From an uncultured Flavobacteriales bacterium (lineage in GTDB: Bacteria; Bacteroidota; Bacteroidia; Flavobacteriales_E; Vicingaceae): a DNA stretch of 50,053 nucleotides. The stretch is from NCBI GenBank assembly GCA_905479995.1, contig CAJQON010000029.1:1-50053 (forward strand). The letters run 5' to 3'. The translations under genes and the position numbers were made by a program. The notes beneath the pieces are model-generated. The model ran no database searches and was not told the origin of the DNA. It saw only the letters and a list, made by a program, of their open reading frames with translations. Shown here piece by piece: positions 1 to 50,053 of this stretch. How positions within the stretch are numbered: the first letter of the stretch is position 1; each line of letters begins with the position of its first letter.

Positions 1-22
1 TTAAAAATTACATATCAATCTC

Positions 23-70
23 ACTTCGCCTGAAGGCAATAATGTGAATGATGATGATGTAATTGTATAA
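23..70 (+). other. Possible 3' end of an upstream plus-strand reading frame
   Basis: Bases 23-70 read in one frame as T-S-P-E-G-N-N-V-N-D-D-D-V-I-V followed by TAA, which looks like an acidic protein C-terminus. The same frame has a stop at bases 2-4, so only 21 codons are open here. A plus-oriented terminator follows at 169-201, which would suit a plus-strand gene ending near the left edge. It could equally be a remnant of a broken gene or chance coding-like sequence. No function can be assigned. Confidence 0.2.
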
Positions 71-90
71 TGTTCATTGTTTTTAATATA

Positions 91-105
91 ATGTTTGGCA
101 AACAT
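91..105. repeat. Short perfect dyad
   Basis: ATGTTTG-G-CAAACAT is a perfect 7-base inverted repeat around one central base, in otherwise non-coding AT-rich sequence. It could be an operator or a small hairpin. Nothing nearby identifies a regulator. Confidence 0.35.
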
Positions 106-168
106 AGGAAGAATTTTTAGTTCGGCAAATAAAATTTGGTAAAAATATTTTTATGGAATTAACGTCTG

Positions 169-201
169 AATAAACGCTCGTTTTAATGGCGTTTATTTTT
201 T
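169..201 (+). terminator. Rho-independent terminator, plus direction
   Basis: AATAAACGC (169-177) pairs with GCGTTTATT (189-197) across an 11-base loop and is followed by a T run. The T run lies only on the plus-strand side, so it terminates transcription entering from the left. The right arm overlaps the stop codon of the minus-strand gene at 193-930. Confidence 0.55.
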
Positions 202-930
202 GTTATGTTTCTTTTTCTCTAACTCCATTTCCAAGATTACGTTTTCTATAACTCCACTACTTCCGTAAGGTGATGATACGAATAAGTAATTATAATCATT
301 TCCAAAAAAAATATAGTGATCCAATCTGGTTTTTCCACTTTGAATACGCCATTTAAATACTTTTTTGTCTCTTATTTTTATCTTTTCTATTTTTTCCGAA
401 ATTTGGTAAGGAGAATGTTTTTTTACGTAGTATTCTACCTCCTCTTTTATTTTTCTTCTTGACATTTTCGGCAATATATATAATGAAGAAAGATGAGAGT
501 AGTAAGAAAAGGAGTTAGAGAGAGAGGAATAGTTTTTGTTTTCTTCTTTTGAAATATGATTATAATCAGAAATTAATATAGAATCTTTTTCAACACCTAA
601 AGAATCGCCACTTATTAGATTTGTATCTGTTAGTAATTCTATTAAATGAAGAGTAGGGGGGATTTCTTCTGAAAGTAGATGCTGACTATTAGCATCTATT
701 TTTTTATTATTCTTATTAAAACGTATTATTTCAATTGATTTATAAAAATAGTCCTTGTCTTCTAGATAATCATTCTTAATAATCTCAATCCCGCCCTTAA
801 AAGAAATGCTTATACCATAGTTTCTGTATGTAGTCATTGAAATGGAGTCTTGTTTTATTTCGTTTTCTTGAGAGAATCCATCAAATTGACTTATCATTAA
901 TATTAAAATAATCAATAAAGTACTTTTCAT
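193..930 (-). CDS. Secreted protein of unknown function
   Basis: I do not recognise this 245-residue protein. It begins with a Sec signal peptide (hydrophobic core about residues 4-15, ending near G-F-S-Q, a common Bacteroidota cleavage context). The mature part is rich in Lys, Glu, Ser and Asn, ends in a basic tail (E-K-K-K-H-N-K-K), and has no Cys pair or obvious catalytic motif. It is most likely periplasmic or surface-exposed. The start ATG at 930 lies 14 bases from an imperfect palindrome (945-1024), an arrangement like that of cassette genes. The neighbouring minus-strand gene at 1145-1588 is also unrecognised and palindrome-flanked, so both may be laterally acquired. Confidence 0.65.
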   Translation of the reverse strand: MKSTLLIILILMISQFDGFSQENEIKQDSISMTTYRNYGISISFKGGIEIIKNDYLEDKDYFYKSIEIIRFNKNNKKIDANSQHLLSEEIPPTLHLIELLTDTNLISGDSLGVEKDSILISDYNHISKEENKNYSSLSNSFSYYSHLSSLYILPKMSRRKIKEEVEYYVKKHSPYQISEKIEKIKIRDKKVFKWRIQSGKTRLDHYIFFGNDYNYLFVSSPYGSSGVIENVILEMELEKKKHNKK

Positions 931-944
931 TTAGTATTTAATGC

Positions 945-1024
945 AATATAACGACCTAGCTATACGTAGTACGGAATTTGAAAAGCGGAGTTTTCAAATT
1001 TGCACTTAGCCAAGAGTTTATATT
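945..1024. repeat. 80-base imperfect palindrome, attC-like
   Basis: The outer arms are AATATAA (945-951) and TTATATT (1018-1024). A perfect inner stem is formed by AATTTGAAAA (975-984) and TTTTCAAATT (991-1000) around a 6-base loop. GCTA-containing blocks lie between the arms. Read on the minus strand it ends in CGTTATATT immediately before the start of the 193-930 gene. The overall plan (short conserved outer arms, imperfect middle, terminal hairpin) resembles integron attC sites, but the arms do not match the classical consensus exactly. It may instead belong to a Bacteroidota intergenic palindrome family. Confidence 0.4.
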
Positions 1025-1066
1025 TTGTTTTTAATTTATTCACTTTAAATACCAAATTAAAGTATT

Positions 1067-1113
1067 GGCGGTGTTCGTAAATAGCACTGAAGTTTCTAAA
1101 ACCACCGAACGCC
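1067..1113. repeat. Second imperfect hairpin in the same intergenic region
   Basis: GGCGGTGTTCG (1067-1077) faces CGAACGCC (1106-1113). GTTCG pairs with CGAAC, and the outer GGC pairs with GCC, leaving a 3-base bulge on the left arm. It lies between the 80-base palindrome and the stop of the 1145-1588 gene. The stretch 931-1144 shows no coding frame. Confidence 0.35.
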
Positions 1114-1144
1114 CTATTTGCTATATACAGTTTTGTAGCCAGTT

Positions 1145-1588
1145 TTATTTTTTTAAGGTTGTTATTTCACCTACGTATTTACCTCCCCATTCTTCGGCTA
1201 CTTTATCTATATCCCAATACCAATAATTTAAATCTTCTTCAAATCCATTGCCCATTAGAGAATAATCAAATAGCACGTTGATTGTAGTGATTATGATAAA
1301 AAGAGCAATCACTACTTTGTAAACGACTTTACTTTTTTTTGTCTGACTTATCCGTCTAATTCCTTTATCAATAAAGAATAGAAAAACACTCCATAATGTC
1401 ACGTTTAAAACTAATCCAGAAATACTATAGTAACGTTCAAGTGAACTAACTAGAGATTCTTGTTTGTAAACAAATGGACTACCCCAATATGTAGGCATCA
1501 TTTCTTCACCTATAAAACTGTATTCAATTCCAAGTACTACTGACAATACAAGTCCTAATGCTATATATGGAATAATTACGAATCTCAT
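1145..1588 (-). CDS. Small membrane protein of unknown function
   Basis: I do not recognise this 147-residue protein. Hydrophobic segments at about residues 4-20, 54-73 and 88-110 predict three membrane spans with a short polar C-terminus carrying a W-Y-W-D motif. It probably sits in the inner membrane. It is flanked by inverted GGCTACAA motifs (TTGTAGCC at 1133-1140, GGCTACAA at 1599-1606) and by palindromes on both sides. That makes it look like a discrete cassette rather than part of an operon. Confidence 0.55.
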   Translation of the reverse strand: MRFVIIPYIALGLVLSVVLGIEYSFIGEEMMPTYWGSPFVYKQESLVSSLERYYSISGLVLNVTLWSVFLFFIDKGIRRISQTKKSKVVYKVVIALFIIITTINVLFDYSLMGNGFEEDLNYWYWDIDKVAEEWGGKYVGEITTLKK

Positions 1589-1601
1589 TTTTCTAATTGG
1601 C

Positions 1602-1653
1602 TACAACAATTGGATATGTGTCACTAGTGACACATATTTAACATATGGTTGTA
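1602..1653. repeat. Nested palindrome with a perfect 24-base core
   Basis: Bases 1614-1637 are a perfect 24-base palindrome centred on CTAG (half-site ATATGTGTCACT). It is nested inside wider arms TACAAC (1602-1607) and GTTGTA (1648-1653). It lies just upstream of the minus-strand gene at 1145-1588. It may be an attC-like recombination site, a cruciform, or an operator. Confidence 0.5.
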
Positions 1654-1729
1654 CACAATATTCATTCAAAAAAAGCTTTTAACCAAATAAATTGATTGAA
1701 CAAATAGTGCACAGAAATAGATTGAGAGG

Positions 1730-1764
1730 CCTTGATAAGTTTAGAAAGTAACGGTTAATCAAGG
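1730..1764. repeat. Inverted repeat in the leader of the 1858 gene
   Basis: CCTTGAT (1730-1736) and ATCAAGG (1758-1764) form a 7-base stem around 21 bases, about 95 bases upstream of the start codon at 1858. It could be a leader hairpin or an operator. The rest of 1654-1857 holds nothing else I can identify. Confidence 0.25.
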
Positions 1765-1857
1765 TTGGTAGAGGTTTTTTATCTAATGGTTGAAAAAAAA
1801 TGGTGAAATATTTATGGAATCCATAAAGTATTGCATCTAACCAACAAACAATATACT

Positions 1858-2691
1858 ATGGCAATACAATTGGGTTTTAACTGCAGCGAGTCTTGGAACA
1901 AAATGAAAACTACCGATACCGGTAAGTTTTGTAGTAGTTGCGCAAAAAATGTTTACGATTTAACCAATAAGACAGAAAAAGAGATACATGAGCTTTACAA
2001 AGAGAATAATGGAAAGCTCTGTGGTAAAATTAGAAGCAATCAATTGGCAATACCGTTTAAACGAAAACAACATTATGGTTTGGCGCAGTTTTGTGTGGCT
2101 GTATTTTTTGTTTTTGGTAGCTTGTTGTTTAATTATGAGTTGCAAGCGCAAAACATACAGAGCAGTTTTAGAAACTATTCGGGGCATATTGCACCAGATT
2201 CTTTGGTGTCTCCCCAAACAGTAGCACCCAAACATAAGGTGGGTAAGGTTGAAGTGGTAGAAAAGTTAGGAGAGATAGCCATAGTTGACACAAAAGTTGT
2301 TAAAGAGGCGATGTATACCATTAAAGGTGTTGTTACAGATGAGGAAACAGGGGAGCCACTTGCATTTGCCAATGTATATTTTAAACACGATACGATAACT
2401 TATGGAGCTGTTACCGATTTTGATGGGAAGTATAGCATTGAAGTAGCTGCTAAAAACTTGGTGGTAGATTCAATTTCTTTAACGGTACAGTATATTGGTT
2501 ATGATAAAATGATTGTAGAAGGAATTGAGTTAGTAAAAAATGAAGTTGTTGAGGTAAACGCTCAATTAAATTCGGGGGCGGTATTAATGGGTGTTATTAT
2601 ACATGAGTATCATCCTATTATTGATAAAGATCCAGAAAACCATGGTGAAACAATCTTTGATGCTGAAGACATTAAGCGGTCACCTTATTGA
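1858..2691 (+). CDS. Membrane protein with Cys-rich N-terminus and carboxypeptidase-regulatory-like domain
   Basis: About 277 residues. I chose the ATG at 1858 (M-A-I-Q-L-G-F-N-C) over an upstream TTG at 1831 because conserved-looking sequence begins there. The N-terminal 60 residues carry spaced cysteines, including C-S-S-C-A-K-N-V-Y-D, a motif seen in a Bacteroidota family of small cytoplasmic Cys-rich domains. One membrane span follows at about residues 82-98. The periplasmic part has a CarboxypepD_reg-like beta-sandwich (about 155-240), recognisable by G-x-V-x-D-x-x-T-G-x-P-L-A-F-A-N-V and the later D-F-D-G-K-Y. Such domains occur at the N-termini of TonB-dependent receptors and in stand-alone envelope proteins. 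The role is unknown. It stands alone and ends at a terminator. Confidence 0.75.
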   Translation: MAIQLGFNCSESWNKMKTTDTGKFCSSCAKNVYDLTNKTEKEIHELYKENNGKLCGKIRSNQLAIPFKRKQHYGLAQFCVAVFFVFGSLLFNYELQAQNIQSSFRNYSGHIAPDSLVSPQTVAPKHKVGKVEVVEKLGEIAIVDTKVVKEAMYTIKGVVTDEETGEPLAFANVYFKHDTITYGAVTDFDGKYSIEVAAKNLVVDSISLTVQYIGYDKMIVEGIELVKNEVVEVNAQLNSGAVLMGVIIHEYHPIIDKDPENHGETIFDAEDIKRSPY

Positions 2692-2697
2692 TCGTAT

Positions 2698-2734
2698 AAA
2701 AAAAATCCCTTTGGAACTTCCTAAGGGATTTTTT
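2698..2734. terminator. Bidirectional intrinsic terminator
   Basis: AAAAATCCCTT (2701-2711) pairs with AAGGGATTTTT (2723-2733) across an 11-base loop, with A and T tracts outside the stem. It separates the convergent genes at 1858-2691 and 2754-3257 and can serve both. Confidence 0.85.
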
Positions 2735-2753
2735 ATAAATGTATTATGTGTTT

Positions 2754-3257
2754 CTAGTGTTCGTGACCACCTGGTCCGTGAACGTGTCCATGATCTAATT
2801 CTTCTTTGGTAGCATCTCTAATTTCAACTACGTTACCTGTAAAGTGTAAGTCTTGATCAGCCAATGGGTGGTTTACATCCATTTTTAATTTTTCTTCACC
2901 AATTTCTAAAACTTTAGCAGGAACAACTCTACCATCTTGATCTTGTAAGGGAACAATTTTTCCTTCTTCAATACCTTCAGCTAGTTTTCCTTCGTCTAAG
3001 AACATAGCTTTATCTAATTCAATAATAGCATCTTCACTTCTTTTTCCATAAGCGTTTTCAGATTTAATTCCGAAAGAAAAAGTGTCACCAACATTAAGGT
3101 TGACAACGTTTGCTTCAAAATCAGGAATCATTTGACCTACACCCGATAAGAATGCTAATGGTTCTTTTCCTTCTGTGCTCTCTATCATCTCACCTTCAGC
3201 TGTGTCTTTATGTAAGTTGTAGCTTACTGAGATTACTTTGTTTGTTACTTCACTCAT
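2754..3257 (-). CDS. slyD: FKBP-type peptidyl-prolyl cis-trans isomerase, SlyD-like
   Basis: A 167-residue cytoplasmic folding helper that interconverts cis and trans Xaa-Pro bonds. The FKBP core is interrupted by an insert-in-flap chaperone domain, as in SlyD. Visible signatures are the early Y-x-L-H-K-D, the P-L-A-F-L-S-G-V-G-Q-M-I-P-D-F-E block, G-D-x-F-S-F-G-I-K-S-E-x-A-Y-G and D-V-N-H-P-L-A-D-Q-D-L-H-F. The C-terminal tail H-G-H-V-H-G-P-G-G-H-E-H is His-rich and could bind nickel or zinc. I take the ATG at 3257, since the upstream TTG at 3281 only adds a low-complexity lead. It is convergent with the preceding gene. Confidence 0.9.
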   Translation of the reverse strand: MSEVTNKVISVSYNLHKDTAEGEMIESTEGKEPLAFLSGVGQMIPDFEANVVNLNVGDTFSFGIKSENAYGKRSEDAIIELDKAMFLDEGKLAEGIEEGKIVPLQDQDGRVVPAKVLEIGEEKLKMDVNHPLADQDLHFTGNVVEIRDATKEELDHGHVHGPGGHEH

Positions 3258-3321
3258 AATTGTGTTTGGTTTTTTTTGCAAACTTAGGATTAAATAGAAT
3301 ATCTTGAAAGTATTGGTAGTT

Positions 3322-4551
3322 TTAGTTGGCTAATTTACCTAGAATAGCATCTGTGGCTCCAACACCTGTGCTAATGTAGTTTTTAGCAGCTTTTTGTTTT
3401 TCGGCTAAATTGTCTTCTGCTAGTAGGTGGTTTACCGCAGCAATTAAATCATCGGTATAACTAATTTCGTAAGCGGCATTGTTGCTCAATAGTTCTTCTG
3501 CTTCATGAAATTTGCTGTGCTTTTTACCAAATAATAAAACATTACCAAAGCTGGCAGGTTCTAATACGTTGTGCAAGGCTCCCTTAAATCCTCCGCCAAT
3601 AAAAGCAATATCAGTATATTGGTAAGTGTTAGCCAAAATGCCAATATTGTCTATAATTAAAATGGTGTGTTTGGTAATGTTTTCTTCATTTGCTTCAGAG
3701 TATTTTAAGAAGCTAGTTTCTCCCAATAATTTTTCAATTTCAGCAATTCTTGTGTTGCTTACATCGTGTGGTGCAATAATGTATTTAAACTCTTTATCTG
3801 ATGAAGAAATGTAGTCGCAAAGTATTTTCTCTTCATTTGGCCAAGAACTTCCTGCAATGATAATGCGTTTATCGGCCTTAAACTTGGTAATAAGTGGGAG
3901 TTTGTCAGGTTTTAAAGAGTTTTTGTAAACACGGTCTATTCTTGTGTCGCCAGTAACACTAATGTTAGTTATGTTTAAGTTGTTTAGTAGGTCTTTAGAT
4001 TTTATGTTCTGTACAAAAAAGTGTGTAAAAAACGAAAGCATCAGTTTGTGTGTGGTTCCGTAGGATTTAAAAAACAATTGGGTTTCCCTAAAAACTCCCG
4101 AAACCAAATAAGTTGGAATATTGTTATTATTTAACTCTTTTAAGTAGAAAAACCAGAATTCATATTTAATAAAAAAAGCTTTTTTTGGTTGGATTAAATC
4201 AATAAACTGTTTTGCGTTAGAGGCAGAATCAATTGGTAAGTAAAAGCAATAATCTATTAATGCTTCATTTTTACGGTTTTCGTAACCTGAAGGAGAAAAA
4301 AAAGTGACGAGAACTTTTAAGGATTTGTTGTTAACTTTTAGTTTTTCTATTAAGGGTTTACCTTGTTCGTACTCGCCTAAACTGGCACAATGAAACCAAT
4401 AGATTTCATCGGATACATTTATTTGTGATTTAATATTCTTAAAAATGTTCTTTCTTCCGTTAACCCATAGTTTTGCCTTCGCATTAAATAGTGCTGCTAT
4501 TTTAACTGCTAATAAATAGGATAAAACGGATATTTTATAAAAGAGAATCAT
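3322..4551 (-). CDS. waaA: 3-deoxy-D-manno-octulosonic acid (Kdo) transferase
   Basis: 409 residues, normal length for the WaaA/KdtA family, a GT-B glycosyltransferase at the inner face of the inner membrane. It transfers Kdo from CMP-Kdo to lipid IVA in lipopolysaccharide synthesis. It has an N-terminal hydrophobic anchor (about 1-22) and the S-L-G-E-Y-E-Q-G block with the expected catalytic Glu at residue 60. Further matches are I-K-Y-E-F-W, V-T-G-D-T-R-I-D-R and, in the C-terminal domain, G-G-G-F-x-G-x-L-H-N-V-L-E-P-A. It lies 17 bases after the barrel-protein gene at 4569-5336 on the same strand, so the two may be cotranscribed. Confidence 0.93.
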   Translation of the reverse strand: MILFYKISVLSYLLAVKIAALFNAKAKLWVNGRKNIFKNIKSQINVSDEIYWFHCASLGEYEQGKPLIEKLKVNNKSLKVLVTFFSPSGYENRKNEALIDYCFYLPIDSASNAKQFIDLIQPKKAFFIKYEFWFFYLKELNNNNIPTYLVSGVFRETQLFFKSYGTTHKLMLSFFTHFFVQNIKSKDLLNNLNITNISVTGDTRIDRVYKNSLKPDKLPLITKFKADKRIIIAGSSWPNEEKILCDYISSSDKEFKYIIAPHDVSNTRIAEIEKLLGETSFLKYSEANEENITKHTILIIDNIGILANTYQYTDIAFIGGGFKGALHNVLEPASFGNVLLFGKKHSKFHEAEELLSNNAAYEISYTDDLIAAVNHLLAEDNLAEKQKAAKNYISTGVGATDAILGKLAN

Positions 4552-4568
4552 TGATGCGTTGGAGAGAA

Positions 4569-5336
4569 TTATTGGTAATAGAACTCATCTGTTTGTCGTT
4601 TGTTCATTCTGATAATCCAACCAAATCTAATTCCAGAAAGTGTATTGGTGTGTCTTTCGGTGTCAATTTCTTGAGTGTCGTAATTGTATTTTCGTAAACT
4701 CTTGGTCCAGCCAATTGTGTAGTCAAATCCAGCAAAGAAGTTAATTAGTCTGTTTTTACTTAAAAATAAGTAACCTATAAATCCATTGGCTGCATAGCCT
4801 AAAGAAAAACGATCATATCCTTTTTTATGTTCATCAGTAAGTGATGCTATATTGTCTTGAAACTTAATACTTATTTTGTGTTGTAGTATACCAAATCCAC
4901 CATATACAAGTATTCCAGAATTTCGATTTGGAGCTAATTTGTTGATTAATCTTCCCCCAATAGCAAAAAACGAAGAGCCTCTTTGTCCGAAGGTAATGTC
5001 AGTTAGTTGACCATTGTCGTCAATTACATTAGGAATTAATTCGCTCGTTAAAATTCCATTTAAAAGGTTGGGTTCATTTACTTTTCCTCCAAAAAGTAAA
5101 TTTCCTTTTATTCCGTAATACCAATTTGTTTTAGTTTTAAAAGTAAAACTACCTCCTACATTACTATTTGATCCGAACCGGGTTGCCATGTCAGCACCTG
5201 ACCATTGATAGGCGTATGAGGCTGCAAACATGGGAATGGTATACGAAGAATCAGGCACAGCCTTTTTGTCTCTAACAAACTGAGATTTAGCGACTAAACC
5301 GCTTAATAAAATTGATATTAAAAAAAGTTGTTTCAT
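4569..5336 (-). CDS. Outer-membrane beta-barrel protein of unknown function
   Basis: 255 residues with a signal peptide (about 1-18, ending A-K-S-Q). Alternating hydrophobic and aromatic strands and a terminal aromatic-rich stretch (D-E-F-Y-Y) fit a small outer-membrane barrel of about 8-10 strands. I recognise no named family with certainty. Its position directly upstream of waaA suggests an outer-membrane role, but that is inference from context. Confidence 0.7.
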   Translation of the reverse strand: MKQLFLISILLSGLVAKSQFVRDKKAVPDSSYTIPMFAASYAYQWSGADMATRFGSNSNVGGSFTFKTKTNWYYGIKGNLLFGGKVNEPNLLNGILTSELIPNVIDDNGQLTDITFGQRGSSFFAIGGRLINKLAPNRNSGILVYGGFGILQHKISIKFQDNIASLTDEHKKGYDRFSLGYAANGFIGYLFLSKNRLINFFAGFDYTIGWTKSLRKYNYDTQEIDTERHTNTLSGIRFGWIIRMNKRQTDEFYYQ

Positions 5337-5396
5337 ATAGGATGATAATGCACAAAGTAACGAATAATATCAACTAATATTATAACTTAATCGTTA

Positions 5397-5428
5397 TTGA
5401 AATAATCAGCTACTTTTTTTTAATTTAG
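5397..5428 (+). promoter_or_regulatory. Candidate promoter of the nucleotide-sugar operon
   Basis: TTG at 5397-5399 and TAATTTAG at 5421-5428 are spaced by 21 bases. This is close to the Bacteroidota TTG / TAnnTTTG pattern, with one mismatch in the downstream box. The first start codon of the operon is 17 bases further on. Confidence 0.4.
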
Positions 5429-5444
5429 CAGAATAGATTAATAA

Positions 5445-6587
5445 ATGATAAAGACAGATTTTAATATTCAAATGGTTGATCTGAAAGGTCAATACAACAA
5501 GATAAAAGAAGAAGTAGATCGAGCAATTTTAAATGTTATTGAATCAGCATCTTTTATTAGAGGACCTGAAGTAAAATCATTTCAACAAGAGTTGGAAGAT
5601 TATTTAGAAGTGAAACATGTAATACCATGCGCTAATGGTACAGATGCATTACAAATTGCTTTAATGGCTTTGGGATTAAAACCCGGTGATGAAGTAATAA
5701 CTTCTGATTTTACATTTGCTGCTACGGTAGAAGTGATTGGCTTATTACAATTAAAACCTATTTTGGTTGATGTCGATCCAGATACTTTTTGTATTGATGT
5801 TAAAAAAATGGAGGCTGCAATAACACCAAATACCAAGGCTGTTGTGCCTGTACATTTATTTGGACAGTGTGCCAATATGGAAGCTATAATGGAAGTTGCT
5901 AAAAAACATAATTTGTTTGTAATAGAAGACAATGCTCAAGCAATAGGGTCTGATTATACTTTTAGTTCAGGAGAAACACAAAAGGCAGGTACTATTGGAA
6001 ACATTGGAACTACCTCATTTTTTCCATCTAAAAATTTAGGTTGTTACGGTGATGGTGGAGCTTTGTATACCAATGATGATGAGTTGGCTAAGATTTGTAA
6101 TTCTATTGTAAATCATGGGATGGGAGAACGTTATCATTATGAGCGTTTAGGGGTTAATTCTAGATTAGATACTGTGCAAGCAGCCGTTCTTAGAATTAAA
6201 TTAAGAGAATTGGATAATTATTCTGCAGCACGAAATAGGGCCGCAGCTTATTATGACAATGCTTTTGCAACAGTCGATCAAATACAGACTCCAGTAAGAA
6301 ATGAAAAATCAACACATGTTTTTCATCAATATACCTTGGTTTCAAAAGGTATTAATCAATTTGAATTACAACAATTTTTAAAGGAGCGTGGTATTCCATG
6401 TATGATATATTACCCTAAACCACTTCATACTCAAAATGCTTATAAAACAAGCGAAATGAAAGATGAAGATTTTGAGGTAACAAATGCATTGTGCAATTCA
6501 GTATTTTCATTGCCAATGCATACCGAATTAACAAATGATGAGCTAGCGTTTATTACTAGTTCTGTTAATGAATTTATAAATAAATAA
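5445..6587 (+). CDS. wbpE: WbpE-like UDP-sugar 3-aminotransferase (DegT/DnrJ/EryC1/StrS family)
   Basis: A 380-residue PLP-dependent sugar aminotransferase. By similarity to Pseudomonas WbpE it should aminate C3 of the 3-keto form of UDP-GlcNAcA, using glutamate. Recognisable blocks are C-A-N-G-T-D-A-L-Q-I-A (about 62-72), G-D-E-V-I-T-S-D-F-T-F-x-A-T, E-D-N-A-Q-A and S-F-F-P-S-K-N-L-G-C-Y-G-D-G-G-A, where Lys196 is the expected PLP-binding residue. It is the first gene of a nine-gene plus-strand operon, with Ugd starting 3 bases after its stop. Partners WbpB, WbpD and a WbpA-type enzyme in the same operon support the specificity, which is otherwise inferred. Confidence 0.88.
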   Translation: MIKTDFNIQMVDLKGQYNKIKEEVDRAILNVIESASFIRGPEVKSFQQELEDYLEVKHVIPCANGTDALQIALMALGLKPGDEVITSDFTFAATVEVIGLLQLKPILVDVDPDTFCIDVKKMEAAITPNTKAVVPVHLFGQCANMEAIMEVAKKHNLFVIEDNAQAIGSDYTFSSGETQKAGTIGNIGTTSFFPSKNLGCYGDGGALYTNDDELAKICNSIVNHGMGERYHYERLGVNSRLDTVQAAVLRIKLRELDNYSAARNRAAAYYDNAFATVDQIQTPVRNEKSTHVFHQYTLVSKGINQFELQQFLKERGIPCMIYYPKPLHTQNAYKTSEMKDEDFEVTNALCNSVFSLPMHTELTNDELAFITSSVNEFINK

Positions 6588-6590
6588 GAT

Positions 6591-7907
6591 ATGAAGATTG
6601 CAGTTGTTGGAACAGGATATGTTGGATTAGTAACAGGTACCTGTTTTGCAGAAACAGGAAATAATGTTATCTGTGTTGATATTGATGCTGATAAAGTTGA
6701 AAAAATGAGAAGTGGTGTGGTACCAATTTACGAACCGCATTTAGATGTTCTTTTTGAAAGAAATATTAAGCAAGGTAGATTAGCATTTACAACAGATTTA
6801 GCCGGAGCGATTAGAGGTGCTAAAATAATTTTCTTGGCTTTACCAACTCCTCCAGGAGAAGATGGTTCTGCTGATCTGTCTTATATTTTGGGAGTAGCCA
6901 AGCAATTGGGAAGCATGATTACTGAATATACAGTAATAGTTGATAAAAGTACTGTTCCAGTTGGTACAGCAGACAAAGTTACTGCTGCATTAGCTGAGAA
7001 TTTATCACCTGAATTATTTGATGTAGTCTCTAATCCAGAGTTTTTGAGAGAGGGATATGCGGTAGATGATTTCTTAAAACCAGATAGAGTTGTAATTGGT
7101 ACAAGTTCAGACAAAGCAAGAGAGGTAATGGGGAACCTTTACAAGCCTTATGTTCGTCAGGGAAACCCAATTATTTTTATGGATGAAAAATCGGCAGAAT
7201 TGACAAAATATGCTGCCAATTCATTTTTGGCTACCAAAATTACCTTTATGAACGAAATTGCTAACTTTTGTGAGAAGGTTGGTGCTGATGTTGATATGGT
7301 TAGAATTGGAATTGGTTCAGATACTAGAATAGGGAAACGTTTTCTTTTTCCAGGGATAGGTTATGGCGGAAGTTGTTTTCCGAAAGATGTGCAAGCATTA
7401 TCTAAATCAGGAAAAGAATTTGGCTATAATTTTGAGATTTTAGACTCAGTGATGGAAGTAAATGAAAAGCAAAAGACCATTATTGTTCCAAAAATAAATG
7501 AATACTTTAAAGGAGATTTAAAAGGTAAAAAAATTGCTCTTTGGGGATTGGCTTTTAAACCAGATACCGATGACATTAGAGAGGCACCAGCATTATATAT
7601 TATAAACGAATTACTAGAAGCAGGAGCAAACATTGTAGCCTTTGACCCTGAAGCAATGAATAACGTAAAAGCCATTTATGGCGATAAAATTACATTTGCT
7701 AGTAATTGTGATGAAACTATTGTTGACGCAGATGCTTTGGTAATTGCTACCGAATGGCAGGTGTTTAGAAACCCTAACTTTGACCTGTTGGCAGAAAAAA
7801 TGAATAATAAAGTAATATTTGATGGCCGTAACTTGTACGATACAGAAGATATGAAAAGCAAAGGATTTTATTATAGTAGTATTGGACGAATTTTAGTTGG
7901 AGGTTAA
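6591..7907 (+). CDS. ugd: UDP-glucose 6-dehydrogenase
   Basis: A 438-residue NAD-dependent enzyme that oxidises UDP-glucose twice to UDP-glucuronate. It has the Rossmann motif G-T-G-Y-V-G (7-12), the T-V-P-V-G-T loop, the F-L-R-E-G-x-A-V-x-D-F block and the catalytic Cys262 in [10 protein letters not shown]. The substrate motifs match UDP-glucose enzymes and differ from the second dehydrogenase in the operon (10510-11805). Its product is the substrate for the decarboxylase encoded 3 bases downstream. Spacing of 2-3 bases on each side indicates one transcript. Confidence 0.95.
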
Positions 7908-7909
7908 AA

Positions 7910-8893
7910 ATGAAGAGAGTTTTAATAACAGGTGCAGCAGGCTTTTTAGGGTCTCATTTGTGTGATCGATTTATAAAAGAAGGATGCTATGTAATTGCCA
8001 TGGATAACCTAATTACGGGTGATCTTAGAAATATTGAGCATTTAGCCAATAACGAGAATTTTGAATTCATCAATCATGATGTTTCAAAACACATTGATTT
8101 AAATGGAGAGTTGGATTATATTTTACATTTTGCTTCGCCAGCAAGCCCAATTGATTACTTAAAAATTCCTATTCAAACCTTAAAAGTAGGTTCGTTAGGT
8201 ACGCATAACTTATTAGGATTGGCTAAAGCAAAAAATGCTAAAATGTTAATTGCTTCCACATCTGAAGTTTATGGCGATCCATTGGTTCATCCGCAAACAG
8301 AAGAATATTATGGGAATGTTAATCCAATAGGGCCAAGAGGTGTTTATGATGAAGCCAAACGCTTTCAAGAAGCTATAACAATGGCTTACCATACTTATCA
8401 TGGTGTTGAAACTAGAATAGTTAGAATATTTAATACCTATGGCCCACGAATGAGATTAAATGATGGTAGAGTTTTACCAGCTTTTGTTGGTCAGGCACTT
8501 AGAGGTGAAGACTTAACTGTTTTTGGGGAAGGAAACCAAACGAGATCATTTTGTTATGTTGACGATTTAATTGAAGGAATTTATAGATTGTTACATTGTG
8601 ACTATGTAGAGCCTGTAAATATTGGTAATCCAGATGAGATTACTATTTTAGATTTCGCAAAAGAGATTATTAAATTAACAGGGACAACTCAAAAAATTAT
8701 TTATAAAGATTTACCAGTTAACGACCCAATGCAGCGTCAACCAAATATTGATAAAGCAAGAGAATTGTTAGGTTGGGAGCCTAAAGTAAATAGAGCCGAA
8801 GGGTTAAAAATAACCTACGAATATTTTAAAGGTTTAACCCAAGAAGATTTAAATAAAGTAGAGCATAAAAACTTTGATGAATACGTTAAGTAA
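7910..8893 (+). CDS. uxs: UDP-glucuronate decarboxylase (UDP-xylose synthase), SDR family
   Basis: 327 residues, an extended short-chain dehydrogenase. It has the NAD-binding G-A-A-G-F-L-G (8-14), the T-S-E-V-Y-G block (117-122) and the Y-D-E-A-K pair (Tyr146, Lys150). The [10 protein letters not shown] motif and the [10 protein letters not shown] block are typical of UDP-xylose synthases. It should convert UDP-glucuronate to UDP-xylose with CO2 release. It directly follows ugd, its substrate source. The stop overlaps the next start by one base (TAATG), suggesting translational coupling. Confidence 0.92.
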
Positions 8894-9474
8894 TGGAATA
8901 TTTTAGCCACGAAACAGCAGTAATAGACGAAGGTTGCCAGATTGGTGATAACACTAAAATATGGCATTTTTCTCATGTAATGCCAAACAGTATTATAGGT
9001 GAGGGATGCAATATTGGGCAAAACGTAGTAGTTTCACCAGAAGTAGTTTTAGGAAACAATGTGAAAGTACAGAATAATGTCTCTATTTATACCGGAGTTG
9101 TTTGTGAAGATGATGTGTTTTTAGGTCCATCTATGGTTTTTACAAACGTAATAAACCCTAGAAGTGCTATTAATAGAAGAAACGACTATGCGAAGACTAT
9201 TGTTAGAAAAGGAGTTTCAATAGGAGCAAATGCTACCATAGTTTGTGGGAATAACATTGGCGAATATGCTTTTATAGGAGCAGGAGCAGTTGTCACAAAA
9301 GAAGTTTTACCATTTGCACTTTTGGTAGGAAATCCTGCAAAGCAAATTGGATGGATTAGTGAGTATGGACATCGATTAGAATTTGATGAGAATAACAATG
9401 CTGTTTGTTCTGAGAGTAACGATAAATATACATTAGAAAATAATTCAGTAAGAAAAATAGAGAGTAATGACTGA
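8893..9474 (+). CDS. wbpD: WbpD-like UDP-sugar 3-N-acetyltransferase (left-handed beta helix)
   Basis: A 193-residue hexapeptide-repeat acyltransferase. Repeats run through most of the chain (D-N-T-K-I-W-H-F-S-H-V, G-E-G-C-N-I-G-Q-N-V-V-V, and G-A-N-A-T-I-V-C-G-N-N-I-G-E-Y-A-F-I-G-A-G-A-V-V). The W-H-F-S-H-V block near residue 25 and the F-T-N-V-I-N-P-R block match WbpD, which acetylates the 3-amino group of UDP-GlcNAc(3NH2)A with acetyl-CoA. It overlaps the preceding gene by 1 base and the next by 8, so it is embedded in the operon beside WbpB. Confidence 0.9.
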   Translation: MEYFSHETAVIDEGCQIGDNTKIWHFSHVMPNSIIGEGCNIGQNVVVSPEVVLGNNVKVQNNVSIYTGVVCEDDVFLGPSMVFTNVINPRSAINRRNDYAKTIVRKGVSIGANATIVCGNNIGEYAFIGAGAVVTKEVLPFALLVGNPAKQIGWISEYGHRLEFDENNNAVCSESNDKYTLENNSVRKIESND

Positions 9475-10501
9475 AAATAAAAAAATAAAATTTGCCGTAA
9501 TTGGTTGTGGCCATATAGGCAAAAGACATGCTGAGATGGTAACAGGTAATCCTGAGGCAGAATTGGTAGCATTGTGTGATGCTCGATCAAAATCAGAATT
9601 GGGCATCGAAAAGTATGATGTTCCTTTTTATTCGAGTGTTCAAGATTTAATGGATGCAAATTTGGAGATTGACGTGGTAAACATTTGTACCCCAAATGGA
9701 GTCCATTCAGATCAAGCATCATTAGTGTTAGATAATAACCATCATGTGGTGGTTGAAAAACCTATAGGTCTATCTAAAGCAAAATGTGAGCAAGTAATAC
9801 ACAAAGCATTAGGAAACAATAAACAAGTGTTTGCTGTAATGCAAAACAGGTATTCACCACCTTCTGTTTGGTTAAAAGAGTTAATAGACAATAAGACTTT
9901 GGGCGATATATTTATGGTTCAACTAAATTGCTATTGGAATAGAGATAGTAGATATTACAAAGCTGGCGGTTGGAAAGGAACAAAAGAATTAGATGGCGGA
10001 ACATTGTTTACGCAATTCTCTCACTTTATAGATATTATGTATTGGTTGTTTGGAGACATTGCTAATATTCAAGGGAAGTTTAATGACTTTACTCATGCAG
10101 ACTCTACAGATTTTGAAGATTCAGGTTTTGTTTCTTTCGATTTTTTAGATGGCGGAATGGGTAGTTTAAATTACTCTACAGCAGTAGCTTCCCAAAACTT
10201 AGAGAGTAGTATTACTATTATTGGCGAGAAAGGAAGTGTGAAAGTTGGTGGTCAATACATGAATGAAGTGGAGGTTTGTAACATTGATGGATATGAAATG
10301 CCAGAATTACCAGAAGCAAATCCACCAAATGATTATGGACCTTACAAGGGTTCGGCAGCAAACCACCATTATATTATAGAAAATGTAGTAGATACCTTAA
10401 ACGGTAAAACATCTGCAACTACCAATGCTTTAGAAGGATTGAAAGTAGTAGATATTATTGAAAGAATTTATGAACTAAGAGATAGTAAGCTTTTAAAATA
10501 A
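9467..10501 (+). CDS. wbpB: WbpB-like UDP-GlcNAcA 3-dehydrogenase (Gfo/Idh/MocA family)
   Basis: A 344-residue NAD-dependent sugar oxidoreductase. It has the Rossmann motif G-C-G-H-I-G (13-18), I-C-T-P-N-G-x-H (about 73-80) and E-K-P (97-99), diagnostic of the family. By homology and context it oxidises C3 of UDP-GlcNAc uronate to the keto form, which WbpE then aminates. In characterised systems WbpB and WbpE work as a coupled pair that recycles NAD through 2-oxoglutarate. The start overlaps the wbpD stop by 8 bases. The family is certain and the exact substrate is inferred. Confidence 0.88.
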   Translation: MTENKKIKFAVIGCGHIGKRHAEMVTGNPEAELVALCDARSKSELGIEKYDVPFYSSVQDLMDANLEIDVVNICTPNGVHSDQASLVLDNNHHVVVEKPIGLSKAKCEQVIHKALGNNKQVFAVMQNRYSPPSVWLKELIDNKTLGDIFMVQLNCYWNRDSRYYKAGGWKGTKELDGGTLFTQFSHFIDIMYWLFGDIANIQGKFNDFTHADSTDFEDSGFVSFDFLDGGMGSLNYSTAVASQNLESSITIIGEKGSVKVGGQYMNEVEVCNIDGYEMPELPEANPPNDYGPYKGSAANHHYIIENVVDTLNGKTSATTNALEGLKVVDIIERIYELRDSKLLK

Positions 10502-10509
10502 GAAGTATT

Positions 10510-11805
10510 ATGGGGATATATAAACAACTGAAAAACAAAGAAACAAAAATTGGTGTAATCGGATTGGGTTATGTTGGTTTACCAATTGCATTAGAGTTTG
10601 CTAAGACCATGCAAGTTGTAGGATTTGATATCAATGAAAAGCGTGTTGAAATGATGCGTAATAACATTGATCCAAGTGAAGAATTAGATGCTTCAGCATT
10701 TGAAAATAAAGACATCGAATTTACATCGAGCCTAGATGGATTGAAAGACGTTACATTTTTTGTTGTAGCTGTTCCAACGCCTATTAACTCTCATAAATTA
10801 CCAGATTTAAGGCCTCTTTTAGGAGCTTCAAACACAGTGGCTCAAGTCCTAAAAAAAGGAGATTACGTGGTTTATGAATCTACGGTTTACCCAGGATGTA
10901 CTGAAGAAGATTGTATTCCAGTATTAGAAGAATTTTCAGGTCTTAAATTTAAAGAAGACTTTATGGTAGGTTACTCTCCAGAGAGAATAAATCCAGGAGA
11001 CACAGAACATACGTTAACCAATGTTATTAAAGTAGTATCTGGTTGTTGTGGTGAATCATTAGAAGAAATTGCTCAAGTATATGAAGAAGTTGTTCAGGCA
11101 GGAGTGCATAGAGCAGCAACAATTAAAGTAGCAGAAGCAGCCAAAATTATAGAGAATACACAAAGAGATTTAAACATTGCTTTAGTCAATGAGCTTTCTA
11201 TTATTTTTAATAAAATGAACATTAACACGTATGATGTGTTAGAAGCAGCTGGAACAAAATGGAATTTCTTAAAGTTCTTTCCAGGTTTAGTTGGTGGACA
11301 TTGTATTGGTGTTGATCCTTATTACCTAACATATAAAGCAAAAGAATTGGGTTACCATGCTCAAATTATAAATGCAGGTCGTTTTGTAAACGATAGTATG
11401 GGAGCTTATACAGCCAAGCAAGCAGTTAAGAAAATTATTGCAGAAGGCAAACATATAAGTGAATCTAGAGTTTTAGTAATGGGAGCAACATTTAAAGAAG
11501 ATGTTAGTGACATTAGAAATTCTAAAGTTTGTGATGTTATTGATGAGTTTAAATCATTTGGTGCTACTGTAGAAGTAGTGGATCCTCATGCAGATTCAGA
11601 TTCTTTAAAAGAAGAGTATGGATTTGGTTTGGTAACAGAATTGAGCAACGATTATGACTGTGTGGTTGTTGCAGTTAACCATAAAGATTATACCAATTTA
11701 GATGAAGCTTATTTTAAATCTATAACGGCAAACAACCCAGTTATTGTTGATTTAAAAGGAATTTACAAGGATAAGATTAACGAACTAACCTACTGGAGCT
11801 TGTAA
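10510..11805 (+). CDS. tviB: UDP-GlcNAc 6-dehydrogenase, WbpA/TviB type
   Basis: A 431-residue nucleotide-sugar dehydrogenase of the UDP-HexNAc branch. It has G-L-G-Y-V-G-L-P (18-25), A-V-P-T-P-I, Y-E-S-T-V-Y-P-G and the S-P-E-R-I-N-P-G-D block. Catalytic Cys265 lies in G-G-H-C-I-G-V-D-P-Y-Y-L, the form seen in WbpA, WbpO and TviB rather than in Ugd. It oxidises UDP-GlcNAc to UDP-GlcNAcA, the entry substrate for WbpB. UDP-GlcNAcA could also feed the WbpP/TviC-like epimerase encoded downstream. Its stop overlaps the rmlB start by one base. Confidence 0.9.
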   Translation: MGIYKQLKNKETKIGVIGLGYVGLPIALEFAKTMQVVGFDINEKRVEMMRNNIDPSEELDASAFENKDIEFTSSLDGLKDVTFFVVAVPTPINSHKLPDLRPLLGASNTVAQVLKKGDYVVYESTVYPGCTEEDCIPVLEEFSGLKFKEDFMVGYSPERINPGDTEHTLTNVIKVVSGCCGESLEEIAQVYEEVVQAGVHRAATIKVAEAAKIIENTQRDLNIALVNELSIIFNKMNINTYDVLEAAGTKWNFLKFFPGLVGGHCIGVDPYYLTYKAKELGYHAQIINAGRFVNDSMGAYTAKQAVKKIIAEGKHISESRVLVMGATFKEDVSDIRNSKVCDVIDEFKSFGATVEVVDPHADSDSLKEEYGFGLVTELSNDYDCVVVAVNHKDYTNLDEAYFKSITANNPVIVDLKGIYKDKINELTYWSL

Positions 11806-12860
11806 TGGCTAAAACAATTTTAATAACAGGAGGGGCAGGTTTTATTGGTTCTCATTTAGTGAGGTTATTGGTAAAACAATACGCAGACTATAATATTGTT
11901 AATTTAGATAAGCTGACTTATGCAGGAAACTTAGCTAACATTGCAGATATAGAAAACAACTCCAATTATGAATTTGTGAAAGGAGACATTGTTGATACTG
12001 ACTTTATTAATGAGTTGTTCAAGAAATATGACTTTGATTCAGTAATTCATTTAGCTGCAGAATCTCATGTGGATAGATCTATAGAGAGTCCTATGGATTT
12101 TATTATGACTAACATAGTTGGAACTACCAATTTGTTGAATGCAGCCAAGCATACTTGGGAAGGTAGCTTTAAAGACAAATTATTTTACCATGTTTCTACC
12201 GATGAGGTTTATGGTTCATTAGGTGCTGAAGGAATGTTTTTAGAAACGACTTCATACGATCCTAGAAGTCCATATTCAGCTTCAAAAGCAAGTTCAGATC
12301 ATATTGTTAGAGCATACCATCATACATATGGTTTGCCTATTGTTATTTCAAACTGTTCAAATAACTACGGCTCTCATCAATTTCCAGAAAAACTAATACC
12401 TCTATTTATAAATAACATTAAAAATAACTTGCCATTACCTGTTTATGGCAAAGGAGAAAACATTAGAGATTGGTTGTGGGTTAACGATCATGCAAGAGCC
12501 ATTGATGTTATTTTTCATAAAGGAAAAAATGGAGAAACATATAATATTGGTGGACACAACGAATGGACTAACATTGATTTAATAAAGGTTATTTGTAGTG
12601 TAATGGATGAGAAATTAGAAAGACCTGAAGGGGAATCTGAAAAGCTAATTACATACGTTACAGATAGAGCAGGGCATGATATGCGATATGCTATTGATGC
12701 TACAAAGCTGCAAGAGGAATTGGGCTGGGTACCATCTTTACAATTTGAAGAAGGCATTAGAAATACAATAGAATGGTACTTGAGTAATGAAGAATGGTTA
12801 ACTAACATTACTTCAGGCGATTATAAAGAATATTACGATCAACAATACAAAAACAGATAA
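11805..12860 (+). CDS. rmlB: dTDP-glucose 4,6-dehydratase
   Basis: A 351-residue extended SDR enzyme that converts dTDP-glucose to dTDP-4-keto-6-deoxyglucose. It has G-G-A-G-F-I-G (9-15), the H-L-A-A-E-S-H-V-D-R-S-I block, V-S-T-D-E-V-Y-G with the catalytic Asp-Glu pair, Y-S-A-S-K-A and the N-C-S-N-N-Y-G-x-x-Q-F-P-E-K substrate loop, all hallmarks of RmlB. RmlA, RmlC and RmlD are not in the window. They may be encoded elsewhere, or the 4-keto product may feed another deoxysugar pathway. The gene is coupled to both neighbours by single-base stop/start overlaps. Confidence 0.94.
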   Translation: MAKTILITGGAGFIGSHLVRLLVKQYADYNIVNLDKLTYAGNLANIADIENNSNYEFVKGDIVDTDFINELFKKYDFDSVIHLAAESHVDRSIESPMDFIMTNIVGTTNLLNAAKHTWEGSFKDKLFYHVSTDEVYGSLGAEGMFLETTSYDPRSPYSASKASSDHIVRAYHHTYGLPIVISNCSNNYGSHQFPEKLIPLFINNIKNNLPLPVYGKGENIRDWLWVNDHARAIDVIFHKGKNGETYNIGGHNEWTNIDLIKVICSVMDEKLERPEGESEKLITYVTDRAGHDMRYAIDATKLQEELGWVPSLQFEEGIRNTIEWYLSNEEWLTNITSGDYKEYYDQQYKNR

Positions 12861-13849
12861 TGTACGACAAACAATTTCATGAAGCAGATATTTCAGAATT
12901 AACATTTTTAATTACTGGAGGTGCAGGATTTATTGGATCTAACATTGTTACTTACTTAATGAAGTATGGAGCTGGTAAAGTAATTGTTTTAGACAACCTA
13001 TCTAACGGATACAAAAGCAATATTGAACAGTTTTTGGATCAGCCAAATTTTCAATTTATAGAGGGAGATATTACAGACTTTGATCTTTGTACAGGAATAA
13101 TGAAAGGGGTTGATTATATTTCTCACCAAGCAGCTTTAGGATCGGTGCCAAGATCAATTGAAAATCCTTTGGCTACACATCATGCTAATACAACAGGGTT
13201 ATTAACTATTTTAACTTGTGCCAAAGATGCAAATGTTAAACGACTGGTTTTTGCTAGTTCATCATCTGTATTTGGCGATAGTAAAGAAATGCCTAAAGTA
13301 GAAAGTAGAATAGGTAATCAATTGTCGCCTTACGCTGTAAGTAAAAGAGCCAAAGAATTATATGCAAAAGTATTTGCAGATGTTTACGGATTAGATGTTG
13401 TTGGCTTGAGGTACTTTAACGTTTTCGGCCCTAATCAAAGCCCAAATGGACCATATGCAGCAGCTATTCCATTGTTTATGGAAGCTGTTTTAAATAATGA
13501 ATCTCCTTATATTAATGGCGATGGAGAACAAAGTAGAGATTTCACTTTTGTAGAAAATGCAGTTCAAGCCAATATTAAAGCAATGTTTACTCCAAAAGAG
13601 GTAAAAGGAGAAGTACTTAATATTGCATTTGGTGGTAGAACAACCATTAATGAGCTTTTTTATAAAATAAGAGATGCTGCTGGTAGTGATGTTGAAGCGA
13701 AATATAGAGAGGATAGACCTGGAGATGTTAAAGACTCTTTAGCAGACATTTCTTTAGCGAAAGAATTAACAGGATTTGATCCTGCGTTTAGTATTGATGA
13801 TGGTTTAAAAGTAACCATAGAATGGTTTAAGAAAGTATATATAAAATAA
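12860..13849 (+). CDS. wbpP: UDP-N-acetylhexosamine(uronate) 4-epimerase, WbpP/TviC type SDR
   Basis: 329 residues, extended SDR. It has G-G-A-G-F-I-G (20-26), H-Q-A-A-L-G-S-V-P-R-S-I, F-A-S-S-S-S-V-F-G-D, Y-A-V-S-K and the R-Y-F-N-V-F-G-P-N-Q block. The A-A-L-G-S-V-P-R-S motif and the leading 14-residue extension are characteristic of WbpP/TviC. These act on UDP-GlcNAc to give UDP-GalNAc, or on UDP-GlcNAcA to give UDP-GalNAcA. With the TviB-like enzyme in the operon, UDP-GalNAcA is a plausible product, but the sequence alone does not decide between the two. Confidence 0.88.
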   Translation: MYDKQFHEADISELTFLITGGAGFIGSNIVTYLMKYGAGKVIVLDNLSNGYKSNIEQFLDQPNFQFIEGDITDFDLCTGIMKGVDYISHQAALGSVPRSIENPLATHHANTTGLLTILTCAKDANVKRLVFASSSSVFGDSKEMPKVESRIGNQLSPYAVSKRAKELYAKVFADVYGLDVVGLRYFNVFGPNQSPNGPYAAAIPLFMEAVLNNESPYINGDGEQSRDFTFVENAVQANIKAMFTPKEVKGEVLNIAFGGRTTINELFYKIRDAAGSDVEAKYREDRPGDVKDSLADISLAKELTGFDPAFSIDDGLKVTIEWFKKVYIK

Positions 13850-13852
13850 CGA

Positions 13853-14602
13853 TTGAGTTTTTTTGCTAACATATTTAAAAGAAACCCTAAACTTCCTCCA
13901 ATAGATTTATCTGTTTTTGGAACAGATATTCATTCGCATTTAATTCCTGGTATTGATGATGGAGCTCCAGATATGGAAGCTTCAATTAATATGATTAGAA
14001 GGTTTAAAGAGTTAGGCTTTAAAAAAATAATTACCACACCACATGTAATGTGCGACTTTTATAAAAACACACCTGAAAATATTTTAGGTGGATTAGAGGA
14101 TGTTCGTGCTGAATTGAAAAGATTGAATATTGACATTGAAATTGATGCTTGTGCAGAATACAATTTAGATGATGGTTTAGGTGAACTTATTGACCAAAAG
14201 AAAATTTTAACCATGGGCGATAACTATGTGTTGTTTGAATTGCCTTTTATGAGTGAGCCACCTAATTTTCAAGAGATAGTATTTAAGTTTCAAACCAGCG
14301 GATACAAACTTATATTGGCTCACCCTGAGAGGTATACGTATTGGTATGATAATTTTGAAATTTACGATGAGTTAAGGGCGAAAGGAATTTTATTGCAATT
14401 AAACCTATTATCGTTAACAGGGCATTATTCTCTGCAAACTAAAAAAGTGGCTGAAAAAATGGTAGAAGCTAACTTAGTAGATGCCGTAGGAACAGATTGT
14501 CATAGAATTGAACACTTAGGAACAATAGAAGGGAGTTTAACTTCTAAATACATCCATCAGCTGGCCAATCAAGCTAACCTTTTCAATAAAAAAGACCTTT
14601 AA
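13853..14602 (+). CDS. CpsB/YwqE-type tyrosine phosphatase, PHP fold
   Basis: A 249-residue metal-dependent protein-tyrosine phosphatase of the kind that dephosphorylates capsule-regulating BY-kinases. The PHP-domain ligands are visible: D-I-H-S-H-L-I-P-G-I-D-D-G (His27, His29), T-P-H, A-H-P-E-R-Y and the late D-C-H-R. The start is TTG at 13853, 3 bases after the preceding stop, and no nearby ATG would keep the N-terminal S-F-F-A-N-I-F-K-R. It closes the sugar operon and presumably tunes polysaccharide synthesis. No tyrosine kinase (Wzc-like) partner lies in the window. Its stop shares a TTAA with the convergent gene. Confidence 0.87.
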   Translation: MSFFANIFKRNPKLPPIDLSVFGTDIHSHLIPGIDDGAPDMEASINMIRRFKELGFKKIITTPHVMCDFYKNTPENILGGLEDVRAELKRLNIDIEIDACAEYNLDDGLGELIDQKKILTMGDNYVLFELPFMSEPPNFQEIVFKFQTSGYKLILAHPERYTYWYDNFEIYDELRAKGILLQLNLLSLTGHYSLQTKKVAEKMVEANLVDAVGTDCHRIEHLGTIEGSLTSKYIHQLANQANLFNKKDL

Positions 14603-15534
14603 TTTTCAAATAAATTAGTCATTACATTTCCATTGGAATTTGGAAGATCAAATTCCAATAACTCAGCTACAGTTGGAGCAATATCAATTAACTCATTAGG
14701 AGATGATAGTAAAGTGTTTTTGCGAAAATCTGGTCCAATGGCAAAAAACATAAGTTGTTTACACCCAATACAACTGTCACCATGATTGTTGAACCCACCA
14801 TTTCTATCATCATGTCTGCCATGATCATTTGTTATAAATAAAGTTGTTTTATCTTTATAATTAGGGTTTGAGTTAACAAAAACAAAAACCTCATTAATGA
14901 GGCTGTCGACCTTATTTATTTCGTTAAGATAACCAGGCCAATCGTTTCCATGACCTGTAAAATCAGGCTCTCTAAAATTAATTAGAGTTAATTCTGGAGC
15001 GCTATTTTGAAAAATAGTTAAAGCTTTATATAGTGTAATACTGTCTTTTCTATATCCAGTTCCTAAACCATTATTTCCGCAATCGGTATTAGCTAAGTAT
15101 AAGTTATTGTAAGTAGAGTCAGAAGTATTGGTGAGCACCTCTAATTTATCTTTACTAGAAATAATCCAGCTACTTTTTAAAGGATAAGCTTCATTAAAGT
15201 ATTGGAAAATAGTGGGGAATGGAGGCAATTCGTTACCAGCATTATTTAAATTATAATATTGTCCGCTAATCATAGCCAAATGTCCCGGAGAAGTATAAGT
15301 TGGACCATTGTTATAGAAATTACTATTAACACATCCGCTGTTAGCTATTGTAGTTCCAAGGTTAGGAATGTAGGTTTTTGCCACATCGCCCCAAGTTTCG
15401 GAATAACGCGCACCATCCATTACAATAACAATAACTTTTTCGGTTTTGTATTTTTTTGTTGGTATTGGAGCCTTGTAGCAGGAGTAATACAAGCAAATTA
15501 AAGCAAGACCAATTATGGGTAGTAGCTTTTTCAT
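14599..15534 (-). CDS. Type I phosphodiesterase / alkaline-phosphatase-superfamily lipoprotein
   Basis: About 311 residues from the ATG at 15534. An upstream GTG at 15543 adds only three residues. The N-terminus is a signal peptide with a probable lipobox (L-Y-Y-S-C). The domain is an alkaline-phosphatase-superfamily phosphodiesterase: I-V-M-D-G-A-R-Y holds the first metal ligand, then N-N-G-P-T-Y-T-S-P-G-H-L-A-M, where a Thr or Ser would be the nucleophile, and T-N-D-H-G-R-H-D-D and N-H-G-D as later metal ligands. It probably faces the periplasm or the surface. The substrate is unknown. It overlaps the phosphatase gene tail by 4 bases and lies 38 bases from ruvX. Confidence 0.82.
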   Translation of the reverse strand: MKKLLPIIGLALICLYYSCYKAPIPTKKYKTEKVIVIVMDGARYSETWGDVAKTYIPNLGTTIANSGCVNSNFYNNGPTYTSPGHLAMISGQYYNLNNAGNELPPFPTIFQYFNEAYPLKSSWIISSKDKLEVLTNTSDSTYNNLYLANTDCGNNGLGTGYRKDSITLYKALTIFQNSAPELTLINFREPDFTGHGNDWPGYLNEINKVDSLINEVFVFVNSNPNYKDKTTLFITNDHGRHDDRNGGFNNHGDSCIGCKQLMFFAIGPDFRKNTLLSSPNELIDIAPTVAELLEFDLPNSNGNVMTNLFEN

Positions 15535-15572
15535 TTTTAGCACAATAATCTATCTAAAATAGACAATTTATA

Positions 15573-15986
15573 TCAATTATTTTGAGAAAGGTAGCTTTGT
15601 AATATAATGGTAGCACTAATCTCATCAATTAACGCCTTGTTCCGTCTAGCCTTTTTCTTCAGCCCACTATCTATCATGGTTTGAAAAGCCATTTTAGAAG
15701 TAAAGCGTTCGTCTACACGTTCAATCTTAATTTTTGGAAATTTCCTACCTAAGTGCACCACAAAAGGTTCAATAAATCGAGCACTTTCAGAAGGATTGTT
15801 TTTTAAATCTTTGGCTTCTCCAACAACAATACATTCTACTTCATTTTTTGAAAGGTAATCTTCCAAAAAAGGGATGACTTCTTGTACATTTACGGTAGTT
15901 AATCCACTAGCAATAATTTGTAAATCATCCGTTGCTGCTAAACCAACTCTTTTTTGTCCGTAATCTATTGCTATAACTTTTGCCAT
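15573..15986 (-). CDS. ruvX: Putative pre-16S rRNA nuclease / Holliday junction resolvase RuvX (YqgF)
   Basis: 137 residues, standard length for YqgF/RuvX. The RNase H-like core is visible: A-I-D-Y-G-Q-K-R-V-G-L-A with the first catalytic Asp (residue 8), V-V-G-E-A, V-D-E-R-F-T-S and the C-terminal I-D-E-I-S-A-T-I-I-L-Q-S-Y-L. The family is essential in E. coli and acts in maturation of the 16S rRNA 5' end. A resolvase role was proposed earlier. It is divergent from ribBA, with 44 bases between the starts. Confidence 0.93.
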   Translation of the reverse strand: MAKVIAIDYGQKRVGLAATDDLQIIASGLTTVNVQEVIPFLEDYLSKNEVECIVVGEAKDLKNNPSESARFIEPFVVHLGRKFPKIKIERVDERFTSKMAFQTMIDSGLKKKARRNKALIDEISATIILQSYLSQNN

Positions 15987-16012
15987 TCGCTAGTAACTTA
16001 TCCTTAACTTTG
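15980..16012 (+). promoter_or_regulatory. Candidate promoter of ribBA
   Basis: TTG at 15980-15982 and a perfect TAACTTTG (TAnnTTTG) at 16005-16012, spaced 22 bases. The ATG is 18 bases further, so the leader would be very short. Confidence 0.5.
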
Positions 16013-16030
16013 TGTAAAAACACGTAAGGG

Positions 16031-17245
16031 ATGAACACAAAGTTAAACAAAATAGAAGAAGCGATTGAAGATATAAAAGCTGGAAAGGTAATTATAGTAG
16101 TAGACGATGAGGATAGAGAGAATGAAGGGGATTTTTTAGCTGCCGCAAGAGCAGTTACTCCCGAAATGATAAACTTTATGGCTACGCATGGTAGGGGTTT
16201 AATCTGTGCTCCTTTAGTGGAAGATAGATGTGATGAACTAGGGTTGGATTTAATGGTACACAACAATAATGCTGCTTACGAAACACCTTTTACGGTTTCT
16301 GTAGATTTAAATGGACACGGTTGTACAACCGGAATCTCAGCAAGTGATCGGTCAAAAACTATTCAGGCTTTGATTGACCCTAATATTAATCCTGATGAAT
16401 TAGGAAAACCTGGACATATTTTTCCGCTTAGAGCTAAAAGAGGTGGTGTTTTAAGAAGGGCTGGACACACAGAAGCCGCAATTGATTTAGCGCGTTTAGC
16501 CGGTTTTGAACCTGCAGGAGTTATTGTAGAAATAATGAATGAGGATGGAAGCATGGCAAGAATGCCTGAGTTATTGAAAATTGCAGAAAAGCATAATTTA
16601 AAAATTATTTCTATTGAAGATTTAATAGAATACCGTTTAAAACATGAAACGCTTATTAAAAGAGAGGTTAAAATAAAATTACCGACTGAGGTTGGAGAAT
16701 TTGATATGGTTGCGTACAAACAGACAACTAATGATATGGATCATTTAGCTTTAGTTAAAGGAACTTGGGATGAGGATGAGCCAATATTAGTTCGGGTGCA
16801 TTCTTCGTGTATGACAGGAGATATATTTGGATCATGCAGATGTGATTGCGGACCTCAATTGCAAAAATCTATGGAAATGGTTGAAGCTGCAGGTAAAGGT
16901 GTAATTGTATACATGAACCAAGAAGGACGAGGAATAGGATTGGTAAATAAGTTAAAAGCCTACAAATTACAAGAGGAAGGAAGAGATACAGTAGAAGCAA
17001 ACATAGAATTAGGCTTTGGAGCTGATCAGCGTGATTATGGCGTTGGTGCTCAAATATTAAGAGATTTGGGTATATCTAAAATAAAATTGATGAGTAATAA
17101 CCCTAAAAAGAGAACAGGATTAATGGGGTATGGATTAGAAATTGTTGAAAATGTTTCATTAGAAATTGAACCAAACGAATTCAACAAAGCTTACTTAGAA
17201 ACTAAAAGAGATAAGATGGGGCATTTGTTAAAAATGGATAAATAA
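16031..17245 (+). CDS. ribBA: Bifunctional DHBP synthase / GTP cyclohydrolase II
   Basis: 404 residues in two domains. The N-terminal half (about 1-200) is 3,4-dihydroxy-2-butanone-4-phosphate synthase, with [18 protein letters not shown] and [12 protein letters not shown]. The C-terminal half is GTP cyclohydrolase II, with the zinc site [26 protein letters not shown] and the final M-S-N-N-P-K-K. Together they supply both precursors of riboflavin. No FMN riboswitch fits in the short leader, so control is probably elsewhere or constitutive. YebC follows 36 bases downstream. Confidence 0.96.
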
Positions 17246-17254
17246 TTAACTTTA
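17225..17254 (+). promoter_or_regulatory. Weak candidate promoter of yebC
   Basis: TTG at 17225-17227 and TAACTTTA at 17247-17254, spaced 19 bases, one mismatch from TAnnTTTG. It overlaps the end of ribBA. Confidence 0.3.
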
Positions 17255-17281
17255 TACCTCAAAATATTACAAGAATAGAGC

Positions 17282-18004
17282 ATGGGAAGAGCATTTGAAT
17301 TTAGAAAAGCAAGAAAGTTAAAACGCTGGGGTAAAATGGCCAAAACCTTTTCACGAATAGGGAAAGATATTGTAATGGCCATTAAAGACGGTGGGCCAGA
17401 TCCAGAAAGTAATTCGCGTTTAAGAGCAGTGATGCAAAATGCTAAGGCAGCAAACATGCCTAAAGAAAACGTTGAAAGAGCTATCAAGAAAGCTAAGGAT
17501 AAAGATACAAGTAACTATAAGGAAGTTATTTTTGAAGGTAGAGCTCCTCATGGAATTGCCGTTTTAGTAGAATGTGCTACCGATAATAACAATAGAACTG
17601 TTGCAAATGTTAGGCATTGTTTTACCAAACGAGGTGGTAGTTTAGGTACTGCTGGTTCTGTTGAGTTTATGTTTGATCGTACTTGTAACTTTAGAATTAC
17701 CAATGATGGAACTGATCCAGAGGAACTAGAGCTAGAATTGATTGATTATGGTGCTGATGAGGTTTTTGTGGATGAGGATGGAATAATTATTTATGCTCCT
17801 TTTGAGAGCTTTGGATCAATCCAAAAATATTTAGAAGAAAACGAAAAAGAGATACTTTCGTCAGGGTTTGAACGAATTCCACAGATGTTAACAAAATTAA
17901 CTCCCGAACAAAAAGAAGAAGTAGATAAGATGTTAGAGATGCTTGAAGAGGATGATGATACACAAAATGTTTATCATAGTATGGATGAATCAGAAGAGGC
18001 TTAA
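17282..18004 (+). CDS. yebC: YebC/PmpR family protein
   Basis: 240 residues, usual length. It starts with M-G-R-A-F-E-F-R-K-A-R-K (the Bacteroidota form of the M-A-G-H-S-K-W lead) and contains I-M-A-I-K-D-G-G-P-D-P-E-x-N-x-R-L and A-N-M-P-K-E-N-V-E-R-A-I-K-K-A. The acidic C-terminal tail (E-E-D-D-D) follows T-P-E-Q-K-E-E-V. The family was described as a DNA-binding regulator and more recently as helping ribosomes through proline stretches. It is cytoplasmic. Its stop shares a TTAA with the convergent gene, and its terminator lies inside that gene. Confidence 0.94.
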   Translation: MGRAFEFRKARKLKRWGKMAKTFSRIGKDIVMAIKDGGPDPESNSRLRAVMQNAKAANMPKENVERAIKKAKDKDTSNYKEVIFEGRAPHGIAVLVECATDNNNRTVANVRHCFTKRGGSLGTAGSVEFMFDRTCNFRITNDGTDPEELELELIDYGADEVFVDEDGIIIYAPFESFGSIQKYLEENEKEILSSGFERIPQMLTKLTPEQKEEVDKMLEMLEEDDDTQNVYHSMDESEEA

Positions 18005-18456
18005 ATAACTTCTTCTATTACGTAAGAATTACCATTAAAAGAGAAGGATTCCTTCTCTTTTTTGTTGATTAAAACTTTTCCAATTGGAGAAATTGGAGAT
18101 ACCACAAAGAAATCTTGATCGTTTAAAACGACCTTTCCTAATCCAATGGCAATATAAAAAAGGCCTTTGTTGGTAAGCACTAAAGAACCAAAAGCTACGG
18201 TGTTTGATTCTGCTTCACTGTTAATTTTAAAAAGAGTTTCTTTTAGCTTTATAACCTCACTTAATTGACCAGTTAGCTTTTCTGTTTCCAATTGAGCCAT
18301 TGCCCGGCCAGTTTCATGTTTATCACCGGCACTACTTTTTGTTTCGTTATTGGCCGACCCTTGTGCATCTTTTAATGCCTTTTGAACACCTTCTAGCTGT
18401 CGTTCTACAATTTGTAAACAATGTGCGTGTAATGTTATTTTAAGCGAAGCACTCAA
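18001..18456 (-). CDS. GreA/GreB-like C-terminal domain protein
   Basis: About 151 residues from a TTG at 18456 (M-S-A-S-L-K-I-T-L-H-A-H-C). The longer open frame upstream only overlaps the MBOAT gene and looks non-native. It has a helical N-terminal half with S-S-A-G-D-K-H-E-T-G-R-A-M-A-Q-L-E and a C-terminal beta domain with F-G-S-L-V-L-T-N-K-G-L-F-Y-I-A-I-G and S-P-I-S-P-I-G-K-V-L. The family is common in Flavobacteriales, is often mislabelled 3-oxoacyl-ACP synthase, and resembles the FKBP-like domain of Gre factors. A role at RNA polymerase is inference. It starts 2 bases after the MBOAT stop. A terminator for yebC is embedded in its last codons. Confidence 0.75.
   Translation of the reverse strand: MSASLKITLHAHCLQIVERQLEGVQKALKDAQGSANNETKSSAGDKHETGRAMAQLETEKLTGQLSEVIKLKETLFKINSEAESNTVAFGSLVLTNKGLFYIAIGLGKVVLNDQDFFVVSPISPIGKVLINKKEKESFSFNGNSYVIEEVI
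18037..18063. terminator. Intrinsic terminator embedded in a coding region
   Basis: AAAAGAGAAGG (18037-18047), ATT loop, CCTTCTCTTTT (18051-18061) and two more T. It is a perfect 11-base stem lying 33 bases after the yebC stop and within the 3' coding part of the convergent GreA-like gene, where it encodes K-K-E-K-E-S-F-S-F. The T run is better on the plus strand, so yebC is the likely client. Confidence 0.8.
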
Positions 18457-18458
18457 GG

Positions 18459-20162
18459 TTAAAACTGAAAATAAATAAATGCTTGTAATTCGGAAGACAT
18501 GGCTTGGTAAACTACAAAAATACAAAGTGAAGCCACTAATATTTTAAGCACTAAAGGTAAACGAATAAATGTTTCGCGGTACCAATCTTTAACTTTTGTA
18601 GGTAACCAATGAATTACAAAACCGATTAACATAACGGTAAACACATTGCTGTATGAAATTAACACTTCTCCCATTAATTCAGGACTAAAACTGTTTCCAA
18701 TTCTATCTATAATTTGCCAAGTAGTTTCCATGTCTTCGGCTCTAAACCAAATCCGTGTAAACGTTATAAAATTAAACGTAATAAACACCTTAAGGAAAAT
18801 GGCTAAAAAGTTGTTGAATCGCTCGTAAGGGCTTATTTTTCTCCAAAGTTTGTAGACAACTAAACCTAAGCCATTTAAGCCTCCCCATATAACAAACTGC
18901 CAGCTGGCACCGTGCCATAAACCTCCAATTAACATGGTTATTAAAACATTAATATTGGTAATAAGCCATTCTCTAAAACGTTTTATAAAAATAGCGAGTG
19001 TAGCACAAAGCAAGGCCAGCCAAATAAATCCGTAGAGTACTATCATTTTACCCGAAAGCAATACAATAAATGTAACAATGAAAGCCAATGCTATCCATGT
19101 ACCAACACTTCCACCACGGTTACCACCCAATGGGATGTATAAATAATCTTTTAACCAAGAAGATAAACTGATATGCCAACGCTTCCAGAACTCACCAACG
19201 TTTTTAGCTTTGTAGGGCGAGTTAAAGTTTGTAGGTAGGGTAAAGCCCATTAATAAGGCAATACCTATAGCAATATCAGTGTAACCAGAAAAATCGGCAT
19301 AAACCTGCAACGAATAACCATAAAGGGCCATTAAGTTTTCGAAACCAGTAAACATTCCTGGATTATCAAAAATTCGATCGATAAAGTTAACGGCAATGTA
19401 ATCTCCTATTACTACTTTTTTGGTCAATCCTTTTAAAATCCAAAATAGTGCCAAGCCAAAATTGTATTTAGATAAACTATAAGGTTTGTAGAGTTGAGGT
19501 ATGAAATCTGCCGCTCTTACAATTGGTCCAGCTACCAATTGTGGGAAAAAGGAAACATAAAAACCAAAGTCTAGAATGTTATTTACCGGTTTAATGTCTT
19601 TACGATAAACATCTACTGCATAACTAATGGTTTGAAAGGTGTAGAAGGATATCCCGACAGGCAATAGTATTTGATTAACTTCAAAATGGCTACTGGTAAT
19701 AGTGTTGGTCCATTGGGCAAAATGATTAAATACTTCATAATTGGTATTGAAAAAAGCATTAAATGAATCTGTAAAAAAGTAGGCGTACTTAAAGTAGCAT
19801 AGCACAAATAAGTTTATAACAACACTAATTCCAACCCATATTTGTTTGCTGGCTATTTTTTCGGAGCAATAAATTCGTTTTCCAATTAAATAATCAGATA
19901 GGGTAGAGAAGAGGAGTATGGAAACGAATAACCCACTCGTTTTATAGTAAAAGAATAAACTAACAATAAATAGGAAAGCATTTCTAAGCCCTCTTTTTTT
20001 ATAAATGAGCGAATAAATAGCCAAGACAACAGCAAAGAAGGCCCAAAAGAAAAAACCTGTAAATATTAACGGTTCGTTATTGTGGTAAGTAAAGATGTGC
20101 TTGATATTTTCCATTCCGAAAAACCAAGTAAACCATTCTGATATGTTGGTTATTTTATCCAA
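18459..20162 (-). CDS. MBOAT family O-acyltransferase (AlgI-like)
   Basis: A 567-residue integral membrane protein with about 11 or more spans. The MBOAT signatures are W-K-R-W-H-I-S-L-S-S-W (326-336) and G-L-W-H-G-A-S-W (414-421), with His417 the expected catalytic residue. P-Q-L-V-A-G-P-I and Y-A-D-F-S-G-Y-T-D match the AlgI/DltB/PatA group, which passes acetyl groups across the inner membrane to envelope polysaccharide or peptidoglycan. Two SGNH proteins upstream in the operon are the usual partners completing the transfer. The start overlaps the HAD gene by 8 bases. The acceptor polymer is not shown by the sequence. Confidence 0.93.
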   Translation of the reverse strand: MDKITNISEWFTWFFGMENIKHIFTYHNNEPLIFTGFFFWAFFAVVLAIYSLIYKKRGLRNAFLFIVSLFFYYKTSGLFVSILLFSTLSDYLIGKRIYCSEKIASKQIWVGISVVINLFVLCYFKYAYFFTDSFNAFFNTNYEVFNHFAQWTNTITSSHFEVNQILLPVGISFYTFQTISYAVDVYRKDIKPVNNILDFGFYVSFFPQLVAGPIVRAADFIPQLYKPYSLSKYNFGLALFWILKGLTKKVVIGDYIAVNFIDRIFDNPGMFTGFENLMALYGYSLQVYADFSGYTDIAIGIALLMGFTLPTNFNSPYKAKNVGEFWKRWHISLSSWLKDYLYIPLGGNRGGSVGTWIALAFIVTFIVLLSGKMIVLYGFIWLALLCATLAIFIKRFREWLITNINVLITMLIGGLWHGASWQFVIWGGLNGLGLVVYKLWRKISPYERFNNFLAIFLKVFITFNFITFTRIWFRAEDMETTWQIIDRIGNSFSPELMGEVLISYSNVFTVMLIGFVIHWLPTKVKDWYRETFIRLPLVLKILVASLCIFVVYQAMSSELQAFIYFQF

Positions 20163-20802
20163 AGTTGATGCTTTCTAGTTCTAGTAATGAGTTTAGTTTG
20201 TAGTCGGCAATGTTAAAGCGTGCATCTTTTTTTGCTTCAAAATCGGGTATAGCGATAACTTTCATTAAAGCCGATTTCCCAGATAATACACCATGAAAAG
20301 AGTCTTCAATAACCCAGCAATCCATTGGTTTAACATTGAGTTGATTGGCAGTTTTTATAAATATTTCTGGGTGAGGCTTTCCATAGTCTAAGAATTCAGC
20401 TGAATTGACAACTTCAAAAGCTTCGGTTAAATTTAGTTTACTGAGTACTGTGTTTATTAATGAACTAGCCGATGAAGAAGCTAAGGCAATTTTGTAGCCT
20501 TTAACTTTAAAGAAGTTAATAGATTTTATTACTCCAGGCAATGCTTCTCCTTTTTCTACAATCAAGTCAGTTACTTTTTCAAGAATTGCTTGTTCTACCT
20601 CTTCAATAGATTTTCCTTGCCAAGGTTGTTCGGCATACCAATATTCTACTACTTCAATTAAGCGCATGCCTTGGGTGGTTCTGCATTTGTCTTGACTAAA
20701 ATCAAAACCAACTTTATTAAAGCAATGTATTAATGCTTCTCTCCACAAGGGTTCAGAGTCAATAATAACTCCATCCATATCGTATATAACTGCTTTACTC
20801 AT
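20155..20802 (-). CDS. HAD-superfamily sugar phosphatase, HxpB/YniC-like
   Basis: A 215-residue cytoplasmic phosphatase. Motif I is D-M-D-G-V-I-I-D-S-E-P-L-W (Asp8 and Asp10), motif II is A-S-S-S-A, and later blocks are K-P-H-P-E-I-F and V-I-E-D-S-F-H-G-V. The D-S-E-P-L-W form and the helical cap match hexitol or 2-deoxyglucose-6-phosphatase and beta-phosphoglucomutase relatives. It sits between the second SGNH gene and MBOAT, overlapping both by 8 bases, so it is translationally coupled into the acetylation operon. A role in sugar-phosphate clean-up is inference. Confidence 0.88.
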   Translation of the reverse strand: MSKAVIYDMDGVIIDSEPLWREALIHCFNKVGFDFSQDKCRTTQGMRLIEVVEYWYAEQPWQGKSIEEVEQAILEKVTDLIVEKGEALPGVIKSINFFKVKGYKIALASSSASSLINTVLSKLNLTEAFEVVNSAEFLDYGKPHPEIFIKTANQLNVKPMDCWVIEDSFHGVLSGKSALMKVIAIPDFEAKKDARFNIADYKLNSLLELESINFG

Positions 20803-22042
20803 TGTTGTTTAATAACATTAAGTGTTCATCGTATTTTTTTATTAAAGCAGAAAACATCAGGTTTCCCATTAGGTTATAACCGTCAGAGGTTAAGTGTATT
20901 TTGTCTGTTTTGGCATAACCGTGTTTTTGCCATGTTTTACAAGATCCTAATCCTCCCATAACATGGTACATGTCCCAAAGACCTCATTGGTGCTTCTTAG
21001 CTAATCTAATCATTGCATTTCTAGCACCTTCAACTCTTTTGTTCGGGTATCTTCTTTTGTAATAACTATCGTTATTGGTTACAAATAGCAATTCCGCATT
21101 TGGATTTACTGATTTAATCCATTTAATTAATTTGTCGTAATTGTCCTCGTAGCAGTCTTCACAAAAGTTAGGGTCGTAGGCATCGTTTATTCCTATGCAA
21201 AAAATAACTAAATCGGGTGGAATTGCTTGTAAGTGCTGAGCAAACAGTTCGCATCGTAAGTAACTTTTTGTGCTTGCACCATTTACTCCAATGGAGTTAT
21301 ATACAATACCTGCATCATTATTGTCAACACTAATACCATATAAATCAAATTGTGAAGGAATGGTGTCATCTCTATAAATACTAACATTAAAGCTATCTAA
21401 ATGATGGTCGAAAAGAAATTCGGTATAACCAATTTCATAGTTGGTATTAATGGATATAGCACTGTCCGAAGTAATTTCTATACAATAATTGGTAGAATCT
21501 ACATTGTGGAAAATTTTAACGCTGTTAAAATCATAATGTGGTGTGTCGTCTCCTCTAAAGTAAAAGCGTAAACTAGTTGCGCTATCTTTGGTAGTTGCTG
21601 TTATTCCAGAAACGCCCCAAGTGGCATGTTGTTTTAATAGTGAATTTCTAAAACCTTCCCATTTAGTGGTAGAATGCATGCGGTAATAGTAAGGGTTATT
21701 GGTGTTGGCTAATCTGTAAGGGAATAAGAACCCTCTTCCTCCATTTAGGTTGGGAGATAATTGCTGGAAATTGGTTCTCATTCTATTGGACCATATGTCT
21801 GCTTGGATGTGTGATCCACCAATTTGCATGACGTTTATTTTTCCTTTTCCTTCAAAAATTAAGGTGTCTAGTTTGTTAAAAAAGTGATTGAAATTAGCAC
21901 TGTCATCATAAAAATGAATGTAACTGGAATCGTATTGAACAAAAGAAAGATCTTTGGTTAAGTGTGGGTTGCTTTGTGCCAAACCATTTATGGAAGTTAG
22001 CGCAATTGCTATAAGGATTGTATATTTATTTAATGCTGTCAT
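20795..22042 (-). pseudogene. SGNH/GDSL hydrolase-like gene with one in-frame TGA
   Basis: Reading from 22042, the frame runs 352 codons, meets TGA at 20986-20984, then continues in the same frame for 62 more codons to TAA at 20797-20795. It has a signal peptide (1-22, ending L-A-Q), block I G-G-S-H with Ser77, and G-I-N-D at 284-287. Only after the TGA come G-L-W-D-M-Y-H-V-M-G-G and the catalytic D-K-I-H (Asp380, His383). The peptide ending at TGA would therefore lack Asp and His and be inactive. The paralogue at 22026-23549 has Cys at the TGA position before W-D-M-Y-E-V-M-G-G. No other damage is visible, so this is a recent nonsense change, a sequencing error or recoding. The 3' end overlaps the HAD start by 8 bases. 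Confidence 0.85.
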
Positions 22043-23549
22043 TTACTACTGGTACGGTTTCTTTTTTATAGTTCGGATTCTTATAAATGTTGTATAAATC
22101 AAAAAGCTTGGTATTAAATTCTAACGCCATCTTTTTTGCCCCTTTAGGACTAAAGTGGATGTAATCTTTGGCTGCAAGAGCAGGCTCTGCTTCAACCCAT
22201 TTTGGCATGGAGTTTTTACCACCCATAACTTCGTACATATCCCAATAAAGACAACCAGAACTTAGTGCTGCATCCTTCAGTGCATCTCTAACGGCTTCTA
22301 AATATGGGTAGGTAACATAAGTTGTTTTTTCTTTAACAGACATGTCAGAAGGGCCAATAACAATTATAGCGGCTTTAGGGTTCAGTCTTTTCATAAAATT
22401 AATTTGCGACTTAAACCAACGGCCATAATCAGTGGCGCCTTTATCGTTTTTAATGTAGGGAACAGAATTACCTCCAAACTCCATAATAATTAGGTTTGGA
22501 GAAAGATTCGCATACATGTTGCTTAATAATGTGGCATTTTGTTTGGTGAAAATAGTTCCTGATGAGCCTCTTAAAGGAATGTTGTCCATTACCACACCGC
22601 TACTTCCTTCTAAAGAAATTCCATAAATATCAGGACTGTCTCCACCATTAAAAGAGAGTAAAATTTCATCGGGAGTTTTTGTAAAACTGGCTGTTAATGT
22701 TTGAAAAGGAGTGTTTGGAGGAATTGTGCCAGTTTGAATTTCAATGCCATCTGCTTTAATGGAGTAATTAATGCTGGTGTGTGAGTTGCTTAAAAACACC
22801 TTCATCAAAGGGTATGATTTTGTTCTTCCATAAGATGCTCTTGGTTTTTTTATTTTAACCCAAGCTTCATAAGAAACTGTATCGTTAATAATTTCAGTTT
22901 TAGGAATTGGTGCAAACCTACAGAAAGCCATTAATGCTCCGTATTTGTTGTGAATAACTGTACTATCTTTTTTCCCAAAGCCAGGGTAGCGTTTCCAATT
23001 TTCTGAATATTCAGTATTAACACTCATTTTACGAGCAACAGGAACGATAGGGAATAGTCCAGGGCCATAGCCACCAAACTTTTTTTGCAATTCATTTCTC
23101 AATAAAGATGTTATTCTATCTGCTTCAATTTGAGAATCACCATAATGCATAATTCTTACTTTTTTATTTTTAGCTTGTTCTAAAGCAGCAAAAAAGTGGT
23201 TGATAGATGACTTTCCTTTCTCATTAATTTGAATGCTTTGTCTAAAAGCTTTTAAAGAATCCAGTTTGTGTTTAATAATAGTTGAGTCAATTTCACTCAC
23301 AACAACAGTAGAGTCAAATAGTTCTGCAATGTCATTTTCAATACTAGCCAAACTGTCGTCATTCATTTCTGGAACAAAAAAGTCCGTTATGGTTGGGAAT
23401 TGAATAGTGGTGTTGGCTATTTTAACTCCATCTTTAGGGAAAATAAACATTGTTGCGGCCAATATTCCACAAACCGCTATAAGAACCAGAAGCGTGATTA
23501 TAGGAGTAATACCTTTTTCTTCAGTTGTATGTTCTTTGTTTTCTTCCAC
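22026..23549 (-). CDS. Membrane-anchored SGNH/GDSL esterase-like protein
   Basis: 507 residues. One N-terminal membrane span (about 13-37) anchors a periplasmic SGNH domain. Block I is H-Y-G-D-S-Q-I-E-A-D (Ser139 nucleophile), block III is M-E-F-G-G-N-S, and the catalytic pair is D-Y-I-H (Asp462, His465). A carbohydrate-binding-like beta domain is inserted between blocks I and III. The arrangement is that of O-acetyltransferases or acetylesterases acting with MBOAT proteins (PatB or AlgX/J type). It starts one base after the LysM protein stop and overlaps the second SGNH gene by 17 bases, so the two are a tandem paralogous pair in one operon. Confidence 0.88.
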   Translation of the reverse strand: MEENKEHTTEEKGITPIITLLVLIAVCGILAATMFIFPKDGVKIANTTIQFPTITDFFVPEMNDDSLASIENDIAELFDSTVVVSEIDSTIIKHKLDSLKAFRQSIQINEKGKSSINHFFAALEQAKNKKVRIMHYGDSQIEADRITSLLRNELQKKFGGYGPGLFPIVPVARKMSVNTEYSENWKRYPGFGKKDSTVIHNKYGALMAFCRFAPIPKTEIINDTVSYEAWVKIKKPRASYGRTKSYPLMKVFLSNSHTSINYSIKADGIEIQTGTIPPNTPFQTLTASFTKTPDEILLSFNGGDSPDIYGISLEGSSGVVMDNIPLRGSSGTIFTKQNATLLSNMYANLSPNLIIMEFGGNSVPYIKNDKGATDYGRWFKSQINFMKRLNPKAAIIVIGPSDMSVKEKTTYVTYPYLEAVRDALKDAALSSGCLYWDMYEVMGGKNSMPKWVEAEPALAAKDYIHFSPKGAKKMALEFNTKLFDLYNIYKNPNYKKETVPVVNDSIK

Positions 23550-25001
23550 TTAAGGCTTAGGAATTTTAATTACTTGACCAACACTAAGGTTACCATCAAT
23601 TTTGTTAAAGTCCATAATGTTGTTGGCTGATACTCCAGAATATTTTTTTGCAATAACCCATAAGTTGTCGCCAGATTTTACGGTGTAGTTGGTGTAGTCT
23701 CCGGAGTTATTAATAACTTTTTTGGGAGTACTAGTTGTTTTTGTCTTCGGCTTGTTTTCAACTGCCTTTTTTGGAGTTACTGTTTTCCCTTTCTTTCCAT
23801 AAATCATTATTTTATCACCAATATTTATTCTAGTCCCATTAATGTTGTTCCATGCTTGTAATTGAGAAACCCTAACATTGTGACGTTGTGCAATCATGCC
23901 TAAAACATCTCCAGATCTAACAGTGTATTCGTATGGTTCTCCATCTTTTGGAATTATTGGTGCAACTTCTGCTGGTTTTGGTTGGTGTAAAATGGAATCT
24001 TGATAAAAATAAATACTATCCTTTAAAAGGTTGAATTTATCTCCAAATCCTTTTGGTAAATAGGCTATTGAGTTAGGAGCAAAAACTTGTTTGTTTAGAG
24101 TTGGGTTTAAAAAAGCAATGCTTTTAGAGTTTGTTTTAATGACATCATTAACTGCTTTAAATTTCAACTTTCTATCAATGTTTATGGTGTCTTGCATTAT
24201 AATTGGATTTAATTGCACAGCACCATAGCTATCATAGCTATAAACATAGGTTAAGGCAATAAACGCTTCAACAAACCCTTTAGTTTGTTCAGGTAAGTAA
24301 GTTGCTATTTGTTTATAAGATGAAGCATTGTGGCGATTTAAAAGGTTGTTAATGGTAACTACTCCAGAAGAATAGGCTGCTAAGGTTAATTCCCAATTAT
24401 TGTATTTAGTATGTAAATCTTTTAAATAACCCGTGGCTGCCTTGGTAGATTTCTTAAAATCTCTTCTTTCATCAACATAGTCATTTACGATTAAACCATA
24501 CTTAATTGCTTGCGGATGGTTTAAGTGCCAAAATCCAAAACCACCAATACCGTTATTAGAAGTTGGATTAAAAGCAGAGCATACAGCAGGGAGTAAATTT
24601 AGTTCTTTTGGTAAACCATTGTTTAAAAGAGCAGAATCGATTGTGGGTTTGTAATAGTTAAATAAGCTAAATAGAGTAGGGCACTTTGCTGTTTTTTGCG
24701 AAAAATAAATAATTAAGTAGTCATTGGTAATCTTGGTTGAATTTGTTGGAAAGGAAAGAGAAAGAGGTGCATTGTTAAAAATAAATATCGAATCTGGCGT
24801 TTCCATTGGAGCGCCTTTGTATTCGTTCCAGTTTTTATTTGGAACAATGGCAGATAATTTAATGAGCTTTTGGTTGTATAGATTAGATTTAACTTTTTCG
24901 AATTCATTAATGTAGCTCGATTTTTTTTGTTGTCCAAAGCTCGCTAATGCAAAGCAACTAAAGGTGAGTAGTAATATATGTTTGATGTAATTTTTTGGCA
25001 T
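23550..25001 (-). CDS. LysM protein with degenerate lytic-transglycosylase domain (MltD-like)
   Basis: About 483 residues from the ATG at 25001 (M-P-K-N-Y-I-K). The upstream GTG at 25025 adds 8 residues before the signal peptide. The signal peptide (ending A-S-F-G-Q) is followed by an SLT/MltD-like domain (about 100-270) and two LysM repeats (about 345-390 and 435-480) that bind peptidoglycan. In active enzymes the SLT motif reads E-S-x-F-N-P. Here it is P-A-V-C-S-A-F-N-P, with Cys (about residue 141) where the catalytic Glu should be, and the later A-Y-N-x-G is A-Y-S-S-G. It is therefore probably a non-catalytic wall-binding protein. It is the first gene of the O-acetylation operon. Confidence 0.85.
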   Translation of the reverse strand: MPKNYIKHILLLTFSCFALASFGQQKKSSYINEFEKVKSNLYNQKLIKLSAIVPNKNWNEYKGAPMETPDSIFIFNNAPLSLSFPTNSTKITNDYLIIYFSQKTAKCPTLFSLFNYYKPTIDSALLNNGLPKELNLLPAVCSAFNPTSNNGIGGFGFWHLNHPQAIKYGLIVNDYVDERRDFKKSTKAATGYLKDLHTKYNNWELTLAAYSSGVVTINNLLNRHNASSYKQIATYLPEQTKGFVEAFIALTYVYSYDSYGAVQLNPIIMQDTINIDRKLKFKAVNDVIKTNSKSIAFLNPTLNKQVFAPNSIAYLPKGFGDKFNLLKDSIYFYQDSILHQPKPAEVAPIIPKDGEPYEYTVRSGDVLGMIAQRHNVRVSQLQAWNNINGTRINIGDKIMIYGKKGKTVTPKKAVENKPKTKTTSTPKKVINNSGDYTNYTVKSGDNLWVIAKKYSGVSANNIMDFNKIDGNLSVGQVIKIPKP

Positions 25002-25104
25002 ACCGAAAATCGAACTAATTTGCACTTGTAAAGATGCCTTTATTGATTGGTGATTTGATGCTTGTCAACTTCAGTTTATGAACAAACTTTTGTTGATGTA
25101 GATT

Positions 25105-28068
25105 TTATTTACGTTGCAGAAAAATTATTCTAAACATTGTTCCTTTGTCTTCTAAACGTTCAATTTCACCATCTAGTTGAGAAGTAAAAATCTTAATGAG
25201 CTCTATGCCTAAAGAGCCTTCTTCTTTATCGAAAACTTCTTGATCCATACCAATTCCATTGTCTCCAAGAACAAGGTTGTAATTATTGGTGCTTTCATCA
25301 AATGATAAATGTATTTTAATTCGACCTTTATCGCGGTCTATAAAAGCGTATTTTAAGGCGTTAGAAATCACTTCGTTTAGCAATAAGCCAAGAGGAATTA
25401 GTGTGTCAATTCCAAATCTAACATTACCAATTTTTATATCTAAAAATATATCAGTGTTAATGGCATAAGTTTCAATTAAATCATTGGTTAAAGCCATAAT
25501 GTAATCTTGAAAATCTATTTGGGATAAATCTCCAGTTTGATACATTTTTTCGTGAATCAAAGCCATAGATCTAATCCTGTTTTTTGCCTCATCAAAAAGC
25601 GCTAAAGCAGCTTCATCTTTAGTGTAGCTAGATTGTATACTTAATAAGCTAATAATAACCTGCATATTGTTTTTTACCCTATGATGTATTTCCTTTAGAA
25701 GTACTTCTTTTTCATCTCTTTGACTACCTATTAAGGCTGTACGCTCCTTAACTTTAACTTCCAAATCATCGTTAATCGACTTTTGTCTTCTTTCTTTGTA
25801 GGAAGCAATTTTAAATATAATGTAAAATATAGCTAAAGTAAATAATAGGATGGCCCACCATTTTTTCCAGAATGGGGATGAAATATTAAAACTATAAGTT
25901 GCAGGTTCTTGATTCCAAACGCCATCTTCATTTCTAGCAATTACTTTAAAAGTGTAGTTTCCTGAGGGTAAATTGGAGTAGGTGGCCGATGTTTTTTCGG
26001 TAGATTGGTACCATTTATCATCGAAAGGTTCTAATTTAAATCTATAATGAACTTCTTCTGGAAGCAATAAGTTAATTGCAGAAAATTCAAATGTTAAATG
26101 ATTATTGTTGTAATCTAATGATAAATTTTCTGGAAGGTTGTTCCAGGGGATAAGTTCTTTAGAATAATTTAACCAGTCTACATCATCAAAAAATAACTTT
26201 AAATTATTAATGTGTGTTATTGGTTCAAATACGTTTGTTCTATCTTGTGTTGGATTGTATTTTACTAAACCTTTTACTGTGCCTATCCATAAGTTATTAC
26301 TATGGTCTTCAAAAATTGCTCTACTGTTGCATTCTACTCCTTTAAAACCTTGTTTTGATTTGTAATTTTTAATTGCACTAATTTGACCATAACTGTCAAA
26401 ACTAATTCTATCAATTCCATTATTGGTACCAACCCATATGTGTCCATTGTTATCTGAGTGTAATAAATAAATTACACCAGAAGAAAGTCCATCATCAATA
26501 GTTAGTGGTTTAAAGTCTAGTCCGTCATATCTGACAACACAGCGATCAGTACCAAACCAAATATGGCCATATTTGTCTTCAGCAATACTGCCTACATAGT
26601 TGTTGCAAAATCCTTTGGCTCCAGAATAACTATGAAATTTTTCATTGACATACTTTGCAACTCCAGCACCTGTTCCTATCCACAATATTCCTTTAGAGTC
26701 TTCAAATAATGAATGGATGTAGTTATGTGGCAGACCATCATCCATGTTGTAATTGGTAAAAGTATTGTTTTCATATTTTGAAAGACCTCCACCGTCTGTT
26801 CCAATCCAAATTGTATTATTCTTTCCTAAACAAAGTGTTTTAATCGAATTAGTTGGTAGTCCATTTGCTGTAGTAAAGGTTTTAAAAGTATTGTCTTTGT
26901 AGCGAATTAGTCCAGCTTTAGATGCAAACCACAATGAACCATCAGATGCCATAATAGAGGATCTGATACTGTTGTGTTTTAAACCATTTTGGGTAGTATA
27001 ATTAATAGAGGTAGTTCCGTTAAACTTAAAAATTCCTTCATTAGAAGTCGATACCCATAAGTTTTTGTCATTATCTTCTAAAATGCTAAAAATACTATTG
27101 CTATTTAATCCATTTACTTGGTCAAAATAAGTAAAAGCTCTGTTTCCATACTTAACAAGTCCGCCACCATTTGTTCCAATCCAAATATTTCCAGACCTGT
27201 CTTGAAATAAAGATTGAATGCTATTAACTGGTAACCCATTCTTTTTTGTAATGTTGTAGTGGCTTTTGTCTGGTGCAATTATGTATATACCATCACTTTT
27301 AGTAGCTATCCAAGTCTCTTTTTCTTTAGAGTTTAAAATGTCGGTAACATAAATGTTTTTATCACCTATTTCTGAGTTTAAAAACACGTACTTTCTATTT
27401 TCATCAATACTACCTTCTAGTAAAATGGTAAGGCCTTTGTTTGTTCCAATGTAAATGTTTCCATTTGGATTTTGTGAAATAACGTTTACAGTTCCCGTAA
27501 TTAAACCTTCTTCATGGGTGATAAATATTTTTTCATCCTCTTTAAATATAGTAATGCCGTCATCGGTTCCTATCCAAATATTGCCTTTGTTGTCTTCAAA
27601 AATACAATTAACAGTATTGCCATTAATTTCATTTTTCTTGCCGCTGAAGTTGGTGGTAGATCCATTTTCAAATACGGTTAAACCAGACATTCCACCTATC
27701 CATACTCTTCCTGATTTATCAGTAAGTACGCAATTGTTTCTATCGTTTAGAACATTGTTATCTAGTTCATTAAAGTTCACAAATGTTCGTCCGTTATATT
27801 TCACAACTCCTCCCCAAGTAGATGTAAACCAGATGTTTCCATCATTGTCTTCGCTAATTCCAGTAATAATATTACCCGATAAGCCGTCCTTTTCACTAAA
27901 TTGAGTAAAAGTTAAGCCATCAAACCGACATACTCCACCTCCTTGAGTACCAATCCATAAGTGCCCACGTGAATCTTGAATAATACTGTTAACGTTAGAT
28001 TGTGACAGACCTTCCTCTACATTGTAATGCTCAAAGTTGTAGGATTGAGAAAATCCGAGGGTGCTCAA
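25105..28068 (-). CDS. Two-component propeller sensor histidine kinase
   Basis: At least 987 residues. The N-terminal 620 residues are repeated propeller blades (G-L-x-x-N-x-I, D-x-x-G-x-I-W-I-G-T). A Y_Y_Y domain follows (about 655-740), then one membrane span (about 748-768) and a HisKA_2-type kinase with L-L-K-E-I-H-H-R-V-K-N-N-M-Q and an HATPase domain (N-E-V-I-S-N-A-L-K-Y-A, G-D-N-G-I-G-M). The periplasmic sensor thus signals to a cytoplasmic kinase. Unlike hybrid HTCS sensors, no receiver or AraC domain is fused, and no response regulator gene is adjacent. The first canonical start is the TTG at 28068, which would leave only S-T-L-G-F-S-Q of a signal peptide whose core is encoded further upstream. 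See the finding on its start. Confidence 0.9.
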   Translation of the reverse strand: MSTLGFSQSYNFEHYNVEEGLSQSNVNSIIQDSRGHLWIGTQGGGVCRFDGLTFTQFSEKDGLSGNIITGISEDNDGNIWFTSTWGGVVKYNGRTFVNFNELDNNVLNDRNNCVLTDKSGRVWIGGMSGLTVFENGSTTNFSGKKNEINGNTVNCIFEDNKGNIWIGTDDGITIFKEDEKIFITHEEGLITGTVNVISQNPNGNIYIGTNKGLTILLEGSIDENRKYVFLNSEIGDKNIYVTDILNSKEKETWIATKSDGIYIIAPDKSHYNITKKNGLPVNSIQSLFQDRSGNIWIGTNGGGLVKYGNRAFTYFDQVNGLNSNSIFSILEDNDKNLWVSTSNEGIFKFNGTTSINYTTQNGLKHNSIRSSIMASDGSLWFASKAGLIRYKDNTFKTFTTANGLPTNSIKTLCLGKNNTIWIGTDGGGLSKYENNTFTNYNMDDGLPHNYIHSLFEDSKGILWIGTGAGVAKYVNEKFHSYSGAKGFCNNYVGSIAEDKYGHIWFGTDRCVVRYDGLDFKPLTIDDGLSSGVIYLLHSDNNGHIWVGTNNGIDRISFDSYGQISAIKNYKSKQGFKGVECNSRAIFEDHSNNLWIGTVKGLVKYNPTQDRTNVFEPITHINNLKLFFDDVDWLNYSKELIPWNNLPENLSLDYNNNHLTFEFSAINLLLPEEVHYRFKLEPFDDKWYQSTEKTSATYSNLPSGNYTFKVIARNEDGVWNQEPATYSFNISSPFWKKWWAILLFTLAIFYIIFKIASYKERRQKSINDDLEVKVKERTALIGSQRDEKEVLLKEIHHRVKNNMQVIISLLSIQSSYTKDEAALALFDEAKNRIRSMALIHEKMYQTGDLSQIDFQDYIMALTNDLIETYAINTDIFLDIKIGNVRFGIDTLIPLGLLLNEVISNALKYAFIDRDKGRIKIHLSFDESTNNYNLVLGDNGIGMDQEVFDKEEGSLGIELIKIFTSQLDGEIERLEDKGTMFRIIFLQRK

Positions 28069-28173
28069 TATGATAAAGAGTAGTAGGGTGGTGTATTTTT
28101 TTGATGTAGTAATGCTGTTAAAATAAAAGTAATGTATACAATGTTAATTGAAATGCGTTTATAAAAAAAATAA

Positions 28174-28515
28174 TTAGCCGCCTACTTTTTTTGTTTTTAT
28201 GTACCCTTCTTTAGATAATATGTCAAATACTTTGTCTTTAAATTCTCCTTGAATCAAAATTTCACCATCTTTTGCGCTTCCCCCAACACCACAACGACTT
28301 TTTAATAATTTTGCAAGATCCTTCAGGTCTTCATCATTCCCTTCAAATCCAGTAACAAGTGTAACGGATTTTCCTTTTCGTTGTTTTCTATCAATCATTA
28401 CTTTTAGCTGTTGCTCTGCTTCACTTAGCGTTTCAATCTCCTCATCTTCAGAGTCAAAATTGTAATTTGAATTAGTAGAATAAACTACGTTTGATCTATT
28501 GTTTTTTTTACTCAT
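28174..28515 (-). CDS. yciH: SUI1/eIF1-like translation factor (YciH)
   Basis: 113 residues. A disordered charged N-terminus leads to a SUI1 domain (about 45-113) with K-G-K-S-V-T-L-V-T-G-F-E-G, L-A-K-L-L-K-S-R-C-G-V-G-G-S-A-K-D-G-E-I-L-I-Q-G and a final G-Y-x-x-K. Bacterial YciH homologues bind the 30S subunit and may affect start-site selection or stress translation. It overlaps the lipid kinase gene by 4 bases (ATGA), so the two are coupled. Confidence 0.93.
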   Translation of the reverse strand: MSKKNNRSNVVYSTNSNYNFDSEDEEIETLSEAEQQLKVMIDRKQRKGKSVTLVTGFEGNDEDLKDLAKLLKSRCGVGGSAKDGEILIQGEFKDKVFDILSKEGYIKTKKVGG

Positions 28516-29393
28516 GGTGTTATTACGTTTAAAGATTGTTGATTGGCACTAATGTGAAGTTTTCTATCCAGTTCTATTGGTTCTCCATCAACGTGTAATT
28601 TAGTATTGTCATTAATAATTTTAAAGTCCTTAGCAACTATTTCTTCACAATACTTGAATTGTGGTAGTTCTTTTGAAAATAAATAATATGCAAAAGGGAT
28701 AAAAGATAGTATCGGGAATTTTTGAATTATAATTAAGCGAACAAAACCATCGTCTATAACAGAGTTTGGAGAAATTTGCACGTTATTTCCGTATTGATTT
28801 GAATTAGCAAACGTTGCTATTATAACGTTTGAGACATCCTTTTGTTGCCCATTATATTCTATTCGGTAGTCCTTTGGTTTATATTTTAAAATACTCCGTA
28901 AGGTTATTTTGATGTAAGAAGATAGCCCTCGTTTTTTTGCTGTAGCAAACTTCCAGCTTACAAAACCATCAAGACCAACTCCTGCAGTGCAAAAAAAGAA
29001 CTCCTCATTAATGTTTACAGTATCTATTTGCTTTGTTTTTCCAACATTAATTAATGTTATCGCTTTTTTTAAATTCATTGGAATTTTAAGGTGTCTGGCT
29101 AGTCCATTTCCCGATCCTGTAGGAATTATTCCGAGAGTGGTATTTGTGTTTATTAACCCTCTAGCAATTTCATTTACAGATCCATCACCGCCAACAGCTA
29201 TTATTACACTAAAGTTTAAAGCATTTTCTTTGCTTATTGTTATAGCATGTTTTGCAGTTTTAGTATATTCAATAGATACCTCAAATTGAGTATGGTCTAA
29301 TTCACTCTCAATTAGTTTTTCAATAGTTTTCTGCTTTCCAACGCCAGATATTGGATTGATAATAAACAGTATTTTTTGTTTAACACTGCCCAC
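28512..29393 (-). CDS. Diacylglycerol kinase-family lipid kinase (YegS/DgkB-like)
   Basis: 293 residues, normal length. It has N-P-I-S-G at the N-terminus, the nucleotide loop V-G-G-D-G-S-V-N-E (67-75), G-I-I-P-T-G-S-G-N-G-L-A-R and a C-terminal beta domain with D-G-E-P. It phosphorylates a lipid alcohol, probably diacylglycerol, at the inner membrane face. It is coupled to yciH downstream and shares one base with the stop of the LTA-synthase-like gene upstream. Recycling of diacylglycerol released by that enzyme is a plausible link, but it is inference. Confidence 0.92.
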   Translation of the reverse strand: MGSVKQKILFIINPISGVGKQKTIEKLIESELDHTQFEVSIEYTKTAKHAITISKENALNFSVIIAVGGDGSVNEIARGLINTNTTLGIIPTGSGNGLARHLKIPMNLKKAITLINVGKTKQIDTVNINEEFFFCTAGVGLDGFVSWKFATAKKRGLSSYIKITLRSILKYKPKDYRIEYNGQQKDVSNVIIATFANSNQYGNNVQISPNSVIDDGFVRLIIIQKFPILSFIPFAYYLFSKELPQFKYCEEIVAKDFKIINDNTKLHVDGEPIELDRKLHISANQQSLNVITP

Positions 29394-31300
29394 TAGTTGC
29401 TTTTTGAAAGTTGGTTATTGATAATTCTGTTGTTGTATTGTTGAATGATTGCTTTGACTTGATTTTCTCCCTGTTCTTTAATTGAAGTTTCTATAGGAGA
29501 TAAGCTGTCTATAATGTTTTTGGTAAGTAAACTGTCGTTTAAAACATTGTAAAGGTCAGTAGTTTTTTCACCATTAAATATTAAAAAATAATCGTTAAAA
29601 GCATACTGATAATTTCCATTTATATAGTTTATAACACCATCTTTTTCAGATGAATAAGAGCTATTACCGAAAGTGATTATTGAATCACTTATGTTTAACA
29701 GATCAAGTAGGGTTGGTGTAATGTCTATTTGCTCAAAGTAGCTGCTGTCGGTTCCTTTTATTTTTCCAGTTGGATCATAAATTAAGGAGGGTATTGCAAA
29801 CCGGTTTAACCTAGAGTTGTAGTAAGCAGTTTCTGAATGAGAGGAATGATCGGCAGTTAAAACAAACAAAGTATTGTTAAACCAAGGCATACTTTTAATT
29901 GAATTAAAAAATTGCTTGAGTGAATAATCGGCATAACCAATTGTTTCGTGAACAGGCATTGTTCCTTTAGGAAACCTACCAAAATGTTCTTTAGGAATTG
30001 TAAACGGATGATGAGAAGATATGGTAAACACAGTACTAAAAAATGGTTCCTTTTTTTGATTTAATTCATTCCCAAAATATTTAAGATAAGGTTCGTCAAA
30101 AATCCCCCAAAGACCATCATAGTCAGTTGCTATTTTTTCGTTAGGGTATTCATCCATACCAAAGTAATCGTCAATACCCATACTTCCAACAAAACCATTA
30201 AACCCCATAGTTCCATTTGCTCCTCCATGGTAAAAGGAAGTATTGTAACCATGATTTTTCAAGAGTTTTGGAAGTCCATCAACCTTATTACTTGCGTAAT
30301 TAGAAATAATGAATGAAGAACTCATAAGCTGAGGAATACCAGAAAGGATGCAGGGTAAGGATTCAATGGATCGTTGTCCGTTGGCATATGCTTTATTATA
30401 AACATAACTTTCGCCAATCAACGAATCTAAAAAAGGAGTATAACCTTTACCATTGTTTAAAGCACCAATATATTCTTTAGCAAAGCTCTCTAGTATAATT
30501 ATAACAACGTTTTTTTCTTCAAAACCTGCAATACCACTCATTTGTTTTTCGGGAGTGTAAATGGCCTTTAATTCTTCTTCGGTAAAATAATTAATGCGCT
30601 CCAACTTATTGGCATTTAAAGTTTTCATTATGGTAAATGGAGTATTTAAAACTACCGGTACGTTTTGTGCAGGTGCATATTGACCGGCATTTACAATTGA
30701 TAATGGTTTGTATTGTAGTCCGCCTCTCATGCCTAAAATTAAAAGTCCAGCAGTAGCAATAAATATACTTAAATGTATGGTGTAATCTTTTAATCTATAT
30801 GGCTTATAGTTGATGTAAAGTTTATTGAATTTTTTGTTTATGTAAATGGCTATAAAAATTAAAAGTCCCAGGAGTACAAAAGCATACCAGAAGTCTGCAA
30901 CATAAGTAGGTAAAAGCGTTAAGAAGTCATCTCCTTCGCTCATCATTCCAAAAACATCGGCAGTTGTCCGTTTTAAAGTATAGTCAAAGTAAGCAACATC
31001 AGCTAGGTTTAGTAAAGTTGCTATTGTTAAAATAGCATAAAAAATAATGTTGACTGTTCTTTGATACCAACTAAAGTTCCTAAAAGGAAAAGGAGCGAGT
31101 TGTAAAACAATAATTGGAGCAAATAAAAACGATATGGCTACCGTATCAAAGCGTAATCCATAAAAAAAAGAACCAATTGAAACGGTATTAAAATGGTTGT
31201 AGTTAAAAGCAAAAAATAAAATACGACAAATGGTAAAAAGAAGGAAAGCGATTCCTACTTTTTTAAGCAATACGATAAGATGTTTAAGGTATTTAGACAT
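29393..31300 (-). CDS. LTA-synthase-family sulfatase-fold membrane protein
   Basis: 635 residues. Five N-terminal membrane spans (to about residue 200) carry an extracytoplasmic sulfatase-like domain. Metal-site blocks are N-V-V-I-I-I-L-E-S-F, N-G-Q-R-S-I-E-S-L-P with the presumed Ser nucleophile, and L-T-A-D-H-S-S-H-S-E. The family includes lipoteichoic acid synthases and, in Gram-negatives, enzymes moving phosphoglycerol or phosphoethanolamine to glycans or lipid A. This organism has no lipoteichoic acid, so the acceptor is open. It is downstream of a tiny Cys-rich membrane peptide and upstream of a lipid kinase, all on one strand with almost no gaps. Confidence 0.9.
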   Translation of the reverse strand: MSKYLKHLIVLLKKVGIAFLLFTICRILFFAFNYNHFNTVSIGSFFYGLRFDTVAISFLFAPIIVLQLAPFPFRNFSWYQRTVNIIFYAILTIATLLNLADVAYFDYTLKRTTADVFGMMSEGDDFLTLLPTYVADFWYAFVLLGLLIFIAIYINKKFNKLYINYKPYRLKDYTIHLSIFIATAGLLILGMRGGLQYKPLSIVNAGQYAPAQNVPVVLNTPFTIMKTLNANKLERINYFTEEELKAIYTPEKQMSGIAGFEEKNVVIIILESFAKEYIGALNNGKGYTPFLDSLIGESYVYNKAYANGQRSIESLPCILSGIPQLMSSSFIISNYASNKVDGLPKLLKNHGYNTSFYHGGANGTMGFNGFVGSMGIDDYFGMDEYPNEKIATDYDGLWGIFDEPYLKYFGNELNQKKEPFFSTVFTISSHHPFTIPKEHFGRFPKGTMPVHETIGYADYSLKQFFNSIKSMPWFNNTLFVLTADHSSHSETAYYNSRLNRFAIPSLIYDPTGKIKGTDSSYFEQIDITPTLLDLLNISDSIITFGNSSYSSEKDGVINYINGNYQYAFNDYFLIFNGEKTTDLYNVLNDSLLTKNIIDSLSPIETSIKEQGENQVKAIIQQYNNRIINNQLSKSN

Positions 31301-31307
31301 TTACCGG

Positions 31308-31439
31308 CTAGTGGTTTTTTTGATTTTCTGTTGAAAACCCACAATCATCACAATGAGATGAGGACTTTTTACCAAAGAAACGATAGCCTAAATAGGCAAG
31401 AGCTCCAAGTATGGAAATAATAACAGCGATTTCTTGCAT
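31308..31439 (-). CDS. Small Cys-rich single-span membrane protein, FeoB-associated type
   Basis: A 43-residue reading frame from the ATG at 31439. It begins M-Q-E-I-A-V-I-I-S-I-L-G-A-L-A-Y-L-G-Y-R, a short N-out membrane span, then F-F-G-K-K and a C-terminus with H-C-D-D-C-G. This layout matches the short proteins annotated as FeoB-associated Cys-rich membrane proteins in Bacteroidota. No feoB is in the window. It ends 7 bases before the LTA-synthase-like start, which suggests cotranscription. The C-x-x-C could bind metal. Confidence 0.65.
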   Translation of the reverse strand: MQEIAVIISILGALAYLGYRFFGKKSSSHCDDCGFSTENQKNH

Positions 31440-31524
31440 TTCTGTACTTACAAATTATTAACAATACGGCTAATGAATTGTTATAAAATAAACAATTTCA
31501 ATTTCAAAGTTAAGCAAAATCGTT

Positions 31525-31532
31525 TAACTTTG
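31525..31532 (+). promoter_or_regulatory. Candidate promoter box of the E1 gene
   Basis: A perfect TAACTTTG (TAnnTTTG) lies 28 bases before the ATG at 31561. No TTG is at the usual spacing, so only the downstream box is supported. Confidence 0.35.
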
Positions 31533-31560
31533 TTTCCTTAAAATTACTAAGCTATAACGA

Positions 31561-33540
31561 ATGAAATTCAACCGTAGAAAATATACAAACGAACAATTAA
31601 TAGAATTGTATAAGGGCATTTTAAAGCCTCGTCTTATTGAAGAGAAAATGATGATTTTGCTGCGTCAAGGACGGATATCAAAATGGTTTTCTGGAATTGG
31701 TCAAGAAGCAATATCTGTAGGTGCTACAATGGCGTTGAATGAAGATGAATATATTTTGCCAATGCATCGAAACTTAGGGGTGTTTACTTCACGAAATATT
31801 CCTTTACATAGATTGTTCGGTCAGTTTCAAGGGAAAATGAGTGGTTTTACGAAAGGAAGAGACCGGAGTTTTCATTTTGGTTCAAACGAGCATCATATTG
31901 TGGGTATGATTTCTCATTTGGGGCCTCAAATGGGAGTTGCTGATGGAATTGCTTTGAGTAATTTATTGCAAAAACAAGAAAAAGCTACGGTAGTGTTTTC
32001 TGGTGATGGTGGCGCAAGTGAAGGAGATTTTCATGAATCTATTAATACTGCTGCAGTATGGAAATTGCCAGTAATTTTTGTAGTAGAAAACAATGGTTAT
32101 GGATTGTCAACACCCTCTAATGAACAGTTTGTGTTTAAAAATTTTGTAGATAAAGGGATTGGTTACGGAATTGAAACCGAATTAATTGAAGGGAATAATA
32201 TTTTAGAGGTTTACCATAAAATAAGTCAAATAGCCGAATCTATTCGAAAAAACCCAAGACCAGTATTGGTAGAGTGTTTAACTTTTAGAATGAGAGGACA
32301 TGAAGAAGCTTCGGGAACTAAGTACGTTCCTCAAGAGCTTTTTGATGAGTGGGGAAAGAAAGATCCAGTTGCAAATTTTGAAAAGTATTTATTGGAAGAA
32401 AAAGTACTGACTGAAAAGGATGTTGAGGCCTTTAGTGAAACAATTAAAACAGAAATAAGCGAATCTTGGGAACAAGCTTTTGCTGAAGAAGCAATTGTTC
32501 CAAATTTAGCCACTGAATTGAATGATGTTTATTCTCCTTATTCTTTTACAGAGACGACACCTAAATCTGATGCAACATCCGAAATAAGATTGATTGATGC
32601 CATTTCTAATGGTTTAAAACAAAGTATGGAAAAATACCCTGAGTTGGTATTGATGGGACAGGATATAGCAGAATACGGAGGTGTATTTAAAATTACTGAT
32701 GGATTTGTAGAGCAGTTTGGTAAAGGGAGAGTGAGAAATACTCCTTTATGTGAATCTGCTATTGTTGGTGCTGGTTTAGGTTTAGCCATTAAAGGCCAAA
32801 AGGCAATGGTTGAAATGCAATTTGCCGATTTTGTAAGTGAGGCTATGACTCAAATTTGTAACAATTTAGCAAAGACTTATTATCGTTGGGGACAAACTGC
32901 AGATGTAGTGGTAAGAATGCCAACCGGAGGAGGTATGGCGGCTGGTCCGTTCCACTCGCAAAGTAATGAATCATGGTTTACTCAAATACCAGGATTAAAA
33001 GTGGTTTACCCTGCATTTCCTGCAGATGCTAAAGGGTTGTTGGCTGCAAGTATAGAAGAACCCAACCCTGTATTGTTTTTTGAACACAAAGGTTTGTATA
33101 GAAGCACAACGCAAGAAGTGCCTGATGATTATTATACCACTGAATTAGGAAAGGCAAAGTTGTTGACTGATGGTGATGCTGTGACAATAGTTACTTATGG
33201 AATGGGGGTACATTGGGCATTAGATGTATTGAATGAAAATCCAGATATTTCAGCAGATTTAATTGATTTAAGAACTTTAGTTCCTTTAGATACTGCTACA
33301 ATTTATGAGTCGGTTAAGAGTACAGGGAGAGTAATTATATTACATGAAGCAACTATGTTTAATGGAATGGGTGGGGAGCTGAGTGCCTTGATTACAGAGA
33401 ATTGTTTTGAATATTTAGATGCTCCAGTTAAAAGAATTGCAAGTTTGGATACTCCGGTTCCTTTTGTAGCTCAATTGGAAGAGCAATTTATGGCCAAGAA
33501 AAGATTTGGTGAAGCGCTGATTGATTTGGTGAATTACTAA
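31561..33540 (+). CDS. 2-oxo acid dehydrogenase E1, fused alpha and beta subunits
   Basis: 659 residues combining both E1 subunits. Residues 1-320 are the thiamine-diphosphate-binding alpha part (G-D-G-G-A-S-E-G-D-F-H-E from 148, with N-N at 177-178). Residues 340-659 are the beta part (G-Q-D-I-A-E-Y-G-G-V-F, R-M-P-T-G-G-G, F-F-E-H-K-x-L-Y-R). It decarboxylates a 2-oxo acid for transfer to lipoyl E2. The closest named relatives are branched-chain 2-oxoisovalerate dehydrogenases, though acetoin or pyruvate as substrate cannot be excluded. Such fusions are common in Bacteroidota. E2 and E3 are not in the window. Its stop shares CTAA with the convergent gene. Confidence 0.92.
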   Translation: MKFNRRKYTNEQLIELYKGILKPRLIEEKMMILLRQGRISKWFSGIGQEAISVGATMALNEDEYILPMHRNLGVFTSRNIPLHRLFGQFQGKMSGFTKGRDRSFHFGSNEHHIVGMISHLGPQMGVADGIALSNLLQKQEKATVVFSGDGGASEGDFHESINTAAVWKLPVIFVVENNGYGLSTPSNEQFVFKNFVDKGIGYGIETELIEGNNILEVYHKISQIAESIRKNPRPVLVECLTFRMRGHEEASGTKYVPQELFDEWGKKDPVANFEKYLLEEKVLTEKDVEAFSETIKTEISESWEQAFAEEAIVPNLATELNDVYSPYSFTETTPKSDATSEIRLIDAISNGLKQSMEKYPELVLMGQDIAEYGGVFKITDGFVEQFGKGRVRNTPLCESAIVGAGLGLAIKGQKAMVEMQFADFVSEAMTQICNNLAKTYYRWGQTADVVVRMPTGGGMAAGPFHSQSNESWFTQIPGLKVVYPAFPADAKGLLAASIEEPNPVLFFEHKGLYRSTTQEVPDDYYTTELGKAKLLTDGDAVTIVTYGMGVHWALDVLNENPDISADLIDLRTLVPLDTATIYESVKSTGRVIILHEATMFNGMGGELSALITENCFEYLDAPVKRIASLDTPVPFVAQLEEQFMAKKRFGEALIDLVNY

Positions 33541-35765
33541 TCTAAAAGCTCTAACAATTTTTTTAGTTCTGTCTGATTGCTCTGGTTAAATACTGAGTTT
33601 TTTACAGTTTCTTTTTCTTTGGTGGTTAAGTGCCAGCTCAACGATACTTTTTCTTGTTCGTTTTCTAGTTCAAAATAAACTACGTCAAGAGGTTGATTTA
33701 ATGCGTTGCTAAGATAGCCAAGCGTTTGATCTTGATTGTACTCTTGAATAGGGAATAGGTTGCTGTATAAGCTTCCTAATGGAGTAAGAAAAGTTTCTAA
33801 AATACTTCTTGAATTGGTTTTGATACTTGCTACTTTCGGTTTGTCTCTAATGCTAATAATTACAACGCCAGAAGTATTTTCATCTATCCAATCTTTAAAA
33901 GTATTAATGTATTTGTAGGTAGTTGTTGATCCAATATTATCTCGCATACCTGCATCCATTACTGCAATTCTAGGATTGCTTGGTAAGCTAACTTTTGGCA
34001 TAATAATAGGGAAGGTAGCGCTCATTCTAAGGGCGCTACTGTATTTTAAATTAGTGGCATCTTGTTGTTTAAAGAGTTTTGTAAATTCAAAATTCTCAAT
34101 GGAGCTTTTTAGGTTTTTATGGGCTGAACTCGAGCTTAAAAACGAAATAGGCTGAGAAGAAATTAGCATTCTTCTTCCATCATTAATTACTGTAGGTGAA
34201 AGAATCATTTGAGGGATTTTGGCTTCAAACTCTGGTAATGTATAGTCTGATAGCCTTTTATCCAAAAGGTTTCCAGTATTAGCTAATAACTGTTTCTCAA
34301 AATAAAAGCCCCTGTCCTTACTGTAAGAGTACTTTCCATCGTTGTAAGTTTTTAATCTAAAAAACCAATCATTAGTAGCAATACTAAATGCAATAGGATT
34401 TAACAGGTCTTTTGCAGTGTTCTCAAGGTAACTGTTGTTGTAAATAGAAGGACTTAGTTGCTCTTGTAATGCTAATTCTCTATAGTAAGCTGCGCCAATC
34501 ATTCCGCCAGATGAGCCACTAATTAAATGCGTTTTTGTAAGAAGTTGTCCATTGGTTATGCTGTCCAAATGTTGCATCATAAAAAAAGTCCACATGGTAG
34601 CTCTAGATCCACCACCACTTGTATTTATAAAAACCAATTTAGGTTTGTCTCCATTTTTACCTTTCCAATTGGCAAGTATTTGTTCACCATTCTTTTTATC
34701 ATGTTTAAAGTTGACTTGGTTAGTACTTAATTCATTAAGTGTGGTAATGCTATAGTCGGCTTGTTCCGACTCATAATTTAGTCCGTAAGCCATATTGGTG
34801 TATGTAAAAAGTTGTTGGGTAGAGAAATAATTAATTAGTAGAAATCCACTCACTAAAATAATTGAAGTCCAACCTCTTAACCAAGTGTAAAAAGCACTTG
34901 TTAGTATAAAAATTATTGTGAAAAATAGTACAACACTCGCTCCTGCTGGAATTACAAAAATGGGATTTTCGCTAAATAAACCAAGTACAATAAAGGATAT
35001 GAAGATGATAATTTCAAAAAAAGCTGCGTTAATTTTATTTTGGTCTGTTACTGATCGCAACATTTGTTCATCATAATGGTTGATGTCTCTAATGTACCTT
35101 ACCTTAAAAGGCGAGTGGAGGTAAAGACAAACTTGCCACTTGTTTTTCCCTTTTATAGCACTATAAATACTTTCTTCTTTACTTAAAAGTGAGTTGGTAG
35201 GTTTACTGTTGTCACTCGGAACAATTCCTAGTACTTTAAAAATGTTTTTATTGGTAGTCAAAAAATAGGAAATGGAAAAAACTACAATGGTAGTATAGCC
35301 AATAATAATTGCAGAAACAAAAAGCATTATTTCAAAAGCACTTGTATTTTCATAATCCAAATGGTAGTTTACTACTTGTGTAATGTAGTAAAGCATAAAA
35401 ATTAAGGGCAACAAAGAATTGTTGATGCAAAATTTTACAAAAGGACGTTTTAGTGTTGCAATAAATGGGAATCGTTTGCTATTAATTATATAGCTACTAA
35501 TGTTGTATACCATTACAAAACCACCCAATGAAAATCCCATTATGCAGTAGGACCAGAAGCTAACTGTGTGGAGATATTCGGGTGCTAAAAATAAATAGGG
35601 TATACCATATTTGCTTGCTATGGTTTTGCTTACAAAACCAAATAAAATAATCCAAAGTAAAAGTAAGAGGTGGTTTCTTTTTAGGTTAACTAAAAGAAGC
35701 TGTAGTGGAAAAAAGAAAATTAACTTACGAATCATTTTACGGTTTGGTTTATAGGTAGTGTACAT
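33537..35765 (-). CDS. Membrane patatin-like phospholipase
   Basis: 742 residues from the ATG at 35765. A second ATG at 35735 (M-I-R-K-L-I-F-F-F) is an alternative. About six membrane spans fill residues 15-310 in two groups, followed by a patatin domain (about 375-740). The oxyanion loop is T-S-G-G-G-S-R-A (384-389), the nucleophile elbow is G-S-S-G-G (Ser419), and the dyad Asp is in V-M-D-A-G-M-R-D-N (Asp604; D-A-G in place of the usual D-G-G/A). It should hydrolyse membrane lipids at the inner membrane. It lies 64 bases downstream of the ABC protein gene on the same strand, with a strong inverted repeat around its start. Confidence 0.85.
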   Translation of the reverse strand: MYTTYKPNRKMIRKLIFFFPLQLLLVNLKRNHLLLLLWIILFGFVSKTIASKYGIPYLFLAPEYLHTVSFWSYCIMGFSLGGFVMVYNISSYIINSKRFPFIATLKRPFVKFCINNSLLPLIFMLYYITQVVNYHLDYENTSAFEIMLFVSAIIIGYTTIVVFSISYFLTTNKNIFKVLGIVPSDNSKPTNSLLSKEESIYSAIKGKNKWQVCLYLHSPFKVRYIRDINHYDEQMLRSVTDQNKINAAFFEIIIFISFIVLGLFSENPIFVIPAGASVVLFFTIIFILTSAFYTWLRGWTSIILVSGFLLINYFSTQQLFTYTNMAYGLNYESEQADYSITTLNELSTNQVNFKHDKKNGEQILANWKGKNGDKPKLVFINTSGGGSRATMWTFFMMQHLDSITNGQLLTKTHLISGSSGGMIGAAYYRELALQEQLSPSIYNNSYLENTAKDLLNPIAFSIATNDWFFRLKTYNDGKYSYSKDRGFYFEKQLLANTGNLLDKRLSDYTLPEFEAKIPQMILSPTVINDGRRMLISSQPISFLSSSSAHKNLKSSIENFEFTKLFKQQDATNLKYSSALRMSATFPIIMPKVSLPSNPRIAVMDAGMRDNIGSTTTYKYINTFKDWIDENTSGVVIISIRDKPKVASIKTNSRSILETFLTPLGSLYSNLFPIQEYNQDQTLGYLSNALNQPLDVVYFELENEQEKVSLSWHLTTKEKETVKNSVFNQSNQTELKKLLELLD

Positions 35766-35788
35766 CTAAATAGTGAGCACTACCTATA
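35750..35788. repeat. Perfect 11-base inverted repeat spanning the patatin start
   Basis: TATAGGTAGTG (35750-35760) and CACTACCTATA (35778-35788) form a perfect stem with a 17-base loop that contains the ATG at 35765. In the minus-strand mRNA the first start codon would sit in the loop, next to the stem. It may control translation, act as an operator, or indicate that the ATG at 35735 is the true start. Confidence 0.6.
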
Positions 35789-35805
35789 TTTTACGTTAAA
35801 ATGGT

Positions 35806-35823
35806 AAGAATTGTTGTTCTTAT
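35806..35823. repeat. Short inverted repeat between ABC and patatin genes
   Basis: TAAGAA (35806-35811) and TTCTTA (35818-35823) around a 6-base loop, 6 bases after the ABC stop. It has no T run, so terminator function is doubtful. It may stabilise the 3' end of the mRNA. Confidence 0.25.
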
Positions 35824-35829
35824 TGAGGT

Positions 35830-38800
35830 TTAATATTTCTTTTTCTCAAAGATTTTGCCAGCACCTTCTATTATATTTCGAAGCACATCGAAATATAACG
35901 TAATTATTAGAAGAAGACACATACTCCAAATAACAATAATGTTAGCCCAAAAAGTATCTATATAAGTTCCAAACATTTTTTTCTCTGGAGCATAAAAGTG
36001 AGCTCTAAATCCTTTTGGTCTTAGGTATATAGGATCTGCTTTTTGTATTAAATGGCCGTCTAATTCTAAAATTTTATTTAAGCTGTTTTTATCTTTTACA
36101 AAATCCGACAAAGCATCATTGGTAAAGGTGTTTTTCAGTTCAATAAATTTCTTTTTTGAAGCTTCATCCTTATTCATTTCTGCAACCAAATCATCTCTTT
36201 TATCATAAGCAGCTTTATACTTAGTTAAGTAGAAGTCGTTCAGGTAGTTTAAATACATTTGAGTAGCCCCAAATACATCCTTATTCACCTTGTTAGGGTA
36301 AAGACTTTCTACTAAATCAAACTTAACGTTCGGGTTTCGTTTAACTTCTCTACCAATTTCATTTCTCAATAGGAGCACGCTCTCTTGGATTAGAGTGTCC
36401 TTGCCTTCTTTACCAAAGTTGTTTTGAGCGCTACTTAATTTTTCTCTTAGCTTACTTAACCAAAAGTTCTTTTTAAACTCAACAGTTTTAAACGACCTGT
36501 CTATCTCAAAAAACTGTTTTTCGAATTCATTGTCTTTAAATTGTGTTACTGCAATTGCTTCATAAGCCCATCTAGAGGTCATTATTTCACCAACCATTGG
36601 TACGTTTTCTTGAACGGTAACATAAGGGTTAAGCTTGTCGAATTTAACAATTACACCACTCAATAAAAGTTGAGGAATTACTAAAAATGGTATTAAGATG
36701 TAAATTGTAACTGCCGAATTGAAACTGGCTGAGATATTTAATCCTAGCATATTTGCAAAACAAGCTGTAGAGAAAAGTACAATCCAATAAGACATGTTCA
36801 TTCCTTGTACGCCCAATATTGAGTTCCCTACAATTACAAAAGAAATCATTTGTATGGCAGAGATTGCAAACATGATGGAGATTTTAGATGCAAAGTAACT
36901 TCCTTTACTCAGGTTCAAAAATTTCTCTCTTTTACGAATCCGTTGATCTCTAAATATTTCCTCGGCACTTACTGTTAATCCTATAAAAAGGGCAACAATT
37001 ACTGACATAAATACATATGCAGGAAAGTTTTCATTTTCTCTAAATACGTATCCTAATTCATTGCTAGAGTCAGAGTTGAAGTACCTAACTAAGAATGCCA
37101 ATATGAAGGCTAAGAAAGGCGCTTCAAGGAAATTAATGAGTAAGTATTGTTTGTTGGTAAGCTTGGATAAAACATCCCTTGTAATAAACACTTTAAATTG
37201 AGCCCATTTGTTTGGTATCGCTGCAGTAATGTTTAATTCTTCAGTTGTTTTATCAAATTGATCAGGATCTTGTGCTACTTTATCATTGTAAGTTCCATAC
37301 CATTCTGTAGGATGAACCTTTCTTGTTTTAGTAACATTTCCATATTCATCTACTACTCGAGATTCAATAATATTGAAAATCTGTTCGGAGTTTACATTAC
37401 CACAAGTAATACATTCGCTTTCATCGCTGTTAACATGATTAACAAGGCGTTTAAAGTAAATTACAGCATCAACTGGGTTTCCATTATATATTGGATATCC
37501 GCCTGTATCTAAAATCAATAAGTTGTCAAACATTTTAAAAATGTCTGAAGAGGGTTGGTGAATTACAACAAAAATTAACTTTCCTTTTAAAGCTAACTCT
37601 TTAAGTAAATCCATTATATTTTCTGAATCTCTTGAAGATAAACCAGAAGTAGGTTCATCTACAAAAAGTACAGCTGGTTCACGAATTAACTCTAAGGCAA
37701 TGTTGAGCCTTTTTCTTTGCCCACCACTAATGGTTTTCTCCATAGGACTACCAACTTTCAAGTCTCTAGTCTCATAAAGTCCAATACTGTTTAAAACATC
37801 TATTACTCGTTTGGTAATTTCAGTTTCTCCCATGTTTGCAAAACAAAGCTTTGCATTGTAGTATAAATTTTGGAAAACAGTTAATTCCTCAATCAGTAAA
37901 TCATCTTGAGAAACATAACCAATTACACCTTCAATTTTATCTGGTTCGTGATGAATGTCAACGCCATTAATCTTAATAGAACCAGTAGTAGGAGTATAAG
38001 CTCCGTTTAATAAGTTTAGTAATGTTGATTTTCCAGCACCACTGGCACCCATAATTCCAACTAACCTTCCAGATTCTTCTGTAAAGTTAAATGGGTGCAT
38101 TCCTTGGTTTCCACCTTTAAACTTGTAGGTAAGTCCTTCAACATTAAATACAATTTTTTCAGAGTCATCATTCTTAAAGAAAGAGCTAATAATGTCACTA
38201 TAATAGATTGGTTGAACCTTAGAACTCCTAATAGAAGAACCTTGTGTAAGAATACTAGACCTGTTTTTGCTTAAAAGAATTCCATTAAGATAAAGTGCTG
38301 CATCACCAAAATAATGCACAAAAAACATGTTTACCGATTCTATTTTAACAACCCTAAGTTTTCCGTCAATTCCTTCAGAATAAACATGCTTAGCTTCTTT
38401 GTAACCGTTTTCTTTATTGTTGTCAACTATTAAGATAGGAGCTTCATCAACTTCTTCGTCAGCAGTGTTTTTTACAAATTTTATGCATAAATCAAACTCG
38501 TTTCTTGGAATGTTAAACGTTTCCGAAACTGTTTCAACAAATTCCATTTCTTGTTCAGAAGCAGTATTGTTAGCATAAATAAATTCTAGTAAACGAATTA
38601 GTACAATTACTTTCTGCTTTTGAGCCAACTCTTCGTTAATTTGAGTACAGATTAAAAGTACTTTTACAGAGTTTACAGAAGTTCTTTTTTTCTTTTTTCC
38701 GCTAGCAGATTTTCTAGTTTTAGCTTCAATAAAATCATCGTATAGCTTCAAGTATTCATCAACCAATTGTTGATTCAATTGTTGTTTTAAGAAAGTTTCA

Positions 38801-38889
38801 ACAATTCTCCTACTTTGATCGGAAGCTTCTTCAGCCTCAGAAACAATAGAGAACAGTTGCATTAATGCTTTTAGAATTCTTTCACTCAT
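35830..38889 (-). CDS. ABCG-like ABC transporter half-unit with long N-terminal region
   Basis: 1019 residues. The N-terminal helical region (about 1-140) resembles TerB-like domains, with weak support, and a small beta domain (about 170-235) follows. Then comes an ATPase with Walker A G-A-S-G-A-G-K-S-T (281-289), signature I-S-G-G-Q-R-K-R-L-N (387-396) and Walker B L-F-V-D-E-P-T-S-G (408-416). The E-P-T-S-G-L-S form and the order ATPase then ABC-2 membrane domain (from about 560, about six spans with a large soluble loop before the last) are those of the White/ABCG family. The transported substrate is unknown. A 17-base dyad lies just before the start codon. Confidence 0.88.
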   Translation of the reverse strand: MSERILKALMQLFSIVSEAEEASDQSRRIVETFLKQQLNQQLVDEYLKLYDDFIEAKTRKSASGKKKKRTSVNSVKVLLICTQINEELAQKQKVIVLIRLLEFIYANNTASEQEMEFVETVSETFNIPRNEFDLCIKFVKNTADEEVDEAPILIVDNNKENGYKEAKHVYSEGIDGKLRVVKIESVNMFFVHYFGDAALYLNGILLSKNRSSILTQGSSIRSSKVQPIYYSDIISSFFKNDDSEKIVFNVEGLTYKFKGGNQGMHPFNFTEESGRLVGIMGASGAGKSTLLNLLNGAYTPTTGSIKINGVDIHHEPDKIEGVIGYVSQDDLLIEELTVFQNLYYNAKLCFANMGETEITKRVIDVLNSIGLYETRDLKVGSPMEKTISGGQRKRLNIALELIREPAVLFVDEPTSGLSSRDSENIMDLLKELALKGKLIFVVIHQPSSDIFKMFDNLLILDTGGYPIYNGNPVDAVIYFKRLVNHVNSDESECITCGNVNSEQIFNIIESRVVDEYGNVTKTRKVHPTEWYGTYNDKVAQDPDQFDKTTEELNITAAIPNKWAQFKVFITRDVLSKLTNKQYLLINFLEAPFLAFILAFLVRYFNSDSSNELGYVFRENENFPAYVFMSVIVALFIGLTVSAEEIFRDQRIRKREKFLNLSKGSYFASKISIMFAISAIQMISFVIVGNSILGVQGMNMSYWIVLFSTACFANMLGLNISASFNSAVTIYILIPFLVIPQLLLSGVIVKFDKLNPYVTVQENVPMVGEIMTSRWAYEAIAVTQFKDNEFEKQFFEIDRSFKTVEFKKNFWLSKLREKLSSAQNNFGKEGKDTLIQESVLLLRNEIGREVKRNPNVKFDLVESLYPNKVNKDVFGATQMYLNYLNDFYLTKYKAAYDKRDDLVAEMNKDEASKKKFIELKNTFTNDALSDFVKDKNSLNKILELDGHLIQKADPIYLRPKGFRAHFYAPEKKMFGTYIDTFWANIIVIWSMCLLLIITLYFDVLRNIIEGAGKIFEKKKY

Positions 38890-38896
38890 ACTATGC

Positions 38897-38913
38897 TAAC
38901 AAATGGTTTGTTA
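38897..38913. promoter_or_regulatory. Dyad upstream of the ABC gene
   Basis: TAACAAA-TGG-TTTGTTA, a perfect 7-base inverted repeat, ends 8 bases before the ATG at 38889. Its position would suit an operator or a 5' hairpin. No promoter boxes are clear between it and the terminator at 38923-38953. Confidence 0.35.
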
Positions 38914-38922
38914 AAATGCAGA

Positions 38923-38953
38923 AAAAAGGCATTATACTATATAATGCCTTTTT
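38923..38953 (-). terminator. Intrinsic terminator after the secreted-protein gene
   Basis: AAAAAGGCATTAT (38923-38935) and ATAATGCCTTTTT (38941-38953) form a perfect 13-base stem with a 5-base loop. A and T tracts on both sides allow either direction. On the minus strand it terminates the 40323-38976 gene pair before the ABC gene. Confidence 0.85.
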
Positions 38954-38975
38954 GCTATATCATTATATTTTTTTA

Positions 38976-39401
38976 TTACTGCTTAAAACCAACTAACAAT
39001 ACGGCACAACCAGAAGCTAGACTATTAGGGTCTAGATTGGCTTCAATAATGCAATCTACAGTGCTGGTAATTTTAAAATCCCAGTGTGGTGCATTGCTAT
39101 AATCTTTGTTGGTAAAAAGTAAGTTTCTTTCTTTATCAAATACAGAGAAAATTAAGTTTCCATCAGCTAAACCGCTACAAGCAGCAAATCTGTAAGTACT
39201 ACCTCCGTAAAGTGTCATGTTAAACTCTGCAATCTCATCATCTAATAATAATGCACGATAGTTCTGACCATCAGAGATGTATTCAGTATTCATGTTTTTT
39301 TCACAAAGCGATGCAATTGTATCGCATTGAGCAAAAGTTGAAGAGTAAGCAATTAATCCAATTGCTAATGTTAATGTTTTAAGTATGATGTTCTTTTTCA
39401 A
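38976..39401 (-). CDS. Secreted protein of unknown function
   Basis: 141 residues with a clear signal peptide (1-25, ending T-F-A-Q-C). The mature protein has several cysteines (C-D-T, S-L-C, A-A-C-S-G, D-C-I, S-G-C) and strand-rich sequence ending V-L-L-V-G-F-K-Q. This pattern fits a small disulfide-containing beta-sandwich in the periplasm or outside the cell. I do not recognise a named family. It lies 16 bases after the lipoprotein gene and ends at a strong terminator, so the two probably form an operon. Confidence 0.7.
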   Translation of the reverse strand: MKKNIILKTLTLAIGLIAYSSTFAQCDTIASLCEKNMNTEYISDGQNYRALLLDDEIAEFNMTLYGGSTYRFAACSGLADGNLIFSVFDKERNLLFTNKDYSNAPHWDFKITSTVDCIIEANLDPNSLASGCAVLLVGFKQ

Positions 39402-39417
39402 ATCTTTAATATATCTA

Positions 39418-40323
39418 TTAGCTAATAATCTCTGCTCTAATTTCTATAACCTTAGCGCTGATTGTTTTTAACAATTCGTCATCCATTGTTATTTCCGTGG
39501 TACTGTTAATTGTAGTTGTTTTTGTAGCAGCATCAGTAGTTGGCTTAACAAAAGTGTACGTAATTTTTACTTGGTCATAAATTTCGTTAAGCTCCATTAA
39601 TTTATCAACTAAAGAAGTAAACTCTGGTTTGCTGTAATAAGGAACTAATAATTTAATTAAGTTGTTCAATGTTGTTTTTTGTTCAGCAATCCTTTTTATT
39701 ACATCTTCATTGTTAGTCATTTCTGCAGCGTTAATTGCAAAGTATAAACTTTCTATCCAACCACCTGCTAATATAACAGCACCAATGTCATTTTGTTTTT
39801 GATTTTTCAAGTACTTATCGCTTGATTTGTATGCATCAGAAACTAATACTAATAAAGAGTCTTTATTGCCAATGTTTTTCTCAAAACGTTCAACTAACTC
39901 CATGTCAAAAGCACTACTAACTCCAATGTCATCACCAATTTTCTTAACTGCTGTTAAATAAGAGATAGCGTCTTGAGTTTGATCGTACATCGTAACATAT
40001 CCTAAATCAGCACCATAGATACCAAGATTTATTGCTTTTTTAAAGCTAGTAGAATAGTCGGTAACGTTAGAAGGAGCGTTTAAAATATCTTTGTTATAAT
40101 TTGTTCCTGCTTTTTGAATTAAAATTGCAGTTTGAATAGGAGAAGGGATACTGAAAACTTTCCCGTCAATTTCCATTAGCTGTGTAGCATTTGGATCAAC
40201 TTCTTTTTCAATAGGATCTTCAACAACATTTTCTGTTGCATCACTACCACAACTCACTGCAAATACAGATAATACTGCAAATGCTATTGCTTGGCTCTTA
40301 AGGTTAAAATATTTCTTTGTCAT
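39418..40323 (-). CDS. Lipoprotein of unknown function
   Basis: About 301 residues from the ATG at 40323. The longer frame from 40356 puts 11 residues before a normal lipoprotein signal. The signal ends in V-F-A-V-S-C with Cys25 as lipidation site, followed by an acidic linker (S-D-A-T-E-N-V-V-E-D-P). The mature part is helical, with repeated alanine and leucine spacing and a short Thr-rich patch (T-D-A-A-T-K-T-T-T). I know no function. It is the upstream member of a two-gene unit with the small secreted protein. Confidence 0.72.
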   Translation of the reverse strand: MTKKYFNLKSQAIAFAVLSVFAVSCGSDATENVVEDPIEKEVDPNATQLMEIDGKVFSIPSPIQTAILIQKAGTNYNKDILNAPSNVTDYSTSFKKAINLGIYGADLGYVTMYDQTQDAISYLTAVKKIGDDIGVSSAFDMELVERFEKNIGNKDSLLVLVSDAYKSSDKYLKNQKQNDIGAVILAGGWIESLYFAINAAEMTNNEDVIKRIAEQKTTLNNLIKLLVPYYSKPEFTSLVDKLMELNEIYDQVKITYTFVKPTTDAATKTTTINSTTEITMDDELLKTISAKVIEIRAEIIS

Positions 40324-40418
40324 TGATATTTTTTTAGAAATGTTTCTTGTGTGCAAATAAACAAAAAAATCTTGAACTTGAAAAATTAAATCTGTCGATT
40401 AATCAATAGATTTTCACG

Positions 40419-42224
40419 TTAATCGCTAAATATTTTTGTACGAAACATTAAAAGTCTCAAAATAAAGAAAGAGATGATGGCGACAACCAGATTTATTAAG
40501 GCAGATTGGTATTCTTGAAAAATTAGTTTACCAATCATAAAAAGCATGCTATAGGTTAGTGCAGTAGCACTTACCCAGCTTAAAATTAATGCTGGTATTT
40601 GGCTTTTTTGATGTGGTAATCCAAGTTTTACTCTAATACTATTCCATGCACCTTCAGGTTCAACTTGTTGGTAAAAGTTTTTTAACGTTTCATCATTTTC
40701 TGCTTGAGTACTTAAAGTAACTATTATCCAAACAATGGTAGTAAATAATGTAGTACAAAGTAATATTCCTTCGTTAGCTATAAAGGCATTTTGTGTTTGA
40801 GTAGCTGAAATTACTACATCAAATCTTGGGGCTATAATAAATTGACTGACGGCATAGCCAACAACTGGAGCAAGTGTAGCCGATATCTCACTCCAAATAT
40901 TAATACGACTCCAATACCATCGTAAAATAAGGACTGCTCCTAAACCTGCCGATGAGGCAATTAAAAATCGAGCAGCACCATCTATGGTTTCAATGAATGA
41001 GGTAACCACTAGGGCAATGACCATAATAATGATGGTAGCAATTTTACCAGCTTTTACCAATTGCTTTTGTTCGGGGTTTTTACCTTTTTCTTCCAATTGT
41101 CTTTTGTATAAATCGTTTGTTAAATAGCTGGCTCCCCAGTTGAGTTGAGTTGAAATAGTACTCATGTAAGCACCTAGAAAAGCAGTAAACAACAAACCTT
41201 TAAGTCCAGTTGGCATAAAATCGCGCATGGCCATTACGAAACCTTTTCCTGCTTGATCCATTGGTAAATCGGGATAAACAACAATAGCACACAAAGCAAC
41301 TACTATCCAAGGCCAAGGGCGAAGAGCATAATGTGCAATTTGAAAAAACAAAGTAGCTAAAATAGCATGTTTCTCATTCTTAGTACTCATCATTCGTTGC
41401 GAAATGTAACCACCACCACCAGGTTCGTTGCCCGGATACCAACTGGCCCACCATTGAATAGCTACAAAAGAAAAGAAAGCACCAATTGTTAATCCAAAAG
41501 TGCCGACAGCATTAGTACCTTGTCCAATTGTGGGAAAAAAGTCGAATCGCCAAGCAGGGAGTTTTGCTTTTAAGCCTTCAACGCCTCCAACTTGCTCGGA
41601 GTTGAGCATAATAACAGCCAAAATAATACAACCAGCCATTGCTAATACAAACTGAACAGCATCGGTAATGGCAACACCTAGTAAACCTGATAGAGTAGAA
41701 TAGATGGCAATTAATAGCATTAAAATAGCAACATATAAAAAGGCTTTATTAAAACCTATATTTAAAAAAACCATTAAAATTTTAATCATTGCAGCATTTA
41801 CCCAGCCAATAATTATGGTGTTAAAAAATACGCCAAGGTAAATCGATTTAAATTTTCTAAAAAACTGAGCAGCTTTTCCTGAATAACGAAGCTCTATAAA
41901 TTCTAATTCTGTTAAAACATTGGCTTTACGCCACATTTTGGCAAAAAAGAAAGTGGTTAACATTCCTCCAATAAGCATGTTCCACCACAACCAGTTTCCA
42001 GAAACACCATTTTTCTTAACTACTTCGGCCACCCATAAAGGCGTGTCTGCGGCAAAGGTTGTTGCAACCATAGAAATTCCGGCAATGTACCAAGGTAAGT
42101 TTCTGCCTGCCAAAAAGAAATCGGTTAATGAACCGCTAGCTTTGTTTTTAAACTTTAAACCGATGTAAAGTGTAAGCGCCAAAAATACTGCGACTATTAT
42201 CCAATCTATTGTTCCTAAAACCAT
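40419..42224 (-). CDS. Sodium:solute symporter (SSS family)
   Basis: About 601 residues from the ATG at 42224 (M-V-L-G-T-I-D-W-I-I-V). The 20 residues before it in the frame are not typical of the family. It has about 13 membrane spans. Family landmarks are the N-terminal D-F-F-L-A-G-R-N-L-P-W-Y and G-I-S-M-V-A-T-T-F-A-A-D-T-P, and later A-F-L-G-A-Y-M-S-T-I-S-T-Q-L-N-W-G-A-S-Y-L. Uptake is driven by a sodium gradient. The substrate (sugar, organic acid or other) cannot be told. The start is about 75 bases from the divergent aminotransferase gene. Confidence 0.9.
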   Translation of the reverse strand: MVLGTIDWIIVAVFLALTLYIGLKFKNKASGSLTDFFLAGRNLPWYIAGISMVATTFAADTPLWVAEVVKKNGVSGNWLWWNMLIGGMLTTFFFAKMWRKANVLTELEFIELRYSGKAAQFFRKFKSIYLGVFFNTIIIGWVNAAMIKILMVFLNIGFNKAFLYVAILMLLIAIYSTLSGLLGVAITDAVQFVLAMAGCIILAVIMLNSEQVGGVEGLKAKLPAWRFDFFPTIGQGTNAVGTFGLTIGAFFSFVAIQWWASWYPGNEPGGGGYISQRMMSTKNEKHAILATLFFQIAHYALRPWPWIVVALCAIVVYPDLPMDQAGKGFVMAMRDFMPTGLKGLLFTAFLGAYMSTISTQLNWGASYLTNDLYKRQLEEKGKNPEQKQLVKAGKIATIIIMVIALVVTSFIETIDGAARFLIASSAGLGAVLILRWYWSRINIWSEISATLAPVVGYAVSQFIIAPRFDVVISATQTQNAFIANEGILLCTTLFTTIVWIIVTLSTQAENDETLKNFYQQVEPEGAWNSIRVKLGLPHQKSQIPALILSWVSATALTYSMLFMIGKLIFQEYQSALINLVVAIISFFILRLLMFRTKIFSD

Positions 42225-42298
42225 GGTTCGAAAATAATAAAGTTTGATGGTTTGACTATAAATGTAGAATTTCGTTATCAACAAATAAATATGATAAA

Positions 42299-43453
42299 AT
42301 GAAAGAACATTTCTTATTGTCTTCAGACTTAATTCATCTCAATCATGGTTCTTTTGGGGCTTGTCCTAAGACGGTTTTTAACAACTATCATTATTGGCAG
42401 GAGCAATTGGAACAATCGCCTGTAGATTTTATTACAAATACTGGGTTAACCGCATTGGGGAATTCTAAAGAGCATTTAGCTAAGTATATAAATTGCGATA
42501 CAAGCGATTTCTTTTTTACCAGTAATCCTACTACTGCTGTAAATACAATTATGAGAAATTTAGCTTTAAATGAAGGTGACGAAATTCTTTCGACCAATTT
42601 AGAGTATGGAGCGTTGGATTTTACTTGGGAGTTTTATGCAAAAAAGAATAACGTAAAGTACGTTAGGCAAGCAATTGATTTGCCATTAAAAAGCAAGGAG
42701 CATTTTTTAGAAATGTTTTGGAAAGGATTGACCGATAAAACTAAAGTGATCTTTATTAGTCAAATTACGAGTGCTACAGCTTTAATTTTTCCAGTTAAAG
42801 AAATAGTGATAAAAGCAAAGACGTTGGGTTTAATTACTATTATTGATGGCGCACATGTGCCTGGGCATATTCCTTTAGATATTAAAGACCTCGATCCAGA
42901 TTATTACACCGGAGCGGTGCACAAATGGTTGTTGTCTCCAAAAGGATGTTCGTTTTTGTACGTTAAAAAAGAATTCCAAAAAAGGTTAGATCCACTCATT
43001 ATTAGTTGGGGTTTCGGTAGGCCAGAGACAGCACAAGGGAGCTTTTTAGATTACCACGAGTACAATGGGACGAGAGATTTTTCAGCATTTTTAACCATGG
43101 AGGTTTTGTTTCAATTTAGAAAAGACACCAAGTGGGAAGAAGAGCTTAAGGTTTGCAAGCAAAAAATATTAAACTGGTATCCAAAATTTTGTGATTTGGT
43201 AGGATCTGAGCCAATTTGTCCAGTAACAGAAGAGTTTTTAGGTTTAATGTTTATGGTTCCGATAAAAACAACCGATGCATTGCTTTTAAAGCAAACTCTT
43301 TTTAAACGTTTTAAGATAGAAATACCTGTAACGGATTATTTAGGCAACTTTGGCATAAGAATTTCTATTTTACCATATACTTCTGATGAGGATATATTGG
43401 CTTTGTATGCCGCTATTAAAACATTAAAAGAAGAAGGCGAATTAATAAAGTAA
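42299..43453 (+). CDS. Class V aminotransferase-fold PLP enzyme (isopenicillin N epimerase-like)
   Basis: 384 residues. It has N-H-G-S-F-G-A-C-P near the start, T-S-N-P-T-T-A-V-N-T, I-D-G-A-H-V-P-G-H-I-P-L with the PLP-ring Asp, and G-A-V-H-K-W-L-L-S-P-K-G with the Schiff-base Lys. Proteins of this type are annotated as isopenicillin N epimerase or cysteine desulfurase relatives. In most bacteria the substrate is unknown, and beta-lactam synthesis is not implied. DUF58 follows 42 bases downstream on the same strand. Confidence 0.87.
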   Translation: MKEHFLLSSDLIHLNHGSFGACPKTVFNNYHYWQEQLEQSPVDFITNTGLTALGNSKEHLAKYINCDTSDFFFTSNPTTAVNTIMRNLALNEGDEILSTNLEYGALDFTWEFYAKKNNVKYVRQAIDLPLKSKEHFLEMFWKGLTDKTKVIFISQITSATALIFPVKEIVIKAKTLGLITIIDGAHVPGHIPLDIKDLDPDYYTGAVHKWLLSPKGCSFLYVKKEFQKRLDPLIISWGFGRPETAQGSFLDYHEYNGTRDFSAFLTMEVLFQFRKDTKWEEELKVCKQKILNWYPKFCDLVGSEPICPVTEEFLGLMFMVPIKTTDALLLKQTLFKRFKIEIPVTDYLGNFGIRISILPYTSDEDILALYAAIKTLKEEGELIK

Positions 43454-43495
43454 GATTTTAAAGCTTAAATTTATAGTTATTAAACCAACAGAGCA

Positions 43496-44425
43496 TTGAA
43501 ACATAACATTGATTTACAACAGATACAGCGGTATGGCAAATTAGATTTAATTGCCAAGCAAGTAGTAGAAGGTTTTATTACTGGATTGCACAAGAGTCCG
43601 TTTCATGGCTTTTCGGTAGAGTTTGCTGAGCACCGCTTGTACAATAGTGGTGAAAGCACACGTCATGTAGATTGGAAATTGTATGGTAGAACAGAAAAGT
43701 TATTTTTAAAACGCTACGAAGAAGAAACAAACTTAAGGTGTCAGTTGATTATTGATGCATCTTCCTCCATGTATTTTCCTGAAGTAGATTACAACGACAG
43801 TGCTACCTTTAATAAAATAAAATTTTCAGTATATGCCTCAGCGGCAATTATGCATTTATTAAAGAAGCAGCGAGATGCTACTGGTTTAAGTATTTTTTCA
43901 GATGGATTAAATGTACATACTCCTGCAAAATCGAGCATGGTTCACCACAAGCATTTAACCAATGAGTTAGAAGGTTTGTTGAACGAGCCTAAGACAAATA
44001 CTAAGACATCGGCTATAAAAGCGTTGCATACCATTGCAGATAGTGTTCACAAGCGTTCGTTAATTGTGTTGTTTAGCGACATGATGGAAAACAGCGAGCA
44101 AACCGATGAGTTGTTTGAGGCTTTACAACATTTAAAATACAACAAGCACGAGGTTATTTTATTTCATACAGTAGATAAGAAAAAGGAAATGGAATTCGAT
44201 TTTGAAAACCGCCCTTATCAATTTATTGATCTTGAAACAGGTGAAGAAATAAAGGTTAACCCGAATGAAGTAAGAGAAACATATATACAACAGGTGCAAA
44301 AACGTACCGAAAAATTAAAGCTGCGTTGTTTGCAGTTTGGGATAAATTTTGTAGAAACCGATATAAACAAAGGCTTTCATTCAATACTGCAAACCTATTT
44401 AGCCAAAAGAAACAAAATGATGTAG
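43496..44425 (+). CDS. DUF58 domain protein, MoxR-associated type
   Basis: 309 residues from a TTG start at 43496 (M-K-H-N-I-D-L-Q-Q-I-Q-R-Y-G). The DUF58 signature is H-V-D-W-K-L-Y-G-R-T-E-K-L-F-L-K-R-Y-E-E-E, followed by a von Willebrand A-like fold with I-D-A-S-S-S-M (metal-site D-x-S-x-S). The length matches the family. Such proteins normally act with a MoxR AAA ATPase and Bat proteins in envelope stress, but none of these is in the window. It is the last clearly core gene before the tRNA and island region. Confidence 0.88.
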   Translation: MKHNIDLQQIQRYGKLDLIAKQVVEGFITGLHKSPFHGFSVEFAEHRLYNSGESTRHVDWKLYGRTEKLFLKRYEEETNLRCQLIIDASSSMYFPEVDYNDSATFNKIKFSVYASAAIMHLLKKQRDATGLSIFSDGLNVHTPAKSSMVHHKHLTNELEGLLNEPKTNTKTSAIKALHTIADSVHKRSLIVLFSDMMENSEQTDELFEALQHLKYNKHEVILFHTVDKKKEMEFDFENRPYQFIDLETGEEIKVNPNEVRETYIQQVQKRTEKLKLRCLQFGINFVETDINKGFHSILQTYLAKRNKMM

Positions 44426-44498
44426 GCAGTGCAGTTAAACTGTAAAAGCCTGTAAGAGAAATAGATTGAAAAAAACTTTTATTTTTTTTGCAATTCTA

Positions 44499-44530
44499 TT
44501 GCATAATTATAAAACTAACTTATATATTTG
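44499..44530 (+). promoter_or_regulatory. Promoter of the tRNA-Asp transcript
   Basis: TTG (44499-44501) and a perfect TATATTTG (TAnnTTTG, 44523-44530), spaced 21 bases. The TATATTTGCA context directly before a structured leader is the form seen at stable-RNA genes of Flavobacteriia. Initiation is expected near 44537. Confidence 0.6.
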
Positions 44531-44533
44531 CAG

Positions 44534-44641
44534 CCCCTTTAAGGGGAAGTTCTTTAATAAAAATTCCGAAAGGGATTAAAGATAAAAGCGCTCAACGGAA
44601 GTTGAACGTAAAAAACCTAAAAACATCCACTGGATGTTTTT
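44534..44641 (+). ncRNA. Structured leader or small RNA upstream of tRNA-Asp
   Basis: About 105 bases between promoter and tRNA hold three hairpins: CCCCTT-T-AAGGGG (44534-44546), TCAAC-GGAA-GTTGA with a GNRA-type loop (44592-44605), and AAAAACATCC-ACT-GGATGTTTTT (44619-44641), the last ending in T's like an intrinsic terminator. A boxA-like GTTCTTTAA lies at 44549-44557. It could be an rRNA-type antitermination leader for the tRNA or an independent small RNA. No coding frame is apparent. Confidence 0.4.
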
Positions 44642-44654
44642 GCAACGGTTTTTT

Positions 44655-44731
44655 GGTCTGGTAGTTCAGTTGGTTAGAATACCTGCCTGTCACGCAGGGG
44701 GTCGCGGGTTCGAGTCCCGTCCAGACCGCCA
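44655..44731 (+). tRNA. tRNA-Asp (anticodon GTC)
   Basis: A complete cloverleaf. The acceptor stem is GGTCTGG / CCAGACC, the D-arm includes AGTTCAGTTGGTTAGAAT, and the anticodon stem CCTGC/GCAGG closes a CTGTCAC loop with GTC. The T-arm is CGGGTTCGAGTCCCG. The discriminator is G at 44728 and CCA is encoded at 44729-44731. Its 3' half is a likely integration target for the downstream island. Confidence 0.97.
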
Positions 44732-44741
44732 ATAAGCTCTG

Positions 44742-44767
44742 AAGCCCCTTATTTAAGGGGCTTTTTT
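44742..44767 (+). terminator. Terminator of tRNA-Asp
   Basis: AAGCCCCTT (44742-44750) pairs with AAGGGGCTT (44755-44763) across ATTT, followed by a T run. It lies 10 bases after the tRNA. Confidence 0.88.
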
Positions 44768-44775
44768 GTTTTCAA

Positions 44776-44795
44776 GGGGGCAGAAATGGGGGCAG
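44776..44795. repeat. Direct repeat GGGGGCAG x2, possible integrase arm sites
   Basis: GGGGGCAG occurs at 44776-44783 and 44788-44795, 12 bases apart, just past the tRNA terminator. G-rich direct repeats of this type near a tRNA recall attachment regions of Bacteroidota integrative elements. No integrase gene is present on this side in the window. The rest of 44796-44923 shows no gene. Confidence 0.35.
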
Positions 44796-44923
44796 TTTTC
44801 ACCCGCTATATACTTTTCAATAGTTTTTAACAACTCTTATCGAAATACGTGTATACACTCCTAAAGATTGCATGAAAATATAAAGGCATGTATATGCTTG
44901 GTAGGATATTCAAAGAATCAACC

Positions 44924-45565
44924 TTATAAGTAGTAGATTGATTCTAAAAATTCAGAAATTACACTTATAAAGTGTTTGATAGTCTTGTCATTGTTTAACT
45001 TAACAACATAATACTCTTCATGTTCTATTAGTTCGATATGAGGTATTTGTTTAATCAAATTTGTAGTTTTTTTTCCACTACTCTTTGGGAGTATGCTATT
45101 TGATGAATGAACATAGAGATTTCTGAGTTTATTTAAACTCTGTATTTTAATCCATTGACTTTGAGCTTTGCTGAAATCAATACCCACTATTTTTTCTAAG
45201 TATAATCTTGATTGAAAAATGCCAGAACCAGATATATCTTTAATTAATACTGATTGATTTTCTTCGGCCTTCTTACAAAAATCATTCATTGCCTGTTCTA
45301 AGAGAGAATATAACGAAATAATAATGGAGCTATAATAAATATTTAAGGTAGCTTGTTTCGTATAGATCTCAATTTCGTCAAAATGCATAAAGATCTCCTC
45401 TTCAGGGGTCTTGTGATATTCTTTAAGAATTTTATTTATATTTTCATCAATTTGATCATTTGTAATTTTTAAATAATCATTAAATGCATCCAATTGAATT
45501 TCTATTGTTATGAAATGAAATAAATCAGAATTTAATTTTGGATTTATTTGCTTCCCAAGTCCCAT
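44924..45565 (-). CDS. HEPN-domain protein, putative RNase of a defence or toxin system
   Basis: A 213-residue all-helical protein. It has Y-Y-S-S-I-I-I-S-L-Y-S-L-L-E-Q-A-M-N-D-F (about 77-96) and later L-N-K-L-R-N-L-Y-V-H (144-153). R148-N-x-x-x-H153 fits the R-x4-6-H active site of HEPN ribonucleases, where Asn after Arg is frequent. Many HEPN proteins are toxins or antiviral effectors, paired with an antitoxin or built into a larger system. No MNT-type antitoxin lies beside it. The gene is the tRNA-proximal member of the island and stands apart from the small membrane protein gene by 66 bases. Function beyond the HEPN fold is inference. Confidence 0.6.
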   Translation of the reverse strand: MGLGKQINPKLNSDLFHFITIEIQLDAFNDYLKITNDQIDENINKILKEYHKTPEEEIFMHFDEIEIYTKQATLNIYYSSIIISLYSLLEQAMNDFCKKAEENQSVLIKDISGSGIFQSRLYLEKIVGIDFSKAQSQWIKIQSLNKLRNLYVHSSNSILPKSSGKKTTNLIKQIPHIELIEHEEYYVVKLNNDKTIKHFISVISEFLESIYYL

Positions 45566-45631
45566 AATATAGATTCAAAATTGTTACGAGATAAATTTAT
45601 TAATAATTTTAATTTATATCGAGTTAATAGT

Positions 45632-45892
45632 TTATTTAGTTTGATCAATATCTTTTTTAGGGCTTAATTTATTTTCCAAATTTTTAATTACATTTTTTTC
45701 GTTTTGTTTTTTGAAGAATAAGTATAAAGTAACACCTAAAATTATAAGTATTGTAAAAAATAATAATCTACTACTTTTTGATTTTGTATTGGCTATAACT
45801 TGATCTGCGGTTATTGTTTGGATTGTCTGATTAATTGCTTCTCCACCAACTATCCCATTAAGCATGTCTGATGATTCTATATTCATTTTCAT
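45632..45892 (-). CDS. Small single-span membrane protein
   Basis: 86 residues with one membrane span (about 43-60), a polar N-terminus and a Lys-rich C-terminus (K-K-Q-N-E-K-N). The ATG at 45892 overlaps the previous gene by 35 bases. A second ATG at 45886 would shorten the overlap slightly. No family is recognised. The overlap suggests it is coupled to the 45858-46208 gene. Confidence 0.5.
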   Translation of the reverse strand: MKMNIESSDMLNGIVGGEAINQTIQTITADQVIANTKSKSSRLLFFTILIILGVTLYLFFKKQNEKNVIKNLENKLSPKKDIDQTK

Positions 45893-46208
45893 TTAGTTTT
45901 TTGTAAGCAAATTCATAAATAGCATTGTAAGATTCGTTTTGATAATTGACTTGGTGTGTCAAGCATCCAAATTGAAAATCAGCTCCTAGTAAATAATTGG
46001 TAGGTAGAGAAAGTTCTGTCTTCTCTCCAAGTAACCGGTTTAAGATTTTCCAATTTTTATCAATCATTTTGTCAATTTGTGATTTGTGATCTCTTTTCTT
46101 CTTTGATTTTATGTTGTTATATCGGATTTGATTTTCTCGGTTCTCAAAGCGTTGATTCGAACGCTTAGGGTAAAACTCTTTCTTAGTTAATGGGTCTGTT
46201 CTTTTCAT
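45858..46208 (-). CDS. Small basic protein typical of Bacteroidota mobile elements
   Basis: 116 residues. The N-terminus M-K-R-T-D-P-L-T-K-K-E-F-Y-P-K-R-S-N-Q-R-F resembles a recurrent leader of short proteins found in Bacteroidota integrative elements. A basic helical segment follows (K-S-K-K-K-R-D-H-K). Function unknown. It lies 140 bases downstream of the DUF3987 gene across an inverted repeat. Confidence 0.55.
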   Translation of the reverse strand: MKRTDPLTKKEFYPKRSNQRFENRENQIRYNNIKSKKKRDHKSQIDKMIDKNWKILNRLLGEKTELSLPTNYLLGADFQFGCLTHQVNYQNESYNAIYEFAYKKLNENEYRIIRHA

Positions 46209-46311
46209 AGTTTTTATTATAAATTTACTTCAGGCATTCTTTTTTGCCAAAAAAACTATTTTAATCTATCCTCAACTATATTAATGGAGATTTGTTTAAA
46301 TTAATTTGGAT

Positions 46312-46342
46312 TAGGATTCATAGGAAATACTAGTGAATCCTA
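46312..46342. repeat. Inverted repeat after the DUF3987 gene
   Basis: TAGGATTCA (46312-46320) and TGAATCCTA (46334-46342) form a 9-base stem with a 13-base loop. Further copies of the ATCCTA core follow at once. It has no T run on the minus strand. It may be an operator or an mRNA 3' structure. Confidence 0.45.
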
Positions 46343-46348
46343 CAAATC

Positions 46349-47650
46349 CTATAGTAATTGGGCTTTTACTTTTACATATACATTATGTTTTGGCTTTGAA
46401 ATAAGTTCTAAGCGAACAAATTCCTCTAAATACTTTTCAGCGGTTTTTAAATTTAAGTCAATTTGAAGAGCTACTCCATTTGCATCTTGCCTTTGAAAGT
46501 TGTCGGGTAATTGATTGAAATAATTCTCCTTTGAATAATTGTTTTTGAGTTGATTGCTTATTAGGAAGTTGTGCGCTTTAGACGCTTGGTTTCTAAAATA
46601 GTTTATCAGTTTAATTGCTCCTTGAATAGACTTATTGCTAACATTTGAAATAGGGACATAATTATCTGTTGAATTTAAGACCTCTAGAATGAGCGCTAAT
46701 CTGGCGCAATAAATATCACTTTTAGAAATGGAGCCAGACATGAAGCTAGGTGTTTTTTCATTGTTAAATGTATCCACATTTTGATTATACCATTCTATAA
46801 AAGTAGCTTTAGCCTCATCATCAAATTTAATAATGGAGTGTTGAATGTTTCCAAAATCATCAATCTCAATTTCTTTATTATTTACTCTCAACATTAAATT
46901 GTTATAATCATCTATCGTTTTATCGTTAACTTCTTTATCTAACCAATGGGATTTTCTACCTGAATCATTAAACACTAACAGAATTCTATCTATAAACCCA
47001 TTTTTACTTCTCATACCTCCAAACATTTCAACTAGAGAGTCTGGTTGAGTAGAACCTATTACTGGTATAAATGGTGACTCAATTCGGATTGCACCTGCAG
47101 CAACTCTATTGAATGTGTAGGGTTGGTTACTGAAAATTGAAAGCCAAAACTGCTCTTCTGAACCCTTACTATATCTATTGAAATCTTTTGTCCAACTTAG
47201 TATTTCATCTCTATAATATCCAATCCCTTTTGGGTTTTGATTGTGAATATGGATTATAGCTTCTGGTGTAGTGTCACCAATTTGGATCTGTTTAAGCATA
47301 GGTTGTTTGGTGTTTAGTTGCTCCTCTTTTGTGAGGTTTTCATATTCCATCAATTCCTCCTTATTCTTCCTGTTTAGATCCTTTCCGATAAGCTCTATGG
47401 GGGAGAAGCAGAAGTTTAAGGAATGGGTCTTATTTACCCCAGGCTTACCCACGGTAATTAGGAAAAGAATAGGGGATTCTAACCAGTTTGGTTTCACTTG
47501 AACCTTATAGGTATTGCCAATTAGGAGAGAAGATGTGTATAAGACACCAGCACCTAAATATCCTATTGGAAAATTTAGAGATTCGTTACCCTCTTTTATG
47601 AATTGTTGAATTGTTTTAGGGAAAACTTCAATAGGAAAATTTGTGTTCAT
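46349..47650 (-). CDS. DUF3987 P-loop protein of mobile elements
   Basis: 433 residues. A DUF3987-type ATPase with Walker A-like G-K-P-G-V-N-K-T-H-S (68-77), then G-I-G-Y-Y-R-D-E-I (142-150) as the probable Walker B region and I-G-S-T-Q-P (sensor-like). The C-terminal 70 residues look like a winged helix (T-A-E-K-Y-L-E-E-F-V-R-L-E-L-I). Such proteins are commonly found beside excisionase-like HTH genes and integrases in Bacteroidota elements, probably acting in replication or maintenance. Here it is two bases downstream of the 47653-47967 gene, within an island operon. Confidence 0.82.
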   Translation of the reverse strand: MNTNFPIEVFPKTIQQFIKEGNESLNFPIGYLGAGVLYTSSLLIGNTYKVQVKPNWLESPILFLITVGKPGVNKTHSLNFCFSPIELIGKDLNRKNKEELMEYENLTKEEQLNTKQPMLKQIQIGDTTPEAIIHIHNQNPKGIGYYRDEILSWTKDFNRYSKGSEEQFWLSIFSNQPYTFNRVAAGAIRIESPFIPVIGSTQPDSLVEMFGGMRSKNGFIDRILLVFNDSGRKSHWLDKEVNDKTIDDYNNLMLRVNNKEIEIDDFGNIQHSIIKFDDEAKATFIEWYNQNVDTFNNEKTPSFMSGSISKSDIYCARLALILEVLNSTDNYVPISNVSNKSIQGAIKLINYFRNQASKAHNFLISNQLKNNYSKENYFNQLPDNFQRQDANGVALQIDLNLKTAEKYLEEFVRLELISKPKHNVYVKVKAQLL

Positions 47651-47652
47651 GA

Positions 47653-47967
47653 TTATATTGTGATTGAGATAAGAGCCTCTTTAGTTGGGTCTAATCTGAT
47701 TTGTAATTTGATGTTTATTAATCCTATTTCAGGGTCAATCAATTTAAGTTTTTCGATTTCATTTTCAACAGTAACCCATAATGAATAGTCAGATAGGTGA
47801 GGTCTGGAGCTAAGTTCAAAGTATAATTCTGAAATTAGTTTGGATTTTTTCTGAATTATAAAAGCCTTCGCTTTTGGACTTTTCTTATAGCGGTCTAATT
47901 CTTCAAGCATGATTTGAATTAAGTCTTCTCCGGGGTAACCAGCAATTTTATGATGATTGGAATTCAT
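47653..47967 (-). CDS. Small protein of unknown function in the island operon
   Basis: 104 residues, no family recognised. It is mostly helical and charged in the first half (E-E-L-D-R-Y-K-K-S-P-K-A-K-A-F), with a strand-like C-terminus (I-N-I-K-L-Q-I-R-L-D-P). It overlaps the HTH gene by 4 bases and is followed 2 bases later by the DUF3987 gene, so all three are one transcription unit. Confidence 0.55.
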   Translation of the reverse strand: MNSNHHKIAGYPGEDLIQIMLEELDRYKKSPKAKAFIIQKKSKLISELYFELSSRPHLSDYSLWVTVENEIEKLKLIDPEIGLINIKLQIRLDPTKEALISITI

Positions 47968-48260
47968 AAATGCCCCTTTTTTCGTTTTAATATTTTCTGA
48001 CTTTCCAGAGCTTCTAAAACTTCTGACTTATAGAAGAAAACTCTCCTGCCTAGATAATGAGGTTTTAACACTCCTGCCTTAGACCATTGTGTTACAGTGT
48101 TAATGTTCACATTGAACATATTAGCAATATCCTCTCTTTTTAGGAGCTCGAAATTTTTCTCAGGCTTCTTGGGTTGATTATTAAATTTGGCTAGCCTATA
48201 ATCAATTGCCTTTTCAATGATATCTGTAAGTTCTTCTTTTGTTGTAATAACTGTAGTCAT
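47964..48260 (-). CDS. Helix-turn-helix protein, excisionase-like (HTH_17)
   Basis: 98 residues. The C-terminal half is a MerR-like HTH: L-K-R-E-D-I-A-N-M-F-N-V-N-I-N-T-V-T-Q-W (40-59) followed by G-V-L-K-P-H-Y-L-G-R-R-V-F-F-Y-K-S-E-V-L-E-A-L (63-85). This is the form of HTH_17 excisionase or recombination-directionality-like proteins in mobile elements. It probably binds DNA to control excision or the operon. It is the first gene of the 48260-46349 unit. Confidence 0.85.
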   Translation of the reverse strand: MTTVITTKEELTDIIEKAIDYRLAKFNNQPKKPEKNFELLKREDIANMFNVNINTVTQWSKAGVLKPHYLGRRVFFYKSEVLEALESQKILKRKKGHL

Positions 48261-48350
48261 AGCACTTTAATTTATATTAAAATACAAAGAGAGTTAGAAA
48301 CGCAAAGTTTGGATTGCCGAGCTTGCGCTGGGGATGAATTTATTATTTAA

Positions 48351-48369
48351 TCACCTGATAGTCAGGTGA
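48351..48369. repeat. Perfect hairpin at the end of the 48362 gene
   Basis: TCACCTGA-TAG-TCAGGTGA is a perfect 8-base inverted repeat with a 3-base loop. It contains the TGA stop of the 48362-49174 gene. T's after it on the minus strand are few, so it is a weak terminator or an operator for the HTH gene, whose start lies about 90 bases away. Confidence 0.5.
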
Positions 48370-49174
48370 ATAAATTTCTATATAATTTGTGAGCTTCTTG
48401 ATCAACGGGTATGTGGGTTAATGATCTTTTCTTAAGTTCTATTTGAAAATAGGAGCAAAATGTTGCAGATATTACTGAAAAATCATTTTGCTTTAGTAGC
48501 CCTTTTAAATCTAAATATTCTATAACGATATTAATCTCAGATAAAGCAGGTGTAACACCTTTAAAGCTTCCGTCATCTCTTAATGTTCCTATATTATTTA
48601 ATGATGAAATTGTTGTGAAAAAATCATCAGGTTTCTTAAAAAGCTTAACAATTTCTTCTTGTTTTTCTAAGTCTTCTTCATTGTCAATGTCTTTCTCAAA
48701 ATCTATTAGCCTATCCACCGCCCATTCGGATAACTTATCTAAACGTTTTTCTTCTGAAATTCTTGGAGTATTTATCTTTAATGAACTTCTAGTGAAAGTC
48801 CCGGTCATTCTAATGAAATCTTCCTTACTTCCTTCATATTGATTTAAGTGACGTGTTAGAATTGTTTTTATTTGATCTACATCGGTTATTATTAACTGTT
48901 GATAAATGAAGTAGTTAAAACAACCTTTCAATGAAGGCTTAATGATCAAAGGTGTATCTTCATTAAGAAGATTTTCAGCAACAGCATTATCATATAGTCC
49001 AAGCGAAGAAACGGGCTCTCCAATTTGCACCATAGAATGTTGCTTGAAAATAGAGAGGTATTCAACTTTGTCTAGATCATCCTTAAGGTCAGAATCATTT
49101 TCAAATAGATACTGGAGACTCCTGAAAATGAATTTTACATCTATATCGTATATGTTTTTAGAATAGTTACTCAA
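48362..49174 (-). CDS. Protein of unknown function divergent from hsdM
   Basis: 270 residues, not recognised. No signal peptide or membrane span. The sequence is acidic and helical (D-V-K-F-I-F-R-S-L-Q-Y-L-F-E-N; K-D-I-D-N-E-E-D-L-E-K-Q-E-E), with one basic patch near T-R-S-S-L-K. It starts 68 bases from hsdM in the opposite direction and so shares its regulatory region. It could be a regulator, an accessory of the restriction system, or island cargo. Nothing in the sequence decides. Confidence 0.55.
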   Translation of the reverse strand: MSNYSKNIYDIDVKFIFRSLQYLFENDSDLKDDLDKVEYLSIFKQHSMVQIGEPVSSLGLYDNAVAENLLNEDTPLIIKPSLKGCFNYFIYQQLIITDVDQIKTILTRHLNQYEGSKEDFIRMTGTFTRSSLKINTPRISEEKRLDKLSEWAVDRLIDFEKDIDNEEDLEKQEEIVKLFKKPDDFFTTISSLNNIGTLRDDGSFKGVTPALSEINIVIEYLDLKGLLKQNDFSVISATFCSYFQIELKKRSLTHIPVDQEAHKLYRNLFT

Positions 49175-49242
49175 TTGTTGGTTCTTTCTTTTAATAATCG
49201 TCTAAAAATACTAAGTTTATATCAAATTATTTCAAAGACTAA

Positions 49243-50053
49243 ATGACCGAACAAACACAACAAATACAAACCCAACTCTGGAACATCGCCAACACCCTGA
49301 GGGGTAAGATGGATGCAGATGATTTTAGAGATTACATATTAGGCTTCATCTTCTACAAATACCTAAGTAGGAAAATGGAATTGTATGCCGATACTATTCT
49401 AAAACCAGACGGACTCACCTTTGCAGAAGTAGAAGGACATGCTCAAGAAGCAGAACTAATAGAAGCATTAAGAGATGCGGCTCTAGACAAACTAGGTTAC
49501 TTCTTAGCACCATCAGAATTGTTTTCAGAATTAGCACGAAGAGGAAACGCAGGAGGAAAGAACCAATTTATATTAGGAGATTTAGCCAAAGTGCTAACCC
49601 ACATAGAGCAAAGCACAATGGGTTCTGAAAGTGAAGAAGACTTTGGTAACCTGTTCGAAGACTTAGATTTAACCAGTTCAAAGCTCGGTAAATCCGAAAA
49701 CGACAAAAACGAACTCATTGTAAAAGTGCTTTCACACTTAGATGAAATTGATTTCGATTTAGAAAACACCGAAAGTGATGTGCTGGGAGATGCTTATGAG
49801 TATCTGATTGGTCAGTTCGCTAGTGGAGCAGGAAAAAAGGCAGGAGAGTTTTATACACCACAACAAGTATCTAAAGTTCTCGCACAATTGGTAACACAAG
49901 GAAAAGACAAACTAAAATCAGTTTACGATCCTACTTGTGGTTCTGGTTCATTGCTATTGCGTGTAGCTAAAGAAGTAGGCGATGTAAGTTCATTTTACGG
50001 ACAAGAAATGAACCCAACTACCTACAACTTGTGCCGAATGAACATGATTATGC
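49243..50053 (+). CDS. hsdM: Type I restriction-modification DNA methyltransferase subunit, 5' part
   Basis: 270 codons are visible from the ATG at 49243 and the gene runs off the window. It begins M-T-E-Q-T-Q-Q-I-Q-T-Q-L-W-N-I-A-N-T-L-R-G-K-M-type sequence, with an N-terminal helical domain (about 1-160). The N6-adenine methylase core then starts with L-G-D-A-Y-E-Y-L-I-G-Q-F-A, K-A-G-E-F-Y-T-P and the SAM-binding motif D-P-T-C-G-S-G-S-L-L-L. HsdM methylates adenines as part of an M2S complex and protects DNA from HsdR. The NPPY/F motif is beyond the edge. Codon usage is visibly richer in C-ending codons than neighbouring genes, a sign of transfer. hsdS and hsdR are presumably downstream. Confidence 0.94.
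   Translation, partial: MTEQTQQIQTQLWNIANTLRGKMDADDFRDYILGFIFYKYLSRKMELYADTILKPDGLTFAEVEGHAQEAELIEALRDAALDKLGYFLAPSELFSELARRGNAGGKNQFILGDLAKVLTHIEQSTMGSESEEDFGNLFEDLDLTSSKLGKSENDKNELIVKVLSHLDEIDFDLENTESDVLGDAYEYLIGQFASGAGKKAGEFYTPQQVSKVLAQLVTQGKDKLKSVYDPTCGSGSLLLRVAKEVGDVSSFYGQEMNPTTYNLCRMNMIM

Follow-up and report, generated by a model that had tools for sequence, protein, structure and literature searches.

An in-frame TGA ahead of an intact C-terminal tail in an SGNH esterase-like gene of an uncultured Vicingaceae bacterium: a candidate young nonsense allele

The SGNH_A-SGNH_B-HAD-MBOAT cluster and its interrupted gene

The window, i.e. the whole stretch of 50,053 nucleotides analysed here, carries on its minus strand a cluster in which an intact SGNH paralogue, SGNH_A (22026..23549; ORF, Pfam and alignment), lies upstream of a second GDSL/SGNH esterase-like ORF, SGNH_B (20984..22042; Pfam PF13472 Lipase_GDSL_2, E 9.4e-13), followed by a HAD-family hydrolase (20155..20802; ORF and Pfam) and an MBOAT membrane O-acyltransferase (18459..20162; PF03062, E 1.3e-23). 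The latter is the presumed partner of the SGNH proteins, and its match to the DltB model was under that model's own cut-off. Translation of the SGNH_B frame from 22042 to 20795 gave 352 codons, an in-frame TGA at codon 353 (20986-20984, i.e. 20984..20986; context CAA TGA GGT), an intact tail of 62 codons (20798..20983) and a TAA at the orthologous end (20797-20795, i.e. 20795..20797), which is overlapped by the ATG of the HAD gene (ATGAGTAA); no second in-frame stop was found over this frame. The tail reads GLWDMYHVMGGLGSC...TDKIHLT..., with both WDMYHVMGG and TDKIHLT within it, and thus holds Asp380 and His383 (D-x-x-H block, 20894..20905) at the positions given by the initial annotation. That annotation had described a single in-frame TGA followed by 62 open codons free of any other defect, with the W-D-M-Y-x-V-M-G-G motif and both residues encoded past it, and the translation confirms each of these points. 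A chance open frame is ruled out by 39 orthologues, whose C-termini align with the 62-codon tail. When the own genome (G000) was searched, SGNH_B had one match only and hence no second copy.

SGNH_B belongs with the SGNH/GDSL hydrolases, as its PF13472 match is over the cut-off and it has GGSH and GIND blocks, the D-x-x-H block being encoded only beyond the TGA; the NCBIfam search returned no family for either SGNH_A or SGNH_B. Block I (21809..21820) reads Gly-Gly-Ser-His, with Ser77 as the presumed nucleophile. GGSH is found in SGNH_B and its 17 closest orthologues, as opposed to Gly-Asp-Ser in the SGNH_A of the window (Gly where the paralogue has Asp), and given this difference the two proteins may have divided roles. 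Among solved SGNH proteins, L002, one of the orthologues, has three matches, 4k3u (E 8.9e-17), 8gkd and 8gld, and in the alignment its D-x-x-H, with which the block of SGNH_B aligns, falls on the D-x-x-H of 4k3u. The same spacing occurs in OafB, whose SGNH triad is Ser430-Asp618-His621 (PMC9833829, available portion). The block would be lost if UGA terminates, and the earlier claim that a terminated SGNH_B lacks its catalytic residues fits this alignment with solved esterases.

A further scan of contigs yielded 28 loci, all from MAG records (Vicingaceae, Vicingus, Flavobacteriales, related groups and one Bacteroidales), in 19 of which SGNH_A, SGNH_B, HAD and MBOAT stand in the same order, some loci, e.g. 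L089 and L095, being cut by contig ends. SGNH_A was found in 25 of the 28, several of them likewise cut. HAD and MBOAT were not found in the ~6 kb after SGNH_B at L085, L086, L089, L090 and L094; L090 and L094 also show no SGNH_A, and L089 lies so close to the beginning of its contig that an SGNH_A there could be missed.

MBOAT acyltransferases are known to be paired with SGNH/GDSL esterases in AlgI/AlgJ/AlgX. PatA/PatB is a further pair of an MBOAT acyltransferase and an SGNH/GDSL esterase (PMC9833829, in the portion available), with which the present cluster shares the SGNH profile, the Ser block, the D-x-x-H block and the MBOAT neighbour, but from which it differs by its two SGNH proteins, GGSH in SGNH_B against GDS in SGNH_A, and the added HAD hydrolase. 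Judging from family membership and from MBOAT-SGNH pairs like PatA-PatB, the cluster probably constitutes an O-acetylation module for a cell-surface glycan, of which SGNH_B would be the second SGNH esterase-like protein.

The TGA site in orthologues and the state of the tail

Orthologues of SGNH_B were searched in 60 genomes, the own genome included, and matches were obtained in 33. None of these matches contained a stop, but they end where the 352-residue query ends, and the TGA site was therefore read separately in the orthologues. Within the genus, 12 of 14 genomes had a match, among them all seven with a completeness of 90% or more (own included), and the two without a match are 72% and 79% complete. 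With the 28 loci of the contig scan the total came to 57 loci, from which 16 duplicates (scan proteins repeating the 60-genome search) and two further loci were removed, leaving 39 orthologous proteins. The two dropped loci were L022, which runs off its own contig before the TGA site, and L030, whose extracted frame stayed open through to another gene and past the end of the locus. For five of the 39 rows (L008, L009, L011, L029 and L102) the start of the extracted protein had been placed too far downstream, which leaves fewer columns for their upstream identities but does not affect the site or the tail.

In all 39 aligned orthologues the TGA position is occupied by a sense codon and the frame runs on to the C-terminus of the family, as the initial annotation had proposed to check in close relatives. 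The residues are Ala (22), Ser (7), Gly (6) and one each of Met, Leu, Val and Ile; none is Cys. The disabling change is consequently specific to the present lineage.

The same alignment bears on the idea that SGNH_B is a split gene whose tail would be translated separately by re-initiation, e.g. at Met358, so complementing the N-terminal part. There is indeed an in-frame ATG five codons past the TGA, but not one of the 39 orthologues is split at the site, no evidence of a start signal was found, and a 58-residue piece complementing in trans would be unusual, which together make this explanation vanishingly improbable.

When the tail was compared with the 17 closest orthologues, all 24 columns invariant among them proved to be kept, and only one of the 62 tail residues occurs in none of them; the part upstream of the TGA retains 121 of 122 conserved columns, with 8.5% of its residues novel. 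Thus neither relaxed constraint nor further decay was seen in the tail by these two measures. The tail is 79% identical to that of L002 and 60% identical to that of L008, the sequence closest to SGNH_B upstream of the site (75% identity). This ratio of tail to upstream identity is lower than for any other of the 18 sequences compared and could be read as a slight relaxation. Over the matched portion of residues 1-352, no relative in the 60-genome search exceeded 74% identity. When neutral point mutation of the tail was simulated with a simple model that ignores indels, the probability of a tail as good as the observed one fell from 0.54 at 0.005 substitutions per site to 0.30 at 0.01, 0.093 at 0.02 and 0.027 at 0.03, and a neutral divergence of the tail beyond roughly 0.03 substitutions per site is accordingly unlikely. 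The lack of decay implies that the stop is very young, or unreal, or that the tail is still in use; SGNH_B, if a pseudogene, is a very young one.

Selenocysteine, reassignment and read-through

The adjacent paralogue had been noted to carry Cys at the TGA position, and a UGA aligning with Cys had been taken as the classical appearance of a selenoprotein, in which UGA would encode selenocysteine in place of Cys. The alignment of SGNH_A from 28 loci, own included, confirms its Cys, which 20 of these loci have, and Cys also occurs in L030, a distant SGNH_B homologue of 29% identity that lies outside the 39-orthologue count. This Cys is, however, that of the paralogue and is shared by none of the 39 aligned orthologues. 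With bacterial selenoproteins SGNH_B has in common the in-frame UGA and the conserved downstream frame, but it differs from them in lacking Sec genes above cut-off in its genome, Cys in the orthologues, a significant hairpin and an expected redox site; redox chemistry is not expected in an SGNH esterase and, to our knowledge, no redox role is expected at the site aligned with the TGA.

Profile searches of the own genome (98.2% complete) gave no match for selA, selB matches that were all under cut-off, and a best selD match of 64.2 bits against a cut-off of 125. For tRNA-Sec, with 83 of the 98 first-look candidates scored, the own genome had four matches, all sub-cut-off, and of the three listed, two are at the sites of tRNA-Ser and one at that of a tRNA-Tyr. 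As controls among 14 genomes, matches over cut-off were recorded for tRNA-Sec (5), selA (1), selB (2) and selD (2). Hairpins were predicted past the TGA, but none was significantly better than shuffled sequences in the four stretches folded (z of -1.07, -1.34, -1.48 and -0.05; folding, as distinct from a bacterial SECIS finder), and Rfam detected only a tRNA in the window. Of the features that the initial annotation had suggested looking for, the Sec machinery was not recovered above cut-off, and no significant SECIS-like hairpin was seen in the stretches folded. In the available portion of a 2006 survey, Sec decoding was undetected in Bacteroidetes (PMC1794560), and the available portion of a 2016 survey gave no Sec count for Bacteroidetes (PMC5029168). 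The missing Sec genes in so complete an assembly virtually refute the selenoprotein reading, to which only a minute probability is given, and selenocysteine at codon 353 was rejected on the absent Sec genes together with the absence of Cys in the 39 orthologues. A UGA-against-Cys pattern can therefore arise purely from comparison with a paralogue, the question being settled by orthologues and a check for Sec genes.

Several Sec-related matches were observed besides. The GTPase part of the selB family also resembles EF-Tu-like factors, and in the own genome two EF-Tu-like selB matches, both partial and on different contigs (G000:C45:29548-29925 and G000:C19:89836-90396, profile positions 2-114 and 99-275), may belong to a single gene interrupted at a contig end. 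In a genome of the same class, selD lies in two pieces in different frames (L105, G043:C7:23200-24500), apparently broken by a frameshift; its GSGCGCK stretch has sense codons, so it is not a Sec-containing SelD. The congener G007, in which neither selA nor selB exceeds its cut-off, has a strong selD (L045, G007:C116; 437.8 bits), which perhaps serves selenouridine.

Genome-wide reassignment of UGA was also considered and rejected, since prfB is kept and TGA ends four other long ORFs of the window (5 of 38 with SGNH_B). The prfB match reaches 472.1 bits against a cut-off of 370 and has one internal TAA; the main length of its frame is open, with stops only towards the start, presumably a leader or the usual frameshift site. 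The tRNA-Trp of the own genome is canonical, with a full 5-bp anticodon stem and, read by eye from the sequence, A9 and G24, and no UCA anticodon was found among the 23 tRNAs identified (150 of 291 candidates scored, e.g. Ile, Lys and Pro tRNAs being missing from the list). According to the available portion of PMC13092985, tRNA-Trp with a 4-bp anticodon stem can read UGA; such UGA-to-Trp reassignment resembles the present case by a UGA inside a reading frame, but here UGA ends other long ORFs, prfB is kept and the tRNA-Trp stem has 5 bp.

These data also bear on functional read-through, whereby a near-cognate tRNA would decode UGA usefully, giving some full-length SGNH_B and keeping the tail under selection. 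The conserved tail and the G that follows the TGA are in keeping with it, but the stop is common to no aligned relative, so there is no conserved read-through site, the stem, A9 and G24 of the tRNA-Trp match none of the read-through features in the available portion of PMC13092985, no UCA anticodon appears in the incomplete tRNA list, no significant structure lies downstream of the TGA, and prfB is present. Functional read-through is thus possible but unsupported, and is rated improbable. A newly arisen, tolerated read-through yielding mostly truncated and some full-length SGNH_B is rated slightly lower still; if true, one substitution would have made the esterase a dose-reduced form with its tail still held by selection. 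Ordinary low-level leakage of UGA at codon 353 is possible, and programmed recoding of SGNH_B is unsupported.

Nonsense substitution or consensus error

Of the four options offered by the initial annotation, the one-base change and the assembly error are those which the preserved tail and the open orthologues favour; selenocysteine fell away and read-through found no support. The main rival to a nonsense allele is a consensus error: the TGA would have entered a draft assembly (59 contigs) through faulty sequencing or consensus calling, or would be the base of a minority strain, and the cells would carry an intact SGNH_B. The lack of decay in the tail fits this equally well and to that extent speaks against a nonsense allele, and SGNH_B is present in all seven genomes of the genus, own included, that reach 90% completeness; with 12 of the 14 genus genomes keeping the gene, its loss would be unusual. 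On the other hand, nothing points directly to an error: no homopolymer is found at the TGA site, and the neighbouring LysM/SLT, SGNH_A, HAD and MBOAT genes each align with L077 unbroken and over nearly their whole length. Moreover, a same-frame open run of at least 45 codons after the stop follows 5 of the 38 long ORFs of the window, namely SGNH_B, three which run into the next gene, and 13850-14602 (60 codons), which is antisense to another ORF; so explained, these runs leave no second interrupted gene in the window by this simple ORF test, which counts against an error-prone consensus. An artefact is a substantial but lesser probability.

A real and very recent nonsense substitution in SGNH_B is modestly favoured. 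Its likeness to a young nonsense mutation or incipient pseudogene lies in a gene otherwise intact with one in-frame stop, where all 39 orthologues have a sense codon; it differs in that the TGA is known from one strain and no clear decay is seen yet. One very recent lineage-specific substitution would have made codon 353 TGA, which RF2 reads as stop, so that the product would end after residue 352 without the last part of the SGNH domain, including Asp380 and His383, and presumably without activity. SGNH_B would then carry a young nonsense allele, fixed or polymorphic, rather than be a recoded gene. If the allele is real, it would show the initial step by which a gene kept by the genus is lost, and would raise the question whether SGNH_A alone suffices, as the operon would be left with one working SGNH partner. 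Weaker coupling to the HAD start, ~180 bases downstream of the TGA, would be a possible side effect of such an early stop.
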